NCBI RefSeq assembly: GCF_023218075.1
Contig: NZ_JALPTB010000011.1
Span: forward strand, 1 to 64,000
Reading direction: 5' to 3'
Length of the DNA: 64,000 bases
From: Rhodococcus sp. HM1
GTDB lineage: Bacteria > Actinomycetota > Actinomycetes > Mycobacteriales > Mycobacteriaceae
This document shows, piece by piece, positions 1 through 64,000 of this stretch; position 1 is the first letter of the stretch; every line of letters begins with the position of its first letter. The notes under the pieces are model-generated. The model was given only the letters and a program-made list of their open reading frames with translations. It did not search any database and was not told the DNA's origin. Both the position numbers and the translations under genes were made by a program.

Positions 1-133
1 GACAAACACCACTCGCCGAGCCTAGAACCAGCGCCGTTAGTGCGTGAAATCAGACCGATCCCGACGAGAACCAGCAGGTCACAGACGTGAGCCGTCAATC
101 ATCCCGAAAACGTGAGCCAACTCGGGTGGTCGG

Positions 134-532
134 TCAGGCGGGGCCGAGCTCGGCCTCGAGGACCTCCTGGGTGACGCGCATCGCGGCGAGGGCGGCGGGG
201 GAGCCGCAGTAGGCGGCCGAATGGATGACGGCTTCGGTGATCTCGGTGCGCGTCAGGCCGTTTCGGAGGGCGCCGCGGATGTGGCCGCGCAGCTCGTTCT
301 CGGCGCGGAGGGCGATGAGCATGCCGATGTTGAGCAGGCTGCGGCTGCGGCGATCGAGACCGGGACGGGTCCACACCGCGCCCCACGCGTGCTCGGTCAC
401 GAACTCCTGCAAGGCCTCCGAATCCGTGCCACGGGCACGGTCGAACGCGCGCTCGACGAAGTCGTCGCCCATCACCTCCCTGCGGACCTCGAGTCCGGCC
501 TCGAAACCGGGGGTGCGCTCGGCGTCGCTCAT
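134..532 (-). CDS. Carboxymuconolactone decarboxylase (PcaC)-like protein
   Basis: A 132-residue protein of the carboxymuconolactone decarboxylase/AhpD superfamily. It is all-helical, with the PcaC-type region from 'AWGAVWTRPGLDRRSR' (about 50-65) to 'EAVIHSAAYCGSPAALAAM' near the C terminus. In protocatechuate degradation PcaC converts gamma-carboxymuconolactone to the enol-lactone, but many family members are uncharacterised and no other pca gene is nearby. The start is ATG at 532. It lies 50 bases downstream of the epoxide-hydrolase-like gene on the same strand, so it is probably last in a three-gene transcript. The family is clear; the pathway is not. Bases 1-133 show no recognisable feature. 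Confidence 0.82.
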   Translation of the reverse strand: MSDAERTPGFEAGLEVRREVMGDDFVERAFDRARGTDSEALQEFVTEHAWGAVWTRPGLDRRSRSLLNIGMLIALRAENELRGHIRGALRNGLTRTEITEAVIHSAAYCGSPAALAAMRVTQEVLEAELGPA

Positions 533-582
533 CGTACTGCTCCCTGTTCACACCGCCGAACGGTTCGGCGGCCTCGAGAATT

Positions 583-1011
583 CTACGACCGGCGCAGTAC
601 CGCCCGGAGGACACCGGTCGCGGTGGCTCCCAGGAAGGTGGCCATGTCGTAGTGGTCGCGCCACACCCGGATCCGTCCGTCGCGCACCTCGAACGTGCCG
701 CACACCCAGAACGCGATCGACACCCGGCCCACCCGCAGCACGTCGGTGCGTTCGGTCAGCACCACGCCGTTCCCGTCGTCGGCGATGTGGTGCATCACCA
801 CGTTCAGGCCTACCGAGGGGCGGGACATTCCTTGGAGCGTGCGGCTGACCCTCGGGAGCCCGCGCAGCGTCGGCAGTCCGGTGTTGTACCAAGCGATTTC
901 GGGATCGAGCAGCGCGACCGCGGTGGCGATGTCGGATGCCGCCAGTGCGTCGAGGAAATTGCGCACCACCGCGATCGCGGACTGGGAAGTGGTCGTGTCG
1001 GATGTGGTCAT
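583..1011 (-). CDS. NTF2-like protein of the limonene-1,2-epoxide hydrolase family
   Basis: A 142-residue single-domain NTF2-like fold protein, the usual length for limonene epoxide hydrolase (LEH) and mycobacterial EphG. Residues consistent with the LEH active site are visible: N43 in 'AWYNTGLP', the R88-x-D90 pair in 'ERTDV', and D119 in 'RVWRDHYD'. The family hydrolyses small epoxides to diols in the cytoplasm; the substrate here is unknown. The start ATG (1011-1009) overlaps the stop of the upstream serine hydrolase in an ATGA, which implies translational coupling. It could be a related SnoaL-like protein without hydrolase activity. Confidence 0.75.
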   Translation of the reverse strand: MTTSDTTTSQSAIAVVRNFLDALAASDIATAVALLDPEIAWYNTGLPTLRGLPRVSRTLQGMSRPSVGLNVVMHHIADDGNGVVLTERTDVLRVGRVSIAFWVCGTFEVRDGRIRVWRDHYDMATFLGATATGVLRAVLRRS

Positions 1012-2612
1012 GATGCTCCCTGTCGTGTGAAGGTTCCCATGCCGTCGGAATTCCAGTACTCGAACGTCACCGCATCGGGGGTGAACGTCGCGGTCGAGAT
1101 CGTCCCGTCCGGGGCGTTCTCGCCGGTGACTTCGAACGTGAACACGTCACCGTCCCAGTGGGTCAGCGGATAGGTCTGGCCCACCGGCCCGATCGTGAGC
1201 GCGAGGCTGCCGTCCCGCTGGTCGATGCGTGCCGGTCCGAAGTACGGATTGTCGTAGATCCCGGTGTACCGGTCGAGGGGCTTCGCCGGCGCCGGATCCG
1301 TGGGCGGCTCCTGGCCGACCAGCGAACCCTTCGGGTCGGCGTAGGCCGAATATGCCTTCTCGTACAGCCCCGCCCAGTCCTCGCGGATCTCCCCGAACTG
1401 CACCAGGTCGACGAACTCGGCATTGAGCGTGTCGGGGACCCCGATCGGCGCGGCGTTGGTGAGCGTGACGATCGCGACGTCGGCCGACGGCACCGCGGTG
1501 AACGCGGTGGCCGCGCCGAGTGCGAACGCCCCCGCGTGACCGACCGAGGTCCGTCCCGACGCGAGCGTTCCGACGTTGAACCCGTAGCCGTAGAAACCGC
1601 CGCGGCTGTCCGGGGTCGCGGGCGCACGCGACACCACCTGCGGGGACAGTGCGGGTTGCAGCGCCGACGCCTCGACGACGGTGCGCCCCTCGAACTGCCC
1701 GTCGGCGAGCAGCATGGTGAGCCATTTCGCCACGTCGTTCACCGACGAGGAGATCCCGCCAGCCGGCGATTGCTCGTCCGGATCGCGGACCTCACGCGCG
1801 ACGTACTCGCCGTCGACCAGCATGTGCCCCGGCGCCCGGTTCTCCCGAGCGGTGAAATCGTCGAATCGTGAACTGGTCGAGCTCATTCCGAGCGGCTCGT
1901 ACAGTACTCGCTGCGACAGGTCGGCCCAGTCCGCACCCGCCGCGTCCGCGACCGCCTGGGCTGCCGCGGTCACACCGAAGTTCGTGTAGTCGTAGGTGAT
2001 ACGGAAAGGCGAGAGGGGAAGCAGCCGCAGCCGTTCGAGAATCTGCGCGCGATCGTAGCCGAGATCCTCGAGGTCGTCGCCGGCGTGATCGGGCAGCCCC
2101 GAACGGTGTGCGTACAGGTCCCCGACGGTGACGTGTTCGGTGACGTACGGTTCGGCGAGCGCGAAGGTCGGAAGGTGCTCGATCACGGGATCGTCCCAGC
2201 CGACCACACCGGCACCGACCTGCTGGGCGACGACGGTCGCCCCGATCGACTTCGACATCGACGCGAGCTGGAACACCGTGTCGGCATCGACCGGCTCGTC
2301 GGAACCGGCCGCGCGGACACCGAAACCCTTCGCATACACGGTTTCCCCGTCGTGCACGACCGCGACCGCCATACCCGGGATCCCGGTGTGATCGAGCAGT
2401 TTCTGCGCGAGGCCGTCGAGCTGCGCGATCGCGTCGTCGATCTGCCCGTCCGGAATGGGAACTCCCGCAACCTGGTCGGGCGCGAGATCGGCGGTCTCGG
2501 AGGGCTGCGACGGGGGTCGGTCGCGATCGTTCGGGTCGATCGTGACGCAGCCGGTCGCCGTGGCCGCGAGAGCGAGCACGACACCGAGCGCGAAGCGAGG
2601 GAATGCACGCAT
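1008..2612 (-). CDS. Beta-lactamase-family serine hydrolase, lipoprotein
   Basis: A 534-residue protein when started at ATG 2612 (MRAFPRF...), chosen because it gives a clean lipoprotein signal with lipobox Cys22 ('ATATGC'). The frame stays open further upstream but without a signal peptide. Class C beta-lactamase/DD-peptidase motifs are complete: S118-M-S-K121 (SxxK nucleophile), Y209-T-N211 (YxN) and a C-terminal 'GHAGAF' (HxG). The last ~100 residues look like the DUF3471-type domain that follows many such esterases. It is probably anchored outside the membrane, acting as an esterase or peptidase rather than a true beta-lactamase. It is first in a coupled cluster with the LEH- and PcaC-like genes. 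Confidence 0.85.
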   Translation of the reverse strand: MRAFPRFALGVVLALAATATGCVTIDPNDRDRPPSQPSETADLAPDQVAGVPIPDGQIDDAIAQLDGLAQKLLDHTGIPGMAVAVVHDGETVYAKGFGVRAAGSDEPVDADTVFQLASMSKSIGATVVAQQVGAGVVGWDDPVIEHLPTFALAEPYVTEHVTVGDLYAHRSGLPDHAGDDLEDLGYDRAQILERLRLLPLSPFRITYDYTNFGVTAAAQAVADAAGADWADLSQRVLYEPLGMSSTSSRFDDFTARENRAPGHMLVDGEYVAREVRDPDEQSPAGGISSSVNDVAKWLTMLLADGQFEGRTVVEASALQPALSPQVVSRAPATPDSRGGFYGYGFNVGTLASGRTSVGHAGAFALGAATAFTAVPSADVAIVTLTNAAPIGVPDTLNAEFVDLVQFGEIREDWAGLYEKAYSAYADPKGSLVGQEPPTDPAPAKPLDRYTGIYDNPYFGPARIDQRDGSLALTIGPVGQTYPLTHWDGDVFTFEVTGENAPDGTISTATFTPDAVTFEYWNSDGMGTFTRQGAS

Positions 2613-2808
2613 GAGCGACCTTTCCGTCGGTCGGATGATAGTCCCGCGCGAGCCTGCCTGTCGGCGAAAGCGTACCCCCGGGTCCGGGAACTGCAACGAT
2701 TCGGAGGAGTCTGAGCGGAATCGCGACGAGGCACGCGAGGGGATGGCAGCGTGCGAAGGGACGCATGCGTAGTGCACAGCCGTGTAGTTCAGCAGTGAGG
2801 AGTCAGCC

Positions 2809-3420
2809 GTGAAGGGAATCCCACGACGAGTCGCCACCACCGCCGCCGCGGTTGCCACCGTCGGGCTGGTGGTCGCGGGCTGCAGCGACGACAACGACAC
2901 CACCTCCGAGAGCGCCTACCAGAGTGAGACCAGTGCCGCCGAGGCCGCGCAGTCCGCTGCGGAGTCGGTGGTGGAGAGCGCCCAGTCCGCGGTCGAGAGC
3001 GCTGCCGAGAGCGCCGTGGGCGCCGCCGAGAGTGCCGGGAACGAGATCGCCGGTGACGCGACCACCGTGGTGGCCGGCCCCGACGGTCAGGAATACGAGA
3101 TCAGCGGCGCTGTCCTCGACAAGTACAACGAGACCGGGGGAGCGGCCGGTCCGCTCGGCCCGCCGACCGGAAGCCAGGAGAGCATAGGCGACGGCAGCAT
3201 CGGCGAATTCGAAGGCGGCGTCATCGCGTGGAGTCCGGACACCGACGCCCACATCGTGGGGGGCGAGATCCGGGTCGCGTGGGAGGCCGCCGGTGGTGCC
3301 GCCGGCGAACTCGGCTTCCCCACCAGCGACGAACATCCCATCCCCGGTGGTGTGCAGAGCGATTTCGAGATGGGGCACATCACCTTCATCGACGGCAGGA
3401 CCGAGGTCGTCACCGAGTAG
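2809..3420 (+). CDS. LGFP-repeat lipoprotein
   Basis: A 203-residue protein starting at GTG 2809 behind a GAGGAG ribosome site. Lipobox 'VVAGC' places the lipidated Cys at 25. An Ala/Ser/Glu-rich helical stretch (about 35-80) is followed by LGFP-type repeats: 'AAGPLGPPTGSQES' and 'AAGELGFPTSDEHP', each ending in an aromatic/hydrophobic strand ('FEGGVIAWS', 'FEMGHITFI'). LGFP repeats occur in envelope proteins of mycolic-acid bacteria, such as the C-terminal part of the Corynebacterium mycolyltransferase PS1, and are thought to tether to the cell wall. No catalytic domain is seen. It is divergent from the serine hydrolase. Confidence 0.82.
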   Translation: MKGIPRRVATTAAAVATVGLVVAGCSDDNDTTSESAYQSETSAAEAAQSAAESVVESAQSAVESAAESAVGAAESAGNEIAGDATTVVAGPDGQEYEISGAVLDKYNETGGAAGPLGPPTGSQESIGDGSIGEFEGGVIAWSPDTDAHIVGGEIRVAWEAAGGAAGELGFPTSDEHPIPGGVQSDFEMGHITFIDGRTEVVTE

Positions 3421-3476
3421 CGTCCGTCGGTGTGCCGGGACGTTTGGCGTCTCCTGGGCGCGGGAAGCCGGTCCTC

Positions 3477-3668
3477 ATGGCTACCTACAGAGTGATCAAC
3501 CCGGAGGGCGAGGTCGTGGACACCCGCGACATCGAGAGCGCGGAGGACGCGCACGCCTGGTTCGTCGATCAGCGAGCCGACAACAGCGAACTCGGCTGGC
3601 GGATGGAGGCTCAGCACGAGGACGGCACGTGGCACTTCTTCGACGACACGGAGGGTGCGGCGCAGTGA
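3477..3668 (+). CDS. Small acidic conserved-looking protein, function unknown
   Basis: A 63-residue protein from ATG 3477. It has an N-terminal strand 'MATYRVINPEGEVV', an acidic helical middle ('DIESAEDAHAWFVDQ') and an aromatic C-terminal strand ('GWRMEAQHEDGTWHFF'). The regular alternation and the aromatic/acidic composition look like a real compact beta-alpha-beta fold rather than a shadow frame. It lies 56 bases after the LGFP lipoprotein and ends 24 bases before the convergent fumC. No family is recognised. Confidence 0.6.
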   Translation: MATYRVINPEGEVVDTRDIESAEDAHAWFVDQRADNSELGWRMEAQHEDGTWHFFDDTEGAAQ

Positions 3669-3692
3669 CGTGTGCGCCGCACCCGTCCTCGT

Positions 3693-5102
3693 CTAGGAGT
3701 CGCGCTCGACGTTCGTCATCGCGAGCACGTCGAGGCGCCGGTCCAGTTCCTCCTCGCTGAGGCCGTCGCCGATCAGACCCCGGTCCACGACGGTCTGTCG
3801 GATCGTCTTCTTCTCCTTCAACGCCTGCTTGGCGACCGCCGCGGCCTCCTCGTATCCGATCGCCGAATTCAGCGGCGTCACGATCGACGGCGACGATTCC
3901 GCCAGCGTCCGAAGGTGTTCGACGTTCGCCTCCAGCCCGGTGATGCACCGGTCGGCGAACAACCGGGACACGTTCGCGAGCAGGCGCATCGATTCGAGCA
4001 GGTTCCGCGCCATCACCGGGATGTACACGTTCAGCTCGAACGCCCCGGCCGCGCCGCCCCACGCGACAGTGGCATCGTTCCCCACGACCTGTGCCGCGAC
4101 CTGCGTGACTGCTTCGGGCAGAACAGGATTGACCTTGCCGGGCATGATCGAGCTGCCCGGCTGCAGGTCGGGCAACCGGATCTCGCCGAGCCCGGTCAGC
4201 GGACCGGACCCCATCCACCGGATGTCGTTCGCGATCTTCGTCAGCGACACCGCGATCGTGCGCAGCGCACCCGACGCCTCGACGAGCCCGTCCCGCGCGG
4301 CCTGCGCTTCGAAACTGTCGCGGGCGGGACGCAGCTCGTCGATGCCCGTGGACTCGACGAGTTCGGCGACGACCAGCCGCCCGAACCCCTCGGGGGCGTT
4401 CAGCCCGGTGCCGACGGCGGTGCCGCCGATCGGCAGCTCTCCGAGTCGCGGCAGGCACGCCTGCACCCTTTCGATCCCGGCCTCGACCTGCCGGGCATAG
4501 CCCCCGAACTCCTGCCCGAGCGTCACCGGAACGGCGTCCATCAGATGCGTGCGCCCGGACTTGACGACGGTGCGCCACTCGGTGGCCTTCGCGGCCAGCG
4601 CGGCGTGCAGATGCTCGAGCGCGGGAATCAGATCGCGCACCGCGGCTTCGGTGGCGGCGACGTGCGTCGAGGTGGGGAAGGTGTCGTTCGACGACTGCGA
4701 CATGTTGACGTCGTCGTTGGGATGCACCGTCACCCCGTTGCGGGCGGCGATCGACGCGATGACCTCGTTGGCGTTCATGTTCGAGCTGGTGCCCGAGCCG
4801 GTCTGGAAGACGTCGATGGGGAACTGGTCGTCGTGCTCACCGGCCGCGATCTCACCGGCCGCGGCGATGATCGCGTCCGCCTTGCCGGCGTCGAGCAGCC
4901 CCAGGTCCTTGTTGACCTGCGCGCAGGCCGCCTTGAGCAGGCCGAGCGCCCGGATCTGGGCGCGTTCGAGACCGCGACCCGAGATGGGGAAGTTCTCCAC
5001 GGCGCGCTGCGTCTGCGCGCGCCACAGGGCGTCGACCGGAACCCGGACCTCGCCCATCGTGTCGTGTTCGATGCGGAACTGCGGTTCGCTGTTCTCAGTC
5101 AT
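3693..5102 (-). CDS. fumC: Class II fumarate hydratase
   Basis: A 469-residue cytoplasmic TCA-cycle enzyme that interconverts fumarate and malate without an iron-sulfur cluster. Diagnostic motifs are present: '[13 protein letters not shown]', 'SSNDTFPTS', 'SGRTHLMDA' and the superfamily signature '[11 protein letters not shown]' with its catalytic loop serine. Length matches FumC (about 465). ATG 5102 gives the N terminus [10 protein letters not shown], typical of mycobacterial Fum; the frame remains open beyond but enters a repeat. It lies downstream of glpX on the same strand, separated by a palindromic repeat, as in Rv1098c-Rv1099c. Confidence 0.96.
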
Positions 5103-5121
5103 GAACCTCAGCTTGCCACCG

Positions 5122-5192
5122 AGGCGGCTTCGCCGCCGGTGTGTCGAAGTGGCGGTTCCGACCGCCACAAAGACACACCGGCGCGAAGCGCA
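5122..5192. repeat. Nested palindromic intergenic repeat, copy 1
   Basis: About 70 bases in the glpX-fumC gap. A left arm 'ggcttcgccgccggtgtgt' pairs with a right arm 'acacaccggcgcgaagc', and between them lies an inner hairpin 'tggcggttccgaccgcca'. The same architecture recurs at 10214-10283. It would fold into a cruciform or strong RNA stem-loop and ends just before the glpX stop codon. Confidence 0.8.
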
Positions 5193-5195
5193 TTG

Positions 5196-6230
5196 TCAGG
5201 GCATCGGGGGCTGCGCGCCGTCGACACCGGTGAAGTTGATCGACGAGAACTCGTGCAGCTTCTCGAGGCGGTGGTAGGCCTCGATCATGCGGACCGTGCC
5301 GGACTTGCTGCGCATGACGATCGACTGCGTGGTCGCGCCGCCGCCGTAGTACCGCACGCCCTTGAGCAGGTCGCCGTCGGTGACACCGGTCGCGCAGAAG
5401 AAGATGTTCTCGCCGGTGACGAGTTCCTCGGTGGTCAGGATCCGGTCCAGGTCGTGGCCGGCGTCGATGGCCTTCTGCCGCTCGGCGTCGTCCTTGGGGG
5501 CGAGCTTGCCCTGCAGCGCGCCACCCATACAGCGCAGCGCCGCCGCGGCGATGATGCCCTCCGGGGTGCCGCCGATGCCCAGGAGCATGTCGACACCGGA
5601 ATCGGGGCGGGCGGTCGCGATCGCACCGGCGACGTCGCCGTCGGAGATCAGGCGGATGCGCGCACCGGTCTCCCGGATCTCCCGGATGATCTCGGAGTGC
5701 CGCGGACGATCCAGGATCGTGACGGTCGTATCGGAGATGGTGCGATTCTTGGCCTTCGCGACGCGACGGATGTTCTCGGCGACACCCGCGGACAGGTCGA
5801 TGACGTCGGCAGCCTCGGGACCCACGGCGATCTTGTCCATGTAGAACACGGCCGACGGGTCGAACATGGCGCCGCGCTCGGCGACCGCGAGGACCGCGAT
5901 CGCGCCCGGCGCACCCTTCGACATCAGCGTGGTGCCGTCGATCGGGTCGACGGCGACGTCGCACAGGGGGCCGTCGCCGTTGCCGACCTCCTCGCCGTTG
6001 TACAGCATCGGGGCTTCGTCCTTCTCGCCCTCGCCGATCACCACGATGCCCTGCATCGACACCGAGCTGACCATGTGACGCATCGCGTCGACGGCGGCAC
6101 CGTCGCCGCCTTCCTTGTCGCCGCGGCCGACCCAGCGGCCTGCCGCCATCGCCGCGGCCTCCGTGACGCGGACCAACTCGAGGGCGAGGTTGCGGTCCGG
6201 AGCTTCGCGGTGCGATGGGGTGGCCGTCAT
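5196..6230 (-). CDS. glpX: Class II fructose-1,6-bisphosphatase
   Basis: A 344-residue gluconeogenic phosphatase of the GlpX type, hydrolysing fructose-1,6-bisphosphate to fructose-6-phosphate in the cytoplasm. Motifs seen are '[17 protein letters not shown]' near residues 35-50, '[15 protein letters not shown]' and the metal/phosphate site '[12 protein letters not shown]', followed by the '[14 protein letters not shown]' segment. Length and N terminus match the mycobacterial enzyme (Rv1099c), which is the main FBPase in this group. It is transcribed towards fumC and divergent from the DUF4245 gene, with a 185-base shared upstream region. Confidence 0.96.
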
Positions 6231-6415
6231 GGGCTACTGCCTCCTGATGCTGTCGGTCGACGCGGTGCGCCGGCACGAGGGACGGCCGTCGAGTCGCGCG
6301 GCCGCCGAATCCGATGGTGGTTCAGGCTGCAATTGTCTCATCAGCGCCGGTGCGGCGGAGGCTGGGACCCGGACCGGCCGCGGCCCGTTCCTGCGGAGGC
6401 TGTCAGACTGGACGC

Positions 6416-6985
6416 GTGGCTTCCGAGAAACCCCGCATCCTGAACGACGCCCGTGACATGACGTGGTCGCTCATTCCGCTCGTCCTGGCGTGCCTCGTCA
6501 TCGCTGCGATCGCAAGCCAATGCTCGTTCAACCCGGGCGGTCCCACCGCGGGTCCGGTGCCGAGCTTCGACATCGATGCAGGTCTCGAGTACGACGCGAG
6601 GGAACTGGGATTCCCCATCCGGCATCCGCAGGTCCCCGAGGACTGGCAGGCCAACTCGGGCAGCCGCAGCATCATCACCGGCCAGCAGGGCGGCGACTCG
6701 AGCACGGTCGGGTTCATCACCCCGTCCGGCCGCTACGTACGCTTCACCCAGTCCAACGCCGGTACCGACGAGCTCGTGCGGTTCGTCGCGGGCTCGAGCC
6801 GGTTCGTCACCGGCACCGAGACCATCGACGGCCGCGACTGGACGGTGTACGCCGAGGAGGGGAGCGAGCCGCTGTGGGTCTCGGACTTCGGTGACGTGCG
6901 GATCCTGATCGGCGGATCCGGCGACGAAGCCGAGTTCGCCACGATCGCTGCCGCGGCGAACGCAGCGGAGCCGCTCACCCCGTAG
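6416..6985 (+). CDS. DUF4245 membrane-anchored protein
   Basis: A 189-residue protein if started at GTG 6416 (VASEKPRILNDARDM). One transmembrane segment (about 17-38, 'SLIPLVLACLVIAAIASQ') is followed by an extracytoplasmic domain with 'ELGFPIRHPQVPEDW' and a 'TIDGRDWTVY' strand, the hallmarks of DUF4245. It is the counterpart of Rv1100, in the same divergent arrangement with glpX. Function is unknown. An upstream ATG in the frame would add an unlikely Arg/Pro-rich stretch. Confidence 0.85.
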   Translation: MASEKPRILNDARDMTWSLIPLVLACLVIAAIASQCSFNPGGPTAGPVPSFDIDAGLEYDARELGFPIRHPQVPEDWQANSGSRSIITGQQGGDSSTVGFITPSGRYVRFTQSNAGTDELVRFVAGSSRFVTGTETIDGRDWTVYAEEGSEPLWVSDFGDVRILIGGSGDEAEFATIAAAANAAEPLTP

Positions 6986-7019
6986 GCCGCGACCGGGCCG
7001 GTCGGTTGTCCCCGACCGG

Positions 7020-7247
7020 TCAGTCTTCTTCGTCGTCCTCGCTGTGCGACAGGGCGTTCTCGACCCGTTGCCGAGCACCCGCGAGGTGCTCCTCGCACCG
7101 CTTGGCGAGCGCTTCGCCGCGCTCCCACAGCGCCAGCGACTCGTCGAGGTCCAGGCCACCCTGTTCGAGCATCTTCACCACGTTGACCAGTTCGTCGCGG
7201 GCCCTCTCGTAGCCGAGCTCCGCCACATCCGCGTTCGTGTCACTCAC
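7020..7247 (-). CDS. xseB: Exodeoxyribonuclease VII small subunit
   Basis: A 75-residue protein, GTG start at 7247. The sequence '[20 protein letters not shown]' followed by '[20 protein letters not shown]' is the classic XseB helical hairpin; the tail is very acidic. Several copies bind each XseA to form exonuclease VII, which degrades single-stranded DNA. It lies 16 bases after xseA on the same strand, so they are co-transcribed. Confidence 0.95.
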
Positions 7248-7263
7248 ACCGTCATCCTCGTCG

Positions 7264-8511
7264 TCACTTCTCTCGTCCCATCACCGCGGCCCGCGCGGCA
7301 CCGTCACCGACCCGGACCCGCAACTGGGTTCCCGGGGGCATCTCGTCGATCGACCGGACGACCTCCGGGTCGCCGTCGGGCACGATCCGCTGCACTACCG
7401 CGTAGCCGCGTGCGAGGGTCGCGGCCGGACCCAGCGTCGCCAGCCGGGCCCGCAGATGCTCGATCGTGGTGGCCTGCGCCGCCAGCACCCGATCGATGTC
7501 GCGGCGACCGGCCTGCCGTAACCGCTCGACCTCCTCGCCACGCTGATCGATCGCGCGCAGCGGATCGGCCAGGACCGGCCGGGACCGCAACTGTGCCACC
7601 ACGTGCTCCTCGCGGCGCACCCAGTTGCGCAGCGCCGACGCGGCGCGCGCCCGCAGATCGTCGACGAGCGCCTGCTCGGCGGCGGCATCCGGCACGACCC
7701 GTTTGGCGGCGTCGGTGGGGGTGGCGGCCCGCAGATCGGCGACGTGATCGCACAGCGGACTGTCGGGTTCGTGGCCGATCGCGCTGACCACCGGGGTCGT
7801 GCACGCGACGATCGCGCGGCACAGCGTCTCGTCGGAGAACGGCAGCAGATCCTCGACACTGCCGCCGCCGCGGGCCAGGACGATCACGTCCACCGCGGGG
7901 TCGGCGTCGAGTTCGGCGAGCGCATCGAGGATCTGCGGTACCGCGGTCGGGCCCTGCACCGCGGTGTTGCGGATCTCGAACCGCACCGCGGGCCACCGGC
8001 GCTGCGCCACCGACACCACGTCGTGCTCGGCGGCGCCGCCGCGGCCGGTGATCAGGCCGATACGGCCCGGTAGGAACGGCAGCGGCCGCTTGAGCCGCGG
8101 ATCGAACAGACCTTCCGCTGCGAGCAGCGCGCGCAGCCGTTCGATGCGGGCGAGCAGTTCGCCGATGCCGACCGCGCGGATCTCGGTGACACGCAGCGAG
8201 ATGCTGCCGCGCGCCGGCCAGAACGACAGTTTCCCGAACATCACGACCCGCGCGCCCTCGACCAGCGTCACCGGCGAACTGTGGATCAGCTGCGGGGAGC
8301 ACGTCACCGACAGGGACATGTCCACCGAGGGATCACGCAGGGTCAGGTACGCCGTGCGCGTTCCGGGGCGCACGTTCATCTGGGTGATCTGGCCCTCGAC
8401 CCAGATCGTGCCGAGCCGATCGATCCAGCCCGCGACCTTCTGCGACACGGTGCGTACCGGCCACGGATTGTCCGCGGAGTTCGGTTGGGTGGTGGGATGC
8501 GCCGAGGTCAC
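7264..8511 (-). CDS. xseA: Exodeoxyribonuclease VII large subunit
   Basis: A 415-residue catalytic subunit of exonuclease VII. An N-terminal OB-fold (about 15-115, '[19 protein letters not shown]') precedes the nuclease domain with '[19 protein letters not shown]', '[18 protein letters not shown]' and '[19 protein letters not shown]', all XseA hallmarks, then a coiled-coil region that binds XseB. The GTG start at 8511 overlaps the upstream stop as GTGA, so translation is coupled. It acts in single-strand DNA degradation and repair. Confidence 0.95.
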
Positions 8512-9110
8512 TTCGTGGTGGTGGTCGTGATCCGGTTCGACAACATCGTCACGAACGGCGCCCGCGCCCGTGTCGCGTTCTCGTAGTCGAGCAGCGCCGT
8601 CAGGTCCTCCACGGACAGGGTGCGCAGGCGCGCACGCAATTGCGCGAGGGTCAGCGAGGTGTAGTCGAGGTCCTCGACGATCCCGGGCACCTCGGTCTCC
8701 GCCGCGGTCGGGGCCGGTTTCGCGCTCTCACCCGGTTCCGGGGCGTCGGCCGCTTTCTCGGCCGCGGTTTCGGTCTCGACGGCCGGCGGCATGGAGTACA
8801 GCGCGAACCGGCCGGGCGCCTCCGACTGCTCCGCCCCGTTGGTGGCGGCGTTCGGTGCCGGAGCCTCGTCCTCGTCGAACACCGCCCACTCCGGGGTTTC
8901 CTCGGCTCGGGCGCCCAGCGCCTCGAACAGACGATCCCCCTTGATCGCGAGCGCGGTCATCGACTGCTGGATCCTCATCGTCGTCTGCAGGACCTGGCTG
9001 ACCGTCGTCATCGGCAGCGCGAGGGCGGTCGACGGCAGCTTGAGTGTCTCTTCGTAGGCGGTGACGGCGACCCCGGCCGCCACCCGAGCCATGAACGGTG
9101 GACGGATCAT
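8508..9110 (-). CDS. Lipid-droplet-associated-type protein (Rv1109c-like)
   Basis: A 200-residue protein. The N-terminal ~70 residues ('[20 protein letters not shown]' onward, with repeated hydrophobic/Thr faces) form an amphipathic helix typical of this actinobacterial family, annotated from rhodococcal lipid-droplet work. The middle is Ala/Pro/Glu-rich and disordered. The C terminus ('[20 protein letters not shown]') resembles a short helix-turn helix. It lies upstream of xseA with a GTGA overlap, and is divergent from ispH, as in M. tuberculosis Rv1109c. Lipid-droplet association is from family knowledge, not visible in the sequence. Confidence 0.7.
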
Positions 9111-9211
9111 GCCCCCAAGACTGCCTCACGAGCCCCACGATTGGTAGCCGAGGTGGGCCGTGACGGAAGCCGAGGCGGGCTCCGCCCCGCATCGGCCCGT
9201 ACCCTGGAGGC

Positions 9212-10213
9212 ATGTCTGCGCCTGTTCCACTCGAAGTCGGTATCACACGGTCGGCGGGGACCGCGTCCGCAGGGAAGCGGGTGTTGCTCGCCGAACCCCG
9301 CGGATACTGCGCCGGGGTCGACCGCGCGGTCGAGACCGTGGAGAAGGCGCTCGAGAAGCACGGCGCCCCGATCTACGTGCGGAAAGAGATCGTCCACAAC
9401 CGGCACGTGGTGGACACGCTTGCCGAGCGCGGTGTCGTGTTCGTCGACGAAACCGACCAGGTTCCACCCGGATCGGTCCTGGTCTTCTCCGCACACGGGG
9501 TGTCCCCGGCGGTCCACCAGGCGGCCGCCGCCCGCGACCTGCACACCATCGACGCGACCTGCCCGCTCGTGACCAAGGTCCATCAGGAAGCCAAGCGCTT
9601 CGCCCGCGACGACTACGACATTCTGCTCATCGGGCACGAAGGCCACGAGGAAGTCGAGGGCACCGCAGGTGAGGCCCCCGATCACGTACAACTGGTCGAC
9701 GGCCCCGACGCCGTCGACGCCGTCCGGGTCCGCGACGAATCGAAGGTGATCTGGCTCTCGCAGACCACGCTGAGCGTCGACGAAACCATGGAGACCGTGA
9801 AACGGCTGCGCGAGAAGTTCCCGCAGCTGCAGGACCCGCCGAGCGACGACATCTGCTACGCCACCCAGAACCGTCAGGTCGCGGTGAAGGCGATGGCTCC
9901 CGAATGCGATCTGGTGATCGTCGTCGGATCACGCAACTCGTCGAATTCGGTGCGCCTCGTCGAGGTGGCGCTCGGCGCAGGCGCGAAGGCCGCGCACCTC
10001 GTCGACTACGCGCGTGAGGTCGATCCGGCCTGGCTCGACGGCGTCGAGACCGTCGGCATCACCTCGGGGGCGTCGGTGCCCGAGATCCTCGTGCGCGGCG
10101 TGCTCGATCTGCTCGCCGAACACGGTTACCGCGACGTGCAGACCGTCACCACCGCCAACGAGACGCTGGTGTTCGCACTCCCACGCGAGCTGCGCGCAGC
10201 CAGGGCCAGGTAA
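9212..10213 (+). CDS. ispH: 4-hydroxy-3-methylbut-2-enyl diphosphate reductase
   Basis: A 333-residue iron-sulfur enzyme of the non-mevalonate isoprenoid pathway, making IPP and DMAPP from HMBPP. The three cluster cysteines are visible: C33 ('[11 protein letters not shown]'), C117 ('DATCPLVTK') and C215 ('ICYATQNRQ'). The substrate-binding '[12 protein letters not shown]' and '[15 protein letters not shown]' segments are intact. Length fits the LytB2 form of mycobacteria (Rv1110). It ends in TAA directly abutting palindromic repeat copy 2, which probably serves as its terminator. Confidence 0.97.
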
Positions 10214-10283
10214 GGCGGCTGCGCCGCCGGTGTGCCTTTGTGGCGGCCGGAGCCGCCAGAAGTACACACCGGCGCGAAGCGCA
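10214..10283. repeat. Nested palindromic intergenic repeat, copy 2
   Basis: It starts at the base after the ispH stop and ends three bases before the stop of the convergent DUF6542 gene. Left arm 'ggctgcgccgccggtgtg', inner hairpin 'tggcggccggagccgcca', right arm 'acacaccggcgcgaagcgc'. The outer arms are almost identical to the copy at 5122-5192, while the loop bases and the inner stem differ with compensating changes. Here it is placed to act as a bidirectional terminator. Confidence 0.8.
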
Positions 10284-10285
10284 GC

Positions 10286-11266
10286 TCAGTCCTCGTAGCG
10301 GTCGCGGTAACGCACAGCGGGCGGCGGGTAGGCGGGGGTGCTCACCTGCGGTCGGGGCGTCGCGCGCGGCGGTGCCTGCCGCTCCGGCTGCGGCTCGCGG
10401 CGGCGCGGATCCGGTTCACGGCGCGGCGCCGATTCCGACCTCCGTGCGCGGGCGTCGTCTGCCGGGCGCCGCTGAACGGACGGATTGTCGCGGGTGTCGG
10501 CGACCTGCCGGACGGACGTCTTCGTCGGGTCGGCCGCCTCGCGCTCCCGGCGGGACCGCGCCGGATTCTGCGGGGCACGCTCCGCGCTCTGCCGGGTGCG
10601 GGCGGGTGCGGCCGCGGTCCGCGGCCGCCGGCCGGGTTCGTCGACGACCTCGCGACGGGGAGCGGTCGCGCTTCCGGATGCCTTCTGCTCGGCCGGGCGC
10701 GAGCTCCTGACCGCAGCGCTCCTCACCGCCGCGCCCTTCGAGGCAGCGCTCTTGGACGCAGGGCTCTTGGACACAGTGCCCTTGAATGCGGCGGGTCGGG
10801 ACCTCTTCGCCCCGCCGGAACGATTCGCCGTCTCCTGCTGGGCCATGTAGATCCGGACACCACCGATGATCAGCACCGCCGCGGTGGCAACGAACATCGC
10901 GGGGAACCGGTTCACCAGCGGATACGCCACGTTCAGCGCGAGATCCCGCAGGCCGGAGCCGCTCGATTCGAACAGCAACTCCTGGGCGAGGGGAATCGCC
11001 GCCACCAGCAGCAGCGGAGGCTGTGCCATCGCGGTGAACACACCGCGCTGCTGCACCGCGACGACCGCGGCGATGCATCCGAGGACATAGAAGACGGAGA
11101 AGACCGTCGTCAGCTCGTCACCGCGGAACGAGTCGATCAACGCACCGAGCAGAGTCGCCCCGGCGGCAATGACGACGGCACCCCACCAGGGCACTCCGGG
11201 CATGGTCGGAGCGAGCGAGCGCATGTCGAGCGCCACCGCCGGGCGAGCACGTTGGGATGCAGACAC
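10286..11266 (-). CDS. DUF6542 membrane protein with basic Pro/Arg-rich tail
   Basis: A 326-residue protein starting at GTG 11266 (or ATG 11224). The N-terminal ~125 residues hold four hydrophobic helices ('GAVVIAAGATLLGALI', 'FSVFYVLGCIAAVVAV', 'PPLLLVAAIPLAQELL', 'AMFVATAAVLIIGG'), the DUF6542 domain. The remaining ~200 residues are low-complexity Arg/Ala/Pro/Ser and probably disordered in the cytoplasm. It is the counterpart of Rv1111c next to ispH. The tail is strongly basic (repeated 'RSA', 'RRE', 'RRR'), which could contact nucleic acid or acidic lipids. Function is unknown. Confidence 0.7.
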   Translation of the reverse strand: MSASQRARPAVALDMRSLAPTMPGVPWWGAVVIAAGATLLGALIDSFRGDELTTVFSVFYVLGCIAAVVAVQQRGVFTAMAQPPLLLVAAIPLAQELLFESSGSGLRDLALNVAYPLVNRFPAMFVATAAVLIIGGVRIYMAQQETANRSGGAKRSRPAAFKGTVSKSPASKSAASKGAAVRSAAVRSSRPAEQKASGSATAPRREVVDEPGRRPRTAAAPARTRQSAERAPQNPARSRREREAADPTKTSVRQVADTRDNPSVQRRPADDARARRSESAPRREPDPRRREPQPERQAPPRATPRPQVSTPAYPPPAVRYRDRYED

Positions 11267-11289
11267 ACATAGACAGTAGACCCACCGAC

Positions 11290-12453
11290 TCAGATTGCTT
11301 CGTCGACGGCACCGGCCGGATCCGGGTTTTCGGTCAGGGTGGCGCGCCGCGGCCACGCGTCGACCCGACGCACCTCGGGCACGTCGCCGTCGAAGATCTC
11401 CAGTTCGCTGAGCTTCCGGGCCGTCACCCCGACACGTGTCTCCATCGACGACACCGTCTGATTGAACGAATCGACCGCCTTGCCCAGTTGCGCGCCGAGC
11501 CGGTCGAGGTGACTGCCCACGGTGCCGAGCCGCTGATACAACTCGCGGCCGAGCCGGTGGATCTGCGCGGCGTCGCGCGACAGTGCCTCCTGCCGCCATG
11601 TGTGCGCGATGGTGCGCAGCAACGCCACCAGCGTCGTGGGTGTCGCGAGGATCACGTTCCGGCCGAACGCGTACTCCAGCAGACCCGAGTCCGCGGTGAG
11701 CGCAGCGTCCAGGAACGGATCGCCCGGCACGAACAGCACCACGAATTCGGGCGTCGGGTCGAACGACTCCCAGTACGCCTTCGCGGACAACTGGTCGATG
11801 TGGGTGCGCAGCTGCCGAGCATGCCGTGCCAGGTGCCGATCGCGTTCGGCGACGTCCTCTTCCTGCGCCGCGTCGAGGTACGCGGCGAACGGGACCTTCG
11901 CGTCGACGACGATCTGCTTGCCGCCTGCCAGGTAGACGAGCAGATCAGGTCGCACCCCCTCGGCGGCGACCTGCGTGTCGAAATCGCAGTGCCGGACCAT
12001 CCCGGCCAGTTCCACCACCCGCTCGAGCTGGATCTCACCCCACCGGCCGCGGATCTGCGGGGCCCGCAGCGCCGTCACGAGCTGCTGGGTCTGCTGCGAC
12101 AGCGACAGCGACGCCCGGTGCATGCCCTCAACCTGCTCGGTCAGACCGGCATACGCGTGGACCCGATTGCGTTCGACGTGCTCGACCTGACGGGCCAGCG
12201 CGCCCACCGCCTCCTGCAGCGGCCCCACCAGCCGCGACACCTGCTCGCCGATCGCGCCGGACTGCCGGCGCGCCGCGTCCTCGCTGACCGCGCCGAGCGA
12301 CTGCCGCAACTGCGTCTCGTTGTCCCGCAGCGCCGCGAGCTGCGCCTCGGCGCGCGCGGTCCGGTCGCCGATCCGCGACGCCTGCGCCAGCCACCCCAGC
12401 CCGAACCCGAGAACGAGCGCCACGATCAGCCCGAGTGCCGTGAGAGCAGTCAT
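11290..12453 (-). CDS. rmuC: RmuC-family DNA recombination protein
   Basis: A 387-residue protein. The N-terminal membrane anchor ('ALGLIVALVLGFGLGWLAQ') is followed by a coiled coil (about 30-130) and the RmuC nuclease-like domain: 'RGRWGEIQLERVVELAGM', 'RPDLLVYLAGGKQIVVDAK', 'FVPGDPFLDAAL' and 'VILATPTTLVALLRTI'. RmuC limits inversions at short inverted repeats in E. coli. The start is ATG 12453. It is divergent from sbcD by 87 bases and co-directional with the DUF6542 gene. Neighbouring sbcDC, a hairpin nuclease, suggests a DNA-structure-processing cluster. Confidence 0.92.
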   Translation of the reverse strand: MTALTALGLIVALVLGFGLGWLAQASRIGDRTARAEAQLAALRDNETQLRQSLGAVSEDAARRQSGAIGEQVSRLVGPLQEAVGALARQVEHVERNRVHAYAGLTEQVEGMHRASLSLSQQTQQLVTALRAPQIRGRWGEIQLERVVELAGMVRHCDFDTQVAAEGVRPDLLVYLAGGKQIVVDAKVPFAAYLDAAQEEDVAERDRHLARHARQLRTHIDQLSAKAYWESFDPTPEFVVLFVPGDPFLDAALTADSGLLEYAFGRNVILATPTTLVALLRTIAHTWRQEALSRDAAQIHRLGRELYQRLGTVGSHLDRLGAQLGKAVDSFNQTVSSMETRVGVTARKLSELEIFDGDVPEVRRVDAWPRRATLTENPDPAGAVDEAI

Positions 12454-12540
12454 GAGGCGGATGATGCCGCACGGGACCGACATGCGCGGGGCACTCACCC
12501 CGAACCGGACGTGTCGGTGCGGTCCTCTACGGTCGTCGCC

Positions 12541-13716
12541 ATGCGGATCCTGCACACCTCCGACTGGCACATCGGCCGCACCTTCCACGGTGTGGACCTG
12601 CTGGGAGACCAGGCGCGCGCCCTGACCGCGATCGCCGAACTGGTCGCCGAGCGCAGCGTCGACGTCGTGGTCGTGCCCGGCGACGTGTACGACCGGTCGA
12701 TCCCCAGCTCCGACGCGGTAGCGGTGTGCAACGCCGGGTTGGAGGCGATCCACGAGGCGGGCGCGGTCATCGTCGCGACCTCCGGCAACCACGACTCGCC
12801 GGTGCGGCTCGGTGCCGGCGCCGCGTTCGCCGCCAAGGGGGGACTGCACCTGATCACCAAGGTCGCCGACGTGGACCGCCCGGTGATCGTCGACGACGAG
12901 CACGGTCCGGTCGCGTTCTACGGCATCCCCTATCTCGAGCCGGAGATCACCCGAGCCGAACTGGGCGTGCCCAAGGCCCGCTCCCACCAGGAGATCCTCG
13001 ACGCCGCGATGGGCCGGGTCCGCGCCGACGCCGAGATCCGCGGCGGCCGGACGGTGCTGCTCGCGCACGCGTTCGTCGTCGGGGCGGAGGCGACCGGTTC
13101 GGAACGGTCCATCTCGGTCGGCGGTGTCGAAACCGTGTCCGCGTCCGCGTTCGACGGCATGGACTATGTCGCCCTCGGGCACCTTCACTCCCCGCAGACC
13201 GTCGCCGAGCACGTCCGTTACTCCGGGTCACCGCTGCCGTACTCCTTCGGCGAACGCAGTCACCGCAAGGCGGTGTGGCTCGTCGACCTCGACGCGACCG
13301 GCGTGGCGTCGGTCGAACGGGTCGAGCTCCCCGTCGTGCGGGGCCTGAGCCAGCTGTCCGGAACACTCGAGGATCTGCTCGCCGATCCCGAGCACGCCGC
13401 TGCAGAGGACCACTACGTCGCGGCCGAGCTGACCGACGCGGTTCGGCCGCTCGATGCGATGCGACGGCTGCAGACCCGGTTCCCGCACGCGGTGCACGTC
13501 GTCTGGAACCGCCCCGACACGACGTCGGGAACCAGCTACCGGGAGAAGGTGCACGGCCGCAGCAACCTCGACGTCGCGTGCGCGTTCCTGACGGACGTGC
13601 GGTCGGAGCCGTCGCAGCGGGACGCCCGCTGGATCGAACAGGCGCTGCGCGAGGCCGACCGCGTAGGCGCGGACAAGATCGCGGCCGCCGACGAGGTCGT
13701 GGAGGTGTCGGCGTGA
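12541..13716 (+). CDS. sbcD: Exonuclease SbcCD subunit D
   Basis: A 391-residue Mre11-type phosphoesterase. Metal-ligand motifs are complete and in order: 'SDWHIGR' (D-x-H), 'PGDVYDR' (GD), 'TSGNHDSP' (GNHD), 'LLAHAFV' and 'LGHLHSPQ' (GHxH). With SbcC it cuts DNA hairpins and blocked ends. The start ATG 12541 gives MRILHTSDWH, as in the family. The stop overlaps the sbcC start in GTGA. Confidence 0.96.
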   Translation: MRILHTSDWHIGRTFHGVDLLGDQARALTAIAELVAERSVDVVVVPGDVYDRSIPSSDAVAVCNAGLEAIHEAGAVIVATSGNHDSPVRLGAGAAFAAKGGLHLITKVADVDRPVIVDDEHGPVAFYGIPYLEPEITRAELGVPKARSHQEILDAAMGRVRADAEIRGGRTVLLAHAFVVGAEATGSERSISVGGVETVSASAFDGMDYVALGHLHSPQTVAEHVRYSGSPLPYSFGERSHRKAVWLVDLDATGVASVERVELPVVRGLSQLSGTLEDLLADPEHAAAEDHYVAAELTDAVRPLDAMRRLQTRFPHAVHVVWNRPDTTSGTSYREKVHGRSNLDVACAFLTDVRSEPSQRDARWIEQALREADRVGADKIAAADEVVEVSA

Positions 13717-16691
13717 GGCTGCACGCACTCGAGGTCACCGCGTTCGGGCCGTTCGCGGACACGGTCCGGGTCGACTTCGACGAACTCGGCGCCGACGGGC
13801 TGTTCCTGCTGCACGGCCGCACCGGAGCGGGCAAGACCTCGATCCTCGACGCGGTCGCGTTCGCGCTGTACGGGACGGTGCCGGGTGCGCGCGCCGAGGG
13901 GCGCCGGCTGGTGTCCGATCACGCCGCCGCCGGTGCCGTCCCGAAGGTGATGCTCGAGGCCACCATCGCCGGCCGACGCCTGCGGATCGTGCGCAGCCCC
14001 GAATACGAACGCCCGAAGCTGCGCGGCACCGGCACGACCAAGGAGAAGGCGAAGGCGACGCTGACCTGGCTGGACGGGTCGGGGCAGAACCTGTCGCGGC
14101 ACGAGGACATCGGCGAGGTGATCGGGGCACTGCTCGGCATGAGCGCGGCTCAGTTCTTCCAGGTCGTCCTGCTGCCCCAGGGGGAGTTCGCGAAGTTCCT
14201 CCGGGCCGACAGCAAGGAACGCGGCGCGCTGCTCGAGCGGCTGTTCGACACGACGCTCTTCGGCGGTGTCGAGAAATGGTTCCGCGAGCGGGCCGCTGCC
14301 GGTGCGAAGAAGCTCGCCGAACAGCAGAAGAAGGTCGACGTGCTCAGCGCGAAGGTCGACGCGGCGGCCGGGATCGAGGCCGGTGCCGACGCCGACCCGG
14401 TCGGGTGGGCGCGCAAGCTGCGCGAGGACGCCGTCGACACCCGGGACAGCATGATCGTCGCGCTGGACACCGCCCGCGACGCGGAGCGCAGCGCCCGCGC
14501 GGAACTCGAGGAGGCGGTCGCGCTGGCCCGTCGCCTGGAGCGCCGCGCCGCCGCACAGTCCGAACTCGCGGCCCTCGACGCCACTGCGGACGAGCGGGCC
14601 GCGCTGGCCGCCGAGAGGGCGGCCGCGCTGCGGGCGGCGCCGGTCGCGGTGACCGGTGAGGAATCCCGCCGCGCCGCGTCGACCGCCGCGGCGGCGTTGC
14701 AGGCGGCGGCCGATGCACTCGCCGCGCTGTCCGGCGACGACGACGGTCGCGCGCTGCTCGACGAACTGCCCGAACAGCCCGAGGACGGCGACCGCGATCG
14801 GATCCGCGGGCACGAGCAGCGGTGGTCCGCGGAGGTCGTGCGGCTCGACGATCTCATCGCGCAGCAGCGTCGCGTCGCGACCCTCGACGACGAACGGTCC
14901 CGGCTGGACGAGCGTCGTCGCACGCTCGCCGCCGACATCGAACAACTCACCGCGCAGCGGGATGCGTTGCCCGTGCGCCGCGACGAGGCTGCCGCCGCCG
15001 TCCGCGCCGCGGAACAGGCCGCGGCCGCACTGCCGGGTCTCGCCGCAACCCGCGACCGCGCCGCCGATGCGGTCGCCGCAGCGGACGAACTTGCTTCGCG
15101 CAGAACCGAACTCGACAAGCGTGAGCAGCGCGTCGTGGAGCTGCGTGCGGCGCATCTCGACGCCCGGGCCGTCCTGCTCGACGTGCGGGAACGGCGAATC
15201 GCCGGTATGGCAGCCGAATTGGCGGCCGAACTCGTCGACGGGCAGGAATGTGCCGTCTGCGGATCCACCGAGCATCCCGCGCCGGCGCGGCCCGCACCGG
15301 ACACTGTCACCAAGGCCGACGAGGACGCGGCCCGCGAGGCCGAGCAGCGCGCCGAGGCGGCACTCGCCCGGGCAATCGCTGCCGTCGCCGAGGCGGCCGA
15401 AGTCGTTGCGGCGCTGCGCCAGCGGTGCGGCGAGCGGCCGCTCGACGACCTCGTCGCCGAACGTGACGCCGCCAGGTCGGCCCACGACGCGGCGGCCACG
15501 GAGGCCGGGGAACTCGATCGGCGTCGCACGCAGGTCGACACCCTGGAACGGCTCGACGCGGAACTGCAGGAGCGGCTGCGCGGCACGGAGGCCGAGGTCG
15601 CGGAGATCGCGCAGGCCGACGCGGTCGCCGCTGCCGAAGCCGACGAGATCCGGGCTCGCATCCACGCCGCGGTCGGGGACGGGGGTTCGCTCGTGGACCG
15701 CCGCGCGCGGCTGGCGGCCCTCGCGGCCGCGGCCACCGAACTGCTCGACCGGCGAGCGGCCGCCGTCCGGGCCCGGACCTTCGCCGACGAGCGGGCCCGC
15801 GACGCCGAGCAAGCCGCCGTCGACGCCGGATTCCACGACCTGGACGCGGCACTGGCCGCCGTGCGATCCGACGCGCGTCTGGCCGAGATCGACGCACTCG
15901 TCCGCGCCGCCGAGGAAGCCCGCGCGGTCGCGGCCGCCACGCTCGCCGAACCCGAGCTCGCGGCGCTCATCGGAGACGAGACGGCCGACGTCGCGGCGCG
16001 GCAGGACGCCGCGAACCGCGCCGCCGCCGAACTGCACGCGGCGCTCACCGCTGCCTCGGAGGCCGATCGGCGGCTCACCGACATCGACAAGTACACGACC
16101 CGGCTCGAGCAGGAGGATGCGAAGCTCGCGCCCCTGCGGGCCGAGCAGAACGAACTGGCCGGACTCGCGGATGTGATCGCAGGTGGCGGGCAGAACTCGC
16201 GGAAGATGTCGCTGCGGTCGTATGTGCTCGCGGCGCGACTCGAGGAGGTCGCCGAGGCGGCGTCCGAGCGGCTGCGTCGAATGTCCGGTGGACGCTACGA
16301 ATTCGTGCACTCCGACGCCGCAGGCAGCCACGGCAAACGAGGCGGTCTGGGTCTGGACATCCACGACGAGTACACCGGGATGGTCCGGTCCACGAAGACC
16401 CTGTCGGGTGGTGAGTCGTTCCAGGCGTCGCTCGCGTTGGCGCTCGGGTTGGCCGACGTCGTCGCCGCCGAATCCGGGGGGCTCGTGCTCGACACCATGT
16501 TCATCGACGAGGGGTTCGGCACGCTCGACGCCGACGCCCTCGACTCGGTGATGGGTGTGCTCGACGAACTGCGTGCCGGTGGCCGCGTCGTCGGGGTGGT
16601 CAGCCACGTCGACGAGATGCGGCAGCGCATCCCGAGCAGGCTGCACGTCGTCCGGGGCCGGGCCGGCTCGACGGTCGAGATCGCGAGCTGA
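13713..16691 (+). CDS. sbcC: Exonuclease SbcCD subunit C, Rad50-like SMC ATPase
   Basis: A 992-residue protein starting at GTG 13713. Walker A 'GRTGAGKT' (35-42) and the Q-loop region 'QVVLLPQGEFAKFLRA' precede a long Ala/Glu/Arg coiled coil. The zinc hook C513-A-V-C516 lies at its middle, and the C-terminal head has the ABC signature 'LSGGES' (897-902) and Walker B 'TMFIDEGFG' (about 930). The protein dimerises through the hook, tethers DNA and gates the SbcD nuclease. It is coupled to sbcD by the 4-base overlap. Confidence 0.97.
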   Translation: MRLHALEVTAFGPFADTVRVDFDELGADGLFLLHGRTGAGKTSILDAVAFALYGTVPGARAEGRRLVSDHAAAGAVPKVMLEATIAGRRLRIVRSPEYERPKLRGTGTTKEKAKATLTWLDGSGQNLSRHEDIGEVIGALLGMSAAQFFQVVLLPQGEFAKFLRADSKERGALLERLFDTTLFGGVEKWFRERAAAGAKKLAEQQKKVDVLSAKVDAAAGIEAGADADPVGWARKLREDAVDTRDSMIVALDTARDAERSARAELEEAVALARRLERRAAAQSELAALDATADERAALAAERAAALRAAPVAVTGEESRRAASTAAAALQAAADALAALSGDDDGRALLDELPEQPEDGDRDRIRGHEQRWSAEVVRLDDLIAQQRRVATLDDERSRLDERRRTLAADIEQLTAQRDALPVRRDEAAAAVRAAEQAAAALPGLAATRDRAADAVAAADELASRRTELDKREQRVVELRAAHLDARAVLLDVRERRIAGMAAELAAELVDGQECAVCGSTEHPAPARPAPDTVTKADEDAAREAEQRAEAALARAIAAVAEAAEVVAALRQRCGERPLDDLVAERDAARSAHDAAATEAGELDRRRTQVDTLERLDAELQERLRGTEAEVAEIAQADAVAAAEADEIRARIHAAVGDGGSLVDRRARLAALAAAATELLDRRAAAVRARTFADERARDAEQAAVDAGFHDLDAALAAVRSDARLAEIDALVRAAEEARAVAAATLAEPELAALIGDETADVAARQDAANRAAAELHAALTAASEADRRLTDIDKYTTRLEQEDAKLAPLRAEQNELAGLADVIAGGGQNSRKMSLRSYVLAARLEEVAEAASERLRRMSGGRYEFVHSDAAGSHGKRGGLGLDIHDEYTGMVRSTKTLSGGESFQASLALALGLADVVAAESGGLVLDTMFIDEGFGTLDADALDSVMGVLDELRAGGRVVGVVSHVDEMRQRIPSRLHVVRGRAGSTVEIAS

Positions 16692-16706
16692 ACCCGGCCA
16701 CGTCGG

Positions 16707-17873
16707 TCAGCTCGGTTCGGGTGCCGAGCCCTCCCCGGGAGCGGGCAGCGCCAGGGTTTCCTTGTTGGCTGCTTCGACGCGTTCGTCGATCTGTTCGCCG
16801 ATGTAGCGGATCACCACCGCGGCGACCGCCGCGACCGGCACGGCGAGGAACGCCCCGACGATGCCGAACAGCGACGACCCGGCCGTCACCGCGAGCAGCA
16901 CGATGACCGCGTGCAGGTGCATGCTCCGTGATTGCAGCACCGGCTGGAGCACGTTCCCTTCGAGCTGCTGTACCGCGATGATGATGCCCAGCACGATGAT
17001 CGCGGTGGTCAGGCCGTTGGCCACGAGCGCGACGAGGACCGCGAGGGCGCCGGCGACGAACGCGCCGACGATCGGGATGAACCCGCCGATGAAGGTGATG
17101 ATCGCCAGCACGGGTGCGAGCGGAACACCGAGGATGACCAGGCCGAGACCGATGAAGAACGCATCGATGAAGCTCACCAGCGCCTGCGTGCGGATGAACC
17201 CGCCGAGCGTGTCCCACATGCGGACGAGCACTTCTTCGAGGTGACGTCCCGCGCGCCCACCGCCGACGGCGTGCAGCCACGGGATGAACCGCGGGCCGTC
17301 CTTGATGAAGAAGAACGTCAGGACCAGCACCAGGCCGAGGGTGACCAGCAGCGAGCCGGCCGTGCTGACGCCCGAGAACACGCCGCTGGCGATGGTCGCG
17401 GCGCTGCCCTGAACCTTCTCCACCACCACCTGGACCGCGTTCTCGAGCTGCTCGTCGCGGAGGTTGATCGGCGGTCCCTGAATCCAGTCCTCCACCTTGT
17501 GGATACCCTCGGTGGCCTTGTTACCCAGCTCCGGGGCCTGCGACACCACCGACGGCACGATGCCGGCGATGATGCCGCCGACGACCGCGAAGAACAGCAG
17601 CAGGGTGACCGACGCGGCCGCCGCGGGTGGCACACGGCGTTTCATCAGGGCACGGGTCGGCGGCCACAGGACCGTCGACACCACGATCGCGAGGGCGACC
17701 GGGAGTACGACCACCCACATCTTCTCGATGATCCAGCCGAGGACGACAGCGCCCGCGGCGATCAGGACGACGCATGCCGACACCTTGGCCAGCCAGATGC
17801 CGCCGGCGCCGATGACCGCGCCCCGATCGAGGGGACGTGCGGGTAGTTCGGGCGGGGACTTCGCTTCGCTCAA
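16707..17873 (-). CDS. AI-2E family transporter
   Basis: A 388-residue polytopic membrane protein with about eight hydrophobic helices, including the N-terminal pair 'VVLIAAGAVVLGWIIEKMWV' and the family's 'FFFIKDGPRFIPWLH' and 'PVLAIITFIGGFIPIVGAF' segments. It belongs to the AI-2E/PerM family (YdbO, TqsA), some of which export AI-2 or ions; substrate unknown. It matches Rv1101c in the conserved block. It is convergent with sbcC and divergent from the downstream lipoprotein. Confidence 0.9.
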   Translation of the reverse strand: MSEAKSPPELPARPLDRGAVIGAGGIWLAKVSACVVLIAAGAVVLGWIIEKMWVVVLPVALAIVVSTVLWPPTRALMKRRVPPAAAASVTLLLFFAVVGGIIAGIVPSVVSQAPELGNKATEGIHKVEDWIQGPPINLRDEQLENAVQVVVEKVQGSAATIASGVFSGVSTAGSLLVTLGLVLVLTFFFIKDGPRFIPWLHAVGGGRAGRHLEEVLVRMWDTLGGFIRTQALVSFIDAFFIGLGLVILGVPLAPVLAIITFIGGFIPIVGAFVAGALAVLVALVANGLTTAIIVLGIIIAVQQLEGNVLQPVLQSRSMHLHAVIVLLAVTAGSSLFGIVGAFLAVPVAAVAAVVIRYIGEQIDERVEAANKETLALPAPGEGSAPEPS

Positions 17874-18046
17874 CGGGGATCCTTCCGACGGCCTCGTTCC
17901 GACAATCTAACGGAGCGAGCGTCCGGTTCGCCGATGCACACGGGCCTCGCGTCGGACCCCGCGGAACTCCGGGCTGTGAGTCGTGTACCTGGCGGAATTC
18001 GACGATTCCCGCGTTCGGCCGCGGGACGCGTGGGACCCTCGAGTGC

Positions 18047-18529
18047 ATGAGCACACGAAGCGTGGGATCTCGGATCCGGAAGTCGGTTCCGGCGGCCGTC
18101 GCCGCACTCGCGGTCGCATGCACACTCGCCGCCTGTTCCTCCGACGAGGACAACACCCCGGCGAGCGAGGAGGCGCAGTCGTCGCTGGGTGCGGTCGTGA
18201 CGAGTGTCCGCGAGCAGGCGGAGGGTGCGGTGTCGTCCGTGCAGAGCGCCGCGGAGAGCGCCGCGGAGAAGGCCGGGGAAGCGATCGACCAGGCGAAGCT
18301 CAGCGCATTCGTCGGTACGTTCCGCACCGCCTACCCGGACCTGGCGGCGGATCGGGAAACGGAGTCGATCGAGAAGATCGTCACCGACACGTGCCCGATG
18401 ATCGAGGACGGCGCTCCGCAGCAGGACATCGACGCGACCGTCCAGGAACTCGCCACCAACGGCTCGGTGGAACCGACCGACGACCAGGCGGCGCGCATCG
18501 CGCAGCTCGTGAAGGTCGCCTGCCCGTAG
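18047..18529 (+). CDS. Secreted lipoprotein, DUF732-like
   Basis: A 160-residue protein with lipobox 'TLAAC' (Cys30). A Ser/Ala/Glu-rich amphipathic stretch (about 45-85, 'SAAESAAEKAGEAIDQAK') resembles that of the LGFP lipoprotein at 2809. The C-terminal helical domain has two cysteines ('VTDTCPMI', 'VKVACP' at the end) that could form a disulfide, as in DUF732 proteins of mycobacteria. The start is ATG 18047. Function is unknown. Confidence 0.68.
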   Translation: MSTRSVGSRIRKSVPAAVAALAVACTLAACSSDEDNTPASEEAQSSLGAVVTSVREQAEGAVSSVQSAAESAAEKAGEAIDQAKLSAFVGTFRTAYPDLAADRETESIEKIVTDTCPMIEDGAPQQDIDATVQELATNGSVEPTDDQAARIAQLVKVACP

Positions 18530-18558
18530 GCACTGCCGGCTCGGTACGTTCGGGTGCC

Positions 18559-19182
18559 ATGGGCACCCGATGGCAGACCGAGCGCAGCGCCGACGATTCC
18601 CGCGCCTACATCGAACGGTTCACCGGTCTCGAGGAATCCGGCGCCGACCTGCACGGTGAAGCGCGTTTCGTGGACGTCCTCCTCGCGCGCGGCAGCCGGG
18701 TGCTCGACGCCGGGTGCGGCACCGGCAGGGTGGGGGCCGAACTGGCCCGGCGCGGTCACCGGGTGACCGGCGTCGACCTCGATCCCGTGCTGATCGACGA
18801 GGCACGCCGCCGCCATCCCGACCTGACCGTGCACCTCACGGACCTGGCGACCCTGGACCTGCCGGGGGAGCCGTTCGACGCGGTCGTCGCCGCCGGCAAC
18901 GTGATGGTGTTCCTGGAACCGGGCAGCGAACGCACGGTGCTCGCCGCGATCGCCGCGCACCTGCGGCCCGGCGGGGTGTTCGTCGCCGGATTCACCACCG
19001 GCAGCGTCTACCGTCCGGAGCAGTTCGCCGCGGACCTCGCCGCCTCCGGGATGGTGCTCGAGCAGCGGTTCGCGACCTGGGATCTGCGCCCCTGGCACGA
19101 CGCCGCGGACTGGCTCGTCGCCGTCGCACGTCGTGCGGCTGACGGGGCCGGCGCGTGGCCACGTAGAATGCTGATTCCGTGA
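18559..19182 (+). CDS. Class I SAM-dependent methyltransferase
   Basis: A 207-residue cytoplasmic methyltransferase. Motif I 'VLDAGCGTGRVGAELARRG' (about 50-68) and the acidic 'GVDLDPVLIDEAR' bind SAM. Post-motif 'PFDAVVAAGNVMVF' and 'HLRPGGVFVAGF' complete the Rossmann fold. No substrate domain is recognisable. The stop overlaps the ychF GTG start (GTGA), so the two are translationally coupled; whether it modifies a ribosome-linked target like its partner is speculation. Confidence 0.85.
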   Translation: MGTRWQTERSADDSRAYIERFTGLEESGADLHGEARFVDVLLARGSRVLDAGCGTGRVGAELARRGHRVTGVDLDPVLIDEARRRHPDLTVHLTDLATLDLPGEPFDAVVAAGNVMVFLEPGSERTVLAAIAAHLRPGGVFVAGFTTGSVYRPEQFAADLAASGMVLEQRFATWDLRPWHDAADWLVAVARRAADGAGAWPRRMLIP

Positions 19183-20258
19183 GCCTTACTCTCGGAATCG
19201 TCGGACTTCCCAACGTCGGCAAGTCGACGCTGTTCAACGCGCTGACCCAGAACGATGTGCTGGCCGCGAACTACCCGTTCGCCACCATCGAGCCGAACGT
19301 CGGCCTGGTCGAGTTGCCCGATCCGCGGCTGAAGAAGCTCGCCGAGATCTTCGGGTCCGAGCGCATCCTGCCCGCCACGGTGTCCTTCGTCGACATCGCC
19401 GGCATCGTCAAGGGCGCATCCGAGGGTGCCGGCCTGGGCAACAAGTTCCTCGCCAACATCCGCGAGGCCGACGCCATCTGCCAGGTGGTGCGCGTGTTCT
19501 CCGACGACGACGTCGTGCACGTCGACGGCCGCGTCGACCCGGCCTCGGACATCGAGATCATCGAGACCGAACTCGTCCTCGCCGACATGCAGACCCTCGA
19601 GAAGGCGCTGCCGCGTCTCGAGAAGGAAGCGAAGAAGAACAAGGACCTCAAGCCCCAGTACGAGGAGGCCGTCAAGGCTCAGGCCTTCCTCGAGGAGGGC
19701 AAGACGCTGTTCAGCGTCAAGGACAAGCTCGACTTCGGCCTGCTGCGCGAGCTGCACCTGCTGACCACCAAGCCGTTCCTGTACGTCTTCAACGCCGACG
19801 AGGCGGTGCTCACCGACGAGGCGAAGGTCGCCGAGTTGCGCGCATCCGTCGCCCCCGCCGACGCCGTGTTCCTCGACGCGAAGGTCGAGCAGGAATTGCT
19901 CGAGCTGGACGAGGAGGACCGGCAGGAGATGCTGGACTCGATCGGCCAGACCGAACCCGGTCTGCATGCCCTGGCCCGCACCGGCTTCCACACCCTCGGT
20001 CTGCAGACCTACCTGACGGCCGGCCCGAAGGAAGCTCGCGCCTGGACGATCCACAAGGGCGACACCGCTCCGCAGGCTGCCGGCGTCATCCACACCGACT
20101 TCGAGCGGGGCTTCATCAAGGCCGAGATCGTCTCCTTCGACGACCTCGCCGAGGCCGGTTCGATGGCCGCCGCCAAGGCCGCCGGCAAGGTGCGCATGGA
20201 GGGCAAGGACTACATCATGCAGGACGGCGACGTCGTGGAGTTCCGCTTCAACGTGTAG
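19179..20258 (+). CDS. ychF: Redox-regulated ribosome-binding ATPase YchF (Obg-family)
   Basis: A 359-residue P-loop protein starting at GTG 19179. The G1 motif 'GLPNVGKSTLFNAL', the G2/G3 region 'PFATIEPNVG' and 'FVDIAGIVKGASEGAGLGN', and the non-canonical G4 'YVFNADE' mark YchF, which prefers ATP. A coiled coil (about 130-200) and the C-terminal TGS domain ('DFERGFIKAEIVSFDDL', 'EGKDYIMQDGDVVEFRFN') follow. It is the counterpart of Rv1112 and marks the end of the conserved block; a strong terminator follows. Confidence 0.97.
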   Translation: MSLTLGIVGLPNVGKSTLFNALTQNDVLAANYPFATIEPNVGLVELPDPRLKKLAEIFGSERILPATVSFVDIAGIVKGASEGAGLGNKFLANIREADAICQVVRVFSDDDVVHVDGRVDPASDIEIIETELVLADMQTLEKALPRLEKEAKKNKDLKPQYEEAVKAQAFLEEGKTLFSVKDKLDFGLLRELHLLTTKPFLYVFNADEAVLTDEAKVAELRASVAPADAVFLDAKVEQELLELDEEDRQEMLDSIGQTEPGLHALARTGFHTLGLQTYLTAGPKEARAWTIHKGDTAPQAAGVIHTDFERGFIKAEIVSFDDLAEAGSMAAAKAAGKVRMEGKDYIMQDGDVVEFRFNV

Positions 20259-20283
20259 GACCCCGACGCGCGCAAGCGCAGAC

Positions 20284-20329
20284 GAGAAAGATAGCCGCGC
20301 GATGCATGCCTCGCGCGGCTATCTTTCTC
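20284..20329. terminator. Terminator hairpin after ychF
   Basis: A perfect 19-base stem ('gagaaagatagccgcgcga' with its complement) around an 8-base loop, 25 bases after the ychF stop. There is no long T tract, as is common in actinobacteria. It separates the conserved core from the arsenic island. Confidence 0.85.
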
Positions 20330-20466
20330 ATTTGCGGCTATGCCACCGGTTCACTGGCCGAGTTGCGTCCTTGCGGGACGAGCCTCGTCAGTAGGGGCGG
20401 CACACGGTGACGAGAGTCCGATGGGGACGCTCGCGCCGGTGCCCGAATTCCCGAAAGGTGACGACG

Positions 20467-20961
20467 ATGCCTACCTCCCGAGTTCAACTCGCGCTCAACG
20501 TCGAAGACGTGACGGCGGCGACCGCGTTCTACTCGACGCTGTTCGGGGTGTCCCCGCACAAGCAGCGCGACGGATACGCCAACTTCGAGATCGAGGATCC
20601 TCCGCTGAAGCTGGTGTTGATCGAGAATCCCGGTGCCCAGGAGAGTCTGAACCATATCGGTGTCGAATCGCCGACATCCGAGGACGTCTCCGCCGCGTTG
20701 GCGCGGTTCCGGGACGTGGGTCTGACCGCGACGGTGGCCGAACAGGATTTGTGCTGCCATGCGGTGCAGGACAAGGTGTTCGTCGAGGCACCGGACGTGC
20801 CCAACGGGTGGTGGGAGTTCTACGCGGTGACCGACGACAGCCCCGCCAACCCCGAGGGTCTGACGACCTCGGCGTGTGAGGTCGCGTGCAACGGGCAGGA
20901 CAACGCTGAGCAGGACGGCGCCGAGCAGGATGCGTCGGCCGGCAGCGTCTGCTGCGGATGA
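20467..20961 (+). CDS. CadI/ArsI-family VOC metalloprotein, first copy
   Basis: A 164-residue vicinal-oxygen-chelate protein. The N-terminal 'SRVQLALNVEDVTAATAFYS' and 'GYANFEIEDPPLKLVLIEN' followed by 'LNHIGVE' are the CadI/ArsI signature. Members include cadmium-inducible CadI of mycobacteria and ArsI, the C-As lyase that demethylates organoarsenicals. The CC pair in 'DLCCHAVQDKVFV' matches the ArsI metal-binding cysteines. The tail is cysteine-bearing ('CEVACNG', 'SVCCG'). The start is ATG 20467 behind 'gaaaggtga'. It is convergent with the DinB-like gene. It has a second homologue at 24817. Confidence 0.85.
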   Translation: MPTSRVQLALNVEDVTAATAFYSTLFGVSPHKQRDGYANFEIEDPPLKLVLIENPGAQESLNHIGVESPTSEDVSAALARFRDVGLTATVAEQDLCCHAVQDKVFVEAPDVPNGWWEFYAVTDDSPANPEGLTTSACEVACNGQDNAEQDGAEQDASAGSVCCG

Positions 20962-21016
20962 CCTCGGTGGGGTGGGGTGCCGCGGGATTGCGGCGCCCCA
21001 CGCCGGTGCCCTCCTG

Positions 21017-21565
21017 TCAGAGCGGGGGATTTCTGTCGAGGGTGAGCTGGTTCCGGTGGAAGTCGAAGTGCCGGCCCGGGTAGCGGTAGAGCTGTTCGAC
21101 GGTCATCGTGTCGGTGAAGAACGGGTCCCAGCGCACCGGAAACGCCATGCTGCGCTGCATGTTCGTCTCGGGTTCGGTGGCCAGCGAGCGCTGGAGCTTC
21201 GCGATGACGCGATCGCAGTGCCTTCCCATCCGGCGGCGGTCGAAGACGAACGCGGCCGCGCACGAGCCCCGGTAATTGACCTCGTGGAACGCCGGTGTCG
21301 CCGCGTTCAGGGCGCGCGCGAATCCGCGGCCCGCCGGGTCGGGCAGGCGGGAGAACACCCGCGTCAGCACCAGCAGTCGGCGAACGACCATGTATCCGAA
21401 CACCATGTGGAACAACAGCTGTTCGTTGGTCCATCGGGTGCCGTGCGAGCGGCGGTCGAGTTCCTCGGACGAGGCGTGATCGAGGAGTGAGTGCAGGGTG
21501 CGGCGGGCACGTTCGAGGTCGGCGGCGATCTCCCGGCGGTCGACCGGCGGTTGTGGTTCCGGCAT
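21017..21565 (-). CDS. DinB-like four-helix-bundle protein
   Basis: A 182-residue protein starting at ATG 21565 (MPEPQPPVDRREIA). The N-terminal helix 'ADLERARRTLHSLLDHAS' and 'RSHGTRWTNEQLLFHMVFG', with an in-helix His, resemble DinB/DUF664 bundles, in which three His bind a metal. The C terminus has 'DTMTVEQLYRYPGRHFDFH', a further His pair. Such proteins often use mycothiol or bacillithiol as cofactor in actinobacteria. It is divergent from arsR, with the operator between them, so it may share arsenic control. Function unknown. Confidence 0.65.
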   Translation of the reverse strand: MPEPQPPVDRREIAADLERARRTLHSLLDHASSEELDRRSHGTRWTNEQLLFHMVFGYMVVRRLLVLTRVFSRLPDPAGRGFARALNAATPAFHEVNYRGSCAAAFVFDRRRMGRHCDRVIAKLQRSLATEPETNMQRSMAFPVRWDPFFTDTMTVEQLYRYPGRHFDFHRNQLTLDRNPPL

Positions 21566-21626
21566 GGTGTGCCTCTGATCGAGATGGGACGTCCGCACCG
21601 GAGTTTGGCGGTTGATTCGACGTCTG

Positions 21627-21636
21627 TCAATATTGA
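21627..21636. promoter_or_regulatory. ArsR-type operator 'tcaatattga'
   Basis: A perfect 10-base palindrome just 3 bases upstream of the arsR ATG (21640) and within the divergent gap to the DinB-like gene. TCAA...TTGA half-sites are typical of ArsR/SmtB operators. Its closeness to the ATG suggests either a leaderless arsR transcript or direct occlusion of the ribosome site. Confidence 0.55.
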
Positions 21637-21639
21637 TCC

Positions 21640-22041
21640 ATGTCAATGCAAGCAGATCCGAGCGGCGACGCCTGCTGTTCCCCGCTGATGCGGCAGCCCC
21701 TCACCTCGGATTGGGCCGCCGACTTGGCCCGGATGTTCAAAGCCCTCGGTGATCCGGTGCGGCTGCGGATGCTCAGCCTGATCGCCAGCCACCAGGGCGG
21801 GGAGAGTTGCGTGTGCGATATCAGCCCGGCCTTCGACCTGTCCCAGCCGACCATCTCGCACCACCTGAAGGTGCTGCGCGAAGCCGGGCTGCTCGACTGC
21901 GAGCGCCGCGGGACCTGGGTCTACTACCGAGTGATTCCGCCCGTGCTCGAACAGCTCTCCGCGGTGCTGGCCACCGAATCCGGCGTACTGCCCGGATCGG
22001 CTTGCGCCCCGACCGAAGCCGTTCAGGAGGCCCTCTCGTGA
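21640..22041 (+). CDS. arsR: ArsR-family As(III)-responsive repressor
   Basis: A 133-residue winged-helix repressor. The core 'MFKALGDPVRLRMLSLIASH' is followed by the metal-sensing 'ESCVCDIS' (CxC) and the recognition helix 'DLSQPTISHHLKVLREAG'. Additional cysteines are at the N terminus ('DACCSP') and C terminus. It should repress the ars operon until As(III)/Sb(III) binds. A second in-frame ATG lies at 21646. The stop overlaps the ACR3 GTG start (GTGA). Confidence 0.92.
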   Translation: MSMQADPSGDACCSPLMRQPLTSDWAADLARMFKALGDPVRLRMLSLIASHQGGESCVCDISPAFDLSQPTISHHLKVLREAGLLDCERRGTWVYYRVIPPVLEQLSAVLATESGVLPGSACAPTEAVQEALS

Positions 22042-23117
22042 CCACGACCACCGAACACCCGGCTGTGGTCGGGAAGATGTCGACCCTCGACCGGTATCTG
22101 GCGGTGTGGATCGGCGCCGCCATCGTTGCCGGCCTGCTGCTGGGACGGATGATCCCCGGACTCGGAGAAGCATTGAGCTTCATCGAGATCGACGGAATCT
22201 CGCTGCCCATCGCCCTCGGTCTGCTGATCATGATGTACCCGGTGCTGGCGAAGGTTCGCTACGACCGCCTCGACACCGTCACCGGCGACCGCAAACTCCT
22301 CGTCGGTTCCCTGCTCCTCAACTGGATCCTCGGCCCGGCGCTCATGTTCGCCCTCGCCTGGCTGATGCTCCCGGATCTACCCGAGTACCGGACCGGCCTG
22401 ATCATCGTCGGCCTGGCCCGCTGCATAGCGATGGTCGTCATCTGGAACGACCTGGCATGCGGCGACCGCGAAGCTGCCACCGTGCTGGTGGCGATCAACT
22501 CGGTCTTCCAGGTGATCATGTTCGCCGTGCTCGGCTGGTTCTACCTGTCGGTGGTGCCCGGGTGGCTCGGTCTCGAGCAGACCACCCTCGACGTCTCTCC
22601 GTGGCAGATCGCCGAGTCGGTGCTGATCTTCCTCGGCATCCCACTGATCGCGGGGTTCCTCACCCGTCACTTCGGTGAGAAGGCCAACGGCCGGCAGTGG
22701 TACGAGGACAAGTTCCTGCCGAAGATCGGGCCGTGGGCCCTGTACGGGCTGTTGTTCACCATCGTGATCCTCTTCGCGCTGCAGGGCGAGCAGATCACCT
22801 CGCGGCCGCTGGACGTGGTGCGTATCGCGCTGCCCTTGCTGGCGTACTTCGCGCTGATGTGGGGCGGCGGGTATCTGCTCGGTGCCGCGATCGGACTCGG
22901 CTACGAGCGCACCACCACCTTGGCGTTCACCGCGGCGGGCAACAACTTCGAACTGGCCATCGCGGTCGCAATCGGCACGTTCGGGGTGACCTCGGGGCAG
23001 GCCTTGGCCGGGGTGGTCGGACCGCTCATCGAGGTGCCGGTCCTCGTCGCCCTGGTCTATGTCTCGCTCGCACTGCGCAAACGCTTCACCGGCCAGGCTG
23101 CCGTCGCCACGAGCTGA
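22038..23117 (+). CDS. Arsenite efflux permease, ACR3 family
   Basis: A 359-residue membrane protein with ten predicted helices. Family marks are 'LGLLIMMYPVLAKVRYD', 'GLARCIAMVVIWNDLACGD' with the conserved cysteine, and 'TTTLAFTAAGNNFELAIAVA'. It exports As(OH)3 using the proton gradient. The start is GTG 22038, coupled to arsR. It is in line with arsC and the flavoprotein gene. In other genomes this gene is called arsB or acr3. Confidence 0.95.
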   Translation: MTTTTEHPAVVGKMSTLDRYLAVWIGAAIVAGLLLGRMIPGLGEALSFIEIDGISLPIALGLLIMMYPVLAKVRYDRLDTVTGDRKLLVGSLLLNWILGPALMFALAWLMLPDLPEYRTGLIIVGLARCIAMVVIWNDLACGDREAATVLVAINSVFQVIMFAVLGWFYLSVVPGWLGLEQTTLDVSPWQIAESVLIFLGIPLIAGFLTRHFGEKANGRQWYEDKFLPKIGPWALYGLLFTIVILFALQGEQITSRPLDVVRIALPLLAYFALMWGGGYLLGAAIGLGYERTTTLAFTAAGNNFELAIAVAIGTFGVTSGQALAGVVGPLIEVPVLVALVYVSLALRKRFTGQAAVATS

Positions 23118-23175
23118 CGGGACCGGACAGCGCCGTCTCCGTCCGAACTTCCTGCGGAAAGGAATCCCCAGCGTC

Positions 23176-23616
23176 ATGACCACCGACTCCACCACCAGCG
23201 GCAACACCCGGCCTTCGGTGCTGTTCGTCTGCGTCCACAACGCCGGCCGCTCCCAGATGGCCGCCGGATTCCTCGCTGCGCTGGCCGGGGACCGGATCGA
23301 GGTCCGATCCGCCGGAAGCGCACCCGCCGAGCACGTCAACCCGGCTGCCGTCGCCGCGATGGCCGAAGTGGGCATCGATATCTCGAAGGAGAATCCGAAG
23401 GTCCTCACCACCGACGCGGTGCAGGCCTCGGATGTGGTGATCACGATGGGCTGCGGGGACACCTGCCCGGTGTTCCCGGGCAAGTCCTACCGCGACTGGG
23501 TGCTCGACGACCCGGCCGGGCAGGGCATCGACGCGGTGCGCCCGATCCGCGACGAGATCCGCGCCAAGGTCGGAGCGCTCATCGCCGAACTGACCGCGCA
23601 GCCGTCCCAGCGCTGA
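23176..23616 (+). CDS. arsC: Arsenate reductase, low-molecular-weight phosphatase type
   Basis: A 146-residue cytoplasmic enzyme reducing arsenate to arsenite for export. The P-loop 'VCVHNAGRSQMAAGF' (CX5R), 'RSAGSAPAEHVNPAA' and 'DVVITMGCGDTCPVFPGKSY' are typical. The C-terminal active-site variation fits the mycothiol/mycoredoxin-dependent enzymes of corynebacteria rather than thioredoxin-coupled ones, but this is inferred from lineage. The start is ATG 23176 behind 'gaaaggaatcc'. It is part of the arsR-acr3-arsC-flavoprotein operon. Confidence 0.93.
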   Translation: MTTDSTTSGNTRPSVLFVCVHNAGRSQMAAGFLAALAGDRIEVRSAGSAPAEHVNPAAVAAMAEVGIDISKENPKVLTTDAVQASDVVITMGCGDTCPVFPGKSYRDWVLDDPAGQGIDAVRPIRDEIRAKVGALIAELTAQPSQR

Positions 23617-23630
23617 CTGCAGGATCTTCG

Positions 23631-24683
23631 ATGACGACGAGCGTCGACGTGGTCGTGATCGGCGGCGGCCAGGCGGGCCTGGCCGCCGGCTACTATCTGC
23701 GCCGGGCCGGGCACCGCTTCGTGATCCTCGACGACCAGCGGGGTCCGGGTGGAGCCTGGCCGCACATGTGGCCGTCGCTGCGGCTGTTCTCGCCGGCGGA
23801 ATTCGCTTCCCTGCCGGGCCGGCCGATGCCCCGGTGGCCGGACGGGTTCCCGCCGGCACGTCATGTCGTGGACTATCTCACCGCCTACGAAACCCGCTAC
23901 GACCTGCCGGTCGAGCGGCCGGTGCGGGTGCACGCGGTCCGGCGTGACGGCCTCGATCTGCTGGTCGACACCGACAGCGGGCAGTGGCGGGCGCGCCGGG
24001 TGATCAGTGCCACCGGCACCTGGCAGCGACCGTTCCGGCCGAGCTACCCGGGCGCGAACTTGTTCACCGGACGGCAGTTGCACACCGTCGACTACCGCAC
24101 CCCGGCCGAGTTCGCCGGGGCGGACGTGGTGATCGTCGGCGGTGGCAACTCCGCCGCTCAACTCGTCGCCGAGATCTCCACCACCGCGACCACCACCTGG
24201 GTCACCACCCGGCCACCACGATTTCTGCCCGATGGCGTCGACGGCCGGGCCTTGTTCGAGTTCGCCTCCCGCCGCGCGATCGCCCTGGCCTCCGGCCGGC
24301 CCGATCCCGGTGGCATCGCCGCCCTCGGAGACATCGTGATGGTCCCGGACGTCCTCGCAGCGCGCGACCGCGGGGTGCTGACCGCGCTGCCGATGTTCGA
24401 CCGGCTCACCGTCGACGGCATCGCCTGGGGTGAGCGTAGGCAGCACGCCGACGTCGTGCTGTGGGCCACCGGCTTCCGGCCCGCACTCGCGCATCTGAGA
24501 CCGCTTCGGCTGCGCGATCACACCGGCACGGTGCCGGTCGCCGGCACCCGTTCCCTGAAGGAACCGCGCCTGCATCTGCTCGGCTACGGCGACTGGACCG
24601 GCCCCGGCTCGGCCACGATCCTCGGCGTCGGCCGCACCGCTCGATCTGCCGTCGCCGAACTGGACCTCGACCTCGACAACTGA
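23631..24683 (+). CDS. ArsO-like FAD/NAD(P)-binding flavoprotein
   Basis: A 350-residue two-dinucleotide-binding-domain protein. The FAD motif 'VIGGGQAGLAAGYYLRRAG' lies at 8-26, followed by 'RGPGGAWPHMWPSLRLFSP', and the NADPH motif 'DVVIVGGGNSAAQLVAE' near the middle. The C terminus has 'GDWTGPGSATILGVGRTA'. It belongs to the flavin-monooxygenase-like group called ArsO when in arsenic operons, whose chemical role is unproven. It lies 14 bases after arsC and ends before a bidirectional terminator. Confidence 0.82.
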   Translation: MTTSVDVVVIGGGQAGLAAGYYLRRAGHRFVILDDQRGPGGAWPHMWPSLRLFSPAEFASLPGRPMPRWPDGFPPARHVVDYLTAYETRYDLPVERPVRVHAVRRDGLDLLVDTDSGQWRARRVISATGTWQRPFRPSYPGANLFTGRQLHTVDYRTPAEFAGADVVIVGGGNSAAQLVAEISTTATTTWVTTRPPRFLPDGVDGRALFEFASRRAIALASGRPDPGGIAALGDIVMVPDVLAARDRGVLTALPMFDRLTVDGIAWGERRQHADVVLWATGFRPALAHLRPLRLRDHTGTVPVAGTRSLKEPRLHLLGYGDWTGPGSATILGVGRTARSAVAELDLDLDN

Positions 24684-24772
24684 TCTCGGTGAAAGGACTT
24701 CGACCGGGCGCACCCCGGCGATCAACGCCTCGCGTCCGAAGTCCTGCTCCCGAGGAGTGCGTCGCCGAGGAC

Positions 24773-24809
24773 ACCGGTGTCGGCCGCCCGAAAGGCAGCC
24801 GACACCGGT
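24773..24809. terminator. Bidirectional terminator between ArsO-like and CadI-like genes
   Basis: A perfect 12-base stem ('accggtgtcggc' / 'gccgacaccggt') around a 13-base loop, between convergent genes. A second inverted pair, 'aggacttcg' at 24694 and 'cgaagtcct' at 24737, lies just upstream. Confidence 0.8.
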
Positions 24810-24816
24810 ATGTGGT

Positions 24817-25314
24817 TCAGCAGCAGGATTTTTCGGTGGCAGCAGGCTGCGGCCGCTCGCTCTCCTCCAGGGTGCCGGCGGCGGTGCCACAGCACACGCC
24901 GCCCTCGCCGACCGGGCCGTCGAGGTGCTGCGGGCTCGTCCCGAAGGTCTCCGAATCGGCGAGGACGGTGTACACCTCCCACTTCTCACCGGCCGGACCG
25001 GTGACCCACACCTTGTCCTGCGTGGCGAAACAACAAGTGGTGCCGATCTCCTCGTCGGTGAACAGCCCCTCGCCGGTCAGGCGGGCGATCTCGGCATGTA
25101 CCTTCTCGCTCGATTCGACCTCCACCCCGAGGTGGTTGATGGTGCCGCCCTTGCCGGGGTTCTCGAGCAACACCAGCTTGAGCGGCGGCTCCGCGATCGC
25201 GAAGTTCGCATAGCCCGGCTTGAGCTTGGCCGGTTCGGTACCGAACAGCTTCGAGTAGAACGTGACCGCTTCCTGCAGGTCGTCGACATTGAGGGCGAGT
25301 TGGGCGCGGGACAT
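24817..25314 (-). CDS. CadI/ArsI-family VOC metalloprotein, second copy
   Basis: A 165-residue VOC protein. Start ATG 25314 (MSRAQLALNVDDL) is chosen because a GGAGG site lies 7 bases upstream; an earlier in-frame ATG at 25326 overlaps that site. 'GYANFAIAEPPLKLVLLEN', 'NHLGVEVESS' and the CC pair in 'IGTTCCFATQDKVWV' give the ArsI/CadI fingerprint. The tail is cysteine-rich ('GGVCCG', 'KSCC'). It is divergent from the second arsR, sharing its operator. It probably handles Cd or organoarsenicals; the two copies differ enough to suggest different substrates. Confidence 0.87.
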   Translation of the reverse strand: MSRAQLALNVDDLQEAVTFYSKLFGTEPAKLKPGYANFAIAEPPLKLVLLENPGKGGTINHLGVEVESSEKVHAEIARLTGEGLFTDEEIGTTCCFATQDKVWVTGPAGEKWEVYTVLADSETFGTSPQHLDGPVGEGGVCCGTAAGTLEESERPQPAATEKSCC

Positions 25315-25333
25315 GATGACCTCCACCTCTGAG

Positions 25334-25385
25334 ACATATATCGAAGTATGACGGCTACAGGGTGCGCCACCTTTTCGATATATGT
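25334..25385. promoter_or_regulatory. Paired operator half-sites in the CadI-like / arsR2 divergent gap
   Basis: A perfect 12-base inverted repeat, 'acatatatcgaa' (25334-25345) and 'ttcgatatatgt' (25374-25385), 28 bases apart. The AT-rich arms stand out in this GC-rich context. Each arm also contains the short element tatatcga. The positions suit control of both divergent genes by the ArsR encoded at 25410. Confidence 0.7.
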
Positions 25386-25409
25386 CAAGCTTTTGGGTAG
25401 TCTCGAATC

Positions 25410-25769
25410 ATGCCGAAAGCCCTGCCAGTGATCGACGTCAGTGCACCGATCTGCTGCGCTCCGGTGTCGGCCGCGCCGATGAGCGACGACGCTGCCCTCG
25501 AGCTCGCACTCCGATTGAAGGCACTGGCCGATCCGGTCCGCATCAAGCTCGTATCCATCCTGCTCACCGCCGACGGCGGCGAGGTGTGTACCTGCGATCT
25601 CGCCGCCGGTGTCGACCTGGCCGAATCCACCGTCAGTCATCATCTCGGGCAGCTCCGCAAGGCCGGCATGGTCGAATCCGAACGTCGAGGGATGAACGTC
25701 TTCTATCGCGCCCGTACCGAGTCTCTCGACGCACTGCGGATCGTCCTCGATCCGAACTGCTGCCGCTGA
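25410..25769 (+). CDS. ArsR/CmtR-like metal-responsive repressor, second copy
   Basis: A 119-residue winged-helix protein. 'RLKALADPVRIKLVSILLT', the CxC sensor 'EVCTCDLA', and the recognition helix 'DLAESTVSHHLGQLRKAG' are clear. Extra cysteine pairs lie at the N terminus ('ICCAPV') and at the very C terminus ('NCCR'), a layout seen in Cys-rich arsenite or Cd/Pb sensors of actinobacteria. The start ATG 25410 has no obvious ribosome site, so the message may be leaderless. It probably controls itself, the CadI-like gene and perhaps the ABC exporter downstream. Confidence 0.88.
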   Translation: MPKALPVIDVSAPICCAPVSAAPMSDDAALELALRLKALADPVRIKLVSILLTADGGEVCTCDLAAGVDLAESTVSHHLGQLRKAGMVESERRGMNVFYRARTESLDALRIVLDPNCCR

Positions 25770-25817
25770 CGCCCCAACGCTCGGCGGCAGTGCGTCCGGG
25801 CAGCGATTGGTTCGTCT

Positions 25818-25859
25818 GAGCTAGCGGACCCCACGTTCGTGTGGGGGCACCGCCAGCTC
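25818..25859 (+). promoter_or_regulatory. Three-tier hairpin before the leader peptide
   Basis: An outer stem 'gagct-a-gcgg' pairs with 'ccgc-c-agctc' and an inner stem 'ccccac' pairs with 'gtgggg' around 'gttcgt'. It lies 48 bases after the arsR2 stop and 14 bases before the leader ATG. It may end the arsR2 message or attenuate the exporter transcript. Confidence 0.55.
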
Positions 25860-25873
25860 GAGAGGAACCAGCG

Positions 25874-25930
25874 ATGACCACCCAACTGTCCGCCCGTCCC
25901 GCCGCCGACCCCGCCGGGGGTGTGCGATGA
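25874..25930 (+). CDS. 18-residue leader peptide coupled to the ABC ATPase
   Basis: ATG 25874, preceded by 'gagaggaac', encodes [18 protein letters not shown] and stops at TGA 25928, which overlaps the ATG of the ATPase gene in ATGA. The spacing and overlap suggest that ribosomes finishing this peptide re-initiate on the exporter gene. No codon run for one amino acid suggests classical attenuation, though Ala and Pro are frequent. Confidence 0.5.
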   Translation: MTTQLSARPAADPAGGVR

Positions 25931-26859
25931 CCGCCCCGGCCGTCGTGGTCGAAGACCTCCACGTCGCCTACGGCAAGACGTGGGCGCTCGACGGCGTCGA
26001 CCTGGAAGCCGCTGCCGGAACCACGGTCGGGGTGCTCGGCCACAACGGCGCCGGCAAGACCACCCTGATCCGCACCCTGACCACCCTGGTGACCCCGACC
26101 ATCGGACGAGTGCAGGTCGACGGTCTCGACGTCGTCGCCGACGCCACCGCAGTCCGCCGCCGCATCGGGGTGACCGGTCAGTACGCCGGTCTCGACGAAT
26201 TCCTCACTGCCCGAGAGAATCTGGAGCTGATCGGTCGCCTCACCGGGCTGCGTCGCACCGCCCGCCCCCGGGCGGACGCGCTGATCGAGAGGCTCGGGTT
26301 GCACGAGTACGCGACCCGCCGGGTCGGGGAACTGTCCGGGGGATCGCGCCGGCGAATCGACCTGGCCGCCAGCCTCGTCGGCTCCCCGTCGGTGCTGTTC
26401 CTGGACGAGCCGACCACCGGCCTGGACCCGATCGCCCGCACCGGGCTGTGGGAGGTCGTCGAGGAACTCACCGCCGCGGGTACCACCGTGGTGCTCACCA
26501 CCCAGTACCTCGAGGAAGCCGACCGGCTCGCCGACCACATCGTGGTCCTGCGCAGTGGCCGGGTCGCTGCCCGCGGTACCCCGAGCGATCTGAAGCGGAT
26601 CGTCGGCGGCAAGGTCCTCGCCGCCACCGTCCCGGCCGTTCGAGCAAGCGCGCTGCCGTTCACCCCGGACACCGAACGTCCGGTCGACGGCGGCGCCCGG
26701 ATCCGGGTGTCGGTCACCGTCGACGACGCTCCTGCCGCCACCGCACTGGTCGCCGACCTGCACCGCTCAGGTATCGAGCTCACCGATCTGGATGTGACAT
26801 CCCCGAGTCTCGACGACGTCTTCACCCACCTCGCCCACAACACTGGAGCACACCGATGA
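25927..26859 (+). CDS. ABC exporter ATP-binding protein, DrrA type
   Basis: A 310-residue ATPase: Walker A '[14 protein letters not shown]', Q-loop region '[14 protein letters not shown]', signature '[17 protein letters not shown]', Walker B '[13 protein letters not shown]' and the switch region '[16 protein letters not shown]'. The 'GQ(Y/F)A..DE.LT' segment and the C-terminal extension mark the daunorubicin-resistance DrrA family. It pairs with the permease that follows through an ATGA overlap. Exported compound unknown; the location suggests arsenic- or metal-linked stress, but this is inference. Confidence 0.92.
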
Positions 26860-27659
26860 CCACCATCCGCCCGACCGTCTCCCCGTTCGGGAGCCAGGTC
26901 GCCGCCCTGACCATACGCAACCTGCGCACCAGCGCCCGCGTCCCGCAATTGCTGATGTTCTCGCTGACCATGCCGATGGCGATGCTGGTGCTGTTCAGCC
27001 AGGTGTTCCGCAGCGTCGCGGCCGGAGCGGAGTTTCCGGCCGGAGTCAGCTACATCGACTTCCTCACTCCGGCGATGCTTGCCGTCTCCACCGTGATGGC
27101 CGGCACCAACGCCGGGGTGTCCGCGGCGATCGATCACACCAACGGCCTCCACGACCGGTTCGCTGCTCTGCCCATGCGCCCGAGCGTGCCGGGGGTGGCC
27201 CGCACCCTCAACGAAGCGATGTTCACCCTGGCTCGGGCGGTGCTGCTCGGGATCACCGCAGTGGCACTGGGTTTCGAATTCCACGGCACCGCCGCCGACG
27301 CCGTCTCCGCGGTGATTGTGCTGGTGGTCCTGGCCGGGGCGATGAGTGCGCTGTTCGGGCTGATCGGGGACCGGCTCCGGCGTCCCGACGTCGTGCAGTT
27401 CGCCGGAATGATGGTGATGATGCCTCTGATGTTCGTCTCGAGTGCGTTCGCGCCGCTCGAGACGATGCCCGGCTGGATGCGGGCGATGGCGTCGCTCAAC
27501 CCGGTCGCGCATGCCACCGACGCCCTGCGCGGGCACGTGCTCGGCACCGCCAGCGGCGGTGACACCGTCACCGCCCTGATCGCGGCGATCGGGTTGTGGG
27601 CCGTGGTCATCGCCCTCCCGATCGTGATCCGCCGGATCCGGCCGTCGTCGGCCCGCTGA
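26856..27659 (+). CDS. ABC-2 type permease, DrrB type
   Basis: A 267-residue membrane protein with about six helices, including 'LLMFSLTMPMAMLVLFSQVF', 'AVIVLVVLAGAMSALFGLIG' and the C-terminal 'LIAAIGLWAVVIALPIVIRR'. The 'FLTPAMLAVSTVMAG' and 'NPVAHATDALRGHVLG' segments are typical of DrrB-like ABC-2 permeases. The start overlaps the ATPase stop. It is the last gene of the exporter unit and is followed by a hairpin. Confidence 0.9.
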   Translation: MTTIRPTVSPFGSQVAALTIRNLRTSARVPQLLMFSLTMPMAMLVLFSQVFRSVAAGAEFPAGVSYIDFLTPAMLAVSTVMAGTNAGVSAAIDHTNGLHDRFAALPMRPSVPGVARTLNEAMFTLARAVLLGITAVALGFEFHGTAADAVSAVIVLVVLAGAMSALFGLIGDRLRRPDVVQFAGMMVMMPLMFVSSAFAPLETMPGWMRAMASLNPVAHATDALRGHVLGTASGGDTVTALIAAIGLWAVVIALPIVIRRIRPSSAR

Positions 27660-27755
27660 GCGCCGGGATCCCGCTCTGCGCCGTTCCCGCTCCGGTGGCG
27701 GGTACGGGCAGGGCGGTTTCCGGCGTCTCGGCGCCGCCCGACACCGGGCACGGCA

Positions 27756-27788
27756 GGTACCCCTATCCGTGAAGGGGATAGGGGTACC
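27756..27788. terminator. Bidirectional terminator hairpin
   Basis: A perfect 13-base stem ('ggtacccctatcc' and its complement) with a 7-base loop. It lies between the end of the exporter permease and the end of the convergent 30-residue ORF. Confidence 0.8.
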
Positions 27789-27827
27789 GCGTTCAGTGGA
27801 TACGTCCGGGGCGGGCGTCGACAGCGC

Positions 27828-27920
27828 TCATTCGGCGGTGTCGAGCAGATGCAGTTCCTCCGCCAGGATCAGGTCCACCTCTTCACTGGTCAGACCCGAC
27901 AACAGATGCGTGGTCAACAT
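27828..27920 (-). CDS. 30-residue acidic, leucine-rich small protein
   Basis: ATG 27920 preceded by an excellent ribosome site (GAGGAGG about 8 bases upstream on the minus strand). The peptide begins MLTTHLLSGLTSEEVD and ends LILAEELHLLDTAE. It forms one amphipathic acidic helix. It lies between the exporter and the SigZ-like gene, divergent from the latter, and a hairpin follows its stop. No family is recognised; it might be a small regulator or membrane-surface peptide. The ribosome site is the main support. Confidence 0.5.
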   Translation of the reverse strand: MLTTHLLSGLTSEEVDLILAEELHLLDTAE

Positions 27921-28012
27921 CGCTCTCACCTCCTCACCGCGCTTCTACCGGTACGTCGAATCGGGGAACCCGATATCGACATCGACACCTCTACAGACGA
28001 GACCCATGTGAA

Positions 28013-28092
28013 TCGGACGCAGCGCCTGCCTCGCTGCAGCCGCGCAGGGTTGCGTCCGACAGCCCTTTAGATCGTCCGTCTCGACGAGACGG
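28013..28092. promoter_or_regulatory. Inverted repeats upstream of the SigZ-like gene
   Basis: Two dyads lie in the divergent gap between the small ORF and the sigma gene. One is 'tcggacgca' (28013-28021) with 'tgcgtccga' (28051-28059). The other is the near-continuous palindrome 'ccgtctcg-a-cgagacgg' (28076-28092). They are candidate regulator sites or leader structures. The rest of the 27660-28159 gap holds only the terminator and small ORF described. Confidence 0.45.
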
Positions 28093-28159
28093 CAACCGTC
28101 CGGGGCTCGCGGAAGCGCCGCGCGGCGAGGATGCTGGAGACGGAGAGGAATCAGAGATC

Positions 28160-28795
28160 ATGGGCGAGACGACGGACCCCACTGCGACGACACTGCAACC
28201 GGCACCGGGCGATCTCGAGCAACTGTGGCGGGACTTCTCGGGTGACCTGCGGGCATTCATCGCCCGCCGGGTCTCGACCCCGGAGGACGCCGACGACATC
28301 CTGTCGATCGTCTTCCTGCGGATGGCCCGGAGTCTCGACGGTCTGCGCGATCAGGATCGGCTGCTGGGGTGGATGTATTCGATCACCCGCAACGCGATCA
28401 CGGACTACTACCGGTCCGCGGCTCATCGCCGGGAACTGCCTGTCGACGCCGTCCCGGACAACCAGTTGCCGGACGGTTCCGAGACCGATGAGGCGGTCCA
28501 GAAGGAACTCGCCGCGTGCCTGGTGCCGATGCTCTCGGGTCTGCCCGCCGAACAGGCCGAGGCGGTGAAGATGGTCGATCTCGACGCCCGCACGCATGCC
28601 GCAGCCGCCGACGAGGCCGGAATCTCCGTCTCCGGCATGAAATCTCGCGTCCAGCGAGGCCGCGCCCACCTCCGGCAGCGGTTGCAGGCCTGCTGCCGGA
28701 TCAGCCAGGACCGCACCGGTCATGTGCACGACTACCAACCGCGTAGCGGCGGCGCCTGCGCCTGCGGTGCCACACAGCCCGCGTCGGACCGGTGA
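28160..28795 (+). CDS. SigZ-like ECF sigma factor with Cys/His-rich tail
   Basis: A 211-residue sigma-70-family protein. Region 2 ('RRVSTPEDADDILSIVFLRM', then 'DRLLGWMYSITRNAITDYYR') and region 4 ('LPAEQAEAVKMVDL', 'ISVSGMKSRVQRGRAHLRQR') are clear. The last ~40 residues form a tail 'ACCRISQDRTGHVHDYQPRS...ACACG', the C-C...D-x-x-G-x-V...DY...C-x-C pattern I know from SigZ of Bacillus. The tail could bind zinc or arsenic and gate activity. No anti-sigma gene is adjacent. The start is ATG 28160 with 'ggagaggaa' upstream. Confidence 0.82.
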   Translation: MGETTDPTATTLQPAPGDLEQLWRDFSGDLRAFIARRVSTPEDADDILSIVFLRMARSLDGLRDQDRLLGWMYSITRNAITDYYRSAAHRRELPVDAVPDNQLPDGSETDEAVQKELAACLVPMLSGLPAEQAEAVKMVDLDARTHAAAADEAGISVSGMKSRVQRGRAHLRQRLQACCRISQDRTGHVHDYQPRSGGACACGATQPASDR

Positions 28796-28853
28796 ATCGG
28801 TCGGCCGGCAGACGACGGGCAAGACCATCCTGGTTCCGTAGGCGCGGCCCCGA

Positions 28854-29423
28854 TCACGGTCGCTCGTTGCGGGCGGCCTTCTCGACGATGCCGGCGATCC
28901 GCCTGGTCTTGGTCGCCGGCTGCTTCGCGAATGCGATCTGGCTGAGCGCGAATTTGCGGACGCTCGGCGGCCACGCGTCCCAGTTGGTGCGCGCCCGAGG
29001 GTCGGCGTCGAGGGCTGCGGTGAGTTCCGGAGATTCGACGAGTGCCTCGGCGTCGTCGAGCAGCGTCCACAGACCGCGTTGCTTGGCGTCGTCGACGACG
29101 GCCTGCCCGGGCGGCTGCATTCGTCCCTCGGCGATCAGTTCGGTCACGCGAGCCTTGTTGGACGCGGCCCACGCGCTGTTGCGCGCGCGTCGGGTGAACC
29201 ACATGCCACGGCGGTGCTCGTCGATGATCCGGGTGTGCCCGTCTACCCACCCCCAGCACAGTGCTTCCCGCACGACCTGCTCGTAGTCGAGGGGAGTGTT
29301 ACCGGACTCCTTGCGCCAGAACACGATCCAGACGCCGGGGGGCCGGTCGTGGTTGTCCCGCAGCCACGCGTGCCACTCGTCGAGGGACTCGAGGTGCAGG
29401 TGTTCTGCGTTCGGGTCGGCCAT
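28854..29423 (-). CDS. YdeI/OmpD-associated family protein
   Basis: A 189-residue protein. 'WHAWLRDNHDRPPGVWIVFW' and 'EALCWGWVDGHTRIIDEHR' followed by 'FTRRARNSAWAASNKARVTE' are the YdeI family core, and the C terminus has the second helical module ('FALSQIAFAKQPATKTRRI'). YdeI is linked to bacteriocin or polymyxin resistance in enterics; in actinobacteria the role is unknown. It is convergent with the sigma gene and co-directional with the downstream ABC pair but separated from it. Confidence 0.85.
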   Translation of the reverse strand: MADPNAEHLHLESLDEWHAWLRDNHDRPPGVWIVFWRKESGNTPLDYEQVVREALCWGWVDGHTRIIDEHRRGMWFTRRARNSAWAASNKARVTELIAEGRMQPPGQAVVDDAKQRGLWTLLDDAEALVESPELTAALDADPRARTNWDAWPPSVRKFALSQIAFAKQPATKTRRIAGIVEKAARNERP

Positions 29424-29507
29424 GCGGACCAGGCTAGGGCCTGCGGTCGCGCAACGGCCGGTCTCGGCGCAAGAGGGGCGAGTTGCCGGTCCGGATGGAG
29501 CACGCGG

Positions 29508-31373
29508 CTACGTGGTCACCCCCGAAGTGACGAGGTCGGGATCGGAATCTCCGTCCGGAGCGCGGCCGGCGCTGCCGATCTCTCGCCGACCGGCAGTCCA
29601 AGCGGCCCACAGACGGTGGTAGATCCCGCCGGCGGCGAGCAACTGGTCGTGGGTGCCCTGCTCCACGACCTGACCCGCGTCCATGACGAGAATGTTGTCG
29701 GCACGCGAGGCCTGGTCCAGGCGGTGCGCCACCACCAGGGCCGAACGATTACGGGTCACCACATCAGCGGCATCCTCCAACGCCCCCGCCCCCGCCGAGC
29801 CGGCTTCGGCAGTCGCCTCGTCCATGATGACGATGGCCGGGTCGAGAAGTAGAACGCGAGCCAGCGCCAGCTGCTGAGCGGCCACAGGCTCCAGCTGGAT
29901 GCCACGCGCGCCGACCACCGTGTCGAGCCCCTGAGGAAGCCGGTCGAACCATGAGCGGGCATGTACCAGATCGAGTACCGAACGGAGCTCTGTATCGGTG
30001 GCATCGGGCTTGGCGAGGGTCATGTCCTGGCGCAGAGTTCCGGAGAAGACATGCACCTCCTGGCTGACCATGGCGAGACGCGCGACGCGCTCACGGTCGG
30101 ACAGTGACGACACGGGGTGTCCGTCGACGAGCACCTCGCCCTCGTCGGGTATGTGCAGTCCCGCCAGCAGCGCTGCCACCGTTGTCTTTCCGGCCCCTGA
30201 CGCGCCCACGATGGCGACGGTCTCGCCCGGGGTGATGGTCAGGTTGATGTTGCGGACGGCCCAGGGGCCGCCGTAGCTGAAGCTGACGTTGCGCAGCTCG
30301 ACGTGCCCTCGGGGAGCATCTGCGCCGCTGTCGGGCACCGGCACCGGCGGATCGGAGACCACGCCCACGATTCGTGCCAGCGATGCGTACCCGGACTGCA
30401 CGACGTCGAGCACGCGCATGAACGTGTTCAAAGGACCACGCAATCGGATGATCATGAGCACCGCCCCGGTCACGGCGCCCACGGTGAGGGCACCGGTGGA
30501 CACCAGCCGGTAACCCACCGACAGCGCGATCGTCAGCATGAGGAACTCGGCACCGAGCATCCAGACGTTGAGGACGAGCATGGTGCTGCGAGCCCTGATG
30601 CCCTTGCGGACCACATCCCACGAGGCGTTCTCGATTTCGGTGTGGACGCGGTTTTCCATCGAGAACGCACGCACCGTCGCGCGACCGCGGATGGACTCCA
30701 GGACGCGACGGGCACGCTCGGCCATGGCGGCGCGCTCGGCGGCATAGCGCTCGGGGGCCTTGGCGAGGTAGCGGCGCGCGGCGATGTAGTACACCGGCGC
30801 GACGATCACCGGGATGATCAGGAACTGCCAGTCCAGCGCGAACAGGGCCGTGACGGTGGCAATGACAGTGAACAGTGAGGTGGACAGCGTCGGCACGGTC
30901 TCCGTGACGGCGGCGGACAGCTCGGCGACGTCATCGGTGGAACGGCTGACCAGATCGCCTGCGCCTGCATCCTCGACTCGGTGGGTGGGCAGTCCCAGAG
31001 CGGTGCCGACCATGTCCTGGCGCAGGTTCGCGATCACGCGCTCGGACAGCCGTGACACCAGATAGAAGCCGCAGGCGTTCACGACCGCGCCGGCGATCGC
31101 GGCGGAAATCAGACCTGCGCCGATCAGCCACAGCGATCCCTGGGTGCGGTCCGTCACCAGGTCCACGATCCGGCCCATCAGCTGCGGCACCAGCACACCG
31201 GCGTACGCGCCGAGGACGAGCAGTACCAGGGCGAGCAGGAACAACAGCTTCGCATGGCGGACTTGGCCCAGCTGACGCGCGACCTCGCGCCGCACCTGCG
31301 TCAGCGTGGCCAGGGGGAACCGAAGGGCGGTGTCGGTCTTGACGGGTGGGCTCGCGTTCGTCGACGGATTCAT
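29508..31373 (-). CDS. ABC exporter half-transporter with intact Walker motifs but degenerate signature
   Basis: A 621-residue fused membrane-ATPase subunit. Six helices fill about 40-340. The ATPase domain has Walker A 'GASGAGKT' (390-397), Q-loop 'SQEVHVF', Walker B 'IVIMDEATAE' (D518-E519) and the H-loop 'VVAHRLDQ'. The signature, however, reads 'LEPVA' (494-498) instead of LSGGQ. With the partner encoded upstream it would form one active composite ATP site. The start ATG overlaps the partner's stop (ATGA). Family: multidrug/peptide type-IV ABC exporters; substrate unknown. Confidence 0.88.
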   Translation of the reverse strand: MNPSTNASPPVKTDTALRFPLATLTQVRREVARQLGQVRHAKLLFLLALVLLVLGAYAGVLVPQLMGRIVDLVTDRTQGSLWLIGAGLISAAIAGAVVNACGFYLVSRLSERVIANLRQDMVGTALGLPTHRVEDAGAGDLVSRSTDDVAELSAAVTETVPTLSTSLFTVIATVTALFALDWQFLIIPVIVAPVYYIAARRYLAKAPERYAAERAAMAERARRVLESIRGRATVRAFSMENRVHTEIENASWDVVRKGIRARSTMLVLNVWMLGAEFLMLTIALSVGYRLVSTGALTVGAVTGAVLMIIRLRGPLNTFMRVLDVVQSGYASLARIVGVVSDPPVPVPDSGADAPRGHVELRNVSFSYGGPWAVRNINLTITPGETVAIVGASGAGKTTVAALLAGLHIPDEGEVLVDGHPVSSLSDRERVARLAMVSQEVHVFSGTLRQDMTLAKPDATDTELRSVLDLVHARSWFDRLPQGLDTVVGARGIQLEPVAAQQLALARVLLLDPAIVIMDEATAEAGSAGAGALEDAADVVTRNRSALVVAHRLDQASRADNILVMDAGQVVEQGTHDQLLAAGGIYHRLWAAWTAGRREIGSAGRAPDGDSDPDLVTSGVTT

Positions 31374-32962
31374 CGGGCGGCCCCCGCCAGCAGCTCCTCC
31401 GCCGTCGCCTTCAGCTCCGCCACGCTCGAGTGGTTGGCCGCCACGGCGTTCCAGGCCGGGGCCTCGCTGAACACGAGCGTGATCTTGCCTGCCCGGTGCC
31501 GGGACACCCGCTCGGCGAGGTTCTGCTCCGTCACCGAGTCCACCGCGGTGGTCGGATCCTGCAGCACGAGGACCTCGGGGTCGAAGGCGATGGCGCGTGC
31601 CAGGGCCACGCGTTGCCGCTGACCGCCGGACAGCATGCGTCCGTTCTCGCCGACGCGCTTGTCGGGGCCCTCGGGGATGTCGTCGCAGCAGGCGACGCGG
31701 AGTGCTTCCTCGGCGGTGGCCCGGTCGGGGTGGACGTTGTCGGCGACGCTGCCGTCGAACAGGTCAGCCGCGTGCGGGACGACGATCACCCTGGTCCGGG
31801 GTAGCGACTCCAGCTGGGAGATCAGCTCGTGGTCGGTGCCGCGCACGACAGTGAGACCGGTCGGCAGGGCCTCCAGGAAGTTGGCGGTCCTGGCTTCGTC
31901 GATTTCAGTGGTGTGTTCGAAGTCTGCCCCGAGAACCTCGCGGATACGCCGTCCGGATGCCTCGGCCGAGGCCCATCGCGAGGCGAGGTTCCTGCCGAAC
32001 ATGGTCATCGGAGTGATGAGGAACTGCGTCAGGCCGACGACGGTGATGAGGTCGCCGATGGTCATGTGCCCGTTGAGTGCGAACGCGCCGGCGGCGATGC
32101 CGAGGGCGGAGACGAAGATCGCGCCGGTGGCCTCTGTGGCCCCGTTGAGGCGCGCCTCGGCGGCATTGGCGTGAATGGTCTTGTGATAGGCGATGTCCGA
32201 GACCTCGGCATAGCGAACCCGGACGGTGACGATCGCGCCCAGGCCTTTCAGGATGCGCAGTCCCTGCACCACATCCGCGGCGGTCGCCGCGGCCTGAGCA
32301 ATCGCATGCTGACGTGCGACCGAACGACTCTGCAGCGGGCGGGCCACCCGGAGGGCCACGATCGCCAGGAGCGGACCGCCGATGAGGGTGGCCAGGCTCA
32401 GCCAGGGACTGATGGTGAACATCATGGTGGCGCCGTAGACGATGGCCGCCGCCTCGGCTACAGGCATGACCGTCATCATCACGATCTCGCCGACCCGGCT
32501 GGTGTCGGACGATGCGATCGACAGCAAGCCGCCTGCGGTGCGCTCGCGGCCGGCGAACCCACGTGGATCCTGGATGCGGTCGGTGACCATGGTGCGCAGA
32601 TCATGGCTGACCAGCTGCTGACTGCGGATCAACATGAAGCGCGCGATCCAGTTCGCGACGATGGCGAGCACGAAAAGACAACCCAGAACCAGGATCCAGA
32701 ATCCCAGTCGGCCGGCAGACGAGGTGGCGATGGCCTCATCCACGGCCCTGCCCACGACGACGGGCGTCAGGCCGTTGCAGATGAAAGCGACCGCCATGCC
32801 GACCGAGGCGACGAAGCTCCACGGACGCTGCGAGAGCGCGACCTTCAGCGTCCACTGCAGTGCGTCGAGCGCAGGCATCTTGGACTGTTGCCCGCCAGGT
32901 CCGGGAAGCGCCGAATAGTCGACGATACTTTCCTGTCCGTGAGCTTGAGGGATGACGAGCAC
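31370..32962 (-). CDS. ABC exporter half-transporter lacking Walker A
   Basis: A 530-residue partner subunit starting at GTG 32962. After a six-helix membrane domain (about 50-330) the ATPase domain is short. No GxxGxGK(S/T) can be found in the expected place (about 345-385, 'RTANFLEALPTGLTVVRGTD'). The signature is perfect ('LSGGQRQR', 444 on), Walker B is altered to 'LVLQDPTTAVD' (Q468-D469), and the H-loop His is replaced ('LVFSEAP'). It cannot bind ATP normally, but supplies the signature to the other subunit. First gene of the pair, divergent from the ketone carboxylase operon. Confidence 0.88.
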   Translation of the reverse strand: MLVIPQAHGQESIVDYSALPGPGGQQSKMPALDALQWTLKVALSQRPWSFVASVGMAVAFICNGLTPVVVGRAVDEAIATSSAGRLGFWILVLGCLFVLAIVANWIARFMLIRSQQLVSHDLRTMVTDRIQDPRGFAGRERTAGGLLSIASSDTSRVGEIVMMTVMPVAEAAAIVYGATMMFTISPWLSLATLIGGPLLAIVALRVARPLQSRSVARQHAIAQAAATAADVVQGLRILKGLGAIVTVRVRYAEVSDIAYHKTIHANAAEARLNGATEATGAIFVSALGIAAGAFALNGHMTIGDLITVVGLTQFLITPMTMFGRNLASRWASAEASGRRIREVLGADFEHTTEIDEARTANFLEALPTGLTVVRGTDHELISQLESLPRTRVIVVPHAADLFDGSVADNVHPDRATAEEALRVACCDDIPEGPDKRVGENGRMLSGGQRQRVALARAIAFDPEVLVLQDPTTAVDSVTEQNLAERVSRHRAGKITLVFSEAPAWNAVAANHSSVAELKATAEELLAGAAR

Positions 32963-33063
32963 GAGCGAAAATGTTACACGTGCGAACTACCGCGGCCCGG
33001 CTGTCGTGTCGCGGTGGTCTGTCTCCGGTTTCACGCATCAGCGGCAGGGACCGAGAGTCCGAA

Positions 33064-33095
33064 GGGACTGCCCTCACTTCGAGTGGGGCAGTCCC
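33064..33095. promoter_or_regulatory. Strong hairpin in the divergent gap
   Basis: A 'gggactgccc' arm (33064-33073) pairs with 'gggcagtccc' (33086-33095); the loop continues the stem as 'cact-tcg-agtg' with one bulge. It lies about 100 bases upstream of the ABC pair start and 280 before the carboxylase operon. It could insulate the two divergent promoters or be part of the ABC leader. Confidence 0.5.
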
Positions 33096-33181
33096 CTACG
33101 GGGCCGGGTCCGAAACGGGTCGTCCCCAGCTCTAGGAGATCTGTGGTTCCCGTGTTCGCCTGCACTCCCCATCGAACCGGA

Positions 33182-33204
33182 AAGTGTCCCTCATCCGGAC
33201 ACTT
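33182..33204. promoter_or_regulatory. Operator-like dyad 1 upstream of ketone carboxylase operon
   Basis: A perfect dyad AAGTGTCC-N7-GGACACTT, with its centre about 182 bases before the first ATG. A close variant lies about 102 bases downstream. Probable binding site for the AcoR-like activator encoded at 41263. Confidence 0.6.
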
Positions 33205-33283
33205 CCCTCCACCACGCCGACACCCGCGCGCATCGGTCGTGCGGGACGAACACCGAAACCCCAGGTTGGGGCGTATATCACTC

Positions 33284-33307
33284 AAGGTGTCCGCAAGTGA
33301 CACACTT
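33284..33307. promoter_or_regulatory. Operator-like dyad 2 upstream of ketone carboxylase operon
   Basis: An imperfect copy of dyad 1: left arm AAGGTGTCC, right arm GACACACTT. The centre lies about 80 bases before ATG 33375. The ~102-base centre spacing is close to ten helical turns, which would put both sites on one DNA face. Confidence 0.55.
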
Positions 33308-33374
33308 CACACGATGTCTGCAGCCCCAGGATTTCCTCATCCGAATCGCAACACCGCATTGGACCGAGGACACC

Positions 33375-35294
33375 ATGGACAGACTGATCAACATCGACAA
33401 TGGCGGTACCCTCACCGACATCTGCGCGTGGGACGGCCACGACTTCAGCTTCACCAAGACCCTCACCACCCCGTTCGACCTGTCGCAGTGCCTGTTCGAC
33501 GGTCTCACCAAAGTGTCGCGGGAGATCTACGGCACGGAGAATCTGCCCGAGCTGCTGCACTCGACCGCACACATCCGCTACTCGACAACGCAGGGTACGA
33601 ACGCGCTCGTGGAGCGGAAGGGTCCGAGTGTCGGCATCCTCACCGACTCGGCCGGCACGGTGGACGAGCTCAGGCGCACCCCCGAGCAGCGCGCGCTGTT
33701 CGACGACCTCGTCGGCAGCCGCGTCGCGGTGATCGACAGCGCCGCCGACGACCTCGACAGCGAACTGGTCGCCAAGGTCAACCGGCTCATCACCGACGGC
33801 GCGGCCCGCATCGTCGTCGCGGTCGGTGACACCAACGACGGCCGCGAACGCGAGATCCGCAGGGTCCTGCTGCGCAAGTTCCCGCGCCACCTGCTCGGGT
33901 CGGTGCCGTTCCTGTACTCGTGGGACTTCAGCACCGATCGCACCGCGTCCCGGCGCATCTGGTCGGCCGTGATCAACACCTTCCTGCACCCGACGATCGA
34001 ACGGTTCCTGTACAACACCGAGCATCGTCTGCGCGACCATCGCGTCCGCAACCCACTGCTGATCTACCGCAACGACGGGGCCTCGTCGCGCGTAGCGAAA
34101 TCGGTTGCGCTCAAGACCTACTCGTCGGGACCGCGAGGCGGCTTGGAAGGCACCCGGGCGCTGGCCGAAGTCTACGGCCTCAAGCACGTCCTCATGATCG
34201 ACGTCGGCGGCACGACCACCGACATCGGCACGGTCACCGGCGGCGAGATCCTCACGGACCGAAGAGGTTCCATCGCCGGGATCCCCATCTCCTTCCCGAT
34301 GTCCAACGTCGAGTCCGCAGGCATCGGCGGCAGCTCCGTCATCGCCGTCACCGACGGTGTCATCACGGTCGGCCCCGAGAGCGTCGGCGCAGCACCGGGA
34401 CCGGCCTGCTTCGGTTTCGGTGGTACCGCCGCCACCATCACCGACGTCAATCTGCTGCTCGGGGTACTCGATCCGTCCACCTACCTCGACGGCGGCTTCA
34501 CCCTCGATGCGGACCGGGCCCGCGCGGTCGTCCGCGAGACCGTCGCCGAGCCGCTCGGCCTCACCCTCGACGAGGCGCTGATCGCGATGGAGCAGGCCTA
34601 CTTCACAGCCATGGGGAGTGCCATCGCCCCGGCAGTCCAGGATGCCGACGAGACCACGATCGCCGCGTTCGGCGGTGCCGGTCCGATGAGTGCGTGTGGT
34701 GCTGCCCGGGATGCCGGTGTCCGCACCGTCCTGATCCCCAAGCTCGCCGCCGTCTTCTCGGCGTTCGGGATCGGATTCTCCGACATCGGGCAGAGCTACG
34801 AGACCGACCTCGTGGACACGAGCGACGCGACACTCGCCGATGCCACCGCCGACCTGCTCGCCAAGGCCGAACGCGACATGTTCCAGGAGGGTCATTCCCT
34901 CGACGAGTGCACTCTGTCGTGGACGGTTGCCTCGGAGGACGAGCACGGCGTCACCGTCGACGAAACCCCCTACCGGCCCGGCGAGCCGGTGGAACTCGTG
35001 GCCGGTGCCTCCAGCGCGCTGACCCTCGTCGTCACGCGCCGAATGAATCGAATCGCCCTGCCCGACAGCTCGTTCGCCGAACCCTGCGACCCGCAGGCGA
35101 CCGGTGTCCGCACCGTGCTCGGTGCCGCGGGACGCGCCGAGGTGCCGGTGTACACGCTCACCGAGCAGCAGCCGGGTGCGACCGCCGAGGGACCTGCCAT
35201 CGTCGAAGGCCCCTTCTTCACCGCCCGGGTGCAGGACGGCTGGACTTTCCACGTCACCGCCGGCGGCGACCTGCTGCTCACCGACACCCACTGA
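33375..35294 (+). CDS. Ketone carboxylase subunit A, hydantoinase A/acetone carboxylase beta-like
   Basis: A 639-residue (about 68 kDa) ASKHA-fold ATPase subunit. The first phosphate loop 'NIDNGGTLTDICAWDG' is at the N terminus, 'RYSTTQGTNALVERKG' follows, and the second loop 'IDVGGTTTDIGTVTGG' is near 280. The C-terminal oxoprolinase-type domain includes 'AFGGAGPMSACGAARDAG'. This group phosphorylates a carbonyl or amide oxygen. Size and first position match ApcA (70 kDa) of acetophenone carboxylase. ATG 33375 is preferred: it is preceded by 'gagga' and the upstream open frame covers regulatory DNA. Confidence 0.85.
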   Translation: MDRLINIDNGGTLTDICAWDGHDFSFTKTLTTPFDLSQCLFDGLTKVSREIYGTENLPELLHSTAHIRYSTTQGTNALVERKGPSVGILTDSAGTVDELRRTPEQRALFDDLVGSRVAVIDSAADDLDSELVAKVNRLITDGAARIVVAVGDTNDGREREIRRVLLRKFPRHLLGSVPFLYSWDFSTDRTASRRIWSAVINTFLHPTIERFLYNTEHRLRDHRVRNPLLIYRNDGASSRVAKSVALKTYSSGPRGGLEGTRALAEVYGLKHVLMIDVGGTTTDIGTVTGGEILTDRRGSIAGIPISFPMSNVESAGIGGSSVIAVTDGVITVGPESVGAAPGPACFGFGGTAATITDVNLLLGVLDPSTYLDGGFTLDADRARAVVRETVAEPLGLTLDEALIAMEQAYFTAMGSAIAPAVQDADETTIAAFGGAGPMSACGAARDAGVRTVLIPKLAAVFSAFGIGFSDIGQSYETDLVDTSDATLADATADLLAKAERDMFQEGHSLDECTLSWTVASEDEHGVTVDETPYRPGEPVELVAGASSALTLVVTRRMNRIALPDSSFAEPCDPQATGVRTVLGAAGRAEVPVYTLTEQQPGATAEGPAIVEGPFFTARVQDGWTFHVTAGGDLLLTDTH

Positions 35295-35340
35295 CCGACA
35301 GGCGCGACGCCTGCTCCCACCGCTTCGAAGGATGCACGAC

Positions 35341-35760
35341 ATGCGAATTCCCATGACCGAATACCTGGTCATCGATCTCGACACCGAACTGTGGCTGTGC
35401 CGGGTGTGCCAACACGAATTCGGCAGCGCCCGTGGCAATTACAAGGAAGGGACCCTCGTCTACGACCGCGATCCGCGCGAGATCCATCAGCCGATCATCG
35501 ACCCGGACCGCTACGAGTTCACATTCTCACCGGACCCGAACTACTGCCGGATCCTCGAGTACTACTGCCCGGGTTGCGGAACCCAGATCGAGACCGAGTA
35601 CGTCCCGCCGGGCCATCCGCCGACCGTCGACATGGAGTGGGACATCGACGCCCTGCGTGCCCAGTGGCTCGAACGCGGCACCGATCCGGAAGAGGTCATC
35701 ACCTACGGACCGGGGCAGGACGCCGAAGGCGAGTTCGAAGGCCGCCGCCACCAGCACTGA
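35341..35760 (+). CDS. Ketone carboxylase small zinc subunit, acetone carboxylase gamma-like
   Basis: A 139-residue (about 16 kDa) protein of the acetone carboxylase gamma family. Cysteine pairs 'CRVCQHEF' and 'YYCPGCGTQIE' form a predicted zinc ribbon, with 'NYKEGTLVYDRDPREIH' between, a family hallmark. In acetophenone carboxylase ApcB (15 kDa) plays this part in the core complex. ATG 35341 is 46 bases after subunit A. A second in-frame ATG at 35353 is possible. Confidence 0.87.
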   Translation: MRIPMTEYLVIDLDTELWLCRVCQHEFGSARGNYKEGTLVYDRDPREIHQPIIDPDRYEFTFSPDPNYCRILEYYCPGCGTQIETEYVPPGHPPTVDMEWDIDALRAQWLERGTDPEEVITYGPGQDAEGEFEGRRHQH

Positions 35761-35789
35761 ACATCTTCGACCGCAAGGAATCCGATACC

Positions 35790-37916
35790 ATGAAACGCAT
35801 CTCCGTCGACATCGGCGGCACCTTCACCGACTGCTTCTTCGCCTGGGACGACAAGTACGTCGAGGCCAAGGCCCTCACCACCCACCACAACCTCGCGCAG
35901 GGCTTCAACGAGGCCCTCGACCTTGCCTGCCGACGGGCCAACCTCGACCGCGACGACGTGCTGTCCCAGGTGGATTCGGTACGGTACGCCACCACTCTCG
36001 GTACCAATGCGCTCATCGAGCGCAAGGGGCCCCGCGTCGGTGCCATCGTCACCCACGGCTTCGAGGACACCATCCCGCTCTCGCGCGGCCGTGGCTACGG
36101 TGAGGGTCTGGACCCGTCGATGCAGCAGAATCTGCCCGCTGCCGAGCGTCCCGAACCACTGGTGCACCGCAGCCTGATCCGCTCGGTGAAGGAGCGCGTC
36201 AACTCCGCCGGCAAAATCGTCATCCCGCTCGTCGAACAGAACGTACGAGAGATGGTGCGCGAACTCGTCGACGCCGGCGTCCAGGCGCTGGTGGTGTCGC
36301 TGGTCAACTCGACCGAGAATCCGGCGCACGAGCTGCGGATCATGGAGATCATCCAGGAGGAGTACCCCGAGCATCAGCTCGGCGCCATCCCGGTGCTGCT
36401 CGGCCACCAGGTGTCCGGCCGCAAGGGTGAGTACGTGCGGGCCACCTCCACCATCGTCGACGGCTTCCTGCACGACATCATGTTCCACGCGATGAGCCAG
36501 CTGGCGAACAACCTGCGCGATTCCGGCTACGACAAGCCGATGCTCATCATCCACAACTCCGGCGGCATGGCACAGATGAACTCGACCGATGCGCTGCAGA
36601 CCATCCACTCGGGACCTGTCGCGGGAGTCAGTGCCGCAGAGCATCTTTCGGAGTCCTCGGGCATCGGCAACATCATCACCACCGACATGGGTGGCACCTC
36701 CTTCGACATCGGCCTGGTGCCCGCAGGTGGGGTCAAGCACTACGACTTCCAACCCACCATCGACCGGTGGCTGGTCTCGGTACCGATGATTCACCTCGAA
36801 ACCCTCGGCGCCGGAGGCGGTTCCATCGCCAGCTACGACCGCATCCACCAGTCCGTGCGGCTCGGACCCGAGTCCGCGGGATCGGACCCCGGCCCGGCGT
36901 GCTACGACCGCGGCGGACTGCGCCCGACGGTGACCGACGCCGATCTGCTGCTCGGCTACCTCGACCCCGACAACTACGCTAACGGTTTCATCAAGCTCAA
37001 CCCCAGGCGCGCGGTGTTCGCCATCGAGGAAAACCTCTGTGACGAACTGGATCTCGACGTCATCGACGTGGCCAAGGTCATCAAGAGTTCCGTCGACGAG
37101 CAGATGGCGATCGGCATCGCCAAGGAACTGCGGGTGCGCGGTTACCTGCCCGAGGACTTCACGATGCTCGCCTACGGCGGCAACGGCCCGCTGCACGCGT
37201 GCGGCATCGCCGACCACGCCGGTATCCGCCGGATCCTCGCGCCGCCGTTCTCGTCGGTGTTCTCCGCGTGCGGCGCCGGCAACATGAAGCAGCTGCACAT
37301 CCACGAACGGGGCGTGCACGTGGTGCTCTACAACGCAACCACGCGAGCACTCTACGACCGTTACGAGGAGTTCAACGACATCGTGGCTGCCCTGGAAGCG
37401 AAGGGTGCGGAGGATCTGCGTCGGCAGGGCATCACCGACGACGTGATCGAGCATCGCCTCGAAATGGACCTGCGGTACGGCAACCAGCTGGTGACGACCG
37501 CGGTGTCCTTCGACATCAACCGGATTCACGGGGTCGGGGACGTCCTGCACCTGATCCGCACCTTCTCCGACATCTACTCGCAACGGTACGGGGAGGGGTC
37601 GGCCGCACCCGAGGCGGGGATCCGTGTGCAGACCATCCGTGTCGCGTCGTACGTCAACGGCGACACGGTGGAATTCGACTCGCTGCATCATGGCGGGGAA
37701 CGAACGCTGCCTGTCCCGATCGGACATCGGGACGCGCACTTCGTCGGGCACCCGCGGGCGATCAGCACCGCGGTCTACGACGCGAAGGCCCTCGATGCCC
37801 GGCATGTGATCCCCGGCCCGGCGATCGTCACCACCGAGAACACGACCTATCTCGTCGAGCCGGGCTGGCGCCTCGAACCCTCCCCGCAGGGCGCCGTCTG
37901 GTTCCTCAAGGACTAG
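35790..37916 (+). CDS. Ketone carboxylase subunit C, second hydantoinase A-like ATPase
   Basis: A 708-residue (about 78 kDa) HyuA/oxoprolinase-type subunit. Phosphate loops 'SVDIGGTFTDCFFAWDD' at the N terminus and 'TDMGGTSFDIGLVPAG' near 300 are intact, with 'RYATTLGTNALIERKG', 'SGPVAGVSAAEH' and 'AYGGNGPLHACGIADHAGI'. It is a diverged paralogue of the gene at 33375; having two HyuA-like subunits plus a gamma separates this complex from simple three-subunit acetone carboxylase. ATG 35790 lies 29 bases after the small subunit, with 'gcaaggaa' upstream. Confidence 0.88.
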   Translation: MKRISVDIGGTFTDCFFAWDDKYVEAKALTTHHNLAQGFNEALDLACRRANLDRDDVLSQVDSVRYATTLGTNALIERKGPRVGAIVTHGFEDTIPLSRGRGYGEGLDPSMQQNLPAAERPEPLVHRSLIRSVKERVNSAGKIVIPLVEQNVREMVRELVDAGVQALVVSLVNSTENPAHELRIMEIIQEEYPEHQLGAIPVLLGHQVSGRKGEYVRATSTIVDGFLHDIMFHAMSQLANNLRDSGYDKPMLIIHNSGGMAQMNSTDALQTIHSGPVAGVSAAEHLSESSGIGNIITTDMGGTSFDIGLVPAGGVKHYDFQPTIDRWLVSVPMIHLETLGAGGGSIASYDRIHQSVRLGPESAGSDPGPACYDRGGLRPTVTDADLLLGYLDPDNYANGFIKLNPRRAVFAIEENLCDELDLDVIDVAKVIKSSVDEQMAIGIAKELRVRGYLPEDFTMLAYGGNGPLHACGIADHAGIRRILAPPFSSVFSACGAGNMKQLHIHERGVHVVLYNATTRALYDRYEEFNDIVAALEAKGAEDLRRQGITDDVIEHRLEMDLRYGNQLVTTAVSFDINRIHGVGDVLHLIRTFSDIYSQRYGEGSAAPEAGIRVQTIRVASYVNGDTVEFDSLHHGGERTLPVPIGHRDAHFVGHPRAISTAVYDAKALDARHVIPGPAIVTTENTTYLVEPGWRLEPSPQGAVWFLKD

Positions 37917-37941
37917 CGCAGAAACACCAGGAGACAATGTC

Positions 37942-40263
37942 ATGACCGCAGTGCACGACGACCTCGCCAACGCCGCCGCCGAACGCCTCGCGTCGCTCGA
38001 CGAGCAGGAACAGCAATGGGTCGACGAATTCATGGACGAGACCACGCTGTTCCTCGGCCCCGATCGGGAGATCATGCGTTCGCACCACATCGCCTCGCGC
38101 AGCGAGCTCGAGGAGGAATGCATCGCCAAGGGCATCGATCCGCTCGAGGTGGATCGCATCCGTAAACGCCTGGCCGGCGCCCTCGACGAGGGCTTCGAGA
38201 TGTGCGAGGCGATGGGTGCGGCTCCCGGCGCCAAATGGGGTGACCTCACCACCGCTATCTACACCGCCGCCGGCGATGTGACCTACCTGTCCTGCCACGG
38301 CGTGATCGCGTTCTCCGCGATCCTGCACCACCCGATCCGGTACATCATGAAGTACTGGAAGGACGAGCCGACCGTAGGCATCCACCCGGGCGACGGCTTC
38401 ATCCACAACGACGCCCGCTTCGGCAACGTCCACAACACCGACCAGTCGATGATCATGCCGATCATCCGTGACGACCGGATCATCGCGTGGATCGCGGCCA
38501 CCATCCACGAGGGCGAGAACGGCGCGTGCGAGCCCGGCGGCATGCCCTCCGGCTCGGAGACGCCCTTCGACGACGGCCTGCGGATGAGCCCGTTCAAGAT
38601 CGTCGAACGGGGCGAGCTGCGCCGCGACCTGCTCACCTTCCTGCAGCACTCGGTGCGCGACCCGAAGCTGCAGCTCGCCGATCTGAAGGTGAAGATCGGT
38701 GCGGTGCAACGTATCCAGGAACGAGTTGACGCGATCATCGACGAGGTCGGAGTGGAAACCTTCGTCGCTGCACTGCGCATCACCGTCGAGGACGTCGAGG
38801 CCGAGGTGCGCCGCCGGATCCGCGAGCTGCCCGACGGCACCGTCCGGTTCAACCAGTTCATGGACTCGACGCTCAAGGAGAACATCCTCATCAAGCTCGC
38901 CTGTGCGATCACCGTCAAGGGCGACAAGATGACGATCGATCTGCGCGGGAGCGGACCCGAGATTCTCAACCGGGCCATCAATTCGCCGCTGTGCTCGGTC
39001 AAGTCGATGATGATGCAGGCCATCCTCGCGTTCTGGTGGCCGGATCTGCCGCGCTGCACGTCGGCGATGAGTCCGATCGAGATCATCTCCGATGAGCACA
39101 CCTGGTCCGACGCCGGCTACGACGCCCCGATGGGCCAATCCCTGCAGGCCTCGTTCCGCGGGTTCTCGGCGTTGCAGAACCCCTGGGCGAAGCTGCAGTT
39201 CTCCAACCCGGAGAAGTTCTCCAACGTCATCGCCCCGTGGTTCAACCAGATCAACACCTTCCTGTGGGGCGGGGTCACCCAGCACGGTGATCAGGTCGGG
39301 AATCTGTGCGCCGACCTCAACGGCATGGGCGGCGGCGCGAAGGCGTTCCGCGACGGCGAGGACGCCGTATCGCCCCTGTTCTGCGCGATGGCCGACACCG
39401 CCGAACAGGAGGTCATGGAGGAGGAGGTGCCCTTCATGCAGCTGGTGAGCAAGCGGATCGTCCGCGACAATCAGGGCTTCGGCAAGTATCGCGGTGGCAT
39501 GGGCTACGAGATGATCGTGGCGGCGGAAGGCACCCCGCTGTGGGGCTTCATGACCGTCACCTCGGGTGCGAAGTTCTCGTCCATCACCGGGCAGTTCGGT
39601 GGCTACGGCTGCAACACCTATCCGCTCGCGATGGTCAAGGGCGTCAACGTCTACGACGAACTGCGGCGCAACCCGGAACGTTTCGACCTGTCCATCGAGA
39701 AGGTGATGAACGAGCAGCCGTTCGAAGGCGCCGAGTACACCACCAGCCACATGGGCCTGCAGTTCGACGTCGCCAAGGACGGTGAGCTGTACATGATTTC
39801 GCAGGGCACCGGCGGCGGCTACGGAGACCCGCTCGAACGAGCCCCCGAGGACGTGGTCGCGGATCTCGAGATCGACCGCATCTCACCGAAGGTCGCGCAC
39901 GACATCTACGGCGTCGTGTACGAGCCGGAGACGTTCGTCGTCGACACCGAAGCCACCGACGAACTGCGTGCGTCGATGCGCCGAGCCCGGATCGCCCGCG
40001 GCGTTCCCTACGCGCAGTTCGTCGAGCAGTTCGTCACCCCCGAACCTCCGAAGGACCTCCTCTACTACGGGTCCTGGGGTGACACCGAGGAACTGACCGC
40101 CACCCACTTCACCGTCAACGGTGCACAGCGGGTCACCACGACGATCGACAAGATGCCGATCATCATGATGCCCGACCGACGCGAATTGAAGATCGCCGAG
40201 CTGACCGCGCGGGTGAAGGAACTCGAGGCCAAGCACGGTGAGGTGGTCCACCGCAAGTCCTGA
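37942..40263 (+). CDS. Ketone carboxylase subunit D, hydantoinase B/acetone carboxylase alpha-like
   Basis: A 773-residue (about 86 kDa) HyuB-type subunit that would carboxylate the activated ketone. Family segments include 'HPGDGFIHNDARFGNVHNTD', 'WIAATIHEGENGACEPGGMP', and the glycine-rich 'GGMGYEMIVAAEGTPLWGF' and 'GTGGGYGDPLERAPEDVV' regions. ATG 37942 follows 'caggaga' with 25 bases between genes. The closest functional analogues are AcxB and the HyuB-like Apc subunit. The metal ligands are not assigned here. Confidence 0.88.
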   Translation: MTAVHDDLANAAAERLASLDEQEQQWVDEFMDETTLFLGPDREIMRSHHIASRSELEEECIAKGIDPLEVDRIRKRLAGALDEGFEMCEAMGAAPGAKWGDLTTAIYTAAGDVTYLSCHGVIAFSAILHHPIRYIMKYWKDEPTVGIHPGDGFIHNDARFGNVHNTDQSMIMPIIRDDRIIAWIAATIHEGENGACEPGGMPSGSETPFDDGLRMSPFKIVERGELRRDLLTFLQHSVRDPKLQLADLKVKIGAVQRIQERVDAIIDEVGVETFVAALRITVEDVEAEVRRRIRELPDGTVRFNQFMDSTLKENILIKLACAITVKGDKMTIDLRGSGPEILNRAINSPLCSVKSMMMQAILAFWWPDLPRCTSAMSPIEIISDEHTWSDAGYDAPMGQSLQASFRGFSALQNPWAKLQFSNPEKFSNVIAPWFNQINTFLWGGVTQHGDQVGNLCADLNGMGGGAKAFRDGEDAVSPLFCAMADTAEQEVMEEEVPFMQLVSKRIVRDNQGFGKYRGGMGYEMIVAAEGTPLWGFMTVTSGAKFSSITGQFGGYGCNTYPLAMVKGVNVYDELRRNPERFDLSIEKVMNEQPFEGAEYTTSHMGLQFDVAKDGELYMISQGTGGGYGDPLERAPEDVVADLEIDRISPKVAHDIYGVVYEPETFVVDTEATDELRASMRRARIARGVPYAQFVEQFVTPEPPKDLLYYGSWGDTEELTATHFTVNGAQRVTTTIDKMPIIMMPDRRELKIAELTARVKELEAKHGEVVHRKS

Positions 40264-40284
40264 CCACCGTCCGCCCCGTCCACC

Positions 40285-40315
40285 GGGTGCCCGCACGACG
40301 TGCGTGCGGGCACCC
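40285..40315 (+). promoter_or_regulatory. 13-base perfect intercistronic hairpin
   Basis: 'gggtgcccgcacg' pairs perfectly with its complement across the loop 'acgtg'. It sits between subunit D and the fifth gene. It would reduce read-through or stabilise the upstream message, giving lower output of the fifth gene. Confidence 0.7.
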
Positions 40316-40336
40316 CTTCACCCCCCGGAGACCACG

Positions 40337-41149
40337 ATGACCACTTCGAAGCCCGAGTTCCTCGCTGCACCGGCCTCGGGGCGCCGCACCCCCTTGATCA
40401 TCGACCATCTCGACTACAGTCAGCGGGTCCTGTTGCGCGGCAATCCGATTCCCTGGGGCGACCCGACCGCGCTGTCGAACCTGTTCAACCAGGCACACGG
40501 GCTGCTGCGCCCGGACGCCACGCTGCTCGACCTCGGTGCCTACTATCGGATCCTCGCCGAGGACCCCCGCCTGCAGGATGCGATGACCGCACGGTCGCGT
40601 CCCGGATACGCGCTGCGCACCCTGCTCGGAGACGCGGAGGCCGGCCGGGCCGCGGTGACGCTGGTTGCCACCGTGGCCGGCACGACACGGCTGCCGCTCG
40701 TCCTGCAGATCCCGTCCCCGCGTGCGTGGCTGGCACAGACACACCCCGGAACGACGGACGATCTCGACGCCGACCGGGTGGAGAACGCGGCGATGTACGT
40801 GGCCGACTGGCTGCGCGGGTTCGCCGACGTGCCCGTCGCGGCGGTCCTGCTCGACGAGCGCGCGGCCGGAGATGTGCCTGCAGTACCCCCCGAGGCCTAT
40901 GCGCCGATCGGCAACGTCGCCGTGCACTACCGATGGGAGCTAGGGCTGCGTGACCAGCGAAGCGTGTCGTTCGGTGAAGGCGACGGGGATGTGCTCGGCG
41001 ACGACTTCTGGCTCGGCGACCGCGCCGCCGTGCCCGCGGAGACCGGGGCGTTCCGGCTCGCCCGGCTCCCCGAGGGTGCGGTGCCGGAAACAGTGCTGGC
41101 CCGGCTGGCCGACCTGGACCGAGAGAGCGTTCGCTCGGGGGCGAACTGA
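40337..41149 (+). CDS. Fifth gene of ketone carboxylase operon, ApcE-like by position
   Basis: A 270-residue (about 29 kDa) soluble protein with no recognised domain. Visible features are an N-terminal 'PLIIDHLDYSQRVLLRGNPI', a helical middle ('SRPGYALRTLLGD', 'RVENAAMYVADWLRGFAD') and a C terminus rich in acidic loops. Acetophenone carboxylase needs a fifth subunit, ApcE (34 kDa), that associates loosely; this gene has the same place and a similar size. Sequence relation to ApcE could not be tested. ATG 40337 follows 'cggagacc'. Confidence 0.6.
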   Translation: MTTSKPEFLAAPASGRRTPLIIDHLDYSQRVLLRGNPIPWGDPTALSNLFNQAHGLLRPDATLLDLGAYYRILAEDPRLQDAMTARSRPGYALRTLLGDAEAGRAAVTLVATVAGTTRLPLVLQIPSPRAWLAQTHPGTTDDLDADRVENAAMYVADWLRGFADVPVAAVLLDERAAGDVPAVPPEAYAPIGNVAVHYRWELGLRDQRSVSFGEGDGDVLGDDFWLGDRAAVPAETGAFRLARLPEGAVPETVLARLADLDRESVRSGAN

Positions 41150-41159
41150 CACTGGACCC

Positions 41160-41215
41160 GGGCATCGCACGGAACCGACCGAACACTCGGTCCGGGCGTC
41201 GCACGGAACCGACCG
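41160..41215. repeat. Two 22-base direct repeats before the regulator gene
   Basis: Copies at 41160-41181 and 41194-41215 share 21 of 22 bases (common core 'cgcacggaaccgaccg'), with a 34-base period. They lie in the 113-base gap between the fifth gene and the regulator ATG. They may be an autoregulatory site or a small duplication. Confidence 0.65.
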
Positions 41216-41262
41216 GTACCCTCGAGTGACGCAGATCACTGCGACGTGGTGGAAGGAACACG

Positions 41263-43074
41263 ATGAAGAACGCAGACCGACGGCTGACGGTGGCGGTCGC
41301 CCGCGCCGGGTTCCTCGATTCCGGAGAGCCGGACGAGTCCCTGGTGTCGCCGCTCGTGTCCGCCTCGTGGCAGCGGTCGCAGGCAGCCGGGGTGCAGCCT
41401 TCCGGTGGGGACGTCGGGTACGTCGGTGACGTGGATCGGGAATCCCGGCTGGTGCAATGCGCAATGTCCGTTTTCGACAGGCTCGCGGCGGACATGGTCG
41501 ACGTTCCCGTCAGCATCGCACTGACCGACGCGAAGGCACAGGTGCTGATGAGGATCGACGGTGCCCGCGGCATCGGCCGGCTCCTCGACCGGGTCTCGCT
41601 CGCGCCCGGCTTCGACTACCGGGAGGCCGAGATCGGCACCAACGGCGTGGGGACCGTGCTCGAATCCGGACAGGCAGTCCAGATCGACGGCGCCGAGCAC
41701 TTCCACGACCGGTTCCAACCGTTCGCGTGTTCCGGTGCCCCGATCCGCGACCCGTTCAGCGGCCACATCGCCGGTGTCGTCGACCTCAGCTGTCTCTCCG
41801 AGCATTCTTCCCCGTTGCTGGCGAGCGTGGCGCGCAGCGCAGCATCCGAGATCGAACTGAACCTGTTTCGCGATCGCAGCGCCCGTCAGCACGCGCTGTT
41901 CGACGCGTTCGTCCGCGCCGACGCACGTGGGGGGACGGCGCTGCTGGCCACCGGCAGCGCGATGTCGCTGGCGAATCCGCTCGCCCACGCCATCCTGGCG
42001 CCGGAAGATCAGCGCCGCGTCGGCGAGCATGTCGACTACATGATCGGCCACCGCGACCGCATCGACGAGCACGTCGAACTGCCCGACGGTGTCAGCGTCC
42101 GGGTGCGGGCCGTCCGGATCCGGGCGGGCGAGGACACTGCCGGGTACCTGATCGAAGTGTCCGAATCCGCCGCTGCGGCGGCCGCGATCCCGGCCGCGGT
42201 CCGGCCCACCGCTCCGCCCCGCGTGCCCTCGCATGGGGCGGGACTGGCTGCCGCAGGAACCGGGAAGTTGCGGGCCGGCGGTTCGCCCCTGTGGACCCGG
42301 ACCTGCAACGAGATCGAGGACGCGGTGCGGACGGGGGAGCGGGTGCTGGTCACCGGCGAGCCGGGCACGGGCAAGGCCTCGCTGGCGTCCGAGATCTTCC
42401 ACTCGGTGGTGCCCGGCGGGCGCAGCATCCTCGTCGACGGCAGTACCGACCTCTCGGGGCTTACCGACGATTCCCCGACTCCCACCCTGTACGTACTGCG
42501 CAACATTCGATCCATGCCCGAACCGGTGGTTGCAACCCTGGCGGCGGCGCTGGCGAAACCCTGTCCCGAGCACGTGTTCGTCGTCGCCACCATGCAGGAT
42601 TCGGATGAACCGGCGCCGGAGTTCCTCGCTCCGTTGCTCGACGCGCTCGAGCGAACCGTGCACGTGCCCGCGCTGCGGCACCGCACCGACGACATCCCCG
42701 GAGTGGTGGCGCAGGTGCTTCGGACGATCACCGGCTCGTCGAGCCGCGAGCTCACGCCCGACGCGATGCGCCTCCTCGTGCGCTACCCGTGGCCGCGCAA
42801 CATCCACGAGCTGGAGGATGCGCTGCGCAGCGCCGTCGCGCTGCGGCCGGCCGGGCGAATCACGCGCGAGGACCTGCCCGAATGGTGCCATCACGGGCCG
42901 GGCCGCAAACTGAGCGCCGTCGAGGCGGTCGAGCGCGACGTGGTGGCCAAAGCGTTGCGGGATGCCGGCGGGAACCGGGCGGAAACCGCTCGCGCACTGG
43001 GCATTTCACGGTCGTCGCTGTACCGGAAACTAGCCAAGTTCGGGCTCGCCGACGCTGCGGAGCCGTCCGGTTGA
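41263..43074 (+). CDS. AcoR/MimR-like Fis-family regulator with degenerate AAA+ domain
   Basis: A 603-residue regulator. A GAF-type sensor (about 60-190, 'EIGTNGVGTVLESGQAVQI', 'GHIAGVVDLSC') and a linker lead to an AAA+ remnant with Walker A 'GEPGTGKAS' near 365. The sigma-54 loop GAFTGA is absent, the Walker A-B distance is only about 42 residues, and Walker B is replaced by 'TLYVLRNI'. 'LRHRTDDIP' survives, as does the C-terminal Fis helix-turn-helix 'GGNRAETARALGISRSSLYR'. It should control the ketone carboxylase operon at a sigma-70-type promoter. The start has 'ggaaggaa' upstream. Confidence 0.88.
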   Translation: MKNADRRLTVAVARAGFLDSGEPDESLVSPLVSASWQRSQAAGVQPSGGDVGYVGDVDRESRLVQCAMSVFDRLAADMVDVPVSIALTDAKAQVLMRIDGARGIGRLLDRVSLAPGFDYREAEIGTNGVGTVLESGQAVQIDGAEHFHDRFQPFACSGAPIRDPFSGHIAGVVDLSCLSEHSSPLLASVARSAASEIELNLFRDRSARQHALFDAFVRADARGGTALLATGSAMSLANPLAHAILAPEDQRRVGEHVDYMIGHRDRIDEHVELPDGVSVRVRAVRIRAGEDTAGYLIEVSESAAAAAAIPAAVRPTAPPRVPSHGAGLAAAGTGKLRAGGSPLWTRTCNEIEDAVRTGERVLVTGEPGTGKASLASEIFHSVVPGGRSILVDGSTDLSGLTDDSPTPTLYVLRNIRSMPEPVVATLAAALAKPCPEHVFVVATMQDSDEPAPEFLAPLLDALERTVHVPALRHRTDDIPGVVAQVLRTITGSSSRELTPDAMRLLVRYPWPRNIHELEDALRSAVALRPAGRITREDLPEWCHHGPGRKLSAVEAVERDVVAKALRDAGGNRAETARALGISRSSLYRKLAKFGLADAAEPSG

Positions 43075-43097
43075 CCGAGTGCGATCTTCGGACGGGC

Positions 43098-44057
43098 TCA
43101 GCGTCCCGGAACGGGTGCTTCGCTCAACGTCCGTCGGGTGACGAACCGTCGCGGCACCCCTGACAGTGGATCGGTGAATTCCAGTTCCCGCGCCAGTAAT
43201 TGGAGGGGGAGGGAATAATCGTCGGGTTCCTCGGCCAAGAGGTCGGGATACCAACGGTCGCCCAGGATCCCGACGCCGAGCGCCGCCAGATGCACCCGCA
43301 GTTGGTGCATCCGTCCGGTGTGCGGCCGCAGGAGCGTGTGCAGCACCGCACGTCCCGAGGCGCTCACGCCGGTGCCGAGCACCTCGATCACCGTCTCGGA
43401 GTTGGGCTCTCGCGAATCGTCGACGACGACCCGCAGCTCGCCGCGGCGCGACTCGATGTGGTTGCGGTAGACGACGGGCACGGCGTGCCTGGCGAGCGCC
43501 GGTGCGGCAGGGTCCCATTCGGACGGAAGCGCCGACACCGCCTCGTAGACCTTCACGACCTGCCGCTTCTCGAACAGCGATTGGTAGGCGCCGCGCGTCT
43601 CGGGACGAGTCGAGAACATCACCAGACCTGCGGTTGCTCGATCGAGTCGATGGATCGGCGTCAGATCCGGATTGTCGAGGCGGGTCCGCAGTCGGACGAG
43701 CGCGGACTCGCGCAGGTACCGCCCGCCCGGGGTGGTCGGCAGGAAGTGCGGCTTGTCGATCACGACGAGGTCGTCGTCGACGTGGAGAATCTCCTCGTCG
43801 AACGGCACCGGTTCCTCGGTCGGCAGATCGCGGTAGTACCAGACGAACCGGTGCGCTCCCAGTTCCGTATCGCGGTCGATCGGACTGCCGTCGGCGCCCA
43901 CGATCTCGTCGGCGTCGAACCGCCGGTACAGGTCGTCGGCGTCGAGGTGATCGAACCTGGCGACGACGTATTCGGCGATCGTCGACCAGGGGCCGGAGTT
44001 CGGGACGCGCAGTCGCGTCGGCCCGACGCCGTTCCTGACAGGTAGTGGTGAGGGCAT
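43098..44057 (-). CDS. RluA-family pseudouridine synthase
   Basis: A 319-residue RNA modification enzyme if started at ATG 44057 (MPSPLPVRN); ATG 44075 or 44072 would add five or six residues. An S4-like N-terminal part is weak. The catalytic core has 'VDDDLVVIDKPHFLPTTPGG', the active-site 'IHRLDRATAGLVMFS' (catalytic Asp) and 'GRMHQLRVHLAALGVGILGD'. It isomerises uridine in rRNA or tRNA; the target is not predictable. It is convergent with the regulator gene, 23 bases apart. Confidence 0.9.
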   Translation of the reverse strand: MPSPLPVRNGVGPTRLRVPNSGPWSTIAEYVVARFDHLDADDLYRRFDADEIVGADGSPIDRDTELGAHRFVWYYRDLPTEEPVPFDEEILHVDDDLVVIDKPHFLPTTPGGRYLRESALVRLRTRLDNPDLTPIHRLDRATAGLVMFSTRPETRGAYQSLFEKRQVVKVYEAVSALPSEWDPAAPALARHAVPVVYRNHIESRRGELRVVVDDSREPNSETVIEVLGTGVSASGRAVLHTLLRPHTGRMHQLRVHLAALGVGILGDRWYPDLLAEEPDDYSLPLQLLARELEFTDPLSGVPRRFVTRRTLSEAPVPGR

Positions 44058-44549
44058 GGGCACGCCCGTCATCATCTCATCGGCCGCCGGTTCGGCCGCG
44101 CATCGGGTCGCGCCGAGGCGCCGGTAGACGGTGATCAACGCCGATGGTCGTCGGGATGGGCTTACCGCACGAACTCGCCGCCCAACCCGAGGGCCCTGGC
44201 CTAGAATCGAATGCGCAGTCGGGGGACATTGTTGCACCGGTCGGAATGTGAATGGGTCGGTGTCGTGCAGTTCGGTCGTGGTTGTAGACGCAACGAAGCT
44301 CGCGCTACTCACGAAAGGCGGGGACTCGACACTTCTCGGGAGTTCGAAATCGCCCAAGAGGCACAAGGGTGTGTCGGAATATGCTGGGGCCGTTCTGATC
44401 TGGGTTCGGCCAATTCTTCATTGATGCCGGCTCGGCGGTGGCAGGTTCGGAAGTGTGATCTCGATCCGAGAATGCCTTCTGGACAAGCCTTTCGGTGAGC
44501 GCAGCGTATAGCGATCGGTTGTGGAACCGACAGGGAGGAGGCGGCGACC
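44058..44549. other. Intergenic region upstream of the patatin gene
   Basis: About 490 bases between the divergent pseudouridine synthase and patatin genes, somewhat lower in GC than its surroundings. It ends in a strong ribosome site (GGAGGAGG, 44534-44542) before ATG 44550. Short open frames exist, but none has coding character. No clear promoter, dyad or RNA was recognised. Confidence 0.5.
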
Positions 44550-47204
44550 ATGGCCGTGCCAGGTCCGTCGTCGGCGCTGAAACGACTCGATGAATTGCTC
44601 GCCGGTACTGAGTCGCGCAAGGTCTGGCAGCGCGACAAGCCGAATCCGAAGGGGCTCGAGCCGGCCGAGTCGCCACCGACGCCCGTGCCGGATCCCCCGG
44701 CGACTGGCTATCTCAACCCGAATACTTACTTCGAAAACGACCTGGGCAATCCTGATCTGAATCTCAGCCACGCGGAGGCGGCGGAGACGTTCGCGGACGA
44801 GGTCGATAAGTACGGGGACTATTGTCGGCGCAGCACGGATATCACCATGCGCGGCGGCACGACCTCGGGCATCGTCTACCCGCTCGCAGTGTGCGAGATC
44901 GCCCGCGCGTTCCGGCTGCGCAACATCGGTGGGACGTCGGCGGGTGCGATCGCCGCGGCCGCAGCTGCCGCCGCGGAGCTCGGGCGCATCCGGGAGATCG
45001 AACAGGTGGAAGTGCCAACGAAGGCGTCCACGCCGGAGTCCGTGCAGCGCGGTTTCGCAGGAGTCGCAGAAGTCGTGCGCTGGCTGACGCAACTCGATGG
45101 GACCCGGCCCGACACGGAAGGGAAGTCGGACGACGAATTTCGGCTCGCAGGGCTCTTCCGTCCGAACGAGCCGGCGCCTGGTAGTTCGGAGTCTCGCAAG
45201 GCGCAGTCGGCGAAGCGCCGGGAGCGGCGGCTGTTCGGGTTGCTCGAGCCGATCATGCGGCGCCGCAATCGCTACCAGGCGGTCTGGCGGGCCGCGCTGG
45301 CGCTCGGATTGCGATGGTGCACCCTCGGCATGCTGATCAGCGCCGGGACCTTCGCGCTCCTGGTCGTGGCGATGCGCCGGGCCGTCGACGAAGCGGCCGG
45401 TGACGCGTGGGGCCGGTGGGGCTCGGCGTTGGGACTGTCGGTGACCGGGATCCTCACGATCGTGTTGGTGGTCGTGAGCGCGGTCGGTGTATTCCGTCTC
45501 CAACGAGCGCGCGGCATGAAACGGGATCTGGATCGTGAGATCGAGAACTGGATCGCCGGCAAGGACGCGAAGGCAACCGCGCTCTACCAGGAGCTGCTGA
45601 AGAGCCACACCAGTGCCGAGGAGCCGCGTGCGACGAAGGGCGTGCTCGTAGCGACCGTGATCGGGCTGGTGGCCTGCGTCGCGGCCGCAGCGGCGTTCGT
45701 GTGGATCGCGACGGACCGCTCGGCCATGGATCTCGGTGGAGTCGTCTTGGCCGCATTGCTCGTACTGGCCTTCACCGGGTTGTGGGCGCTCGTGTCCGCG
45801 GCGTTCCTGGGCGTCATCGCAATGGACATGAACGCGAAGTTCCGGTCGCGGGATCAGTACGGGCTGTTCTCGGGGGATCGCCTGGTGGCATGGATCGACG
45901 CTCGGCTCCGGGATCTCGCCGGGCAGGAAAGGCCGTTGACGTTCGGTGACCTGTGGGGCGTCGACGAAAACGATGAGAACAGACGGGGGGAGAAGCTGGC
46001 ACACCGTGCCCGCGCGCGCCGCGTCAATCTGCAGTTGGTCACCACCGATCTGGCGCAGCAGCGGCCGTTCCTGTTTCCGTTCGTCGACAACGCGAGCATG
46101 AAGGAGTCGCTGGGCAGCCAGTTCTATGTCGACCGTAAGGATCTCGCGGCGATCTTCCCGCCGGAGGTCGTCGATCTGCTGGCACCCGAGTCGGTCGACG
46201 GTGAGTCGAATGCACAGATGTACAAGTGCTGGGGCGAGAAGGGGAAGTGGGAACGGCGCGAACTCTGTGCGCTTCCCGAGCCGTGGGACCTTCCCGTCGT
46301 ATTCGCGGTCCGGGCTAGCATGGCGCTACCGTTCCTCTTCAAGGCCGTCCGCGTCTACCGGCTGCGAAAGCCGACCACGGTGCGCGACGATATGGGTCGG
46401 CCGCTCGAGTTCGAGCCGAAGAAGGCGCTCGAGTCCCCGATGATGAATGCCGATACCGAAATCGCAGAGGAACTGTGGCTGTCGGACGGCGGTATCACTT
46501 CGAACTTCCCGGTGCACCTGTTCGACCAGTCTCTGCCGGAATGGCCGACGTTCGGTCTGAACCTGGGGCGGCATCCGCGGGGATTCGAGCATCAGGACGT
46601 GTGGTTTCCCGAGGACTGGCAGTCCAGCGTGCCGCCGTACAGCGTAGTTCGCGGGACCGCGGCCGGATTCGTCGCGGCGATCGTGTCCACCGCCCGGACC
46701 TGGCGGGATGTCATGCAGACGAACATGCCCAGCACCCGCGGCCGGGTCGCGTGGGTGCGGCAGCGTGCCGAGGAAGGCGGAACCAACCTGTTCATGAGGC
46801 GTGAGACGGTCGCGTCGATGGCGTTGCGCGGTGCGCTCGCCGGGGCCAGACTGCGGCACCGCTTCGCAGCCGACGAAAAGCGTTGGAAGCGCCACAAGTG
46901 GCTGCGTCTGCGCGCAGCGGTGAGCACCCTCGACGAGGTTTGTGAGACGACCGCGATCGCGCTTCCCGCGTATCGCGACCTGTTCCACGAGGCAGGTGCC
47001 ACCGAGGCCGCGGGGAAGACGTGGCTGGAGGAAGAAGGCCTGACGGACGAGGTTCAGCTCTTCATTCCGAGTAACGGCCAGTTCTGGGACCCTGCGAAGA
47101 CGCTGCTGCAGAACGTGGGGAAGGGGCCGGATGTGCCCGACGCCGACCTCCGCAGTGGTGCCCCGACCCCGGCCCCGGAGTTCCGCCAGTCGCCACGCAT
47201 GTGA
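44550..47204 (+). CDS. Patatin-like phospholipase with internal four-helix membrane block
   Basis: An 884-residue protein. The oxyanion motif 'RGGTTSGIVYP' (101-111) and nucleophile 'GGTSAG' (Ser130) begin a patatin domain. Four hydrophobic helices follow at about 255-275, 290-315, 367-390 and 395-425. The domain resumes with the catalytic 'WLSDGGITSNFPVHLFD' (Asp about 646). It should hydrolyse lipid acyl esters at the membrane. The long insertion and the C-terminal ~200 residues are unusual. It stands alone with its own ribosome site; neighbours give no pathway clue. Confidence 0.85.
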   Translation: MAVPGPSSALKRLDELLAGTESRKVWQRDKPNPKGLEPAESPPTPVPDPPATGYLNPNTYFENDLGNPDLNLSHAEAAETFADEVDKYGDYCRRSTDITMRGGTTSGIVYPLAVCEIARAFRLRNIGGTSAGAIAAAAAAAAELGRIREIEQVEVPTKASTPESVQRGFAGVAEVVRWLTQLDGTRPDTEGKSDDEFRLAGLFRPNEPAPGSSESRKAQSAKRRERRLFGLLEPIMRRRNRYQAVWRAALALGLRWCTLGMLISAGTFALLVVAMRRAVDEAAGDAWGRWGSALGLSVTGILTIVLVVVSAVGVFRLQRARGMKRDLDREIENWIAGKDAKATALYQELLKSHTSAEEPRATKGVLVATVIGLVACVAAAAAFVWIATDRSAMDLGGVVLAALLVLAFTGLWALVSAAFLGVIAMDMNAKFRSRDQYGLFSGDRLVAWIDARLRDLAGQERPLTFGDLWGVDENDENRRGEKLAHRARARRVNLQLVTTDLAQQRPFLFPFVDNASMKESLGSQFYVDRKDLAAIFPPEVVDLLAPESVDGESNAQMYKCWGEKGKWERRELCALPEPWDLPVVFAVRASMALPFLFKAVRVYRLRKPTTVRDDMGRPLEFEPKKALESPMMNADTEIAEELWLSDGGITSNFPVHLFDQSLPEWPTFGLNLGRHPRGFEHQDVWFPEDWQSSVPPYSVVRGTAAGFVAAIVSTARTWRDVMQTNMPSTRGRVAWVRQRAEEGGTNLFMRRETVASMALRGALAGARLRHRFAADEKRWKRHKWLRLRAAVSTLDEVCETTAIALPAYRDLFHEAGATEAAGKTWLEEEGLTDEVQLFIPSNGQFWDPAKTLLQNVGKGPDVPDADLRSGAPTPAPEFRQSPRM

Positions 47205-47219
47205 CGACTCGCCCCGCCG

Positions 47220-47999
47220 CTACCCCTGCCGCGCCACGTCCGCGCACAGGATGCTCGGCCAGCGGGCGAGGTCGGCCGGCGTGCGGGCCACCTCCAGAGT
47301 CGAGTCCGGGAGAAGATCCAGCAACGCCTCCGCCGTGGACACCGGGTGCCCGGGATCGTCGATCCAGGCGAGAATCGTTGCGGGAACGTCGATCTTGGCG
47401 ACCTCGTCGGGGTCGGGCAGGTCGCTCAGCGCGGCTCCTCGGAACAGCGACGGAAGCAGGTGCTCGGCGACGTCCGGCACGGTCTCCGGGGTTCCCGCGG
47501 TTGCAGGCGGACGCGACTGCGACAGGTCCGCTCGGAGGAACGCGTCGAGTCCCTGCTCCTCGATGACCCGGGCATTCTGCCGGTAACTCTCTGCCTTGGC
47601 CGCGCGCGTTTCCCATGCGGTCGCCGGCACCATCAGGGTGAGGCCACTGAACCGCCCCGGATCCCGGACCGCCGCGTGCAGCAGTGTTCCGGTGCCCATC
47701 GACGGGCCGACGCCGTGGACCTGCTCGCCGGGGAACCAGTGGTCGAGCAGTCGCAGCAGGTCGTCGGCGAGGACCTCCCAGCGGTAGTCCTCCGGCACCG
47801 CGCGGCCGGTCGAACGGCCGTGCCCGCGCGCGTCGTACCTGAGGAGTCGGGTCCCGCTCAGTCCACGCCCGAGATCGAGATCCATCAGGCGGTCGCGATG
47901 GCGGCTGGAGGTGAGGCCGTGGAGTTGCACAACCGGGTGGCCACCCTCGTCGCTCAGCTCCACGTCCAGTTCGGCTCCCGGAACACTGAAGGTCGGCAC
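47220..47999 (-). CDS. Alpha/beta-hydrolase fold protein
   Basis: A 259-residue hydrolase starting at GTG 47999. 'VVQLHGLTSSRHRD' is the oxyanion-hole region, 'LLRYDARGHGRSTGRA' is typical, the nucleophile elbow is 'GVGPSMGTGTLL' (G-P-S-M-G), and the C-terminal 'DDPGHPVSTAEALL' supplies the His. Ester, lactone or haloalkane hydrolysis cannot be told apart here. It is convergent with the patatin gene by 15 bases and divergent from the condensation-GNAT gene. Confidence 0.86.
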   Translation of the reverse strand: MPTFSVPGAELDVELSDEGGHPVVQLHGLTSSRHRDRLMDLDLGRGLSGTRLLRYDARGHGRSTGRAVPEDYRWEVLADDLLRLLDHWFPGEQVHGVGPSMGTGTLLHAAVRDPGRFSGLTLMVPATAWETRAAKAESYRQNARVIEEQGLDAFLRADLSQSRPPATAGTPETVPDVAEHLLPSLFRGAALSDLPDPDEVAKIDVPATILAWIDDPGHPVSTAEALLDLLPDSTLEVARTPADLARWPSILCADVARQG

Positions 48000-48048
48000 G
48001 GCGGCTCCTTGGTCGGTCGTCGCTGAGGAAGGCGCCTAGGATACCGCC

Positions 48049-49806
48049 ATGCGGCTCACGAACGTCGCGCACCTGCGCCTTCCCTTCGGTCGGCTGCTCG
48101 GCTACGACGTGACAGCCGGACAGCCGGGCCGACCCCTGCCCGTCTCCTTCGACCAGGGACGCCACGTCGGTGCGGGCGACCGTGCCGGATCCTGGATGGC
48201 CTTGTCCTTCAGGCTCTCCGAGCCGGTGTCACCCGACGATCTCGCGACCGCGTGGCTGGCGGTGATCGCGCGGCACGGCACGTTGCGGTCGGTCTTCGTG
48301 CCCGGAGACGACGGTGAGCCGAAGTTGTACGAGGTCGAAATCACACCCGGCCGGTGGGTCGAGCACTCGATCGCGCCCGGCCAGGCGGTCAACGATGCCC
48401 TGCGGGACGTGCTCGACCGCGCGTGCTCGCCGTACACCCGTCCGTCGCACCGGCTGTGCATGCTCGAGACAGCGGACGGACCGACGGTGGTGATCGCCGC
48501 CGACCACTCGCACGTCGACATGTGGTCGATGCTGGTGCTCGCCCGCGACCTGCTCGCCGCACTCGCAGCGGTCCACGAGGGCCGTGAACCGGCATTGCCG
48601 ACGGCACCGGCGTTCGCCGAGCACACCAGCGCGCTTCGCGACCGCCCGACCGCACCCGACGACGTACGCCGCCGCTGGGCCGAGGTCCTCGCGGCCAGTG
48701 GCGACGTGATGCCGCGGTTCCCGCTGCCGCTGGGCGAGGAGACGCTGCATCGCGAACGCGTGGAGGTGCGCGACGTGCTCGACGTCGACGACAGCGCTGC
48801 CTTCGGGGCGCAGGCCAAAGACGACGGCGTCTCGACCCTCGCCCTGGTGGTGGCGGCGATGACCGACGTGACCCTCGAGCTGGCCGGCTCTCCGTTGCGG
48901 GCGGTGTTCCCGGTGCACAGCCGGTACGACGCCACGTGGCACGACTCCGTCGGCTGGTTCATCACCAATTCGGTGCTGGAATCGGCCGTCCCCGAGCCCC
49001 GCGCCGCCGCGGAGGCGGTCAAGGAAGCGGTGGGGATGGGGTCTTGGCCCCTCGAGGACGTGCTGCGTCCGTGGGGTGGGATGCCCGAGGCGCCGGGGAT
49101 GTTCGCGATCTCGTGGCTGGATCTGCGCCGGTTACCGGTCCGGGTCGACGCGACCGGGCTGGAGGCGCAGTACGTCGGCGCGACGATCCGCACCGACGGC
49201 GTGATGCTGTGGTTCATCCTCGACGAGTCCGGCTTGCACCTGCGCTGCCGCTACCCCGACACCTCCGAGGCCCGGCTGAATGTCGGCAATTGGCTGGACA
49301 CGCTCATCGCCCGCTTGCGGTCACGAGCGCGGGAATCGGTCGGGGGACGGCTGAGTGTCGGCGACCGGACGTACCGGGTGACGCGCGCCGCCCGCGTGGA
49401 CGTGCCGGCGCTGGTCGCGCTCCTGTCCGGCGACACCGGCCGTGAAGGCGCCGAGATCGCGCGGTACGAGGAGGCGTACGACGCGGTGACCCGGGACTCC
49501 GCGCACTACCTGGCCGCGGTGCGCGACGAGGACGATCGGATCGTCGGCACCATGCAGCTCTCCATCGTTCCGGGGCTTTCCCGCGGCGGTGTCACGCGGA
49601 TGCAGATCGAAGGGGTCAGAGTGGCGCCGTCCGAACGTTCCCGGGGTGTCGGCACCGCGATGCTCGAGTGGGCGCACGGGCACGGCCGACAGCGTGGGGC
49701 GTCGCTCGCTCAGGTCACCGCGGACCGGGTCTGCGAGCGGGTCTGTACGTTCTTCGCGCGGCTCGGTTACGACAGCACTCACGTCGGGCTGACGCGGGAA
49801 CTGTAG
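48049..49806 (+). CDS. Condensation-domain-like acyltransferase fused to GNAT acetyltransferase
   Basis: A 585-residue two-domain protein. The first ~430 residues resemble the condensation/PapA acyltransferase superfamily: 'AADHSHVDMWSML' holds H153-x3-D157 (the HHxxxDG site with first His and last Gly changed), and 'DSVGWFITNSV' is the floor-loop-like motif. The last ~150 residues are a GNAT domain with the acetyl-CoA loop 'RSRGVGTAMLEWA' (about 528-540). It could acylate an amine and then acetylate it, but no peptide-synthetase genes are nearby. Confidence 0.78.
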   Translation: MRLTNVAHLRLPFGRLLGYDVTAGQPGRPLPVSFDQGRHVGAGDRAGSWMALSFRLSEPVSPDDLATAWLAVIARHGTLRSVFVPGDDGEPKLYEVEITPGRWVEHSIAPGQAVNDALRDVLDRACSPYTRPSHRLCMLETADGPTVVIAADHSHVDMWSMLVLARDLLAALAAVHEGREPALPTAPAFAEHTSALRDRPTAPDDVRRRWAEVLAASGDVMPRFPLPLGEETLHRERVEVRDVLDVDDSAAFGAQAKDDGVSTLALVVAAMTDVTLELAGSPLRAVFPVHSRYDATWHDSVGWFITNSVLESAVPEPRAAAEAVKEAVGMGSWPLEDVLRPWGGMPEAPGMFAISWLDLRRLPVRVDATGLEAQYVGATIRTDGVMLWFILDESGLHLRCRYPDTSEARLNVGNWLDTLIARLRSRARESVGGRLSVGDRTYRVTRAARVDVPALVALLSGDTGREGAEIARYEEAYDAVTRDSAHYLAAVRDEDDRIVGTMQLSIVPGLSRGGVTRMQIEGVRVAPSERSRGVGTAMLEWAHGHGRQRGASLAQVTADRVCERVCTFFARLGYDSTHVGLTREL

Positions 49807-49862
49807 ACGTCCGGACCGCGGCGGTACGGCCCCGAGTGAGCGCCGAGTGGCACTCTCGAATC

Positions 49863-50534
49863 ATGTCCACGTCTGCCGCGCCCCCGTCGGTCCTGCTCGT
49901 CGAGGACGACGCGCGCCTCGCGGATCTGCTCGTCGAACTGCTCACGGACGAGGGCTACCGCGTCGATGTCGCCGGTGACGCCCAGGCCGGTCTGCAGCTG
50001 GGCTTGACCGGCCGGCACGACGTCGTCGTCCTCGACCGGGGCCTGCCGGGACGCGACGGTATCGAGGTGCTGCGTGCGCTGCGGCGGCGCGGGGTGGGCA
50101 CACCGGTGCTCGTTCTGACCGCCCGGGGCACACTCGGGGATCGCGTCGAGGGACTCGACGCCGGTGCCGAGGACTACCTCGTCAAGCCGTTCGAGATCCC
50201 CGAGCTGCTCGCCCGGCTCCGGGCTCTGCGGCGTCGCCGGTTCGACGGGGCCGAACAGTTGCCGGTGGCAGGTCGTCGACTGGATCTCGCGAGCCGGACG
50301 GTGATCGGGGACGACGGGGTGGTCGAGCTATCGGCGAGCGAATGTGCGCTGCTGGCAGTGCTCGCCGCGGCTCCCGGTCAGGTCTTCACGCGAGGGCAAC
50401 TCCTCGACGCCGCGTTCGGTGCCGCCGGTGCGCTGGGGACCGTCGACACCTACGTCCACTACCTGCGTCGCAAGCTCGGACCCGATGTCGTGCGAACCGT
50501 GCGCGGCGTCGGATACCGGCTCGGCTCCCGATGA
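49863..50534 (+). CDS. OmpR-family response regulator
   Basis: A 223-residue regulator. The receiver domain has acidic 'VEDDAR' (D15-D16), phospho-acceptor D58 ('VVLDRGLPGRDG'), 'VLTARG' and K107-P ('YLVKPFE'). The C-terminal winged helix has 'LSASECALLAVLA' and 'TVDTYVHYLRRKLG' with 'VRTVRGVGYRLG', typical OmpR/PhoB. It is coupled to the sensor kinase by ATGA. Its targets may include the membrane genes that follow. Confidence 0.95.
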   Translation: MSTSAAPPSVLLVEDDARLADLLVELLTDEGYRVDVAGDAQAGLQLGLTGRHDVVVLDRGLPGRDGIEVLRALRRRGVGTPVLVLTARGTLGDRVEGLDAGAEDYLVKPFEIPELLARLRALRRRRFDGAEQLPVAGRRLDLASRTVIGDDGVVELSASECALLAVLAAAPGQVFTRGQLLDAAFGAAGALGTVDTYVHYLRRKLGPDVVRTVRGVGYRLGSR

Positions 50535-51796
50535 GAACACGACGGCGCGGTCGCCCTCCGACCCTCGCGACGCGACCGGCCGCGGTGATCGGGGACGAGC
50601 ACCTGCTGCGCCGCGCGGGTCGGCTCGCAGCGCTGCAGTCCGCGATCGCCCTCGCTCTCGTTCTGCTGGTTGTCGGCGTCGCCGTGTTCCTCGTCGACAG
50701 CCGCGTGCAATCGCGTCAGATCGACACTCAGCTGCGGTCGATCGTCGCGACCGCCGAGGACGTCGACGATCCTCCGCCCGGCACGGTGATCGTGCTCCGG
50801 GACCACGACGGAGCCACCGAGGCCGGCCCCGGCGCCCCGCCGCGGGCCCTGGAGTTGGTGGATGCCCCGAACGGTTTCGTCGAGTTCCGTGACGGCGACC
50901 GGCACTTCCGGGTGCTTGTCGCCGACAACTCGTACGGACGCGCCGTCGTCCTTCTCGACCTGGAACCGTTCGAGGCCGGGCGGGATCGACTGCTGACGGC
51001 GCTGGCCCTCGCCGAGTTCGCCGGCATCGCGGCCTCGACGCTGGTCGTCTTCCTGCTGACCCGAAGGTCCATCCGGCCGCTCTCGCAGGCGCTTTCGCTG
51101 CAGCGTCGATTCGTCGCCGACGCCTCCCATGAGCTGCGGGCGCCGCTCACCGTCCTGCACACCCGGGCGCAGCTGCTGGCGCGCCGGGCCGGCCGCCTCG
51201 AGCCGTCCGAGGTGTCCCGGCAGCTCGAGGGGCTGGTGGACGATACCCGAGCACTCTCCGAGCTCGTGGAGGATCTCCTGCTCTCGGCGTCGTTGGAGTC
51301 CGGCCCGGACGCCCGCGAACCGGTCGACACGGCGGACATGTGCGAAGAGATCCGCGACAGCGTCTCGGCGCACGCGCAATCCCTCGGTGTCACTGTCGAC
51401 TTGGAACGAGACACCGCGACGGCAGTGGTGTCGGGATCCCGTCCGGCCCTGCGGCGTGCGGTGCACGGACTCGTCGACAATGCCGTCACTCACGTCCGGC
51501 CGGGCGGACGTGTCACCATCCGCGTCGCTGCCGATGCCGAGTATGCCCGAATTACGGTGACAGACACCGGCATCGGCATCCCTCCTCAGCAGATGCAGCG
51601 GCTGTTCACGCGGTTCGCGCACGGACCGGACCGGCCCGGGGGGCCGCGCCGATACGGTATCGGCCTCGCCCTCGTCCGAGAGGTGGCGGAGGCTCACGGC
51701 GGCCGGGTCCTGGTCGAATCGCGAGAAGGTCACGGAGCCAGCTTCACGCTCGAACTACCTGTCGATTCCCAGAAAGCTCCAAGAATTCGCCCCTAG
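50531..51796 (+). CDS. Membrane sensor histidine kinase
   Basis: A 421-residue kinase. Two membrane helices (about 35-57 and 155-178) flank a ~95-residue extracytoplasmic sensor. There is no long HAMP linker. The dimerisation helix has H200 ('ASHELRAPLTVLHTR'), the N box is 'GLVDNAVTH', G1 'VTDTGIGIPP', and G2 'RRYGIGLALVREVAEAHGG'. It phosphorylates the regulator encoded just upstream. The input signal is unknown. Confidence 0.94.
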   Translation: MRTRRRGRPPTLATRPAAVIGDEHLLRRAGRLAALQSAIALALVLLVVGVAVFLVDSRVQSRQIDTQLRSIVATAEDVDDPPPGTVIVLRDHDGATEAGPGAPPRALELVDAPNGFVEFRDGDRHFRVLVADNSYGRAVVLLDLEPFEAGRDRLLTALALAEFAGIAASTLVVFLLTRRSIRPLSQALSLQRRFVADASHELRAPLTVLHTRAQLLARRAGRLEPSEVSRQLEGLVDDTRALSELVEDLLLSASLESGPDAREPVDTADMCEEIRDSVSAHAQSLGVTVDLERDTATAVVSGSRPALRRAVHGLVDNAVTHVRPGGRVTIRVAADAEYARITVTDTGIGIPPQQMQRLFTRFAHGPDRPGGPRRYGIGLALVREVAEAHGGRVLVESREGHGASFTLELPVDSQKAPRIRP

Positions 51797-51838
51797 TCTG
51801 GCGCCCGATCGCACACATCTCGACGAAGGCGAGTAAGC

Positions 51839-52357
51839 ATGGGCCCCACAACGTTCAACGGAATGCCGATCCACCCGCTGCTGGTGCATTTCGTGGTGGT
51901 GCTGGTTCCGTTGTCGGCGCTGCTCCTGCTGTTGTCGGTATGCTGGCCGGCCGCCCGGCGCAGGCTCGGGGTCATCACGCCGACAGTTGCGTTCGTGTCC
52001 CTCGTCCTTGTCCCGCTGACAACTCAGGCGGGCGAGTGGCTCGAGCACCGGACGCCGCGCGATCCGCTGGTGGAGACCCACGCCGAGCTGGGCGACCAGC
52101 TCGTCTACTGGTCGGCCGGGCTGTTCCTGGTCTCGTTCGCGTGGTGGGCGATCCACCAGTCCCGGGTCCGCGCGTGGTGGGCGAAGCGCGCGGGTTCCGC
52201 ACCGACACAGGTGTCCCGGGTGCTTGCGATCGGGTTCGCCGTCGTCGGGATCGTTCTCGCGGTTGGATCCGTCGTCCAGGTCTATCGGGTCGGTGACAGC
52301 GGCGCTGCCGCGGTCTGGAACAACCCGGAGGATGCCTCGGCGACGCAGGATCGGTGA
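51839..52357 (+). CDS. DUF2231 membrane protein
   Basis: A 172-residue protein with four hydrophobic helices. The N-terminal 'GMPIHPLLVHFVVVLVPLSA' is the DUF2231 hallmark (H-P-x-L-V-H-F-x-V), and later 'ETHAELGDQLVYWSAGLFL' and 'IGFAVVGIVLAVGSVVQVY' follow. Conserved His residues may bind heme or metal, but the function is unknown. It is 42 bases downstream of the kinase and may belong to its regulon. Confidence 0.88.
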   Translation: MGPTTFNGMPIHPLLVHFVVVLVPLSALLLLLSVCWPAARRRLGVITPTVAFVSLVLVPLTTQAGEWLEHRTPRDPLVETHAELGDQLVYWSAGLFLVSFAWWAIHQSRVRAWWAKRAGSAPTQVSRVLAIGFAVVGIVLAVGSVVQVYRVGDSGAAAVWNNPEDASATQDR

Positions 52358-52555
52358 CCGCGGCGGTTCCACCCCCGTGACGCCGCTGGGCACCGGTTCC
52401 CGTTGTGGTCGGCTGCATGTTCGGTCCGGCCCATCTCGGGCGGGTCTTCGCGAAATCGACGCGGAACAGATTGTCGTGGACGGGGAGCATGGAAGTGGAC
52501 GAACGGTCCCGCGGCGCCCCGAAGGAGCGTCGCCGAGCGGGAGGAGTGGATCTCG

Positions 52556-52840
52556 ATGATGTTCTGGTACGGCGACGGCATGAGCGGCTGGGGCTATGTC
52601 CTCATGACCGTCGCGATGGTGCTGTTCTGGGCGCTCGTGATCGCGGGGATCGTCCTGTTGGTGCGAGCATTGAGTCCGGGTCCGCAAGTGGGACCGCCTC
52701 CGGTCCCGCCGCCTGTTCCGGAACCGACCCCGGAGAGCATCCTGGCAACACGCTTCGCGCACGGGGAGATCGACGAGGACGAGTTTCGGCGTTGTCTCGA
52801 GGTTCTGCACTCGCACCGGCCGGGGCACCCGTCCACGTGA
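52556..52840 (+). CDS. SHOCT-domain small membrane protein
   Basis: A 94-residue protein: one hydrophobic helix (about 11-36, 'GYVLMTVAMVLFWALVIAGI'), a Pro-rich linker ('PPVPPPVPEPTP') and a C-terminal SHOCT motif ('ILATRFAHGEIDEDEFRRCL'). ATG 52556 follows GGAGG; the next codon is also ATG. SHOCT domains occur on many small membrane proteins and are thought to mediate oligomerisation. Its 3' end touches the IS110 scar. Confidence 0.82.
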   Translation: MMFWYGDGMSGWGYVLMTVAMVLFWALVIAGIVLLVRALSPGPQVGPPPVPPPVPEPTPESILATRFAHGEIDEDEFRRCLEVLHSHRPGHPST

Positions 52841-52855
52841 CAACCGCCGAGCAGT

Positions 52856-53155
52856 GTTCAGGGCGTCGACGAGCCGGTCGTTGTGCACGTGCCGGGCGCA
52901 GACCACACGCGTCTTGCCGGACGCTCGGGTGATCGGGCTGGTCCCGGCGTAGTTCTTCCGTGCCTTCGCACCGACGTAACGACCGGGGGCGTCCCCGAAC
53001 TCGGTGAGCACCCGGGCACCGAGAACGACCCCGAGACCGGGCTGGCCGAGCAGGATCTCAGCGTCCGGGTGCCGGCCGAAATGAGTGGCCGCGCACTTCT
53101 CGAGGTTCGCGATCTCGCTGTTCAACGTGGCCGAGGTGGCGTACACCTCTCGCAC
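52856..53155 (-). mobile_element. IS110-family transposase remnant
   Basis: On the minus strand about 100 residues match the C-terminal transposase_20 part of IS110 elements, including 'HPDAEILLGQPGLGVVLGAR', 'VGAKARKNYAGTSPITRASG' and 'HVHNDRLVDALN'. Homology starts near 'VREVYATSATLNSEIANLE' and stops at 'DALN', so both the N-terminal DEDD domain and the extreme C terminus are gone. There is no start codon in a sensible place. It is a scar, not an active element. IS110 elements lack terminal inverted repeats, and none is seen. Confidence 0.85.
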
Positions 53156-53157
53156 GT

Positions 53158-53653
53158 GTTGCACGCGTGTTCGCTCGCGGTGCGCCGGATGAAGAACGGT
53201 GGCCGCGGCGGCAGCATCGTCAACCTCTCGACCATCGAAGCGCACCGGGCCGCATCGGGTTTCGCCGTCTACTCCGCTACGAAGGCCGCCGTCGAGCAGT
53301 TCGCCCGAACACTCGCGGTCGAGGTGGCGCCGGACCGCATCCGCGTGAACAACGTTGCGCCCGAATTCGTTCCGACACCGAACCTCGAGCGGCTCGCGGC
53401 GGGGGAGCACGCCCTGGCCGATCCGCGCAGTGCGGCGATCGCGATTCCGATGGGGCGCGTCGGACATGTCCACGACATCTCCAACTGCGTCGTGTTCCTC
53501 GCGTCGGGACTGTCGTCGTTCATCACCGGCACGACGCTGCATCCGGACGGCGGAACCCTCGCGTCGTCCGGATGGTTCAACTGGCCCGGGCACGGCTGGG
53601 CGAACTATGCGCCCGCCGATGTCCTGGAACGGACCCTGGAAGGGGACAGTTAG
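53158..53653 (+). pseudogene. 5'-truncated short-chain dehydrogenase/reductase
   Basis: About 160 residues of an SDR. 'GGSIVNLSTIEAHRAASGFA', the active site 'YSATKAAVEQF' (Tyr-x3-Lys), 'VEVAPDRIRVNNVAPEFV' and 'FITGTTLHPDGGT' are intact. The N-terminal TGxxxGxG cofactor motif and first four strands are missing, replaced at a sharp junction by the IS110 fragment. Homology begins at 'ACSLAVRRMKNGGRGG'. It cannot bind NAD(P) and should be inactive. It is convergent with the TetR gene, overlapping at the stop codons. Confidence 0.8.
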
Positions 53654-54204
53654 GGCCGCATCCCGGCCAGCATGATCGACACCAGGCGGGGGACGAGGTC
53701 GGGTGCGACGGCGCGGATGGCCGCGGGCTGGGGGCGGGTGATCATGCCGATCCCGAGAACGAGTTCGAGCGCACCCAGATCCGCGCGGACCGCGCCCGCG
53801 GACCGGGCGGCGGCGAGCACGTCCTCGACCCCGGCGAGCGTGATTTGCTGCGCCCGGCGCACCGACTCCGGCAGTTCGTGCGCGACGTACTCCGTCAGAG
53901 CGCCCGACAACGCCCCGAGATCCAGTTCGACGAGTCGCTGCACGTAGTTCGTCCAGGCGGTGTCGGGCGCCGCATCGAACGCGTCGAGGGCATCGGCCGC
54001 CGCTGCTTGCATGTCGCCGAGGATCGCCAGCGCCACCTCGTGGGCAAGCGCGCTGCGTGATTCGAAGTTCCGGTACAGGGTGGCGATGCCGACGCCTGCG
54101 GCCTCGGCGATGGTCTCCAACGCGACGTCGCTGCCGTGGGCGGCGAACAACCGTCGTGCCTCCCGGACGATTGCCTGACGACGCTTCGCGGCATCGGAAC
54201 GCAT
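53650..54204 (-). CDS. TetR-family repressor
   Basis: A 184-residue regulator starting at ATG 54204. The N-terminal helix-turn-helix runs 'ARRLFAAHGSDVALETIAEA' then 'GVGIATLYRNFESRSALAH', typical TetR. The C-terminal ligand domain has no strict family. It is divergent from the membrane protein at 54329, whose promoter carries a matching palindrome, so local repression is likely. Confidence 0.92.
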   Translation of the reverse strand: MRSDAAKRRQAIVREARRLFAAHGSDVALETIAEAAGVGIATLYRNFESRSALAHEVALAILGDMQAAAADALDAFDAAPDTAWTNYVQRLVELDLGALSGALTEYVAHELPESVRRAQQITLAGVEDVLAAARSAGAVRADLGALELVLGIGMITRPQPAAIRAVAPDLVPRLVSIMLAGMRP

Positions 54205-54241
54205 CTGTAACTCCTCGGGCGCTCGGTCCTGACGGGCGTTC

Positions 54242-54287
54242 TTGACATCCCATTCTAAACGGAGGATTATTCTCCACATAAGTGGAG
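54242..54287 (+). promoter_or_regulatory. Promoter and TetR operator for the membrane protein gene
   Basis: A -35-like TTGACA (54242-54247) and an AT-rich -10 region (about 54265-54271) are followed by the perfect palindrome 'ctccac-ataa-gtggag' (54272-54287). A third GGAGGA half-site lies at 54261. Repressor binding here would cover the transcription start. Confidence 0.65.
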
Positions 54288-54328
54288 GATCTTCATCCGG
54301 TTCAACACCGGGGCAGAAGGACGAGGGA

Positions 54329-55339
54329 ATGACACAGATCGACACGGAGTCCCCGGCGGCAGCCGAGGAGGGCGCTTCCGGACGCACCCGAAACCCCGCC
54401 GCCATGCTGCTCGCCATGTGTGCCGGCCTCGGCGTGATCCTGGTTCTGCTCCTGATGGTCTTCATCCTGCCGTCGCTCGAGAGCGGCGCCCACGATCTGC
54501 AGGTGGGGGTGGTGGGAACCGATACCGCCCAATTCGAGCAGGCCCTCGGCGCGGCCGCCCCGGATGCATACGAGCCGCAGCGTTTCGAGTCGGACGAGGC
54601 TCTGCGCGACGCGATCCGCAATCGCGAGGTCGTCGGCGGGTTCGTCGTCGACGGCGGCAACGTCCACGCTCTGGTCGCCAGTGCCGGTTCGTCCGCCATC
54701 TCCGGATCGCTCACCGGCACCGCGCAGACCGTGGCCCGCGCGACCGGATCCGCAGTGACGGTCGAGGACGTCGTTCCGCTGCCCGCGTCCGATCCCACCG
54801 GCATCGGCATCGGCGGACTCGCGTTCCCGCTCGTCTTCGGCGGCATCGTCCCGGTCGTCGCGTTCCGGAAGATCTTCCCGCGTAGCAATGCGTGGTACCT
54901 CGCGGGCCTGATCGGCTTCGCCGCGCTCGGCGGTATCGCAGTTTCCGCCGTGCTCACCCACTGGTTCGGCAGCATCGAATCGAGCATGTGGCCGGTCGCG
55001 GCGGCCCTCACGCTGGGTATCGCAGGGCTCGCCCTTCCGCTGGCGGGTCTTCAGAAGGCGTTCGGTGCCAAGGGATTCACGCTCGGCGCCATGACGATGA
55101 TGTTCCTCGGCAACCCCCTGGCCGGCATCGCCACCACCTCGGCGTGGCTGCCCAGCGGGCTCGGCACGTTCGGCCAGATCCTGCCGCCGGGTGCAGCCGG
55201 AACCCTGGTCCGCTCGGCCGCCTACTTCGACTGGGCCGGCGGGGCAACGGCCGCATTGACTCTCGTGACGTGGGTCGTCGTGGGCCTGGCGCTCTACGCC
55301 GTGGGCGCGCGTCGCGCACCCGCCGAGGCGCAGGCCTGA
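54329..55339 (+). CDS. Membrane protein of the ABC-2/YhgE-like permease type
   Basis: A 336-residue protein from ATG 54329 behind 'aaggacgaggg'. One N-terminal helix ('LGVILVLLLMVFILPSL') is followed by a ~110-residue extracytoplasmic part ('DLQVGVVGTDTAQFEQALG' onward) and then about five helices. This layout resembles YhgE/Pip and ABC-2 permeases, but no ATPase gene is adjacent. The divergent TetR suggests induction by a toxic compound. Substrate unknown. Confidence 0.75.
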   Translation: MTQIDTESPAAAEEGASGRTRNPAAMLLAMCAGLGVILVLLLMVFILPSLESGAHDLQVGVVGTDTAQFEQALGAAAPDAYEPQRFESDEALRDAIRNREVVGGFVVDGGNVHALVASAGSSAISGSLTGTAQTVARATGSAVTVEDVVPLPASDPTGIGIGGLAFPLVFGGIVPVVAFRKIFPRSNAWYLAGLIGFAALGGIAVSAVLTHWFGSIESSMWPVAAALTLGIAGLALPLAGLQKAFGAKGFTLGAMTMMFLGNPLAGIATTSAWLPSGLGTFGQILPPGAAGTLVRSAAYFDWAGGATAALTLVTWVVVGLALYAVGARRAPAEAQA

Positions 55340-55353
55340 CACCTGCCCGACCC

Positions 55354-55392
55354 GGATTCGGCCGGACGCCTCACGGGCGTCCGGCCGAATCC
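55354..55392. terminator. Bidirectional terminator hairpin
   Basis: A perfect 17-base stem ('ggattcggccggacgcc' and complement) with loop 'tcacg'. It fills the 55-base gap between the convergent permease and MFS genes. Confidence 0.9.
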
Positions 55393-55394
55393 GT

Positions 55395-56654
55395 TCAGGT
55401 TGCGTTCGTCCGTTCGGGTGCTCGCCAGACGTCGCCGACGCCACGAGGTCCCACTCCTCGGTCGAGAGCGACGAGCAGAACCGCGCAGCCGAGACCCGAC
55501 AGGGCGGCACCCGTGCCGAACAGAGCGGGATAACCGAGCAGTTCACCGACCGCGCCCGCCGTGAAACCGGCGATGCCCTGGACGACCACGATCGCGCACG
55601 CCATCAGCGTGTAGTCGCTGCCCGCGTGGTCGCGATCGGCGGCGTCCATCATGAGCGTGAACACCGCCACGGTCGCGGCGCCGCCGAGGACGTGCTCGGC
55701 CAGGCTCGCCGAGACGATCAATCCGAATCCGCCGACCCCGAGCGAGGCGACCAGATACAGCGCCACGCTCGCGGTCTGGGTCACGCCACCGATCAGCAGA
55801 GCCCTCCGCCGGCCCCACCGTGAGCACATCCACGCACCCAGTGCCGCACCCGCGAGTGCACCGACCGACGACAGGACGCCCTTGATCAGCGCGATCTGCC
55901 CGAGGGACAGACCCGCGTCGGACATGAAGGGGCCGACCATCGCCGACCCCATCGAGTCTCCGAACTTGAAGCCGCCGATGAGCAGGATGAAGACGATCAT
56001 CCCGGGCCGGCGCAGACGCGTCCACCACCCGGCCGCCAGCCGTACCGGGGTCGCCGGCTCCTGAACGCTGCGTACCGACGCCTGCGGCATCGTCCACACG
56101 GGGATCGTCGTCAGAAGCAGCAGCCCGGCCATCGTGACGAACAGCGCTCGCCATCCCGCGATGGAGAACAGCCACAGCAACGCACCGCCGCCCACGATCA
56201 TCCCGATTCGGTAGGCGCCCGCCTGAATTCCGTTGCCGACACCGCGCTCTCGAGGGCTCAGCAGCTGCACTGCGAGCCCGTCGGTGGCGATGTCCTGGGT
56301 CGCCGACACCGCATTGACGACCGCGATCCCAACCAGGAGCCAGCGCAGCGACGACTCGAGGTCCAGTGCCGCCATCGAGAGGGTCACCGCCGCCGACAGC
56401 AACTGCAGCGTCAGCAGCCATCGGCGTCGAGTGCCGTAGTGGTCGACGTACGGCGCCCACAGGAACTTCAGCGCCCACGGTGCGAACAAAACTCCGGTCG
56501 CGCTGATCGCGATCAACGAGAATCCGGACTCCCGGAGCACCACGGGCAGAGCCTGGGTGAAGAAGCCGAACGGCAGGCCCTGCGCGAAATACAGGGCAGC
56601 GAGCAGCACCATCGTGGACACAGGGATCGTGCCCAGCCGGGCCACTGATTTCAT
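55395..56654 (-). CDS. AmpG-like major facilitator transporter
   Basis: A 419-residue, 12-helix MFS protein. The N-terminal 'LYFAQGLPFGFFTQALPVVL' and 'WALKFLWAPYVDHYGTRRRW' followed by 'TQDIATDGLAVQLLSPRERG' are the AmpG/PAT (SLC33-like) signature. E. coli AmpG imports muropeptides; in actinobacteria the substrate is unknown. The start is ATG 56654. Its last codons abut the bidirectional terminator. Confidence 0.88.
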   Translation of the reverse strand: MKSVARLGTIPVSTMVLLAALYFAQGLPFGFFTQALPVVLRESGFSLIAISATGVLFAPWALKFLWAPYVDHYGTRRRWLLTLQLLSAAVTLSMAALDLESSLRWLLVGIAVVNAVSATQDIATDGLAVQLLSPRERGVGNGIQAGAYRIGMIVGGGALLWLFSIAGWRALFVTMAGLLLLTTIPVWTMPQASVRSVQEPATPVRLAAGWWTRLRRPGMIVFILLIGGFKFGDSMGSAMVGPFMSDAGLSLGQIALIKGVLSSVGALAGAALGAWMCSRWGRRRALLIGGVTQTASVALYLVASLGVGGFGLIVSASLAEHVLGGAATVAVFTLMMDAADRDHAGSDYTLMACAIVVVQGIAGFTAGAVGELLGYPALFGTGAALSGLGCAVLLVALDRGVGPRGVGDVWRAPERTNAT

Positions 56655-56846
56655 GGGCACATCCTGGCAGAGCCGTCGCCGCGGGCGACTCGACGGGCAC
56701 GTCGCCGTCGCCGATTCGCCCGGGTTGCCAGGCAGTCGCAGCACCCGAGCCGCAAGGTTGCCTCGACGTTACGACTTTCGCCGACCTCCGGCGCGGCCGC
56801 AATCGGTCGGATACGGTCGGGGGCACACCGGATATGCGAAGAACGG

Positions 56847-57143
56847 ATGCCGATGCCGCTGTACGAATTCCGATGCGCCGACTGCGGTTCCTTCGATCTC
56901 TCGATGTCGATGAGCGAGGTCGGGCCGGCCGCGCCCTGTCCCCGTTGTTCCCGATCGGCTCCGCGTCTGCTCGGCGCGCCGCGCCTCGGTCGTGGCGGAT
57001 CGGCGGCGATGCGTGCACACGATGCGGCAGCGCGGACGGCGTCCGAACCCGGCGTCGTATCGGGTGCACTGCCGGGGAGCTCGCGGCGACCGCCGCGGCC
57101 CGTTACGACGGATCCCCGGCACCGCTTGCTTCCTCGCCCCTGA
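56847..57143 (+). CDS. fmdB: FmdB-type zinc-ribbon protein
   Basis: A 98-residue protein. 'MPLYEFRCADCGSFDLSMSM' then 'APCPRCSRSAPRLLGAP' give the C-x2-C...C-x2-C zinc ribbon of FmdB, described as a regulator-like protein in amide/urea operons. The C-terminal half is low complexity. It lies 22 bases upstream of the formamidase gene, matching the fmdB-fmdA pairing known from Methylophilus and others. An alternative start is ATG 56853. Confidence 0.85.
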   Translation: MPMPLYEFRCADCGSFDLSMSMSEVGPAAPCPRCSRSAPRLLGAPRLGRGGSAAMRAHDAAARTASEPGVVSGALPGSSRRPPRPVTTDPRHRLLPRP

Positions 57144-57165
57144 AGTTGCCGATCAAGGAGGTTTC

Positions 57166-58419
57166 GTGCCCGACGTCATCTTCCCCCTCGATTCGACCCG
57201 CCGCTTCACCGACCAGGACAAGATCGGTCACAACCGCTGGCACCCCGACATCCCGCCCGTCGCGACCGTGAAGCCGGGGGACTCGTTCCGGGTGCACTGC
57301 CGGGAATGGTTCGACGGGGCGATCCACAACGACGACTCGGCCGACGACATCCGCAACGCGCCGCTGCACACCGTGCACGCACTCTCGGGTCCGTTTGCCG
57401 TGGAGGGCGCGAAACCCGGCGATCTGCTGATCGTCGACATCCTCGACGTCGGCCCGATCCCGCAGGAGGACTCCGGCCCGCTCGCCGGTCAGGGCTGGGG
57501 CTACACCGGGATCTTCGCCAAGCCCAACGGCGGCGGCTTCCTCACCGATCAATTCCCGGACGCGTACAAGGCGATCTGGGACTTCTCCGGACAGAAGACG
57601 ACGAGTCGCCACGTCCCGCACGTGTCGTTCACCGGCATCGTGCATCCCGGGCTGATGGGGACGGCCCCCTCGCACGATCTGCTCTCGACGTGGAACACGC
57701 GCGAAGCCGCGCTGATCGCCACGGATCCGGATCGGGTGCCGCCGCTGGCACTACCGCCCGAGCCGGACGGCGCGATCCTCGGCAGCCTCACCGGTGCGGA
57801 TTTCGACCGGGTCGCAGCAGAGGCGGCACGGACCGCGCCGCCGCGCGAGAACGGCGGCAACCAGGACATCAAGAACCTCACCAAGGGGAGTCGGATCTTC
57901 TACCCGGTGTTCGTCGACGGCGCGAACCTGTCGGTCGGCGACCTGCACTTCTCCCAGGGCGACGGCGAGATCACGTTCTGCGGGGCCATCGAGATGGGCG
58001 GCTTCATCGATCTGCGCGTCGACCTCATCCGGGGAGGCATGGAGACCTACGGGGTGAGCGAGAATGCGATCTTCATGCCGGGTAACACCGACCCGCAGTT
58101 CTCGGAATGGCTCGCGTTCTCCGGCACCTCGGTCACCCTCGACGGCGAACAGCGCTACCTCGATTCCCAATTGGCATACCAGCGGGCATGCCTGCACGCG
58201 ATCGACTACCTCACGAAATTCGGATACAGCCCGGAACAGGCATATCTGCTGCTCGGCGCGGCACCGATCGAGGGAAGATTGTCGGGGGTCGTCGACATCC
58301 CCAACTCCTGTGCGACGGTGTACATTCCGACGACGATCTTCGACTTCCCCGTGAAGCCGACGGCGGACGGCCCGGTGCGGATCGATCCGGGTGTGGGAGC
58401 ACCGCATTCGCCCGCATGA
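57166..58419 (+). CDS. fmdA: Formamidase
   Basis: A 417-residue amidohydrolase of the acetamidase/formamidase family, length as in FmdA. The GTG start at 57166 has AAGGAGG immediately before it. Motifs are 'HNRWHPDIPPVATVKPGDSF', 'HALSGPFAVEGAKPGDLL', 'VSFTGIVHPGLMGTAPS', 'GGNQDIKNLTKGSRIFYPVF' and 'LSVGDLHFSQGDGEITFCG'. It hydrolyses formamide to formate and ammonia in the cytoplasm, providing nitrogen. Confidence 0.95.
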   Translation: MPDVIFPLDSTRRFTDQDKIGHNRWHPDIPPVATVKPGDSFRVHCREWFDGAIHNDDSADDIRNAPLHTVHALSGPFAVEGAKPGDLLIVDILDVGPIPQEDSGPLAGQGWGYTGIFAKPNGGGFLTDQFPDAYKAIWDFSGQKTTSRHVPHVSFTGIVHPGLMGTAPSHDLLSTWNTREAALIATDPDRVPPLALPPEPDGAILGSLTGADFDRVAAEAARTAPPRENGGNQDIKNLTKGSRIFYPVFVDGANLSVGDLHFSQGDGEITFCGAIEMGGFIDLRVDLIRGGMETYGVSENAIFMPGNTDPQFSEWLAFSGTSVTLDGEQRYLDSQLAYQRACLHAIDYLTKFGYSPEQAYLLLGAAPIEGRLSGVVDIPNSCATVYIPTTIFDFPVKPTADGPVRIDPGVGAPHSPA

Positions 58420-58437
58420 TCGGCGTCGCCGTGCCGG

Positions 58438-58815
58438 TCAGAGGAAGGCCGGCGGATCGTAGCGCGGTTGGAACAGCAGGATGTCGTCGGCCCCGGGTAC
58501 CGCAACATCGACGGTGAGGCCGTAGCCGTCGTCGCGTACCTCACGGGTGAATCGTGCACCCTTCGAGGACAATTCGGCCATCGTCGCTTCGAGGTCGTCA
58601 CACATCAGCGAGATCGAATGCTGCCGCGGCGAGGAGTACTCGACGCCTTCGTGGACGCCCGACGTCGGGTGGACGCCGAGTTCGGACGGTCCGGTGCGGA
58701 AGATGAGCCAGCCGCCACCGGTATCGACGGAGAGGAACCCGAGGATGTCGCGGAAGAACGCGCGGGTCGCGTCGGGGTCGTCGGAGTAGACCAGAGTGTG
58801 TACGCCGGTGATCAT
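58438..58815 (-). CDS. VOC-family protein (glyoxalase-like)
   Basis: A 125-residue protein. 'VHTLVYSDDPDATRAFFRDI' opens the first beta-alpha-beta-beta-beta half with a His, and 'HSISLMCDDLEATMAEL' opens the second, ending 'DDILLFQPRYD' with an expected metal Glu replaced. It may bind a small ligand or metal. It is convergent with formamidase by 18 bases; no pathway assignment. Confidence 0.85.
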   Translation of the reverse strand: MITGVHTLVYSDDPDATRAFFRDILGFLSVDTGGGWLIFRTGPSELGVHPTSGVHEGVEYSSPRQHSISLMCDDLEATMAELSSKGARFTREVRDDGYGLTVDVAVPGADDILLFQPRYDPPAFL

Positions 58816-58905
58816 CGGTTCACGGTACGGCCGGAAGCGCGCTCTCGCTGCCGGAATCGTGTATCCGCAGGTCAGGTGTGCGGCGCGGTCAGGTGTGCAG
58901 CATGG

Positions 58906-59175
58906 TCAGTCGACCGGCGACGTGGACCTCGTCTTCCACCACGACCACAATGCGGTCACGATGATCGCGCCCGCGATCGAACCGATGATGCCGCTGGGGC
59001 GCAGCGCCAGACCGTCGCCGGCGAGCAGGCTGATGATCAGGCCACCGACGAACGAACCGCCGACACCGGCAACGAACGCCAGGGTCCAGTCGATTCCGGA
59101 CTTGGACTTGCCCACGACGAGCTGTGCGACCGCGCCGACGAGCAATCCGAACAGGATGATCCCGATGATCAGCAT
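58906..59175 (-). CDS. GlsB/YeaQ/YmgE-family small membrane protein
   Basis: An 89-residue protein with three hydrophobic helices: 'IIGIILFGLLVGAVAQLVVG', 'TLAFVAGVGGSFVGGLI' and 'GIIGSIAGAIIVTALWSWW'. The GxxxG-rich pattern defines the transglycosylase-associated (YeaQ) family, often stress-induced. There is no enzyme domain. It lies 60 bases after the P450 gene stop in the same direction. Confidence 0.9.
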   Translation of the reverse strand: MLIIGIILFGLLVGAVAQLVVGKSKSGIDWTLAFVAGVGGSFVGGLIISLLAGDGLALRPSGIIGSIAGAIIVTALWSWWKTRSTSPVD

Positions 59176-59235
59176 GCCGGGAGTATAGGCAGCAAAACCC
59201 GCGCGGGCCCGGTATTGCGGGGCTCGCGGCGTTAC

Positions 59236-62200
59236 TCAGCTTCCGCCCCAGATGTCCTCGAGGAAGCGGTGTTCTGCGCGCATACCGGACAGCCAGGTCT
59301 GCGCCTCGTCGACCGAGCAGCCGCGCTTACCTGCCACGATCTGGCTGAGGGCAGCACGAACCCCGGGAGCGAGCGTGCGGGCGTTGCCGCACACGAAGAT
59401 CGACGCGCCCTGCCCGATCAGATCCCAGATCTCGTCCTGGTGGGCGAGCATCTCGTCCTGCGCGTACCGGCGGCCCTCGCGCGGTTGCCGTGAGTACGCG
59501 ATGTGCACCCCGACGTCGGCGCTCGACGCGTAGGACTCCAGTTCGTCGGAGTAGATGTCGTCGTATCCGGGGCAGCGGCAACCGAAGAACAACAGCGAAC
59601 GGGCCACCGAACCACTCCGTGCCTTCTGGGTCGCGCGTTCCTGAAGGAACCCGCGGAAGGGTGCCAGCCCTGTCCCGGCCCCGATCATGATCATCGGCAC
59701 ACTCGGATCGGACGGCGGGTAGAACGGGATGGTCGGCCGACGGCGGAAGACGAAGATGGTGCTGTTGGGCGCCATGTCCGCCAGATAGTTCGAGCACACA
59801 CCCGCGAACGGGCGACCATCACCGCGAGCCGGGGCACGCAGCACCCCGGTGGTGAGGCTGCACGTCGCCGGATCGGTCGCCGGCGACGACGAGATCGAGT
59901 AGTACCGCGGCTGCAGCGGTGGCAGCAGATCCAGGTACTTCTCGAACGGCACCGTGCAGGCGGGGAAGCGCTCGAGCAGGTCGAGAACCGACACGTTGGG
60001 CAGGGCGACTTCGTCGCGGTACTGCTCGTCGTCGAGGAGGTCCAGCAGTTCGGCGCGTTGTTCCGGGTCCTCGGTGTACTCGGCGAGCACCTCGATGTCG
60101 GAGCGGGTGGCGCAGGCCTGCAGCTCGACGCAGCTGCCGAGGATGCCCAGCAGCGGGGTGGATTCGTCGACCGGCAGGTGGGTGTGGGTGCCCGGGTTCG
60201 CGACGATCGTGAGGTACATCCCGGCATCCAAACCGAACCGCCACATCACCCGGCGGATCAAGTCGACGCTGTTGCGCGGCAGCACGCCCAGATGATCACC
60301 GGCGCGATAGTCCATGCCCTCGGGCAGCGCGACCTCGACGTGCCGGGTGGATCGAGGCTCGGGAACGGTGGCACCATCGCGCACGAGTTCCCGGTTCACA
60401 CGGACCCGGGCGGGGACGGCTCGATAGGACAGGACGACTGGATTGGCGAGCTGACGGTTGACGATCGAGATCGACATGCCACCGCCGTCCGGAGGTGCGA
60501 CGGCTGCCGAGGGCAGATCGAGCGCTGTTTCGCAGTCCGACCACAGCTCCGAATGCCACTGCCGGTACTGGGCGTCGAAGTCGCCGTGCGCGTCGCCCGC
60601 ACCGCGCGGGCGGATGCGTTGCGCGCCGTGCCGTTCGAGTTCCGTGTCGATGAGGGTCGGGACCGCCTGATAGGTGGCGGCCCAGTCGGTGTCGCCGCAG
60701 CCGAACACGGTGTACCGCACGGCCGAGTACGCATCGTCGGGCAGCGACGGCTCGCGCAGCGCCGCGACGAATTGTTCGGCGTTCTCCGGTGGCATCCCGT
60801 TGTACGACGAGCACACCACGATCAGCGACGACGCCGTACGGGCGGCATCGATGTGGTCGTCGAGCGTGCCGACGGTCACCCGGAATCCGCGTTCGGTGCC
60901 TTCCCGGGCGAGTTTGTTCGCAATGCCTTCGGCGGTACCGAGATTCGATCCGAACAGGATCGTCAGCGGTGTGCCGTGCCCGGTGGCGGGTGCTGCCGGC
61001 TCGGCGGCAGGTTCCGGGGTGGGCGCGGTGTCAGCGGCGACAGGCGCCGCGGTGCCGAGTGTGTGCCCCGCGCGAGGCCGGACCCGGATGTAGAACTCGT
61101 CCGGTTTGACGGTGAGCGCGGTCCGGGTGTGCAGTTGGTAATCGCGGTGATCTTCGAACTCGAAGCGTTGCAGAAGCATTCCGAGGACGAGCGTGGCCTC
61201 CTGCATCGCGAACTGCCGTCCGATGCAGGCCCGCATCCCGGTGCCGAAGGGCTTGTAGGCGTTCGGGGGAAGTGCCTGCTTGTGTTCGGGGGTGAAGCGG
61301 TCCGGATCGAATGTGTCGGCGTCGTCGCCCCAGACGGCCGGGTCGCGGTGCAACGCTTGGATGATTACGGAAAGTCCTGTGCCGGCGGGGATCGCGTAGC
61401 GTCCGGCGAGGATCTCGTCCTGGCGTGGAGCACGCGTGAACATCGGTGCGGTGGGCCACAATCGGAGCGTCTCGTCGAGAATCTGCGTGACGTAGGTGAG
61501 GCGGCGGATCTGCTCGTAGGTAGGCCGTGGATTGTCGCCGAGCACCTCGTCGACCTCGGCCCGCGCACGGTCGGCGATCTCGGGGTGTTTCACCAGGAAG
61601 TACAGTGCGAACGAGAGCAGGCCGCTGGTCGTCTCGTGCCCGGCGATCAGGAATGTCAGGCACTGGGCGACGATGTTCTCGTCGGGAAGGCCGAGACCGC
61701 TCTTCGGATCGACACCCTCGAGCATGCGGCCCAGCAGGTCCGTATTGTCGGCGTCGCTTCCGCGTCGGCGACGTTCCGAAATGAGCCCTTGGACAAGGGT
61801 TTGCATGTACTCCTGGTCTTCCTGGGCCCGCCGTTTCGCCTGGATGTCCAGGCGCCGCTGAATCGGCAGCTGGCGGGCGCGTTTCTGGGCCTGGGCCAGT
61901 GAGCGGACCATCGCCGCGACGAACGGGTGCGGTGTCTCGCGGTAGAAGGAGTTGAATCGGTAGTCGAACCCGCACAGGGCGATCGTGTCGAGGGTCAGTG
62001 CGGTCATGTCGACCGGGACGTTCACCTCGTCGCCGGGATTGAGACGCGACCACTTGTCCATCAGCTGGCCGGCGATGTCCAGCATGCGCGGGACGTAGTC
62101 GCGCATCGCCTGCTGGCTGAACGGCGCCATGAGGATGTTGTGGGCGCGATGCCACAACGGGTCGTCGGTTGCGCTGGTGAACAATCCGGATCCGGCGACG

Positions 62201-62457
62201 CTGTTGCGGAGGGCGCCGAGCCCGGCACCGACTTGTTTGTCGAACCGGGTGTCGTCGCACAGGTCGTCGACGAGATCGGCGCCGGAGACCATCACCCGGG
62301 TTCCCATGGGTAGCGACAGCTTGTAGATCGGGCCGTATTCGCGGGCGAGCGCGATGAAGCCGTCGATCGGGCTGTGGGTGTCGATGTCCAGCAGGTTGCC
62401 GAGCCACGGGAGTCCGTGGGGGCCGGGAAGGTCGTCGAGTCCGATCGGTGTCGTCAT
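59236..62457 (-). CDS. Self-sufficient cytochrome P450-reductase fusion (CYP102/P450 BM3 type)
   Basis: A 1073-residue fusion, close to P450 BM3 (about 1049). The P450 domain has 'GLFTSATDDPLWHRAHNIL' (the BM3 Phe87 equivalent is kept), I-helix 'AGHETTSG', 'ETLRLW' (ExxR) and the heme loop 'FGTGMRACIGRQFA' with Cys411. A Pro/Ala linker (about 465-490) leads to the FMN domain ('LFGSNLGTAEGIANKLA') and the FAD/NADPH domains ('PRYYSISSSP', 'MIGAGTGLAPFRGFLQE'). It should hydroxylate fatty acids or similar chains. The start is ATG 62457. Confidence 0.95.
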   Translation of the reverse strand: MTTPIGLDDLPGPHGLPWLGNLLDIDTHSPIDGFIALAREYGPIYKLSLPMGTRVMVSGADLVDDLCDDTRFDKQVGAGLGALRNSVAGSGLFTSATDDPLWHRAHNILMAPFSQQAMRDYVPRMLDIAGQLMDKWSRLNPGDEVNVPVDMTALTLDTIALCGFDYRFNSFYRETPHPFVAAMVRSLAQAQKRARQLPIQRRLDIQAKRRAQEDQEYMQTLVQGLISERRRRGSDADNTDLLGRMLEGVDPKSGLGLPDENIVAQCLTFLIAGHETTSGLLSFALYFLVKHPEIADRARAEVDEVLGDNPRPTYEQIRRLTYVTQILDETLRLWPTAPMFTRAPRQDEILAGRYAIPAGTGLSVIIQALHRDPAVWGDDADTFDPDRFTPEHKQALPPNAYKPFGTGMRACIGRQFAMQEATLVLGMLLQRFEFEDHRDYQLHTRTALTVKPDEFYIRVRPRAGHTLGTAAPVAADTAPTPEPAAEPAAPATGHGTPLTILFGSNLGTAEGIANKLAREGTERGFRVTVGTLDDHIDAARTASSLIVVCSSYNGMPPENAEQFVAALREPSLPDDAYSAVRYTVFGCGDTDWAATYQAVPTLIDTELERHGAQRIRPRGAGDAHGDFDAQYRQWHSELWSDCETALDLPSAAVAPPDGGGMSISIVNRQLANPVVLSYRAVPARVRVNRELVRDGATVPEPRSTRHVEVALPEGMDYRAGDHLGVLPRNSVDLIRRVMWRFGLDAGMYLTIVANPGTHTHLPVDESTPLLGILGSCVELQACATRSDIEVLAEYTEDPEQRAELLDLLDDEQYRDEVALPNVSVLDLLERFPACTVPFEKYLDLLPPLQPRYYSISSSPATDPATCSLTTGVLRAPARGDGRPFAGVCSNYLADMAPNSTIFVFRRRPTIPFYPPSDPSVPMIMIGAGTGLAPFRGFLQERATQKARSGSVARSLLFFGCRCPGYDDIYSDELESYASSADVGVHIAYSRQPREGRRYAQDEMLAHQDEIWDLIGQGASIFVCGNARTLAPGVRAALSQIVAGKRGCSVDEAQTWLSGMRAEHRFLEDIWGGS

Positions 62458-63016
62458 GGGTTGCTCCGAGCGAGGGAAGCCCTGGCTGTCGCGGTCGCGG
62501 ATGCAGCGGCACCGGTGAGCGCCGGAGCAGGGGAGGACGTCCGCCGCCGGGGTCGGGCCGGGGTGGTGGGATCTGCGGTCCGATCGGATCTCGGCATCGA
62601 CAATCCTCACCGTTGCAGGCAGAACGGGAACGATCGAGCGAAATTTTACTCGGTCTCGCGCGCCGATTCCGGGCCCTCGGATACCGGACGGAGTCACTAC
62701 GTGAGCAACGACCAGGTGGATGCGATCGCGCCGCCGTCCCACCCGCCGCCGCAGGCTCCGCCCGATCGCGCTGGGTAGGCTGCCCGAGGGCGCGCCCGGT
62801 GCCGCCGCGCAACCCCGCGCGCTCGAGGCGCTCGGCAGCGGGTTCTCCACGGCCTTCCTCGTGGTCGCGGCCGCCGCCCCTGGCCCCCGCGCTGCTCAGC
62901 TGCTTCGGGCTGCGTGGAGTCCGCGAGGTTCGGTCCGGTCGCGGCTGCGGACCGAGTCTGCTGCGGTCTCCGACAGCGAACCTGGTGGGGAAAGCAGAGT
63001 CGGCGCCGGTTGTGGG
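62458..63016. other. Intergenic region with possible MFS-gene remnant
   Basis: About 560 bases without a complete gene. Bases 62640-62660 are locally AT-rich ('gcgaaattttactcg') and may hold the P450 promoter. At about 62770-62880 on the plus strand a frame reads 'ALEALGSGFSTAFLVVAAAA', like the last helix of drug-type MFS pumps, after which the frame is lost. It is probably a decayed 3' end; support is weak. Confidence 0.35.
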
Positions 63017-63472
63017 TCAGTTCCGCTCGGTGAGACGGATGACGGGAAGTTCGCGGTCGGTCTTCTTCTCGTAATCGGCGAACCCCGGGCTCGCGCTGAC
63101 GATCTGTTCCCAGGCGCGCTCTCGTTCGGCGTCGTGAAGCTGCTCGGCGTCGACGGCGACGGTGCGTCCTTCGACCTCGATGCGCACCTTGTCGGGGTTG
63201 GCCGCGATGTTGTAGTACCAGCCGGGATTGCCGGCGGCGCCGGCGGCCGAGGCGACGATGAGCCGGCTGCCGTCCGGACCGGGGAACCAGTTGACCGGCG
63301 TCGAACGTTCCTGCCCCGTCTTGCGGCCCACAGTGGTGAGGATGAGGGCATTGCTCCCGCGGAAGCGGCCACTGCGCCGGATGCGCCCGGCCATCAGTTT
63401 GTTGACCAGACGGAACAGGGGACCGGACGGCTGGCGGGCACCACGAGTTCCCGCGGGGGTGTCGAAGCTCAT
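63017..63472 (-). CDS. Deazaflavin (F420)-dependent nitroreductase-family protein
   Basis: A 151-residue protein of the Ddn/DUF385 family. 'VNKLMAGRIRRSGRFRGSNA' leads to 'ILTTVGRKTGQERSTPVNWF' (the F420 phosphate-binding region), then 'GSRLIVASAAGAAGNPGWYY' and the C-terminal 'SASPGFADYEKKTDRELPVI'. Family members reduce quinones or nitro-compounds with reduced F420, a cofactor of actinobacteria. The start is ATG 63472. It lies 38 bases after the ABC permease gene on the same strand. Confidence 0.9.
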   Translation of the reverse strand: MSFDTPAGTRGARQPSGPLFRLVNKLMAGRIRRSGRFRGSNALILTTVGRKTGQERSTPVNWFPGPDGSRLIVASAAGAAGNPGWYYNIAANPDKVRIEVEGRTVAVDAEQLHDAERERAWEQIVSASPGFADYEKKTDRELPVIRLTERN

Positions 63473-63510
63473 GGCCGTGTCCTTTGTTCGGGTGTCGGTC
63501 GCGGCACGGA

Positions 63511-64000
63511 TCAGCCGCCTGCGCGAGCGCGGAGTTCGCGTCGACGTGCCGAGCGCCGACCCCGCAGCCGCAGCCGACTGTAGGCGAACAGCGCGAGCAC
63601 GACTCCGACCAGCACCAGCATCCCGATGTTGAACAGCCACGCCGACGAGGTGTGCTGCCACAGCGCATCGGCCTCGGCCGTCGGATCCTTCGCGCGAAGG
63701 TCGACGGTCGAGGCCGATGCGGCGTATCCCCAGCGTGCCGAGAACAGCCACGACAACTGTTCGAGCACGACGCGGCCGGTGATCGGGATCAGGCCCCCGC
63801 TCATCACCAGCTGCACCATCACCGCCACAACGAGCATCGGCATGACCTGCTCACTCGACCGGGCCACCGCGGACAGGGCCAAGCCGAGGACGACGCACGA
63901 GCACGTGGTCAGCGCGATGTCCACCATCAGTTCCACGGCGCCGACCGGAATCAGGGAGCCGGGGCCCGGAGCGCCCTTGCCGGCCATGACCACCAGCACC
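63511..64000 (-). CDS. ABC transporter permease, C-terminal part (runs off window)
   Basis: The last ~163 residues of a membrane protein whose start lies beyond 64000. It has helices 'VELMVDIALTTCSCVVLGLA', 'VMPMLVVAVMVQLVMSG' and 'IGMLVLVGVVLALFAYSRLR'. The sequence 'LFSARWGYAASASTVDLRAK' then 'DALWQHTSSAW' resembles the ABC-2 part of Rv1747-like FHA-domain ABC exporters. The ATPase and FHA domains would be outside the window, so the full identity is provisional. Confidence 0.65.
   Translation of the reverse strand, partial: VLVVMAGKGAPGPGSLIPVGAVELMVDIALTTCSCVVLGLALSAVARSSEQVMPMLVVAVMVQLVMSGGLIPITGRVVLEQLSWLFSARWGYAASASTVDLRAKDPTAEADALWQHTSSAWLFNIGMLVLVGVVLALFAYSRLRLRGRRSARRRELRARAGG

Follow-up and report, generated by a model that had tools for sequence, protein, structure and literature searches.

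Five Rhodococcus genes with the architecture of acetophenone carboxylase probably encode a carboxylase of small aliphatic ketones

The window analysed here is a 64-kb stretch of the Rhodococcus sp. HM1 genome, in which five adjoining genes probably encode one ATP-dependent, biotin-independent carboxylase that acts on a small aliphatic methyl ketone, acetone and butanone being the likeliest. The enzyme would add CO2, supplied as bicarbonate, to the ketone to give acetoacetate or a C5 3-oxoacid, which would be activated by a 3-oxoacid CoA-transferase and cleaved by a thiolase. The first-pass annotation had proposed an ATP-dependent ketone carboxylase with the architecture of acetophenone carboxylase (Apc), acting on an aryl or alkyl ketone; the enzyme class and architecture stand, but the aryl ketone gives way, as clade, pocket residues and neighbouring genes appear to point to acetone or butanone instead. 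The case is built from sequence, namely gene order, homology, clade membership, motifs for ATP, metal and zinc, a changed pocket, the neighbours of related loci, the retention of epsilon and a genome in which no sigma-54 was found; from these we infer what the enzyme does and on which substrate, how many ATP it spends, what alpha' and epsilon contribute and what induces the operon.

Five intact genes lie contiguously on the + strand at 33375-41149, in the ApcABCDE order already noted (alpha', gamma, alpha, beta, epsilon) and followed by the activator gene (Table 1). The gaps between them are 37, 29, 25 and 73 nt; start codons were picked by hand, with 35353 as an alternative start for gamma. 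On comparison with R. zopfii (L075), the five genes and the regulator gave dN values of 0.014-0.060 and dS values of 0.15-0.21 and hence evolve as proteins.

Table 1. Positions in the window of the five carboxylase genes and the activator gene
Feature	Position	Strand	Product
alpha' (ApcA-like), second ATPase, proposed bicarbonate kinase	33375..35294	+	639 aa, 67.8 kDa
gamma (ApcB-like), zinc-binding by motif	35332..35760	+	142 aa, 16.7 kDa
alpha (ApcC-like), proposed ketone kinase	35790..37916	+	708 aa, 77.2 kDa
beta (ApcD-like), potential metal site	37942..40263	+	773 aa, 86.0 kDa
epsilon, probable divergent ApcE	40337..41149	+	270 aa, 29.0 kDa
activator gene	41263..43074	+	603 aa; GAF, reduced AAA region, Fis-type helix-turn-helix

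Pfam places Hydantoinase_A in alpha' and alpha, Acetone_carb_G in gamma (138.2 bits) and Hydantoinase_B in beta. For all four of these subunits the nearest solved structure is Apc: alpha' matches 5l9w_b (Apc alpha') best, with 290 bits, gamma scores 129.9 bits with 5l9w_C against 37.1 with acetone carboxylase (Acx), and alpha 507.3 with 5l9w_B against 290.1 with Acx. Beta, whose tree contained no hydantoinase row, ranks Apc first among solved structures (5l9w_A, 289.5 bits), Acx second (145.7) and only then hydantoinases (about 80). ApcA is the top NCBIfam model for alpha', though the scores with the ApcA-D models (331.7, 145.9, 537.5 and 302.4 bits) do not reach the equivalog cut-offs of 1250, 250, 1500 and 1500. 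Both ATPases carry ASKHA motifs (DNGGTLTD, DVGGTTTD and GAAPGP in alpha'; DIGGTFTD, DMGGTSFD and SDPGP in alpha). The alpha fingerprint R/KERiDsxG reads KERVNSAG at 134-141, where N replaces D, a change found in 39 of 81 clade rows, and none was seen in alpha', as expected for Apc. All four zinc-site cysteines of gamma are present (C23, C26, C79, C82), and D101, H164, D167 and H189 occupy the metal-site positions of beta.

By analogy with Apc, alpha would phosphorylate the enol form of the ketone at the cost of one ATP and alpha' would activate bicarbonate with a second, CO2 being transferred in a shared hollow near the beta metal site. Gamma would be a structural zinc subunit and epsilon a detachable partner required for turnover.

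Trees were built from 44 chosen loci together with the window and the solved-structure sequences. Alpha, alpha' and beta fall inside the Apc superfamily, in a well supported clade apart from Aromatoleum Apc; alpha and alpha' lie in the two Apc halves of the tree, and Acx alpha in another branch. A grouping of alpha with Apc of Aromatoleum aromaticum EbN1 was rejected (AU p 6.2e-5; 36 alpha rows, the group having been defined with the first tree in hand). Of 488 loci confirmed in an alpha scan, 80 were retained, and 78 of these were counted as clade; the same order of the four core genes is found in 77/77 clade loci that have all four. These 78 loci bear 15 family labels, mostly actinobacterial with Moraxellaceae, Marinobacteraceae and Helicobacteraceae, and one label, Chroococcidiopsidaceae, looks like a mislabel. 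The earlier view of the system as one of denitrifiers was thus too narrow.

Apc of EbN1 (core structure 5l9w) has in common with the window the gene order, two ASKHA ATPases, the gamma cysteines, the beta metal-site residues and a fifth protein. It differs in its alpha clade, in the proposed ketone pocket and in ApcE, to which epsilon is only remotely alike, as well as in its linked benzoylacetate-CoA ligase, which is absent here: as the first-pass annotation had stated, no ligase lies near the operon, tblastn of the 64-kb window giving no ligase match. Beta, with 773 aa, is about 90 aa longer than ApcD (684), the clade median being 776 (76 rows) and that of six Apc-proper rows 685; gamma has 142 aa against a median of 128 in six Apc-proper rows and about 168 in Acx. 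AcxABC (5svb, 5m45; H. pylori type) is encoded by three genes in another order, with one ATPase and neither alpha' nor epsilon, whereas there are five genes and two ATPases here. The window resembles Acx in beta length (about 776 aa in Acx), in Ile at alpha position 281 and in its metal-site residues, the first of which is Asp instead of Glu.

Residues were compared after omission of proteins shorter than 75% of the window protein. The F/Y281, N282 and Q344 of the proposed Apc ketone pocket are replaced by I, H and H in 81/81 clade rows, and positions 281, 282, 344, 345 and 81 all differ from Apc in every one of these rows; the window alpha has T72, I272, H273, H335 and L336. The Apc structure paper suggested that differences between Apc and Acx may track aromatic versus aliphatic ketones, and warned that a substrate signature was not obtained from the pocket residues (PMC5214803).

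The fifth gene is real: among the 78 clade loci, 64 have an epsilon gene next to the operon, and of the 14 remaining loci 6 reach a contig end first and 8 belong to Helicobacter; in Helicobacter, epsilon was present as a single copy in 9/9 genomes searched. Epsilon gave no match in Pfam or NCBIfam, nor in a single-sequence search of the PDB. A remote profile match to ApcE-like proteins was found with hhalign (88.8 or 76.4% when bridging sequences were included, 16-25% when they were not), and epsilon is probably a remote relative of ApcE. The epsilon set A2 comprised 55 of 66 listed epsilon sequences and that of the window. The epsilon profile also matched THR2 weakly in the PDB (E 0.042), and one ApcE-like protein gave a weak URO-D match (E 0.014), under Pfam's cut-off.

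Many relatives lie beside genes of an acetone pathway, and small ketones such as acetone are therefore more likely substrates. Both subunits of 3-oxoacid CoA-transferase are encoded in 36/78 clade loci, in four relative arrangements and often with a thiolase or alcohol dehydrogenase, against 0/12 Apc-like loci outside the lineage and 1/8 and 0/4 loci in the nearest sister groups. In 11 loci the transferase genes lie about 5-82 nt 3' of epsilon on the same strand. One locus (L060) holds the full row of alcohol dehydrogenase, carboxylase, CoA-transferase and thiolase; for its dehydrogenase, isopropanol or secondary-alcohol dehydrogenases rank next after two generic entries. The transferase is absent from 42/78 clade loci, including 13/13 of Cryobacterium and 4/4 of Psychrobacter. 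The contrast between clade and outside loci is somewhat favoured by the screen, because L060 and L053 supplied its transferase references and L068, L074 and L054 its ligases, all of them among the loci screened, and because L081 duplicates the record of L060.

The comparison extends to Helicobacter, where thiolase-scoA-scoB precede the five-gene cluster of gastric non-pylori species in 10/10 scan loci and two further genomes, and scoA-scoB precede the acetone carboxylase genes of Acx-type species in 4/4 stretches read. Acx-type species carry thiolase-scoA-scoB with acetone carboxylase where gastric non-pylori species have the five-gene cluster; as in the Acx loci of Helicobacter, scoAB are also neighbours in 26/68 other clade loci. 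A swap at a single chromosomal site was not upheld, as beyond the thiolase and transferase the compared stretches share one weak match, which lies elsewhere.

The window locus itself lacks acetone-pathway neighbours, and its substrate is therefore read from its relatives. A tblastn search of the 64 kb with relatives' CoA ligases, CoA-transferases, thiolases and alcohol dehydrogenases (E 1e-3) found none, and the nearest relatives (L075, L077) likewise have no transferase, thiolase or alcohol dehydrogenase beside them. Thiolase and 3-oxoacid CoA-transferase are encoded elsewhere in the genome, away from the operon, and may take part in the pathway; a search of the genome for the clade's alcohol dehydrogenase gave no close copy, the best match being partial at 41%. 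A propane link was put aside: the one SDIMO pair found in the genome lies in a cluster that by eye resembles a toluene or alkene monooxygenase, and NCBIfam at 1e-20 gave no name for either of the two cluster proteins tested. Growth of Rhodococcus BCP1 on acetone, butanone, 2-propanol and 2-butanol (PMC4428276) was counted in favour of acetone or butanone.

It is unlikely that the enzyme carboxylates acetophenone or a ring-substituted acetophenone, the product being activated by an unlinked CoA ligase. In its favour, the four core subunits are nearest Apc among solved structures, and AMP-ligases occur in 7/12 loci of related lineages outside the clade and in 8/78 clade loci; but the alpha clade is separate from EbN1 Apc, F/Y281, N282 and Q344 are replaced, and the neighbours are CoA-transferases rather than ligases. 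Gastric Helicobacter is, moreover, an improbable home for growth on acetophenone. Rhodococcus jostii RHA1 carries the five-gene cluster on pRHL2, with RHA1_RS41485 as alpha and RHA1_RS41495 as alpha'. In the available text of one report, acetophenone is degraded by a Baeyer-Villiger route in R. rhodochrous GD02 and, according to the authors, in RHA1 (acpAB) (PMC9618137). Other ketone routes, such as a Baeyer-Villiger monooxygenase, may exist in the HM1 genome.

Less likely again is a carboxylase of some other ketone (C5+ methyl, cyclic, or from ether or terpene breakdown) whose 3-oxoacyl product would go to the same transferase and thiolase. Neither family is specific for acetoacetate, the CoA-transferase family serving other 3-oxoacids too, which counts against acetone or butanone, and the sub-lineages without a transferase neighbour (Cryobacterium, Psychrobacter, Brevibacterium) may differ in substrate; but in Helicobacter the cluster adjoins scoAB, the companions of Acx in other Helicobacter. 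An ATP-dependent amidohydrolase (hydantoinase, oxoprolinase or lactamase) with Apc-like partners by chance is very improbable: the Hydantoinase_A/B domains are present and the NCBIfam caprolactamase alpha is the second model for alpha (445.1 bits, cut-off 1000), but gamma, alpha' and epsilon are not hydantoinase parts by published criteria (PMC5214803), and clustering with hydantoinases or oxoprolinases, which the earlier reading had named as one outcome that would refute it, was not seen for alpha and alpha', both standing apart from hydantoinase rows in the trees. Hydantoinases and oxoprolinases are, besides, two-gene alpha-beta systems without gamma, whereas gamma, alpha' and epsilon are present here. 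HpeCBA phosphophenylethanone carboxylase of GD02 carboxylates an aryl ketone derivative with unrelated, biotin-dependent subunits, and HpeCBA/Xcc-type enzymes were put aside as biotin enzymes, as far as the sources describe them (PMC9618137, PMC8461187).

The operon has its own activator, as first proposed: a 603-aa regulator (Pfam GAF, AAA_lid_14, HTH_8) is encoded directly 3' of it. Its reading as a sigma-54 activator was dropped, since a motif check found no GAFTGA and a search of the genome found no sigma-54. A sigma-54 promoter scan of the window gave 29 matches with at most one mismatch against a shuffle mean of 44.08, hence no excess, and scans for sigma-70 promoters and terminators found none. 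The activator would switch on the operon without sigma-54, presumably upon sensing the ketone, unlike EbN1, for which two-component systems are described in the accessible part of the source (PMC4729919).

On balance, the five-subunit, two-ATPase enzymes of the whole clade may serve many aerobic actinobacteria and gastric non-pylori Helicobacter as their acetone/butanone carboxylase, replacing three-subunit Acx in role, with epsilon obligate and sometimes unlinked; the Apc architecture would then be no speciality of aryl ketones. Clusters of the same architecture by the authors' descriptions occur in Rhodococcus ruber Chol-4 (apc1-4, fisR), Paraconexibacter AEG42_29 and Helicobacter bizzozeronii CIII-1, the last adjoining scoAB and fadB (PMC3234257); in the accessible text these are acetophenone carboxylases by annotation only, no epsilon subunit being named (PMC6498646, PMC11737030, PMC3234257). 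The actinobacterial clusters have thus already been published under the name of putative acetophenone carboxylases (PMC6498646, PMC11737030, in the parts available), and no assignment of such 'apc' clusters to an aliphatic ketone was found in the literature searched. If the clade carboxylates acetone, one reaction would be carried out by two machines, with a single ATPase or with two and epsilon, which would offer a natural comparison for the mechanism of ketone carboxylation. A biological sink would be named for a common volatile ketone, Rhodococcus rhodochrous B276, in which an acetone carboxylase has been reported, would gain candidate genes for that enzyme, and annotations would need correction in Rhodococcus, Gordonia, Mycolicibacterium, Arthrobacter and gastric Helicobacter. 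Clade proteins are at present annotated as hydantoinases or acetophenone carboxylase.

According to Pfam, the first and third genes of the operon encode Hydantoinase_A proteins, the second an Acetone_carb_G protein and the fourth a Hydantoinase_B protein; the fifth has no Pfam match. For the first four, the top solved structure is the corresponding subunit of acetophenone carboxylase (Apc) of Aromatoleum aromaticum EbN1 (5l9w), with acetone carboxylase (Acx) far lower in score, and with the order alpha', gamma, alpha, beta, epsilon present, the Apc architecture recognized in the first-pass annotation is confirmed. The top NCBIfam models are ApcA, B, C and D, yet all four scores are well below the equivalog cut-offs. 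Measured by the Apc criteria in the available text of the structure paper (PMC5214803), the window agrees in gene order, alpha fingerprint (N replacing D) and gamma cysteines, and departs in the length of beta, which is 773 amino acids (median 776 in 76 rows of the clade, i.e. the Apc-like lineage holding the window's enzyme, vs 685 in the six Apc-proper rows, which group with EbN1 Apc). The six genes, activator included, are real, selected proteins, since dN is 0.014-0.060 and dS 0.15-0.21 for all of them against Rhodococcus zopfii (L075). The genome comprises 6.93 Mb in 247 contigs, including the window.

Features of the operon, its surroundings and the remainder of the window
Feature	Position	Strand	Remarks
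Five carboxylase genes	33375-41149	+	spacing 25-73 nt; proteins of 67.8, 16.7, 77.2, 86.0 and 29.0 kDa
Activator gene	41263-43074		113 nt past the operon; GAF domain, AAA lid, Fis-type helix-turn-helix
Two ABC-transporter genes	upstream of operon	opposite	one from Pfam, the other by eye
Pseudouridine synthase and patatin-like protein	downstream of operon		
ORF of 884 aa	44550-47204		patatin-like phospholipase domain; long insertions, predicted hydrophobic stretches (by eye)
Rfam RF02464 (actinobacterial sRNA Ms_AS-4)	52964-53045		56 bits vs gathering 50; sole Rfam match in the window
ORF of 1321 aa	12726-16691		SbcC/RAD50-like AAA and Walker B domains
ORF of 585 aa	48049-49806		condensation domain fused to GNAT acetyltransferase domain

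Trees were built for alpha and alpha' jointly (91 rows), for beta rooted on Acx (47 rows) and for alpha under a mixture model (36 rows). The joint and beta trees are concordant. EbN1 Apc sits in a seven-row clade within each half of the joint tree, and the window falls in a different large clade, where its sub-clade of 19 rows has a support of 100. Acx and hydantoinases (Hyd) branch outside the alpha/alpha' set, so the subunit check suggested in the first-pass annotation, run for alpha and alpha', gave no grouping with hydantoinases. The mixture-model tree leads to the same view; the program flagged long branches in Hyd, in Acx and in some of the intermediate rows. A constraint that joined the window's clade to EbN1 Apc plus the two orthologues closest to EbN1 Apc was rejected (AU p 6.2e-5, for a group chosen post hoc, after the first tree). 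Judged from the trees and this rejection, the window's enzyme belongs to the Apc superfamily and is not an orthologue of acetophenone carboxylase.

In the proposed ketone pocket (Apc alpha numbering), L81 is replaced by T, F281 by I, N282 by H, Q344 by H and T345 by L in all 81 clade rows. At 281, 282, 344 and 345, the six Apc-proper rows have F/Y, N, Q and T/S, and Acx alpha has I, V, A and M. P285 and I333 of Apc are unaltered in the clade's alpha; in alpha', E248 is changed to S and K281 to D, and D274 is retained. The potential metal site of beta (Apc D65, H123, D126, H148) is retained in 78/78 clade rows and the gamma cysteines in 80 or 81 of 81. Because the structure paper, in its available text, cautions that pocket residues of this sort yielded no substrate signature (PMC5214803), the changed pocket is read as a departure from Apc and is not counted as proof of an aliphatic substrate.

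The epsilon gene adjoins the operon in 64 of the 78 clade loci (L075-L152); the other 14 are six whose contigs end first and eight Helicobacter loci without adjacent epsilon. A profile search recovered one copy in each of the nine Helicobacter genomes searched (L142 genome excluded), on a different contig from gamma in the seven whose locus is without epsilon. This retention after separation from the operon argues that the enzyme would need epsilon. Compared with the ApcE-like proteins encoded at two Apc-proper loci, an epsilon profile with bridging sequences gave 2.3e-6 and 6.6e-6 in hmmsearch (small set) and 88.8% or 76.4% in hhalign, and narrower profiles just 16.4 and 24.6% in hhalign; epsilon is probably a divergent ApcE.

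The gamma gene is single-copy in its own genome and, with that genome counted, occurs in 4/18 genomes of the genus and in 17 of the 301 family genomes sampled. When genome contigs were scanned with an alpha alignment, 488 loci were confirmed, and the best 80 of these formed the locus set. These include actinobacteria (Rhodococcus zopfii, R. aetherivorans, Gordonia, Mycolicibacterium, Arthrobacter, Cryobacterium, Corynebacterium, Pseudonocardia, Brevibacterium and others) as well as Psychrobacter, Marinobacter, ten Helicobacter and two Zavarzinia. In R. jostii RHA1, the cluster is on plasmid pRHL2 and its alpha is 83.6% identical to the window's. On a plasmid of Rhodococcus sp. BH4, an unannotated gamma gene is broken across two frames (L050:11578-11969) and a shortened alpha' gene is preceded by a transposase gene. 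One gammaproteobacterial genome (G933) matches the ApcB query at 13 places and is rich in ketone carboxylase paralogues; several of the 13 lie in Apc-like clusters that are distinct and differ in lineage.

In the Helicobacter genus group, 31 of the 34 genomes searched have a gamma gene. Thirty short loci were sorted by similarity into 15 of Acx type and 15 of the window's type, with one more of the latter (L231). Acx-type Helicobacter have the 3-oxoacid CoA-transferase genes scoA-scoB upstream in 4/4 longer stretches, preceded by a thiolase in both extended ones; in the window type, thiolase, scoA and scoB immediately precede alpha' in 10/10 scan loci and two further genomes. We claim an equivalent module in the two kinds and not replacement at one site, because their thiolases and transferases are 42-63% identical while the outer flanks of the compared stretches do not match. 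The available text of the H. bizzozeronii genome paper describes a cluster of this kind in the vicinity of scoAB and fadB, draws a comparison with the H. pylori genes scoAB-fadB-acxABC and considers an alternative pathway possible (PMC3234257). In two Helicobacter genomes (L231, L232), the cluster is spread over several frames in a decay-like manner.

Neighbours were screened in the 78 clade loci, whose lengths vary with contig ends, by tblastn (E 1e-15). Both transferase subunits were found in 36 loci, thiolase in 33, zinc alcohol dehydrogenase (ADH) in 16 and AMP-ligase in 8; of the 47 loci that are 20 kb or longer and not from Helicobacter, 20 have the transferase. With three scoB-type genes above cut-off in the window's genome, the chance of one in a 22-kb locus is ~1% (arithmetic from one genome's density). 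Outside the lineage, the same screen covered 12 Apc-like loci, half of them Apc-proper: none has the transferase and seven have AMP-ligase; nearer groups have the transferase in 1/8 and 0/4 loci. The transferase stands downstream in 15 loci and upstream in 11 on the same strand, and upstream in 5 and downstream in 5 on the other; these four arrangements suggest repeated assembly. In 11 loci, it starts ~5-82 nt past epsilon on the same strand. ADH is >50% identical to the two references in 10 loci; in two Streptomyces loci, its gene separates beta from epsilon. L060 has a complete row, in which the five carboxylase genes, in the order alpha' to epsilon, are followed by transferase A, transferase B, ADH and thiolase; on paper, these would lead from a secondary alcohol to acetyl-CoA. 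Several points count against this reading of the context: the window, L075 and another clade locus (L077) have none of the four neighbours at their own loci; the transferase is missing from 42/78 clade loci, including 13/13 Cryobacterium and 4/4 Psychrobacter; the screen references came from loci within the compared groups (L081 being the same record as L060); and the best match to the L060 ADH in the window's genome is 41% over partial length. A cluster for a two-subunit diiron monooxygenase stands elsewhere in that genome (C189:8000-24000), beside a CoA-ligase-like ORF and a flavin-monooxygenase-like ORF (by eye). In the archaeon Halorientalis marina, a related cluster on a plasmid is accompanied by a thiolase and two AMP-binding proteins (L054:1622-16178).

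A nucleotide-dependent acetone carboxylase has reportedly been described in R. rhodochrous B276, with subunits said to be ~85, 74 and 16 kDa, which would fit the window's beta, alpha and gamma. Strain BCP1 we take to be R. aetherivorans. Growth on acetone, 2-butanone, 2-propanol and 2-butanol is reported for BCP1 (PMC4428276), and on 2-propanol and acetone for ENV425 (PMC5824016). Acetophenone breakdown in GD02 is described as a Baeyer-Villiger route, and the same authors state that acpAB is present in RHA1 as well and that this strain grows on acetophenone (PMC9618137). The window's cluster belongs to a sister clade of Apc that has been little described; clusters of R. ruber Chol-4 (PMC6498646) and Paraconexibacter (PMC11737030) have been published as putative acetophenone carboxylases. 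Among the literature matches listed, with subscription journals mostly outside the scope, no Apc-type cluster assigned to acetone or butanone was found, and the assignment of this sister clade to aliphatic ketones is a new, testable claim.

In the window's activator, GAFTGA is absent and a single Walker A-like motif is present. Among 49 similar regulators recovered, 48 are without GAFTGA and 46 without the Walker A pattern. A search for a sigma-54 gene found none in the window's genome and was positive in 4/14 control genomes. The sole GAFTGA-bearing regulator of the 49 is from Neorhizobium and is encoded near an RpoN gene. On a plasmid of Neorhizobium petrolearium (L053:12223-21602), the same five genes have as neighbours CoA-transferase A/B and genes for RpoN, a GTP-binding protein and a sigma-54 activator.
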